NCBI RefSeq assembly: GCF_021107415.1
Contig: NZ_JAIOSW010000468.1
Span: 1-18,321 of the forward strand
Source of the DNA: Desulfobacula sp.
GTDB lineage: Bacteria; Desulfobacterota; Desulfobacteria; Desulfobacterales; Desulfobacteraceae
DNA: 18,321 nucleotides
Reading direction: 5' to 3'
Positions 1 through 18,321 of the stretch are shown here, one piece after another (the stretch's first letter is position 1; each line of letters opens with the position of its first letter). Both the position numbers and the translations under genes were made by a program. A model generated the notes under the pieces. The model was not told the origin of the DNA, did no database searches, and worked only from the letters and a program-made list of their open reading frames with translations.

Positions 1-742
1 AAAAAAGATCTGCATATACCTTTTCAAGTTTATCAAAATCATGTAATCGAAAAGCCACCTCAATCACTTCGGGTTTATCCATGCGCAGGAGTTCCTGTGC
101 ATCTTTTATATGCATATATCCCTCTTTACCCTGGGGACCTAGCATCGTCTCAATAATACCGGCAATTTTAAAGTTCAACCCATTCACACTGCCGTCCTTG
201 TTATTTGCAACCAGCACTATTGGGTCACCAATTTTGAGGTTCATCCCCTTGACCAGTTTTTCAGGAATAATCACCTCACCCGGATTCAACAATACCTCGA
301 GATCTCTTTTTTTATCAAATGTCATCCGGTTCCCCACATCAGGACAGACCAAGACCTCTTTTTCAGGGTTTATGGCATTCAATCGGATATTGGTGGTGTC
401 GGTAAAGTTGCTTAACATGGCATTAAGCTTGATCCTGGGTGCCCAAGCTAATACATCTTTATGACTTGAAAGTAATTCTTCAATTTTTTTATATCGCTTT
501 GTATCCAATGTCAAATCTAACGGCATGGTATCAATTGAGGAAACATAGCCTTTTTTATGAATCTGCATTTGTGCCAGGTTTGAATCCGTGATTTGTCCTA
601 TCATCATGGTTTTAAAAGAACCGACCAGGCCGGAAAAAAGAATCACAAGTACAATACCAAAGGTAATTAAAATGGAGGTTAACAGGGTTCTTCGTTTGTA
701 TCTTAAGAGATTACGAAGCGCAATTTTAAATATCCGGATCAT
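1..742 (-). CDS. ABC exporter permease, MacB/LolC-type (partial)
   Basis: The visible part is 247 codons from an ATG at 742, preceded by AAGGAG about 7 bases upstream; the C-terminus lies beyond the left edge. The N-terminus is a short basic segment followed by one membrane helix (about residues 18-40), then an extracytoplasmic domain with IQIHKKGY and SSIDTMPLD stretches near residues 57-75. This is the layout of the MacB periplasmic-core domain (MacB_PCD) in FtsX-type permeases, whose remaining three helices would be in the missing part. The gene starts 18 bp after the stop of the ATPase gene, so the two form one transcription unit. Family members export lipoproteins, peptides or small toxins; the substrate cannot be inferred here. 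The family call is fairly safe, the specific function is not. Confidence 0.85.
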   Translation of the reverse strand, partial: MIRIFKIALRNLLRYKRRTLLTSILITFGIVLVILFSGLVGSFKTMMIGQITDSNLAQMQIHKKGYVSSIDTMPLDLTLDTKRYKKIEELLSSHKDVLAWAPRIKLNAMLSNFTDTTNIRLNAINPEKEVLVCPDVGNRMTFDKKRDLEVLLNPGEVIIPEKLVKGMNLKIGDPIVLVANNKDGSVNGLNFKIAGIIETMLGPQGKEGYMHIKDAQELLRMDKPEVIEVAFRLHDFDKLEKVYADLF

Positions 743-760
743 TTTTTCTTCTCCTTTTGT

Positions 761-1432
761 CTATGTAAGTTTCCCGTCATCAAGTGTATATGATATTTCC
801 GCCTCTTCCATAATTCGAGGGTCATGGGTGGAAAATATAAAGGTGGTGCCGAATTTGTCTTTCATATCCCGCATCAGACGAATCACATTTAAGGAAGATT
901 TTTTGTCAAGGTTTGCAGTGGGCTCATCAGCCATAACCAGTTTTGGTTGAGTGACCAGGGCTCTTGCAACAGCAACCCTTTGTTTTTGCCCTCCTGATAA
1001 TTGATCTGGAAATTTATCTTTCTGGTCAAGCATACTGACGGAATCAAGGACATTAAGAATCATTTCTTTTCTTTTGTCTGCCGGTTCATTTTTGATCATA
1101 ACCAGTGGATATTCAATATTCTCGTAAGCAGTCAAAATAGGGAATAGATTGAAGGACTGAAAAATAAACCCGATTACATCTCCCCGGAAGGCGGCTCTTT
1201 TTTGACGGCTAAAACTATCAACCTGTTTGCCGTTAACAAGAATTTTTCCTTGAGTCGGTTTATCAAGACAGCCTATCAAATTTAACATGGTTGTTTTTCC
1301 ACTCCCTGAGGGGCCAACAAAGGAAACAAACGCTGATTTTTCTATGGACAGGTTAATATCACTTAAAGCTGCAATTTCAATATCACCTGTCTGGTATATT
1401 TTTGAAACATTTTCGATTTGAACTAGAGCCAT
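761..1432 (-). CDS. ABC exporter ATP-binding protein, LolD/MacB-type
   Basis: This 223-residue protein is a complete nucleotide-binding domain of the LolD/MacB/FtsE class, which powers FtsX-like permeases rather than classical transporters. It shows Walker A GPSGSGKT (40-47), Q-loop Gln92, signature LSGGQ (145-149), Walker B LVMADE (165-170) and switch His203. The usual PTANLD D-loop follows Walker B. The ATG at 1432 has an AAGGAG ribosome site 6-7 bases upstream. It is the first gene of a two-gene unit with the permease that starts 18 bp downstream. It would act on the cytoplasmic face of the inner membrane. Assignment to the class is secure, but Lol, Mac and other exporter subtypes cannot be told apart from this sequence. 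Confidence 0.93.
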   Translation of the reverse strand: MALVQIENVSKIYQTGDIEIAALSDINLSIEKSAFVSFVGPSGSGKTTMLNLIGCLDKPTQGKILVNGKQVDSFSRQKRAAFRGDVIGFIFQSFNLFPILTAYENIEYPLVMIKNEPADKRKEMILNVLDSVSMLDQKDKFPDQLSGGQKQRVAVARALVTQPKLVMADEPTANLDKKSSLNVIRLMRDMKDKFGTTFIFSTHDPRIMEEAEISYTLDDGKLT

Positions 1433-1516
1433 AACCGTCTCCTTTTAAATTTTCCTTTTATGTATTGTTTTGATTTATATTCAAAATTACAGCAATAAAT
1501 ATACCACTCCGGGTTA

Positions 1517-1534
1517 CAATATCATAAGATATTG
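1517..1534. repeat. 7-4-7 inverted repeat upstream of exporter operon
   Basis: CAATATC and GATATTG are perfect reverse complements separated by ATAA. The dyad lies 85-100 bases upstream of the exporter ATPase start. It could be an operator for that unit, but in such AT-rich DNA a chance dyad is possible. Confidence 0.3.
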
Positions 1535-1726
1535 AAATAAAGAATAATATTTATTTTATTATAACAAGTAAAGATTTAAATATATACGAACTGGATACTT
1601 TCTATACATGATTTTATATCCATCTGTATACAAACTACCCATTCACATATAACATTCTATAGCAAGAATATTGAAATTTCCATTCGTTTTCAGAATCAAG
1701 GGTGGGAGGAAGTTGCCGTCTTGTGA

Positions 1727-1768
1727 AAACCTGCTATACAAGCAAAATTCAGCTTGTATAGCAGGTTT
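1727..1768 (-). terminator. Perfect 17-bp hairpin after the cytochrome operon
   Basis: Arms 1727-1743 and 1752-1768 are perfect 17-bp reverse complements (minus-strand 5' arm AAACCTGCTATACAAGC) around an 8-base loop. The hairpin lies 26 bases after the cytochrome stop codon. On the minus strand the 3' arm runs into only four T residues, so it is either a terminator with a short U tract or a 3'-end mRNA stabiliser. On the plus strand the T tract is weaker, and no plus-strand gene ends here. Confidence 0.65.
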
Positions 1769-1793
1769 AAGGCAAAATAAATAAAGAATTTAT

Positions 1794-3815
1794 CTATTCA
1801 TGTTTTTCAAACCCCATGGGCAGTCTTGTAAAGCGGCCGCCATGGATAATGGGATCACCTTTATATCCCAGAGCTTTAAAATTAATATAATCAGTTTTAT
1901 CAATCAAATGTTCCACATCTCTTCCCTGGGATTTCATATAGGAAAAGTCTGTCCCTTTGTGGGCAATCTTTTTGAAATCAACTTCACGATTATCTCGATG
2001 GCACCGATTACATGTTTTATCCCCTTTAAGACTGTCATGACACTGAACACAGGACAATGACATCTCTTTCGGCATTACCTCGTGATCCAGGCGCCAGTAC
2101 ATCCAGGTTTCTTTCCATTTGTATGAACCGCTGTAGTCAAGTCCGACAGCATCCATACCGTCCTGGAACGCTTTTTCCCAATCAAAATTTTTCCAATACG
2201 CTGTCGTATCTTCCTTGTCGCGTGGCAACAGATGGGGAATAAGAAAATAATCATGATCCGCATCAACTGCCTGAATCGCCTTCATAATCTTAAAAGGTGT
2301 AATTTTAGAATTAGGATCATTCATGGAACCTACGGGTTCGGTCAGATTAATAATATCCTTATTGATATCAACCGTATCGCCAATGAAAATACGATTCATA
2401 TATCCTGAACTCCAGGCATAATCAGGTACGGCAGACTCTTCCCATTTAAATTCACCTTTTTTCTTATTATAATCAGGCTTTCCGTATTTATCTTTTTTCG
2501 GCTTGCGTTTTTTATCCCCTGCCTTGGACCAGTCCCACCAGGTCTTGGTGGGTTTACATTTTGCAAAAACCGGTGCATGGCAGACATTACAGTCAAGGGT
2601 TTTGGCATGCTTATTTAAATGGTGATCCAGAAGACTCCCGCAATAATGGGGTTCATCTGAATGACATTGCTGGCAGGTTACCTCGCCCTCGGCAACCGGT
2701 ACGGATGAACTTCGGCCGGCAATCTTGTGGTTTCTTGTTTTATGACACTCGGTACAGGAAAAATCATATCCCCCCATATGAATATCACAATTTCGGCTTG
2801 GTTTTAACAACTGTCTTGACATGTCCGCATGCTTAACTGCATCTCCTCCGCCACCATTAAAGTGGCAGGAACCGCAGCTGGCACGACTTGTATGACCGAC
2901 ATTCTGAGCAACAAATTTTAAATCAACATCTTTTTTGGGCATGCCGGCTCCCGGAGGATCTTTCTTATATTTTCCCGTGGTATCATGGCATATTAAACAA
3001 TCCATTTTTGTTTTATCTGTAAAATCAAAGGTATCATCTTTCCAACCATATCCTGCATGACAACTTGTGCAACGAGCCTCGTTGCTGATGGGACTAATTC
3101 AGTAGTTGTTCAGGGCCGTCGTGCCCTTGCCATGCATGACATCCTTTCGATGACCCGTTGTATAGGGAGAAGGGCCTTTCCATAACCAGTGAGCAGTTGT
3201 AAGCATATCTTCCGCCTGTGTATCATGACACCGCAAACATTCTTTGGTTACCTGGAACGGATCAGCATTGTCCGGCAGTTTTACCAGCTCTTTATGATCC
3301 GGCACATTCTGCAAATGGCAACCTTTGCAGTCAACCGGCCCTTTGGCCTGTTCCTGGTGGCATTCCATACATTGCTGATGGTAAGCCGCTTTAAGGCCGA
3401 TTCGCTCCGGATGATCCGGATTAAATGAATCCTGATGACAGGCTGAACACCGTGTTGTTTCAAGTTCACTCTCATCTTTTGGCCGGTAATGATGGCACTT
3501 GCTGCAGTCTTTGGTAAGAGCTGCATGCCGTTTGTGGGCAAACCGGACAGGTCCGTAATGATCCTCTCTTTTTTTGATGATGGGGCTGTCCAGCAGGAAA
3601 TGGACGTCTGTCACATCCTTTATGGAAATCCCTGCATCCATCAGACATATCTTTCGATTAATCTGGCAGTCGTCCTTGTATTCTTTGATGAACGGGACGA
3701 TCTCCTTTGCCCTTTCCTTTGCTTTTTCCTGATCCGGCGCTTGCCAGACCTCTGCCGTACAAAGAGCAGCCGTCAGGATCACCAGGCCTGCGAAGAAAAT
3801 AATTTTCTTTATCAC
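1794..3815 (-). CDS. Multiheme cytochrome c, OTR family; predicted selenoprotein (UGA at codon 239)
   Basis: I annotate one 673-residue periplasmic cytochrome read through an in-frame TGA (3099-3101), although it would normally be called as two genes (3815-3099 and 3005-1794). The start is GTG at 3815 with AAGGAGG 7 bases upstream; GTGA overlaps the stop of the preceding gene. Residues 1-21 form a signal peptide. An N-terminal domain has four CxxCH motifs (104, 123, 149, 163). The OTR-like domain then has nine (193, 249, 273, 314, 354, 381, 409, 589, 602), with the motif before the UGA and GYGWKD plus CLICHDTTG after it. The ATG at 3005 has no ribosome site or signal peptide, and its upstream codons still encode CTSCHAGYGW. 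Known relatives reduce tetrathionate, nitrite or hydroxylamine; the substrate here is unknown. The HybA/HybB-like neighbours suggest electron exchange with menaquinone. A genuine nonsense mutation is the alternative. Confidence 0.85.
3069..3101 (-). promoter_or_regulatory. Candidate bacterial SECIS element after the in-frame UGA
   Basis: The minus-strand mRNA reads UGA, 20 nucleotides, then a GGC triloop. The loop is closed by a perfect 7-bp stem, GCAACGA (3085-3079) with UCGUUGC (3075-3069). Bacterial SECIS elements are coding hairpins just downstream of UGA with a short loop that has a guanosine in its first two positions; spacing and loop both fit. I could not compute folding energies. SelB recognition is inferred. 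Confidence 0.7.
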
Positions 3816-5008
3816 GACGATACCTCCTTGGGTGCCTGCAGAACAGGCAGATAAGTCACAACGAATCTATAAACGAACATCAGGGCTGCAATGAGTCCTA
3901 AAGTGACCAAAATTTCTCCTATTGCTGGAAAATACCCAGTGTCAGCCAATGGCGGTTTATATCCTACGATGAATACATTGATTCTGTTAAGCACCACACC
4001 GAAGACAATCAAAGATGCGGCTGTAAAAACACCTCGCCTGGAATTTCTGACCTTTTCAAAGAGAAGCATAACCCATGGTACCATTACGCCGAAAATCATT
4101 TCTACAATAAAGGCATTGGTCTGATGGGTCCCGTCTAAAAGATAGACATAGGTTCCCCTGATAAACATATCACCCAGTTTGAGAAACATGTAGGCCCCCA
4201 AAAGGAAAATGGTAATCCGTGTTAACGGAGCCAGAATATTCATCTCTGAATCCAGCTTGAATGAAGAAGTAACAAGGGTGGTTTCAAAAACCACCATTGG
4301 ATACCCAACGGCAAAGGCTGATGTAAGAAACAACAAGGGCAAAATGGGTGTATACCACAGCGGGTGAAGTTTGGTAGGAGCAATCAGCATCAGCGTCCCC
4401 AAACTCGATTGATGCATGCAGGACAATACAATTCCTAGAATAATGAATATCCACATAATTTTATCCAATATTGCATCAGCCCGTTTTAAAATCATCTCAA
4501 TCAATCCGTTAAAAACAGATAAAGGACCCGGAAGATTCACCCTGTCTTTAAACTGCTCTGCAACTATGGGAATAAATTCAATATACAGCACATGCAGATA
4601 AACCATCACACACATGGCTACTTCAAAAAGAGCTGAATGCTGGTTCCAGTTAAACATGGGTTTCCATATAGCCCAGGAACGCCCGATATCCACCAGGAGA
4701 CCTAATACAACAAAAGTGTATCCCAAGGCAGCCGTTAAAAGTGCCGGCCGTGTAATGGGTTCATAATGATGCTTTCCCAAAAGGTGGGCCAGGGCAGCAG
4801 TTGTAAATCCACCCGCAGCAAGGGCAACACCGGTAGCCACATCCACACCCACCCAGAGCCCCCAGGGCCTGGCATTAGTAAGATTGGTAACATACCCGAT
4901 GCCGCCGGTAAATCTTGCAATAATGGAAATAGCGCCTGCTATCATGAAAACCAGCATAACAAGAACGCCGGGTGTCCAGAATTTTTTATTTAAAGGACTT
5001 GTTTCCAT
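3812..5008 (-). CDS. NrfD/HybB-type quinone-interacting membrane subunit
   Basis: This 398-residue protein is almost entirely hydrophobic, with about ten predicted membrane helices. It has the RPWGLWVGVDVATGVALAAG stretch (47-66) typical of the HybB branch of the NrfD/PsrC family. These proteins bind (mena)quinol in the inner membrane and exchange electrons with a peripheral iron-sulfur subunit. The ATG at 5008 overlaps the TGA of the ferredoxin gene by one base, with AAGGAGG six bases upstream. Its own stop overlaps the GTG of the cytochrome gene by four bases, so the three are translationally coupled. No hydrogenase gene is nearby, so the module appears to serve the multiheme cytochrome instead. 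Family assignment is strong; the direction of electron flow is not determined. Confidence 0.92.
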   Translation of the reverse strand: METSPLNKKFWTPGVLVMLVFMIAGAISIIARFTGGIGYVTNLTNARPWGLWVGVDVATGVALAAGGFTTAALAHLLGKHHYEPITRPALLTAALGYTFVVLGLLVDIGRSWAIWKPMFNWNQHSALFEVAMCVMVYLHVLYIEFIPIVAEQFKDRVNLPGPLSVFNGLIEMILKRADAILDKIMWIFIILGIVLSCMHQSSLGTLMLIAPTKLHPLWYTPILPLLFLTSAFAVGYPMVVFETTLVTSSFKLDSEMNILAPLTRITIFLLGAYMFLKLGDMFIRGTYVYLLDGTHQTNAFIVEMIFGVMVPWVMLLFEKVRNSRRGVFTAASLIVFGVVLNRINVFIVGYKPPLADTGYFPAIGEILVTLGLIAALMFVYRFVVTYLPVLQAPKEVSS

Positions 5009-5922
5009 CAGGCGCCTCCTTTATTTTGTGATTTTTCCTGAATTTTATTTGATTTGTACATGACAGCTCCCAAAACCCCAAAGAGTGCTATGGGGGACCA
5101 CAGAAAGGCGAACAGCGAGTGCTGTAAGGTTTCGGAAAGTTTGGGTATGGGTTTTTCCGGCAACAGAGGCAGGTTTACTTTTTCAAATGGTACAGAAGAA
5201 ATATAAAGCCATGATGTGCCACCGACTTCTTTTTCACCATATACATGATCGATATATACGCCTGGATTTTCTTTCAGCCTTTTTTTGGCAACCTTTAAGA
5301 GTGTATTTCTTTTTCCAAATGTCAGCGCTTCCGTTGGACAAATGGTTGCACAACCCGGAATACCACCGTCCTTAGATATCCTGTCATAGCAGAACGTGCA
5401 TTTCATTACCTTGGGTGTGATTGGGTTATGATATTCATAGGCGGGAATCTCAAAAGGACACGCCACCATACAATACCGGCATCCAATACATTTGTTAACA
5501 TTATATCTGACTGTTCCGGTCTCGTCTTTGGTCAATGCGCCATCAATGCAGGCTGACACACAGGCCGGGTCCTGACAATGCATGCACTGAACTTTGGCAT
5601 AGGTTGGTGACGGCTTGTCAAACTGATCCAGTTTACCGGTAAAATATCGGTTTACCACTGTAAAAGCCTTGTCATCAGGCCTTCTTTTTTTGTCAAATAT
5701 TGTACATTGACAATTAACCCGTTCCGGTGTGGGCAGGTCGTTCACCTTGGCACAGGCTTCTTCGCATTTACGACAGCCAACACACCGGGTCAAATCCACC
5801 AGGCATCCATAAGGATCAGGCGGCGCCTTTGACTCCCATGCACTGGCAGATGTGGGCAGTGCAGTAACAGATGCACCGGCTGCTCCCATGAATTTAAAAA
5901 AATTCCGTCTACTAAGTTGCAT
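5008..5922 (-). CDS. Tat-exported four-[4Fe-4S] ferredoxin subunit, HybA-like
   Basis: This 304-residue protein starts at ATG 5922 with AAAGGAGG four bases before it. A twin-arginine signal (SRRNFFKF, 4-11) precedes an AxA cleavage region near 26-28, so it is exported folded. Four cysteine groups follow: C47-C50-C53-C57, C113-C116-C121-C125, C145-C148-C151-C155 and C175-C178-C191-C195, as in DsrO/HybA/HmcB-type electron carriers. A C-terminal helix (about 268-288) would anchor it on the periplasmic side of the membrane, a HybA feature. It probably wires the HybB-like quinone subunit to the multiheme cytochrome. It begins 35 bp after the TusA-like gene and overlaps the membrane subunit gene by one base. 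The role is confident at family level. Confidence 0.94.
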
Positions 5923-5957
5923 TTTCCCTCCTTTTTATATTCAACATCTAATTATAT

Positions 5958-6194
5958 TTAAAATTTTTTACCTCTTTTTATTCCAAGACAGATATAATCC
6001 TTATTTTTATTTTTGTAGACTACTTCATCACGGGATCGGTTAACGATCATTATCAGATCCTGTATCACATCAATATCTGCCAGCATAACCTCCAGAACAT
6101 CCCCTTGTTCCATGGATTTAAGACGGCTTTTGCATTTGAGCAGATTAAGAGGTGAAATGACTCCTCTAAGATCCAATACAATTTTTGATGCCAT
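5958..6194 (-). CDS. TusA/SirA-like small protein lacking the CPxP cysteine
   Basis: This 78-residue protein has the TusA-family start (LDLRGVISPLNLLKCKSRL, 7-25) followed by a beta strand and a DIDVIQDL region, matching the two-layer TusA fold in length and order. TusA proteins carry sulfur as a persulfide on the cysteine of a CPxP motif. Here that position reads SPLN, so the usual sulfur-accepting cysteine is absent and the only cysteine is Cys20. The ATG at 6194 has GGAG eight bases upstream. It is the first gene of the operon with the ferredoxin, membrane subunit and cytochrome, directly after the sigma-54 type promoter. It may be a regulatory or structural derivative rather than a sulfurtransferase. 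Family recognition is good; function is uncertain. Confidence 0.75.
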   Translation of the reverse strand: MASKIVLDLRGVISPLNLLKCKSRLKSMEQGDVLEVMLADIDVIQDLIMIVNRSRDEVVYKNKNKDYICLGIKRGKKF

Positions 6195-6239
6195 ACTTAA
6201 TCTCCAATTATTAATATAAAATTATAATATAATGATATT

Positions 6240-6255
6240 TGCAACAGGCATACCG
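6240..6255 (-). promoter_or_regulatory. Sigma-54 (-24/-12) promoter for the TusA-like/cytochrome operon
   Basis: The minus strand reads CGGTATGCCTGTTGCA. The invariant GG of the -24 element and GC of the -12 element are exactly ten bases apart, and TTGCA matches the -12 consensus fully. Transcription would begin about 35 bases before the ATG at 6194. A sigma-54 activator gene lies divergently next to it. The -24 box deviates from TGGCAC at two positions. Confidence 0.7.
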
Positions 6256-6352
6256 TTGAAGGCATGAAAAATGATGTTTTGTATAAGTTATTGTTTTTAT
6301 AGAAAATAATTAGTTTTAAACTTTGGGTTGATTATTTATAGATTAAATAGTA

Positions 6353-6399
6353 TTTAAACAACTGTTAAAATGCTATTACTATTTTAACAGTTGTTTAAA
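6353..6399. promoter_or_regulatory. 19-bp perfect palindrome, candidate activator binding site
   Basis: Arms 6353-6371 (TTTAAACAACTGTTAAAAT) and 6381-6399 are perfect reverse complements around nine bases. The site lies about 100-160 bp upstream of the -24/-12 promoter, the usual place for a sigma-54 enhancer. It also overlaps the likely start region of the activator gene (possible promoter TTGATT 6328-6333, TATTTA 6351-6356). It could therefore serve both operon activation and autoregulation. Confidence 0.6.
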
Positions 6400-6429
6400 C
6401 GATTAAACAGGCATTTGAGAGGAAAACAC

Positions 6430-7818
6430 ATGGATGACCATGAAATGAATATTTTCTGGAAAAAAATAGTGAATACCATTAACGATGGATTAATGTTAAT
6501 CGGTCCTGAGGGTTCTATTCTAATGGTCAACAAAGCCTTTGAAACACTTATAGGATATACCTCAAAAGAAGCCATTGGCATGTCCTGTGAAATGTTAGGC
6601 TGTGATGCCTGTGAAAAGATCATGCAGACGGATAAAGAAACTGCATGGTGCAAATTATTTGAAGGCCGGCAGGATATGAAAAAATGCCGCTGTCTCGTCA
6701 AATGCAAGGACGGCAGTTTTTTACCGGTTTTAAAAAATGCATCCATACTATATGATGAAGACCAGACAGCACTTGGCGTTGTGGAAACTTTAACCGATAT
6801 CTCCGAGCTTACCAAACTGGATGAAAAAGTTCATATCCTTTCCAGACAATGTGACCAGAAAAATGACTTTTTGGGCCTGGTGGGCAAATCATCTGAAATG
6901 CAGATTGTATTTGACATGGTAAGAAAAGCTGCTCAAAGCAATGCGCCTGTTATTATTCTGGGTGAAAGCGGAACCGGGAAAGAACTGGTAGCCAATGCCA
7001 TCCACTTATGCGGTTCCAGAAAAAATGGTCCTTTTATTCAACTCAATTGTGCTGCATTAAATGAAGCAGTCCTGGAAAGTGAATTGTTCGGACATACAAA
7101 GGGTGCATTCACAGGTGCATACGGCAATCGTATTGGCCGATTTGAAGCCGCCAACCATGGCGATTTCTTTCTGGATGAAATCGGTGATATCCCATTGTCT
7201 ATTCAGACCAAACTTTTAAGAGTCCTTGAGTCGGGCTGTTTTGAAAGAGTAGGCGATATTTCATCCATCAAAACCGATGTACGAATTATTACTGCCACAA
7301 ACAAAGATCTTGATGAATTAATAGAAAAAAAAGAGTTCAGACAGGATCTTTTTTTTAGAATTAATGTCATACCGATCCATCTACCGCCTTTAAGAGATAT
7401 AAAGGAAGATATCCCTTTATTAATCAATTCTTTTATCTATCGGTTAAACATGACAACCGGTAAAACAATTAATGGGTTGAGTCATGATGCCATGGAATTA
7501 TTTATGGATTACCTTTGGCCTGGAAATATCCGGGAGCTTAAAAATGCAATGGAGTATGCTTTTGTCACCACTGAAGGGTCCACTATTCATTTAGAGCATT
7601 TGCCCAAAAAGATTAGTACGGCAATACCCCCCTCCCCGGTTCTTCAATTAACTGAAGATAAAATTCTGCCCAATGAAAAATTACTATTAATCCAAGCACT
7701 TAAACAGACAAACGGAAACCAGACAAAGGCGGCAAAAATTCTTAATATCAACAGGGTAACCGTATGGAACCGCATGAGAAAGTACGGCATTGATCTTAAA
7801 AAGGTCTTGTCCGTCTAA
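6430..7818 (+). CDS. PAS-AAA+-Fis sigma-54-dependent transcriptional activator
   Basis: This 462-residue enhancer-binding protein has three parts. An N-terminal PAS domain (about 10-130) contains seven cysteines (53, 58, 61, 74, 86, 88, 92). An AAA+ domain (about 150-390) has Walker A GESGTGKE (178-185), the sigma-54 contact loop GAFTGA (225-230) and Walker B FFLDE (246-250). A C-terminal Fis-type helix-turn-helix follows (about 416-455). I chose the ATG at 6430 because GAGAGG lies seven bases upstream; the frame stays open to a TTG at 6391, but that lies inside the palindrome and has no ribosome site. There is no response-regulator receiver domain, so the signal is probably sensed by the PAS domain. 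It is divergent from the cytochrome operon and most likely activates it. Confidence 0.92.
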
Positions 7819-8042
7819 AAAGGAATAATTGTGGAATTAGAGCGAGGGAATAAAATTATTGCACGAATATCTCCGGTTGCCTCTGATTCACCAAAGACAA
7901 AGGTATGAATCAAAGAGTCATTACTTTTATATGCCTTTTTTTCAGCCGGTATTAAAAACAGTCCACCGCCAACAGCAAGATGTGCGACATAAATATGAAT
8001 AACAGCAATGGATGCAATTAAGAATCCTTCTTCCCTAGGCAA
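7815..8042 (-). pseudogene. Remnant of a multi-helix membrane protein gene
   Basis: A 75-codon frame encodes one convincing membrane helix (IASIAVIHIYVAHLAVGGGL) followed by FLIPAEKKAY. From memory this resembles the N-terminus of large membrane proteins annotated as cytochrome bd-I-like subunit I in deltaproteobacteria. The frame then jumps to SLIHTFVFG, which resembles a later part of the same family, and ends in unrelated-looking sequence. It has no ATG (TTG at 8042) and no ribosome site, and it overlaps the end of the activator gene by four bases. I read it as a gene reduced by an internal deletion, not a functional small protein. The family identification is tentative. Confidence 0.4.
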
Positions 8043-8057
8043 TATCTTTAATTTATA

Positions 8058-8086
8058 TTGACAACCAGACCAGACCAGACTAAACT
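8058..8086 (+). promoter_or_regulatory. Sigma-70 promoter of the toxin-antitoxin pair with CCAGA repeats
   Basis: TTGACA (8058-8063) is followed after 17 bases by TAAACT (8081-8086, four of six matches). The spacer contains three tandem CCAGA copies (8065-8079), which may be the operator bound by the antitoxin. Confidence 0.6.
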
Positions 8087-8122
8087 AAGTAACAGTAAAT
8101 CGTTGCTAAAAAGGAGTTTATC

Positions 8123-8383
8123 ATGCAAATTACTAATATTTCAGAAGCAAAGGCAAGTTTGTCTTATTTGATAAAAACAATTCAGGAAACTGGAGAATCA
8201 ATTGTTATAGGCAAAGCAGGGAAACCTGTTGCTATTCTCTCGGCTTTCAAAAAAAATAATTTACCCCGCAAGCTTGGTGGAAGCTGGGAAGGTAAGGTGA
8301 AAATTGCTCAGGATTTTGATGAAATTGATGAAAAGATCATTGATCAATTTTATAATTCATCTATTTTTCCTCCACAAACATGA
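8123..8383 (+). CDS. Phd/YefM-family antitoxin
   Basis: This 86-residue protein has the Phd/YefM N-terminal DNA-binding fold: MQITNISEAKASLSYLI, then GESIVIGKAGKPVAILSAF (about 28-46). A C-terminal tail follows that would wrap the partner toxin. The ATG at 8123 has AAGGAG eight bases upstream. Its TGA overlaps the toxin ATG as ATGA, the usual coupling of such pairs. It should neutralise the PIN-domain toxin encoded downstream and repress the promoter at 8058-8086. The antitoxin family is recognised from the N-terminal motif and the pairing; the specificity of the pair is unknown. Confidence 0.9.
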   Translation: MQITNISEAKASLSYLIKTIQETGESIVIGKAGKPVAILSAFKKNNLPRKLGGSWEGKVKIAQDFDEIDEKIIDQFYNSSIFPPQT

Positions 8384-8757
8384 ATATTCTTCTTGATACA
8401 CATGTTTTAATATGGGCGCTGGAAAATAACCCTGCACTTTCCAAGATTGCTGCAACCAGTATTATTGATCCAGAGAACATGGTTTTTGTAAGTGCTGCTT
8501 CTGTCTGGGAAATTGGCATTAAAAAAAATCTTGGCAAGCTTGAAACACCAGATAACCTGATTGAAGAAATCAAGCTGCATCGTTTTACTCCTCTTTCCAT
8601 CAACTTTGATCATGCACAACTTGCAGGAACATTACCAAATATTCACAAAGACCCCTTTGACAGGATATTGATTGCCCAGGCAATCACTGAAAAATTAATT
8701 TTAGTAACTCGGGATGAGTTAATGGCCAGGTACAAGGTACAGACACTCAAGGCATGA
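8380..8757 (+). CDS. PIN-domain (VapC-like) ribonuclease toxin
   Basis: This 125-residue protein is a complete PIN domain with the acidic metal-binding residues expected for catalysis: Asp6 (LLDTH), Glu44 (VWEIGIK), Asp94 (HKDPFDR) and Asp112 (VTRDE). The HKDPFDR and LLDTHVLIW motifs mark the subgroup that commonly pairs with Phd-type antitoxins. Such toxins cleave RNA, often tRNA or rRNA, and arrest growth when unopposed; the target here is unknown. The gene starts in the ATGA overlap with the antitoxin. It converges on the aap operon with only 25 bp between stops. All catalytic residues are present, so it is presumably active. Confidence 0.92.
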   Translation: MNILLDTHVLIWALENNPALSKIAATSIIDPENMVFVSAASVWEIGIKKNLGKLETPDNLIEEIKLHRFTPLSINFDHAQLAGTLPNIHKDPFDRILIAQAITEKLILVTRDELMARYKVQTLKA

Positions 8758-8782
8758 TTAACTTTCTTAGAAGAAAGATGAT

Positions 8783-9526
8783 TTAAATAATCTGGCTTAA
8801 GAATTGTTGAGTTCTGTCATATTTCGGGCTTATGAAAAATTTATCAGGGTGATTTTCTTCAACAATTTCACCCTGATCCATGAATAGTATTCTATTGGCA
8901 ACCTGTTTTGCAAATCCCATTTCATGGGTTACCACACACATGGTCATTCCATCATGGGCAAGTTGTTTAATAACATCAAGAACCTCTTTTACCATTTCCG
9001 GGTCCAGGGCAGATGTAGGCTCATCAAACAGCATAATTTTGGGGTTCATGCACAAGGCTCTTGCGATTGCCACACGTTGCTGCTGACCACCAGAAAGCTG
9101 ACCCGGCATTTTAAAAGCCTGGTCGGTAATTTGTACTCGCTTAAGAAGTGTCATGGCAAGTTCTTCTGCCTTTTTTTGAGGCATTTTAAGAATCCAGGCA
9201 GGAGCCAGTGTGAGGTTTTCAAGAACCGTCAGATGGGGAAAAAGATCGAAAGTCTGAAACACCATACCCACTTCTCTACGGACATCTGCAATATTTTTCA
9301 TTTTACCTGTCAGCTCTGTTCCCGCAACAATTATTTTCCCTTTTTGATGCTCTTCAATTCTGTTTATACAACGGATAAGCGTTGATTTTCCAGATCCTGA
9401 GGGGCCACATATGACAATGATTTCACCTTTATGTATAGTCATATTTATATTTTTAAGAACATGAAAATTACCAAACCATTTGTTTAAATTTGTAATTTCA
9501 ATAATAGGGTTATTCAGTTGATTCAT
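8783..9526 (-). CDS. aapP: General L-amino acid ABC transporter ATP-binding protein
   Basis: This 247-residue ATPase belongs to the GlnQ/AapP group of polar amino acid importers. It has Walker [10 protein letters not shown] (41-49), Q-loop Gln91, LSGGQQQR (144-151), Walker B IMLFDE (164-169) and His201 in VVTHEMGF. The ATG at 9526 has GGAG about eight bases upstream. It is the last gene of a four-gene operon in the order binding protein, two large permeases, ATPase, which is the characteristic aapJQMP arrangement; the start is 16 bp after the permease stop. It powers uptake of a broad range of L-amino acids in the founding rhizobial system, but the substrate range here is unknown. The symbol rests on operon order. 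Confidence 0.92.
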
Positions 9527-9542
9527 TTAATTTCTCCAATTA

Positions 9543-10652
9543 TTACCATTGATTGTGATGCTCAATGGATTTGCCATACTGGCTCATGGAAAAACAGATA
9601 ATCCAGTATATCAGCGCACAAAAAACATAGGCTTCTGCATCATATCCAAGCCAATCAGGGTCTTGCGCAGAGGCTTTGATCATCCCTAAAAAATCAAGCA
9701 GTCCGACTATGATCACAAGGGATGTATCTTTAAAGAGTGCAACACAGCGACCGATAAGAGATGGGATAACATGGCGCAGAGCCTGGGGCAGAACAATAAA
9801 ACAGGTGATGGTCCAGTTTTTGAGCCCAAGAGAACTGGCAGCTTCGATCTGCCCTTGAGAAATGGCCTGGAGTCCTCCCCTTACCACTTCCGCAATATAG
9901 GCGGAGGAAAATAGTATGATACCGATCTGCACCCGTAAAAGGTTATTGATGCTCATTCCCTGGGGCAGAAAAATAGGCAACATAACAGAGGCCATAAATA
10001 GAATGGTGATTAGGGGAACGCCTCGTATGGATTCAATAATACCGATACAAAGTGATTTTACGACGACCATGCTTGATCGCCTACCCAGAGCCAGCAATAT
10101 GCCAAGAGGTATGGACATAATAATACCAATGGCAGCAAGTCCTGTGCTCAACATCAGACCGCCCCATAAGGATTGTTCTACAGTTTCAATACCCATTCCG
10201 CCATTGATCAGAAAAAATAACGGCAGGGGTAGAAAAAACCAGAGTGTAATCAAAAGTTTGGTCTGAAGCACTCTAAGGGCGGTTAATACACATACACCGC
10301 CAAAAATTACAAAGGTCAGAATCGGGCGCCACAATAATTCTTGAGGATATAGTCCAACCATCAGCACCCTGAATTTTACAAAAATAAATGTCCAGCAGGC
10401 ACCTGTTTTTTCTGTGGGGCATGGATGTGAAGAAAAACTCCAGGTGGCATCGATAATTGTCCAGGAAAGCAACGGTGGAAGAGTTTTCCATAAAAAGAAA
10501 AGCGCAGCAAACGTGAGCAAAGAATTAATTTTACTGCTAAAAAGATTACCTTTAAGCCAGCCGATGATACCAACGGATTCCAAAGGTGCAGGAAGGTCAG
10601 GCATGGGTTTAAAAACCTGTATTTCTATGCCGGCATCAGATAAAGTTGTCAC
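9543..10652 (-). CDS. aapM: General L-amino acid ABC transporter permease (AapM)
   Basis: This 369-residue permease is longer than ordinary HisM-type proteins. It has a hydrophobic N-terminal extension (about 1-150) before the conserved permease core, as in AapM. The core carries an EAA-type loop, GQIEAASSLGLKNW followed by FIVLPQALRHVIP (about 270-296), which contacts the ATPase. The start is GTG at 10652, with AGG in the overlapping end of the upstream permease gene, whose stop is three bases away; the two are surely co-translated. The N-terminal extension contains two cysteines close together (near residues 78 and 85). It sits in the inner membrane as partner of the other permease. Family and operon role are confident. 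Confidence 0.9.
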   Translation of the reverse strand: MTTLSDAGIEIQVFKPMPDLPAPLESVGIIGWLKGNLFSSKINSLLTFAALFFLWKTLPPLLSWTIIDATWSFSSHPCPTEKTGACWTFIFVKFRVLMVGLYPQELLWRPILTFVIFGGVCVLTALRVLQTKLLITLWFFLPLPLFFLINGGMGIETVEQSLWGGLMLSTGLAAIGIIMSIPLGILLALGRRSSMVVVKSLCIGIIESIRGVPLITILFMASVMLPIFLPQGMSINNLLRVQIGIILFSSAYIAEVVRGGLQAISQGQIEAASSLGLKNWTITCFIVLPQALRHVIPSLIGRCVALFKDTSLVIIVGLLDFLGMIKASAQDPDWLGYDAEAYVFCALIYWIICFSMSQYGKSIEHHNQW

Positions 10653-10655
10653 GGT

Positions 10656-11816
10656 TTACCTGCCAATATGCTGAACTTTTGCATTCAGCCAGTTCATGAT
10701 CATTGATACCATCAGGTTGATGGTCATATAAACCCCCATCCACATGGCAATAATTTCTATTGCCTGGTCATTTTGGCCAATAATGGTACCTCCGATAGAG
10801 ACCATATCAGGGTAACCAATGGCAACAGCCAGAGAGCTGTTTTTAACCAGGCTTGTGTAATCATTGGTAGTAGCAGGAATAATCACCCGCAGCGCCTGGG
10901 GCAGAATGACCTTTCTCATGGTGAGGCCTGTGGTCAATCCAAGGGCCTTGGATGAATTAATCTGACCCATGTCCACAGACTGAATGCCACTTCTGACATT
11001 TTCACCGATAAAAGCGGCTGTATATAATACCAATCCTATCATCAGAGCTGAAAATTCAGGACGAATGACTAAACCGCCTTGAAAATTAAACCCTTTTAGT
11101 ACAGCAAATTCCCATGCGATAGGGCCACGGGTCAGCCACCATGCAATAGCAGGAATTGCGACCATTGCGATCAACCCCAAAGTAAATGAGGGAATAGTCC
11201 GCCCGGTTTCCCGGTGAAGTCGTTTTGCAAACCAATGAATCATAAATGCGGCAATAATGCCTATCAGAACGGCCAGGCAAACAATCAAAAAGCCTGATTC
11301 AGGTATGGGTCTAGGGAGGTAAATCCCCCTGTTGTTCAAAAAAAAACCTTCAAAGGGCATCAGGCTCTTTTTAGGAATCGGCAATGCGGCAAGGGCAATG
11401 GTATAGGTGAAAAACAGGGTAAGAAGTAAAGGAATATTTCTTAATACTTCAACATATATTTCTGCAAGTTTTGATATGAGCCAGTTATTGGAAACCCTGG
11501 CAACACCAATTAAAATTCCTATCAATGTGGCAAGTATTATACCAAAAAAAGCAACATAAAGGGTATTGATAATGCCGATAAAAAAAGCAAAGCCGTAAGA
11601 ATCTGCTGGAGAGTATGGCAACAGAGAATTACTGATGGGCATCCCGGATTCTAAAGATAAAAAACCAAAACCCGAAGCAATGTTGCGGGCTTCAAGATTT
11701 GCCTGTGTATTGACCAGGAGCCCGTGTGCAGCATAAAGAATTATGCCGATGACAGCTGCTTGAAGCATCAAGGTTGTAACAAAGGGTTTTGAGAATGAAA
11801 ATACCGATGGTTTCAA
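10656..11816 (-). CDS. aapQ: General L-amino acid ABC transporter permease (AapQ)
   Basis: This 386-residue permease has about eight hydrophobic segments and the enlarged middle region typical of AapQ (helix pair near 180-230). The ATPase-contact loop reads GQINSSKALGLTTG then KVILPQALRVIIP, so the EAA residues are NSS here while the glycine and the LPQALR portion are kept. The start is TTG at 11816, with AAGG about eight bases upstream; no ATG lies close by. It follows the binding-protein gene after 66 bp that contain a GC-rich hairpin, and ends three bases before aapM. It forms the translocation pore with AapM. Confidence 0.9.
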   Translation of the reverse strand: MKPSVFSFSKPFVTTLMLQAAVIGIILYAAHGLLVNTQANLEARNIASGFGFLSLESGMPISNSLLPYSPADSYGFAFFIGIINTLYVAFFGIILATLIGILIGVARVSNNWLISKLAEIYVEVLRNIPLLLTLFFTYTIALAALPIPKKSLMPFEGFFLNNRGIYLPRPIPESGFLIVCLAVLIGIIAAFMIHWFAKRLHRETGRTIPSFTLGLIAMVAIPAIAWWLTRGPIAWEFAVLKGFNFQGGLVIRPEFSALMIGLVLYTAAFIGENVRSGIQSVDMGQINSSKALGLTTGLTMRKVILPQALRVIIPATTNDYTSLVKNSSLAVAIGYPDMVSIGGTIIGQNDQAIEIIAMWMGVYMTINLMVSMIMNWLNAKVQHIGR

Positions 11817-11838
11817 AAGATATGCCTTGCTTAAAATC

Positions 11839-11860
11839 AGGGGGGCATATTCGCCCCCCT
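11839..11860 (-). promoter_or_regulatory. GC-rich hairpin between binding-protein and permease genes
   Basis: AGGGGGGC (11839-11846) and GCCCCCCT (11853-11860) form a perfect 8-bp stem with a six-base loop, in the 66-bp gap after the aapJ stop. On the minus strand it is followed by GATTTTAAG, a weak U run. It probably protects the aapJ message or causes partial termination, giving more binding protein than permease. Confidence 0.6.
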
Positions 11861-11882
11861 ATAATGTGTTAAATGAAAAAAA

Positions 11883-12896
11883 TTATCGGATAGGCAATGC
11901 GTATTGAAGTCCGCCCTGGGTCCATAATTTATTGACACCCCGTGGAATGTTCAGCTTTGTTGAAGGTCCGAAATGGCGATCATATATTTCACCATAGTTG
12001 CCGACTGCCTGAATTGCCCGAACCAGCCAGTCTTTATCAAGTCCAAGATAGCTGCCGGTATCGCCGGATTTGCCAAGCATACGCTGAATAACGGGATAAT
12101 TAGATTTTTCTTTCATTTCCAGAACGTTGGCTGCAGTAATACCATATTCTTCAGCTGCGATGAGCCCATTAATGACCCAGGTAACAATATCTTTCCACTG
12201 GTTGTCTCCATGTCGGACCAGAGGAGCCAGGGGTTCCTTTGAAATGACTTCCGGCATGATATTGTGATCCTGCGGCTTGGCAAGGGTGGTTCTCAAAGAA
12301 GCCAGCTGGCTTACATCAGTGGTAAAACAGTCGCATCGGCCTGTGGCATAGGCATTGAGAGCCTCTTTTTTACCGTCAAAAACAAGGACTTCTATTTTAA
12401 GGCCGTGAAGCCTTGCAAAATCAGCAAGATTCAGTTCAGATGTGGTACCGGCTGTTACACATACGGTAGCACCATCAATTTTTGTTGCCGAGTCCACACC
12501 CAGGGCTTTGGAAATCATGAATCCCTGACCGTCATAAAAAACAATTTTAGTGAAGTCAACACCTTGCTTTGCATCTCTTTTCAAAGTCCAGGTGGTTGTT
12601 CTGGAAGTCAGGTCTACCTGACCGGAAGATACGGCAATAATTTTTTGTTTGGATGCCAGAGAAACAAATTTAATTTTTTGCGGATCTGACAAAACGGCTG
12701 CTGCTACGGCTCTTGCCATATCAACATCAAACCCTTTCCATTGTCCTGTGGAATCGGGAATTGAAAATCCCGGGACACCTTCACTGATACCACACGTCAA
12801 AACTCCTTTTTTCTGAATATCTTGAAGTGTACCGGACCAGACCGTAGAAACCATCATGATAAGTGATAGAGCAATAATAACCATTAATTTTTTCAA
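11883..12896 (-). CDS. aapJ: General L-amino acid ABC transporter periplasmic binding protein
   Basis: This 337-residue solute-binding protein has a signal peptide (about 1-21, ending VWSG) and a mature domain starting TLQDIQKKGVLTCG. The region TVCVTAGTTSELNLADFARLHGL (about 145-167) is characteristic of AapJ and related general L-amino acid binding proteins, which are longer than HisJ types. I chose TTG at 12896 because AGGAGGG lies seven bases before it; the in-frame ATG at 12884 would be 19 bases away and lose the basic start of the signal peptide. It is the first gene of the aapJQMP operon and captures amino acids in the periplasm. Exact ligands cannot be read from the sequence. Confidence 0.92.
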   Translation of the reverse strand: MKKLMVIIALSLIMMVSTVWSGTLQDIQKKGVLTCGISEGVPGFSIPDSTGQWKGFDVDMARAVAAAVLSDPQKIKFVSLASKQKIIAVSSGQVDLTSRTTTWTLKRDAKQGVDFTKIVFYDGQGFMISKALGVDSATKIDGATVCVTAGTTSELNLADFARLHGLKIEVLVFDGKKEALNAYATGRCDCFTTDVSQLASLRTTLAKPQDHNIMPEVISKEPLAPLVRHGDNQWKDIVTWVINGLIAAEEYGITAANVLEMKEKSNYPVIQRMLGKSGDTGSYLGLDKDWLVRAIQAVGNYGEIYDRHFGPSTKLNIPRGVNKLWTQGGLQYALPIR

Positions 12897-13020
12897 AGTA
12901 TTTCCCTCCTCTTTTTAGTTAATAAACAAACCAGTAAATTCAACTTACATTATACTATGAAAGTTTGATTAAACCCTATTTTTTTTTGTTTATCAAATTA
13001 ATAATAAAACTTAGAGCTTC

Positions 13021-13054
13021 TATTTAGGATAAGAACTTTCTTCTTGTCAAGAAG
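13021..13054 (-). promoter_or_regulatory. Possible aapJ promoter with overlapping dyad
   Basis: On the minus strand TTGACA (13050-13045) is followed after 18 bases by TAAATA (13026-13021), a weak -10. A perfect 7-1-7 dyad, CTTCTTG/CAAGAAG (13040-13054), covers the -35 box and could be an operator. A consensus TATAAT also occurs closer to the gene (12954-12949) but without a clear -35, so the true start is uncertain. Confidence 0.4.
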
Positions 13055-13132
13055 TATAGGAAAAATATAAGAAAACCATTATTTTTTATATACTGATAAA
13101 CTGGTGTTTTAAAAAAAATAGATTAAAAATAC

Positions 13133-13169
13133 TTGACAAAAAAAGAATAATCAACTTATGTGTACATTA
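13133..13169 (+). promoter_or_regulatory. GntR-gene promoter with ATGTRTACATTA operator
   Basis: TTGACA (13133-13138) and TATGTG (13157-13162) form a sigma-70 promoter with 18-base spacing. The near-palindrome ATGTGTACATTA (13158-13169) covers the -10 box and likely start point. An almost identical site lies before the next operon at 13891, so this is probably where the regulator represses itself. Confidence 0.6.
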
Positions 13170-13190
13170 ACGTTTTTTATGAGAGGCTCA

Positions 13191-13844
13191 ATGTCAAAAG
13201 AAAATCTAGAAGAATTTGCATATACCTCAATCATTCGATTAATTCTGGAAAATCATTTCAAGATAGGGGATTTCCTGCTTGAGACAGAGCTTTCCAAGGC
13301 CCTGGATCTGAGCCGGACCCCTGTCCGACACGCCTTGGGACAACTGGTGGCTGAAGGTTTTCTGGATAAAAAGAAAAAAAAAGGCTGCTTTATTCCACCT
13401 GTCAGCTCTGAAGACGCACGCCATGTTTTTTTTGTAAGGAAAAATATAGAAGGTTTGACTGCTAGTTCTGCGGCCAGGCATGCCACGGATGAGGATATTG
13501 ATTTTTTATGGGGCCTGATTAAAGAGGAAAAAGAGCTGTACCAGAATTTTTCCAAGATGGATTATGTTAATATTAATATGGCATTTCATATGGGCATTGC
13601 CAGGATCAGTCAGAACAAATACCTGGAGAAGTATTGCCGACACAGCTTTTGCCGTTCTCATACCTATATATTTTTTTATGATGATTATTATACCGGTGCC
13701 CTTGTATCCGGGATTCAGGAAACGAGTCCCAAACAACATATCCAGATTGTAGAGGCCATTGAAAACCGAAATGAGGAAAAAGCTGGAAACTTGATGAGAC
13801 AGCATGTCCGGACAACATTTGAGCAGCTTTTTGTAAAACTGTAG
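13191..13844 (+). CDS. GntR-family regulator, FadR/FCD subfamily
   Basis: This 217-residue protein has an N-terminal winged helix-turn-helix (LLETELSKALDLSRTPVRHALGQLVAEG, about 29-56) and an all-helical FCD ligand domain (about 75-215). Candidate metal-binding histidines are His133 (NMAFHMGIA), His183 and His205. I start it at ATG 13191, preceded by GAGAGG at 13181-13186. In-frame ATGs at 13158 and 13179 also exist, but 13158 lies within the -10 and operator. FCD regulators usually bind small carboxylic or amino acids and repress adjacent catabolic genes. It lies 103 bp before the saccharopine-dehydrogenase/transporter operon and shares an operator with it, so that operon is its likely target. 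The ligand is unknown. Confidence 0.9.
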   Translation: MSKENLEEFAYTSIIRLILENHFKIGDFLLETELSKALDLSRTPVRHALGQLVAEGFLDKKKKKGCFIPPVSSEDARHVFFVRKNIEGLTASSAARHATDEDIDFLWGLIKEEKELYQNFSKMDYVNINMAFHMGIARISQNKYLEKYCRHSFCRSHTYIFFYDDYYTGALVSGIQETSPKQHIQIVEAIENRNEEKAGNLMRQHVRTTFEQLFVKL

Positions 13845-13889
13845 AACATGGAGAAAGCAAAGCAGCAGCAGGGTAAAGTGTAATTACCA

Positions 13890-13923
13890 AATGTATACAT
13901 TAGAAAGATTTAGCCTGTAATAT
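13890..13923 (+). promoter_or_regulatory. GntR operator and likely operon promoter
   Basis: AATGTATACATT (13890-13901) is a perfect 12-bp palindrome. With the following A it matches the site at 13157-13169 at 11 of 13 positions. A possible -10, TAATAT (13918-13923), follows, so the operator would cover a poor -35 region. Repression of the downstream operon by the GntR protein is inferred. Confidence 0.6.
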
Positions 13924-13947
13924 AAAAAAAAATAAAAAGAGGAAACC

Positions 13948-15123
13948 ATGAAAATTCTAGTTCTTGGCGGGTGTGGTATTCAAGGAAGAACCGCCTTGTA
14001 CGATCTGGCATCAGATACAAATATTTCTGAAATTATTTGCGCAGATATCCGGTTTGATGAATTGTCAAAGATTAAAGACTTTACAGATATGGAAAAAATA
14101 ACCACTGCTAAAATTGATGCCCAGAATAAATCAGATCTGTTGGATCTGTACCGAAAAGTGGATGTGGTCATTGATCTTCTGCCAAAAGACTTCAAGACCC
14201 ATGTCAATGAGGCGGCCTTGGAAGCAAAGGTACATGTGGTGAATACCAATTATATGTATCACCCCGAAGCCCTTGATAAAAAGGCAAAAGAGGCCGGCAT
14301 CACCATCATGCCCGAGTGCGGGCTGGATCCTGGAATCGATCTTGTGATTTACGGTGATGCCAGAAACCGGTTTGACAGCCTGTCCGTGATCAATTCCTAT
14401 TGCGGCGGATTCCCGGAAAAAAAGGCATGTACCAATCCCTTGAATTACAAGCTGTCCTGGATCTGGCGGGGGGTCTTGAGTTCCACCATGCGGGACGCAA
14501 AGATCATCAAGGACGGGCAGATCATAGAGATCCCCGGTATCAGACAACATGATGAATCCTTTGTCCATGAAATCGAGTTCCCTGATCTTGGCACCCTTGA
14601 GGCTATTCCCAACGGGGATGCGGTTTTTTTCACCGATCGCATGGGGTTGACACAGACAATTGTTAACACAGGCAGATATTCCCTTCGATGGCCGGGATGG
14701 AGTGCTTTCTGGCGGCCCCTCAAGGAACTGGGCTTTTTAAGTGAAGACCCGATACAAGGCCTTGACGGCACAGTGTCTCCAATGGATTTTATGGAAAAAC
14801 ATTTGGGACCCCAATTGGCCTTTCAAGATGATGAAAAAGATCTTGTCGCCATGATCAATGTTTTTGAAGGTAAAAAAAACAATAAAAAAATGAGATTTAC
14901 TTCCAGCATGATCATTGAGCGGGACCTTGAAACAGGTATCATGGCCATGAGCAAGGGAGTTGCCTATACTGCCTGTATTGTGGCAAAGATGATTGCCAGA
15001 GGTGAGATAAAAGAGAAAGGAGTTTTGTCTCCCATCACCCATATTCCAGTGGCGCCTTTTATGGAACGTCTGAAGAAAAGAGGAATAGTGATAATGGAAC
15101 AAATGGAGGAAATAACAGGCTGA
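13948..15123 (+). CDS. Saccharopine dehydrogenase family oxidoreductase
   Basis: This 391-residue protein starts with a Rossmann dinucleotide-binding motif (MKILVLGGCGIQGRTALYDL, 1-20) and contains the family hallmarks ECGLDPGID (about 124-132) and SYCGGFPEKKACTNPLNYKLSW (about 150-171). These place it in the saccharopine reductase/dehydrogenase family, which forms or cleaves secondary amines between an amino acid and an oxo acid using NAD(P). The ATG at 13948 has AGAGG about five bases before it. It is the first gene of an operon with a polar amino acid importer, and a second gene of the same family begins after the transporter. A catabolic role on an imported saccharopine-, lysine- or opine-like substrate is inferred. 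Biosynthesis of lysine or carboxynorspermidine is less likely given the GntR and transporter context. Confidence 0.88.
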   Translation: MKILVLGGCGIQGRTALYDLASDTNISEIICADIRFDELSKIKDFTDMEKITTAKIDAQNKSDLLDLYRKVDVVIDLLPKDFKTHVNEAALEAKVHVVNTNYMYHPEALDKKAKEAGITIMPECGLDPGIDLVIYGDARNRFDSLSVINSYCGGFPEKKACTNPLNYKLSWIWRGVLSSTMRDAKIIKDGQIIEIPGIRQHDESFVHEIEFPDLGTLEAIPNGDAVFFTDRMGLTQTIVNTGRYSLRWPGWSAFWRPLKELGFLSEDPIQGLDGTVSPMDFMEKHLGPQLAFQDDEKDLVAMINVFEGKKNNKKMRFTSSMIIERDLETGIMAMSKGVAYTACIVAKMIARGEIKEKGVLSPITHIPVAPFMERLKKRGIVIMEQMEEITG

Positions 15124-15198
15124 GAAGAGGATCAACAACAGGAATCTGCGGTTTTTACCGTTGAACGAATAATACTAACCCGAAAAAAGGAGAAAAAC

Positions 15199-16002
15199 AT
15201 GAGTCAAAAAAAATTAGTTTCAATTGTCCTCGCCGTTGTGGTGACACTGTTCTTAACCGGTATAAGTTTTGCCGGGACTTTGAGCGAAATTGTTAAACGG
15301 GGAGAACTCCGCGTGGCAGTGCAGTCCGGAGCAGCACCCTATGCCTTTATTGACAAACACGGGGAACATACGGGCTCCATGGTTGAGTTTGCCAAGGGAA
15401 TGGCTGACAGCATGGGTGTCAAGATTAAAATTCTTGATTTTGACTGGGATGGTCTGATTCCTGCTCTTTTATCCGGAAAAGCCGACATTCTGGCCGCTGA
15501 TATGACCCCCACCCTGAAACGAGCCCTTAAAATTTCTTTTGCAGATCCCTGGATTTATGTTCAGCCCTGTATTTTTACTAAAACCGGTGCCAGCTATCAG
15601 ACCCTTGAAGATGTGGATAAACCCAGTGTAACAGTCGGGGTTCTTTTGGGCTCCACCGGTGAAACCATTGCCAAACAATACCTGCCCAATGCCAAGATCA
15701 AATCCTATAAAGGCGGCGGCAGGATGGTTGTTCAGGCCCTGATTGCCGGCCATGTGGACGCCGGTGTCAATGATGACCTGGCGGTTCTCACTGTGCTTCC
15801 GGATTTCCCCCCCAACTCCATCCGGCTGCTGGACAAACGCCTGGGACAGGGTATGGATCCCCTTGCCTTTGCAATCCGCCATGACTCTGTAAACCTGTGG
15901 CAGTGGATCAATCTTTATTTTAAAACTATCCGGTCCAATGGCACCTATGATAAAAATATTGCCTATTGGATGGAAGGCATAGAGTGGAAAAAAGATCATT
16001 AG
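15199..16002 (+). CDS. Polar amino acid ABC transporter substrate-binding protein
   Basis: This 267-residue protein has a signal peptide (about 1-25, ending SFAG) and the SBP_bac_3 fold: GELRVAVQSGAAPYAFID near 35-52, DWDGLIPALLSGKADIL, then a second lobe with VTVGVLLGSTGETIA. The length is normal for the HisJ/GlnH family. The ATG at 15199 has AAGGAG about six bases upstream. It follows the saccharopine-dehydrogenase-like gene by 75 bp and precedes two permeases and an ATPase. DMTPTLKRALKISFADPW is the usual ligand-site region, although the common arginine-loop sequence (TxTxxR) reads TPTLKR. It delivers an amino acid or similar compound to the permeases. The ligand is probably the substrate of the flanking dehydrogenases. 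Confidence 0.92.
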   Translation: MSQKKLVSIVLAVVVTLFLTGISFAGTLSEIVKRGELRVAVQSGAAPYAFIDKHGEHTGSMVEFAKGMADSMGVKIKILDFDWDGLIPALLSGKADILAADMTPTLKRALKISFADPWIYVQPCIFTKTGASYQTLEDVDKPSVTVGVLLGSTGETIAKQYLPNAKIKSYKGGGRMVVQALIAGHVDAGVNDDLAVLTVLPDFPPNSIRLLDKRLGQGMDPLAFAIRHDSVNLWQWINLYFKTIRSNGTYDKNIAYWMEGIEWKKDH

Positions 16003-16024
16003 AAAGTAAATAGAATCAAATAAT

Positions 16025-16060
16025 GGTGTGCGCCCTCTATTTTTCCTTTGGGCGCACACC
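16025..16060 (+). promoter_or_regulatory. Hairpin between binding-protein and permease genes
   Basis: GGTGTGCGCCC (16025-16035) and GGGCGCACACC (16050-16060) form a perfect 11-bp GC-rich stem with a 14-base loop. It starts 23 bases after the binding-protein stop. No T run follows, so it is more likely an mRNA stabiliser or partial attenuator than a full terminator. Confidence 0.65.
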
Positions 16061-16081
16061 CATAAAAAAACGGATGGCGCC

Positions 16082-16750
16082 ATGCTGGTTGATTTTAATT
16101 TCAGGATCATATTCGAATATCTGCCCCTGTTTTTAACCGGGCTGAGATCCACATTTTTCATTGCTGTTGTATCCATTGCCCTTGCCCTTGCAACCGGGAT
16201 CATTGCCTGTGCCTGCAGAATTTCAAGTATTAAAACCATTAAGTATCCTGCCATAGCCTATATTGAAATTATCCGGTCCACACCTCTTCTGGTCCAGATC
16301 TATTTTCTCTATTTCGGGCTTCCCACCCTGGGGCTTAGAATTCCCGAACTCCAGACTGGAATCATTGCATTGATGCTCAATTCAGGGGCCTATATTGCAG
16401 AAATTATCCGGGCCGGGATCAACTCCGTGGACGAGGGTCAGATCGAGGCCGGGATCTCATCGGGTTTGAATTATGTCCAGAGAATGCGGTTCATCATTCT
16501 TCCCCAGGCCCTGGGAGTCACAATTCCCCCGCTATTGGGTCAGAACATTGTCCTGGTCAAGGACTCGGCCCTGCTCTCCCTGATCTCGGTGGCAGAGCTA
16601 ACTCGGTGCGGTCAGACCATGACATCCGAACGTTTCATGCCTGCAGAAGCCTTTCTTACCGTGGCATTCTTTTATATGGTTATTTATTTTTGTCTCAAAG
16701 CTTTGGCAGACTGGTCCCAGCGAAAATTGATTTTCAGGGAGGCATATTAA
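16082..16750 (+). CDS. Polar amino acid ABC transporter permease (first)
   Basis: This protein of about 222 residues has the HisM/GlnP arrangement of about five helices. Its ATPase-contact loop is GQIEAGISSGLNYVQ followed by FIILPQALGVTIPPLLGQ. I start it at ATG 16082 (MLVDFNFRIIFEYLPLFL) because earlier in-frame codons from a GTG at 16028 lie inside the hairpin and encode an atypical polar leader. The ribosome site is weak (GGATGG). It follows the binding-protein gene after 79 bp and ends one base before the second permease. It pairs with that permease to form the inner-membrane channel. Confidence 0.9.
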   Translation: MLVDFNFRIIFEYLPLFLTGLRSTFFIAVVSIALALATGIIACACRISSIKTIKYPAIAYIEIIRSTPLLVQIYFLYFGLPTLGLRIPELQTGIIALMLNSGAYIAEIIRAGINSVDEGQIEAGISSGLNYVQRMRFIILPQALGVTIPPLLGQNIVLVKDSALLSLISVAELTRCGQTMTSERFMPAEAFLTVAFFYMVIYFCLKALADWSQRKLIFREAY

Positions 16751-16751
16751 T

Positions 16752-17405
16752 ATGATGGCATTTTATTTCAGCCGACTTGTGGAGATCTTTCCTTTTTTCC
16801 TTAAAGGCCTGTGGATGACCAGTAAAATCGCCTTTATCAGCCTTGTGACCTGTACTGTGATCGGATTTATCTTAGGTATTTTCAGATCCAGTAACAATAT
16901 TATCTTAAAACGCCTTGTCGGAGTCTATGTCGCCTTTGTTAGAGGCACTCCCTTTGTGGTCCAGATTTTTATCATCTTTTTTATCTTTCCGGAATGGGGA
17001 ATTCAATTGGATGCTTTTCCTGCTGCTCTTCTGGCTATGGCCATCATGGGATCTGCCTTTATCTGTGAAATTGTGGCAGGCGGAATTGATTCCATTCCCA
17101 AGGGTCAGTGGGAGGCGGCAACCTCATCCGGGCTCACCCTGATCCAACAGCTTCGCCTGGTCATTGTGCCCCAGGCCATGAAAGTGATTTTGCCACCGCT
17201 TGTGGGCCAATATGTTCTTTTGATTAAAGACACTTCTGTTGTGTCGGTGATCGGGGTTATGGAACTGACCCGGGTGGGATGGGTGACCGTGGTCAGGATT
17301 CCCGAAGGGCTCATGGTATTTTCACTGGTCGGAGCCCTGTATTTTGTGATCTCATATCCTCTGATTCTGTTATCCAATTACCTGGAACGGAAAATGGCAG
17401 TTTAA
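16752..17405 (+). CDS. Polar amino acid ABC transporter permease (second)
   Basis: This 217-residue protein is a second HisQ/HisM-type permease. The segments FVRGTPFVVQIFIIFF (about 63-78) and GQWEAATSSGLTLIQQ then LVIVPQAMKVILPPLVGQ are the standard signature and EAA loop. ATG at 16752 and 16755 are both possible; GGGAGG at 16737-16742 lies nine bases before the first. The gene begins one base after the upstream permease stop and ends 24 bp before the ATPase. It is only moderately similar to its partner, so the channel is probably a heterodimer. Family assignment is secure. Confidence 0.92.
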   Translation: MMAFYFSRLVEIFPFFLKGLWMTSKIAFISLVTCTVIGFILGIFRSSNNIILKRLVGVYVAFVRGTPFVVQIFIIFFIFPEWGIQLDAFPAALLAMAIMGSAFICEIVAGGIDSIPKGQWEAATSSGLTLIQQLRLVIVPQAMKVILPPLVGQYVLLIKDTSVVSVIGVMELTRVGWVTVVRIPEGLMVFSLVGALYFVISYPLILLSNYLERKMAV

Positions 17406-17429
17406 TTAAAAATAAGGACCAAAACAAAT

Positions 17430-18158
17430 ATGATAGAATTTAAAAATGTGGACAAGTGGTTTGGCAAGCTTCATGTGTTGAATAATATCAACTTTAAAAT
17501 GCCAAAGGGCGAGGTCCTGGTTATTTGCGGTCCAAGCGGCTCGGGTAAATCCACCCTGATCAGATGCATCAACCGCCTTGAAAAAATCCAGAAAGGCAAG
17601 ATCATTGTCAACGACACTCCTGTGCATGAAAAATCATCCAATCTTACCAAACTGCGGGCCGAGATTGGGTTTGTGTTCCAGCAATTTCATTTGTATCCCC
17701 ACATGACTGTAATGCAGAACGTCATGCTGGCACCGATAAACGTGAAAAAGCTTGCCAAAGCTGAGGCCGAAAAAATTACCATGGCAAAACTGGAGCGTGT
17801 GGGGCTCACTGATAAAGCCGATTCCTACCCAGCCCAACTGTCCGGCGGCCAGCAGCAGCGGGTTGCTATTGCCAGGGGCCTTGCCATGTCTCCCAAGATC
17901 ATGCTCTTTGACGAACCTACTTCCGCTCTTGATCCTGAGATGATCGGAGAAGTCCTGGATGTTATGGTTAACCTGGTGTCCGAGGGCATGACCATGTGTG
18001 TGGTCACCCATGAAATGGGGTTTGCCAAAAAAGTGGCCCATAGAGTATTGTTCATGGATGAAGGAAAGATTGTTGAAACCGGCACACCCAATGATTTTTT
18101 TGATAATCCTCAAACCAACCGGGCTGCGGAATTTATCAGTAAGATCCTGACCCATTAA
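17430..18158 (+). CDS. Polar amino acid ABC transporter ATP-binding protein
   Basis: This 242-residue GlnQ-type ATPase has Walker [10 protein letters not shown] (34-42), Q-loop Gln84, LSGGQQQR (137-144), Walker B IMLFDE (157-162) and switch His194. The ATG at 17430 is preceded by AAGGA about 11 bases away. It resembles the aapP product of this window along its whole length, with the identical [18 protein letters not shown] and [14 protein letters not shown] stretches, as expected for two polar amino acid importers. It is the last transporter gene. The next gene, another dehydrogenase, begins 70 bp later and is probably in the same operon because no terminator is visible between them. Confidence 0.93.
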
Positions 18159-18228
18159 AAAATAGCTGAAAGAATCAGAACTGTCAATAAACCGGTTCCA
18201 TTTAACTCTTAATAAACAGGAAATTAAA

Positions 18229-18321
18229 ATGAAAAAAGTATTGATTCTTGGAGCCGGGTTAATGACTAAAACAATGGCCAATTACTTGATGGATAAATGT
18301 CACTATGAAGTAATTATTGCA
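18229..18321 (+). CDS. Second saccharopine dehydrogenase-like gene (partial)
   Basis: Thirty-one codons are visible from ATG 18229, with AGGAA about seven bases upstream; the rest lies beyond the right edge. The product begins MKKVLILGAGLMTKTMANYL, a Rossmann motif of the GAG(x)M type usual for saccharopine dehydrogenase/reductase (Lys9-like) proteins and related enzymes. Position after the transporter genes, on the same strand and without a terminator between, suggests it belongs to the same operon. With so little sequence another NAD(P)-dependent family cannot be excluded. Confidence 0.65.
   Translation, partial: MKKVLILGAGLMTKTMANYLMDKCHYEVIIA

What the first reader, a model, noticed from the sequence alone, without database searches (positions are those of the whole stretch)
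1794..3815. Apparent selenocysteine-containing multiheme cytochrome of the OTR family
An in-frame TGA (3099-3101) splits a continuous coding frame. Upstream ends in the OTR-like start CLRCH...TAHWLW...ALNNY. The next 32 codons, with no ribosome site or new signal peptide, encode ISPISNEARCTSCHAGYGW and then CLICHDTTG. In OTR proteins I recall a cysteine after Asn-Asn-aromatic, and structural work placing a cysteine near the active-site heme; I could not verify this here. The TGA stands at that position, and a SECIS-like hairpin follows. Replacing that cysteine with selenocysteine would give a selenium-based redox residue in a heme enzyme, which I do not know to be described. Standard gene callers would report two truncated genes.
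Basis: partly seen in the sequence, partly recalled or inferred. Interest (0 to 1): 0.9.

Follow-up and report, generated by a model that had tools for sequence, protein, structure and literature searches.

The report
Selenocysteine-containing octaheme-family multiheme cytochrome
What looks like a broken cytochrome gene is most likely an intact one whose internal stop codon is read as selenocysteine at a near-invariant cysteine of a sulfur-compound reductase family; such selenium forms were already catalogued, but their spread, their two recoding hairpins and their operon are set out here.

Summary
Minus strand 3815-1797 is one frame of 673 codons with a single internal TGA (3101-3099, residue 239). 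The product is a tetrathionate-reductase-family (TIGR04315) cytochrome with 13 CxxCH motifs; residue 239 aligns with a Cys of solved structure 1SP3 (Cys64 by my count).

In 126 of 128 sequences the column could be read: 88 TGA, 36 Cys, 1 Leu, 1 Thr. All 88 TGA genes have one of two hairpins after the TGA: type A 61, type B 27 (22 exact, 5 pair-keeping variants, one a compensatory change). None of the 36 Cys genes has either exact form. Hairpin codons are synonymously invariant in 57 of 57 genes against a 0.48 background. SelB or tRNA-Sec is above cut-off in 35 of 35 TGA relatives searched; the window's own genome is not held.

The gene ends an operon: TusA-like, FeS, NrfD, cytochrome.

Novelty is limited: a 2026 review tabulates a TIGR04315 selenoprotein ('GenBank annotated'), and a Sec cytochrome c of Geobacter was predicted in 2007. 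Added here: frequency (31 of 78 family matches sampled), two hairpin types, repeated Sec/Cys exchange, operon. Incorporation, substrate and chemistry remain inferred.

The parts
1797..3815 (-). Sec-OTR gene, 673 codons read through the TGA: signal-peptide-like start, class III cytochrome domain (residues 84-167), OTR domain (183-595), 13 CxxCH
   Evidence: signal peptide judged by eye
3099..3101 (-). In-frame TGA read as selenocysteine, residue 239
3069..3085 (-). SECIS hairpin type A, 6-bp stem, loop AGGCU, loop 19 nt after the TGA
   Evidence: invariant codons in 57 of 57 genes; 61 of 88 TGA genes
3822..3829 (-). Shine-Dalgarno-like AAGGAGGT before GTG 3815
   Evidence: read
3812..5008 (-). 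NrfD-type membrane subunit (PF03916)
   Evidence: in place in 45 of 46 TGA loci
5008..5922 (-). HmcB-like FeS protein with Tat-type start
   Evidence: (Tat match below its Pfam cut-off)
5958..6194 (-). TusA-like protein, 78 aa, without Cys in the ISPL motif
6240..6255 (-). Candidate sigma-54 promoter CGGTATGCCTGTTGCA
   Evidence: read by eye; similar best site in six close relatives (no shuffled control); strict consensus scan shows no excess
6391..7818 (+). Divergent PAS/sigma-54 activator/Fis regulator, candidate regulator of the operon
1727..1768 (-). 17-bp perfect inverted repeat just after the gene, possible terminator
   Evidence: read; not listed by the scan

Best explanation
The gene encodes a selenoprotein. 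UGA 239 is read as selenocysteine by SelB and tRNA-Sec, directed by a hairpin starting 13 nt downstream. The product is a periplasmic cytochrome made of a class III (c3-type) heme domain joined to an octaheme tetrathionate reductase (OTR) domain, and it works with an HmcB-like FeS protein and an NrfD-type quinone subunit. Inferred working: electrons pass from the quinone pool through NrfD, FeS protein and c3 domain to the OTR active-site heme; there the selenol of Sec239 attacks a sulfane sulfur or S-S bond of tetrathionate or a similar compound, giving a Se-S adduct that is released by reduction, as proposed for the active-site Cys of TsdA. Shown: frame, column homology, hairpin conservation, Sec machinery in relatives, operon. 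Inferred: actual incorporation in this organism, substrate, direction, nucleophile role. The confidence given is for the selenoprotein identity; for the sulfur-nucleophile mechanism I give about 0.45.
For: Single TGA at a Cys column. Hairpin in 88 of 88 TGA genes, exact forms in 0 of 36 Cys genes. Synonymous invariance of six codons in 57 of 57 genes, background 0.481 sd 0.143 over 231 columns. Compensatory and wobble changes within type B. Hairpin fits the published bacterial SECIS constraints (PMC13188914 section 5). Type A 17-mer at one place in 8 of 8 Sec genomes, none in 2 Cys genomes. 31 of 78 above-cut-off matches in 395 genomes have exactly one TGA and the other 47 no stop. Sel genes in relatives. 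Low dN/dS on both sides. Sulfur link: TusA-like gene and tetrathionate activity of OTR proteins (PMC6449678 passages).
Against: No protein-level evidence. The window genome is not held. Single-sequence fold not better than shuffles. Some fusion-type members have Leu, Thr or Ala at the column, so Cys/Sec is not essential to all. The TusA-like protein lacks the expected Cys and was found in only 21 of 44 TGA loci at E up to 1e-3 (16 below 1e-10). Heme proximity untested.
Confidence: 0.94

Rival explanations
1. Pseudogene, sequencing error or true stop: translation ends at the TGA, leaving a five-heme fragment and an unused or re-initiated second frame.
For: Mechanical gene calls give two frames; six database proteins of 400-405 aa start at or near the same internal Met.
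Against: The same TGA in 88 genes, purifying selection downstream, invariant hairpin codons, no Shine-Dalgarno-like bases before the internal ATG.
Confidence: 0.03
2. Readthrough by another residue (Trp, Arg or Cys by suppression or a changed code) instead of selenocysteine.
For: Sequence alone cannot name the residue.
Against: Hairpin as required for Sec, Sec machinery in relatives, Cys as the alternative residue, and no other stop in the frame of the window gene.
Confidence: 0.03
3. It is a selenoprotein, but its substrate is a nitrogen oxide (nitrite or hydroxylamine) or another acceptor, and Sec tunes redox potential or protects against sulfide or oxygen rather than attacking sulfur.
For: OTR-type enzymes reduce nitrite and hydroxylamine in vitro (PMC6449678 passages). 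The Lys and Asp of the 1SP3 motif are kept (K328 in 238 of 240 homologues, D325 in 232 of 240). Some members lack Cys or Sec.
Against: A TusA-like gene in the operon points to sulfur.
Confidence: 0.4

Closest known systems
Tetrathionate reductase family octaheme c-type cytochrome TIGR04315, Sec form WP_331457571.1 in the table of PMC13188914
   Same: Same family, one Sec, no function given in the passages seen.
   Different: The record itself was not seen, so whether it is the fusion or the standalone type, and which hairpin it has, is unknown.
Octaheme tetrathionate reductase of Shewanella oneidensis, 1SP3
   Same: 399 bits, same heme motifs over the OTR domain, Lys and Asp of the GGGGDAVKH motif; nearest fold.
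   Different: Cys not Sec; no c3-type domain; 13 CxxCH here.
Selenocysteine c-type cytochrome of Geobacter (GSU2937+GSU2936, PMC1914089; ExtKL in PMC13188914)
   Same: Multiheme cytochrome split by an in-frame TGA.
   Different: Described there as five CXXCH plus a C-terminal part without known relatives; linking the two names is my recollection.
Hmc complex (HmcA, HmcB, HmcC)
   Same: FeS and NrfD-type subunits match HmcB and HmcC best among FeS and second among NrfD models; HmcA-like c3 segment.
   Different: All below the Hmc equivalog cut-offs; the cytochrome head is OTR.
Ohc complex of Desulfovibrio vulgaris
   Same: Octaheme cytochrome, FeS protein, membrane subunit, divergent sigma-54 activator (PMC4641369 passage).
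   Different: ohcBAC order and a heme b membrane subunit there; FeS-NrfD-cytochrome here. OhcA was not compared by sequence.
TsdA thiosulfate dehydrogenase/tetrathionate reductase
   Same: Model for a nucleophilic thiol beside a heme (PMC5146829 passages).
   Different: Diheme protein described as distinct from OTR; there the Cys is a heme ligand.

Membership tests
TIGR04315 OTR family | Curated score 375 bits | tested here: met
   492.2 bits
TIGR04315 OTR family | Eight heme motifs in the OTR domain | tested here: met
   CxxCH at 193, 249, 273, 314, 354, 381, 409, 589 lie in 183-595; a ninth at 602 just after
TIGR04315 OTR family | Lys ligand and Cys64-equivalent | tested here: met
   K328 and U239 aligned; that this Lys is the ligand is recalled
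TIGR04315 OTR family | Tetrathionate reduction | not testable with these tools
   needs enzyme assay
Bacterial selenoprotein | In-frame UGA at a Cys column | tested here: met
Bacterial selenoprotein | SECIS: stem 4-16 bp, loop 3-9 nt, G in first two loop bases, 16-37 nt from UGA, MFE at most -7.5 | tested here: met
   6 bp, AGGCU, 19 nt, -7.5 kcal/mol against constraints
Bacterial selenoprotein | selA, selB, selC, selD in the same genome | tested here: inconclusive
   own genome not held; relatives positive
Bacterial selenoprotein | Selenium in the product | not testable with these tools
   needs 75Se or mass spectrometry
Hmc complex | HmcA, HmcB, HmcC equivalog cut-offs | tested here: not met
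   65.4 of 400, 339.4 of 420, 281.6 of 550 bits
Ohc complex | ohcBAC order with heme b subunit OhcC | tested here: not met
   order FeS-NrfD-cytochrome against the passage; sequences not compared
TusA family (operon partner) | PF01206 domain | tested here: met
   43.8 bits, cut-off 28.6
TusA family (operon partner) | Cys in the CPxP motif (recalled) | tested here: not met
   reads ISPL

The most novel reading that the evidence does not exclude
A class of selenium-heme reductases common in Desulfobacterota: the same residue of the OTR family came to be encoded as selenocysteine under two unrelated hairpins (type A and type B), and went back to cysteine several times in hosts that keep the Sec machinery, so that selenium tunes heme-based reduction of sulfane sulfur in sulfate reducers.
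Probability: 0.45. Interest if true: 0.8.

Novelty: new member of a known kind. Interest (0 to 1): 0.58.

Why it matters
In the genomes sampled, 31 of 78 above-cut-off OTR genes carry the TGA and would be cut in two by standard gene callers, so a family tied to sulfur and nitrogen cycling is under-counted and misread as fragments. If the residue sits at the active-site heme, the family offers natural Sec/Cys pairs in one heme enzyme for testing what selenium adds, and shows how SECIS hairpins arise and vanish inside coding sequence.

Tried and rejected
Pseudogene, sequencing error and code change: rejected on conservation. Rfam: no SECIS match. Single-sequence folding: no excess stability. Viral contigs: no relative. 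Predicted structure (mean pLDDT 72.5; 249-252 and 320-337 under 50): too poor at the active site to measure anything; it only returns 1SP3 as nearest fold. Strict sigma-54 consensus: no excess over shuffles. The eight TGAs of L066 are not recoding: apart from the one at column 239 they face unrelated residues (E, P, I, V, A, L, H) and look like frameshifts. Membership in Hmc or Ohc: set aside on cut-offs and gene order. Limits: 50 of 79 loci were sent to the SelB and tRNA-Sec searches; SelA and SelD were searched in 6 genomes. The first tree left out L070, L074, L075, L078, L079 and holds 13 Cys proteins that I picked. Protein-database hits lean to Cys forms because Sec forms are cut at the TGA. 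The 31 of 78 includes the centre genome G031, known beforehand to have the TGA, and is counted by hand from the table. Below the family cut-off, one search also shows one match with 1 TGA (G203) and one with 1 TAG (G093), not followed.

Full report
The observation. The frame is on the minus strand: GTG at 3815 to the stop 1796-1794, 673 codons, one internal stop, TGA 3101-3099, residue 239. The product scores 492 bits with TIGR04315 (cut-off 375) and 399 bits with solved structure 1SP3, a Shewanella octaheme cytochrome. There residue 239 falls on the Cys of NNFC; counting along the printed chain gives Cys64, and GGGGDAVKH gives Asp150 and Lys153 (window D325, K328). There are 13 CxxCH motifs, 5 before and 8 after the TGA. 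Residues 84-167 match class III cytochrome c.

The column. Of the 240 homologues returned (each lists its best 120), 120 of 120 standalone proteins have Cys; of 114 fusion-type proteins 104 have Cys, 8 Leu, 1 Thr, 1 Ala; 6 proteins of 400-405 aa begin after the column, at or near the internal Met at which the window's 403-aa frame begins, which suggests the same split elsewhere.

How common. One scan of the 84,980-species collection kept 79 loci, 42-90% identical in the best segment. Of 80 genes (79 loci and the window) one script read 57 TGA, 18 Cys, 1 Leu, 1 Thr and 3 not readable; one of the three, L074, shows TGA and hairpin. A family search of 395 genomes of the phylum gave 78 matches above cut-off: 31 with exactly one TGA, 47 with no stop (counted by hand; includes the centre genome; an earlier draw of 198, largely the same genomes, gave 15 of 36). 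With the loci fetched there, 116 sequences were examined and 114 read: 76 TGA, 36 Cys, 1 Leu, 1 Thr. The 12 TGA matches not yet seen were then fetched and all 12 have the TGA at this column, making 88 TGA genes.

The recoding signal. In 57 of 57 TGA genes of the first set the codons +5 to +10 are AGC AAC GAG GCT (5 times TCT) CGT TGC. Elsewhere in the same genes two genes that share a residue share its codon with chance 0.481 (sd 0.143, 231 columns, 0.4% of them at 0.95 or more). These bases form GCAACG-AGGCU-CGUUGC (52) or the same with loop AGUCU (5). They meet the constraints printed in section 5 of PMC13188914: 6-bp stem, G at loop position 2 followed by G or U, 19 nt from UGA to loop, -7.5 kcal/mol for the hairpin alone. 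In the 18 Cys genes neither form occurs. Searched in 10 whole genomes, the 17-mer lies at one place in each of 8 Sec genomes and nowhere in 2 Cys genomes. Against: the window segment folded alone is no more stable than shuffles (z 0.36), and Rfam gives nothing above threshold.

A second signal. Standalone OTR genes mostly carry another hairpin, CTGGTGC-AGGT-GCACCAG, 24 nt from UGA to loop, so that the protein reads SNWCRC where type A gives SNEARC. Of 88 TGA genes, 61 have exact type A, 22 exact type B (15, 7) and 5 a type B variant: two with a G-U pair in the stem (L125, L126), two with loop AGTT (L132, L133), one with loop AGTT and the outer pair changed from C-G to T-A (L134), a compensatory change. 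None of the 36 Cys genes has an exact A or B (variants were not sought there).

Trees. In a tree of the OTR domain (110 rows, trait columns masked, quick method, with a warning that long branches meet) type B is one group with support 80; type A needs 7 changes, 6 forced by well-supported branches, and 3 of its rows lie among the standalone proteins. The 12 late genes are not in this tree. In a tree of 88 longer proteins Sec and Cys change places 10 times, 9 forced. Counts of changes do not tell gain from loss; Cys rows nested among Sec rows, such as Desulfospira (L012) and Desulfobacter (L020), suggest loss of Sec, and both genomes keep SelB and tRNA-Sec above cut-off.

Machinery. The window's genome is not held. 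In 50 relatives' genomes (50 of 79 loci sent) SelB is above cut-off in 44 and tRNA-Sec in 43. Of the 35 whose OTR gene has TGA, 35 have at least one and 27 both (matched by hand; tRNA-Sec of L073's genome is marginal at 47.3 bits). Controls: above cut-off in 2 of 14 named genomes for SelB and 5 of 14 for tRNA-Sec, so the latter is less specific. SelA and SelD are above cut-off in 6 of 6. Many of these genomes are incomplete MAGs.

Selection. Window against nine relatives of equal length: dN 0.042-0.100, dS 0.58-1.40, alike on both sides of the TGA.

Operon. Upstream lie an NrfD-type membrane protein and an HmcB-like ferredoxin. Of 46 TGA loci with at least 2.2 kb upstream 45 have both in place (L042 has neither); all 18 Cys loci have the ferredoxin, 14 have NrfD within my distance limit and the other four just beyond it. 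A TusA-like gene (PF01206, 43.8 bits) precedes them in the window. A relative of it was found in 21 of 44 TGA and 3 of 18 Cys loci with enough DNA at E up to 1e-3; 16 of the 44 are below 1e-10, and one of the Cys hits lies further off. A divergent sigma-54 activator and a GG-N10-GC site at 6255-6240, seen with 1 to 3 differing bases as best site in six close relatives (L001, L003, L007, L009, L010, L011, no shuffled control), suggest sigma-54 control.

How it most likely works. Quinone pool, NrfD, ferredoxin, c3-type domain, OTR heme; the selenol attacks a sulfane sulfur. The model is TsdA, whose active-site cysteine is proposed to attack the central S-S bond of tetrathionate (PMC5146829 passages). 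OTR-type enzymes reduce tetrathionate and also nitrite and hydroxylamine (PMC6449678 passages), so the substrate is open. The distance from residue to heme could not be tested.

What is known. PMC13188914 (2026; abstract and outline, section 5 and passages seen) lists the family as a selenoprotein, GenBank annotated, WP_331457571.1; that record was not seen. PMC1914089 (passages) predicted a selenocysteine c-type cytochrome in Geobacter in 2007. I searched the held library for selenocysteine with multiheme cytochrome and with octaheme, and for selenoprotein with octaheme, with tetrathionate reductase, and with c-type cytochrome plus SECIS. In what I read only those two tie Sec to such a cytochrome; most other papers in those listings I saw only as title and start of abstract, and most subscription journals are not held. 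I saw no mention of the two hairpin types, the Sec/Cys exchange or the operon of this gene.

Noticed in passing
L068, L076; P0101, P0102, P0106, P0109, P0110, P0112, P0113, P0119, P0120, P0121: OTR fusion proteins with Leu, Thr or Ala at the Cys/Sec column: perhaps non-catalytic or changed in substrate.
   Followed up: no
   Followed up: partly
P0114, P0117: P0114 (1043 aa) joins NrfD and cytochrome in one record; P0117 begins like a membrane protein and runs into the cytochrome. Fusion or assembly error is open.
   Followed up: no
L066, L074: Copies that look frameshifted in MAGs.
   Followed up: partly
selD genes of G001, G003, G016, G023, G024, G027: Each above-cut-off selD match has one internal TGA, as in Sec-containing SelD.
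   Followed up: no
window 8123-8757 +: Phd/YefM antitoxin and PIN-domain gene pair, a VapBC-like toxin-antitoxin module.
   Followed up: no
window 8783-12896 - and 15199-18158 +: Two gene clusters that look like amino-acid ABC transporters, beside a GntR/FCD regulator and a saccharopine-dehydrogenase-like gene (transporter names mostly by eye).
   Followed up: no
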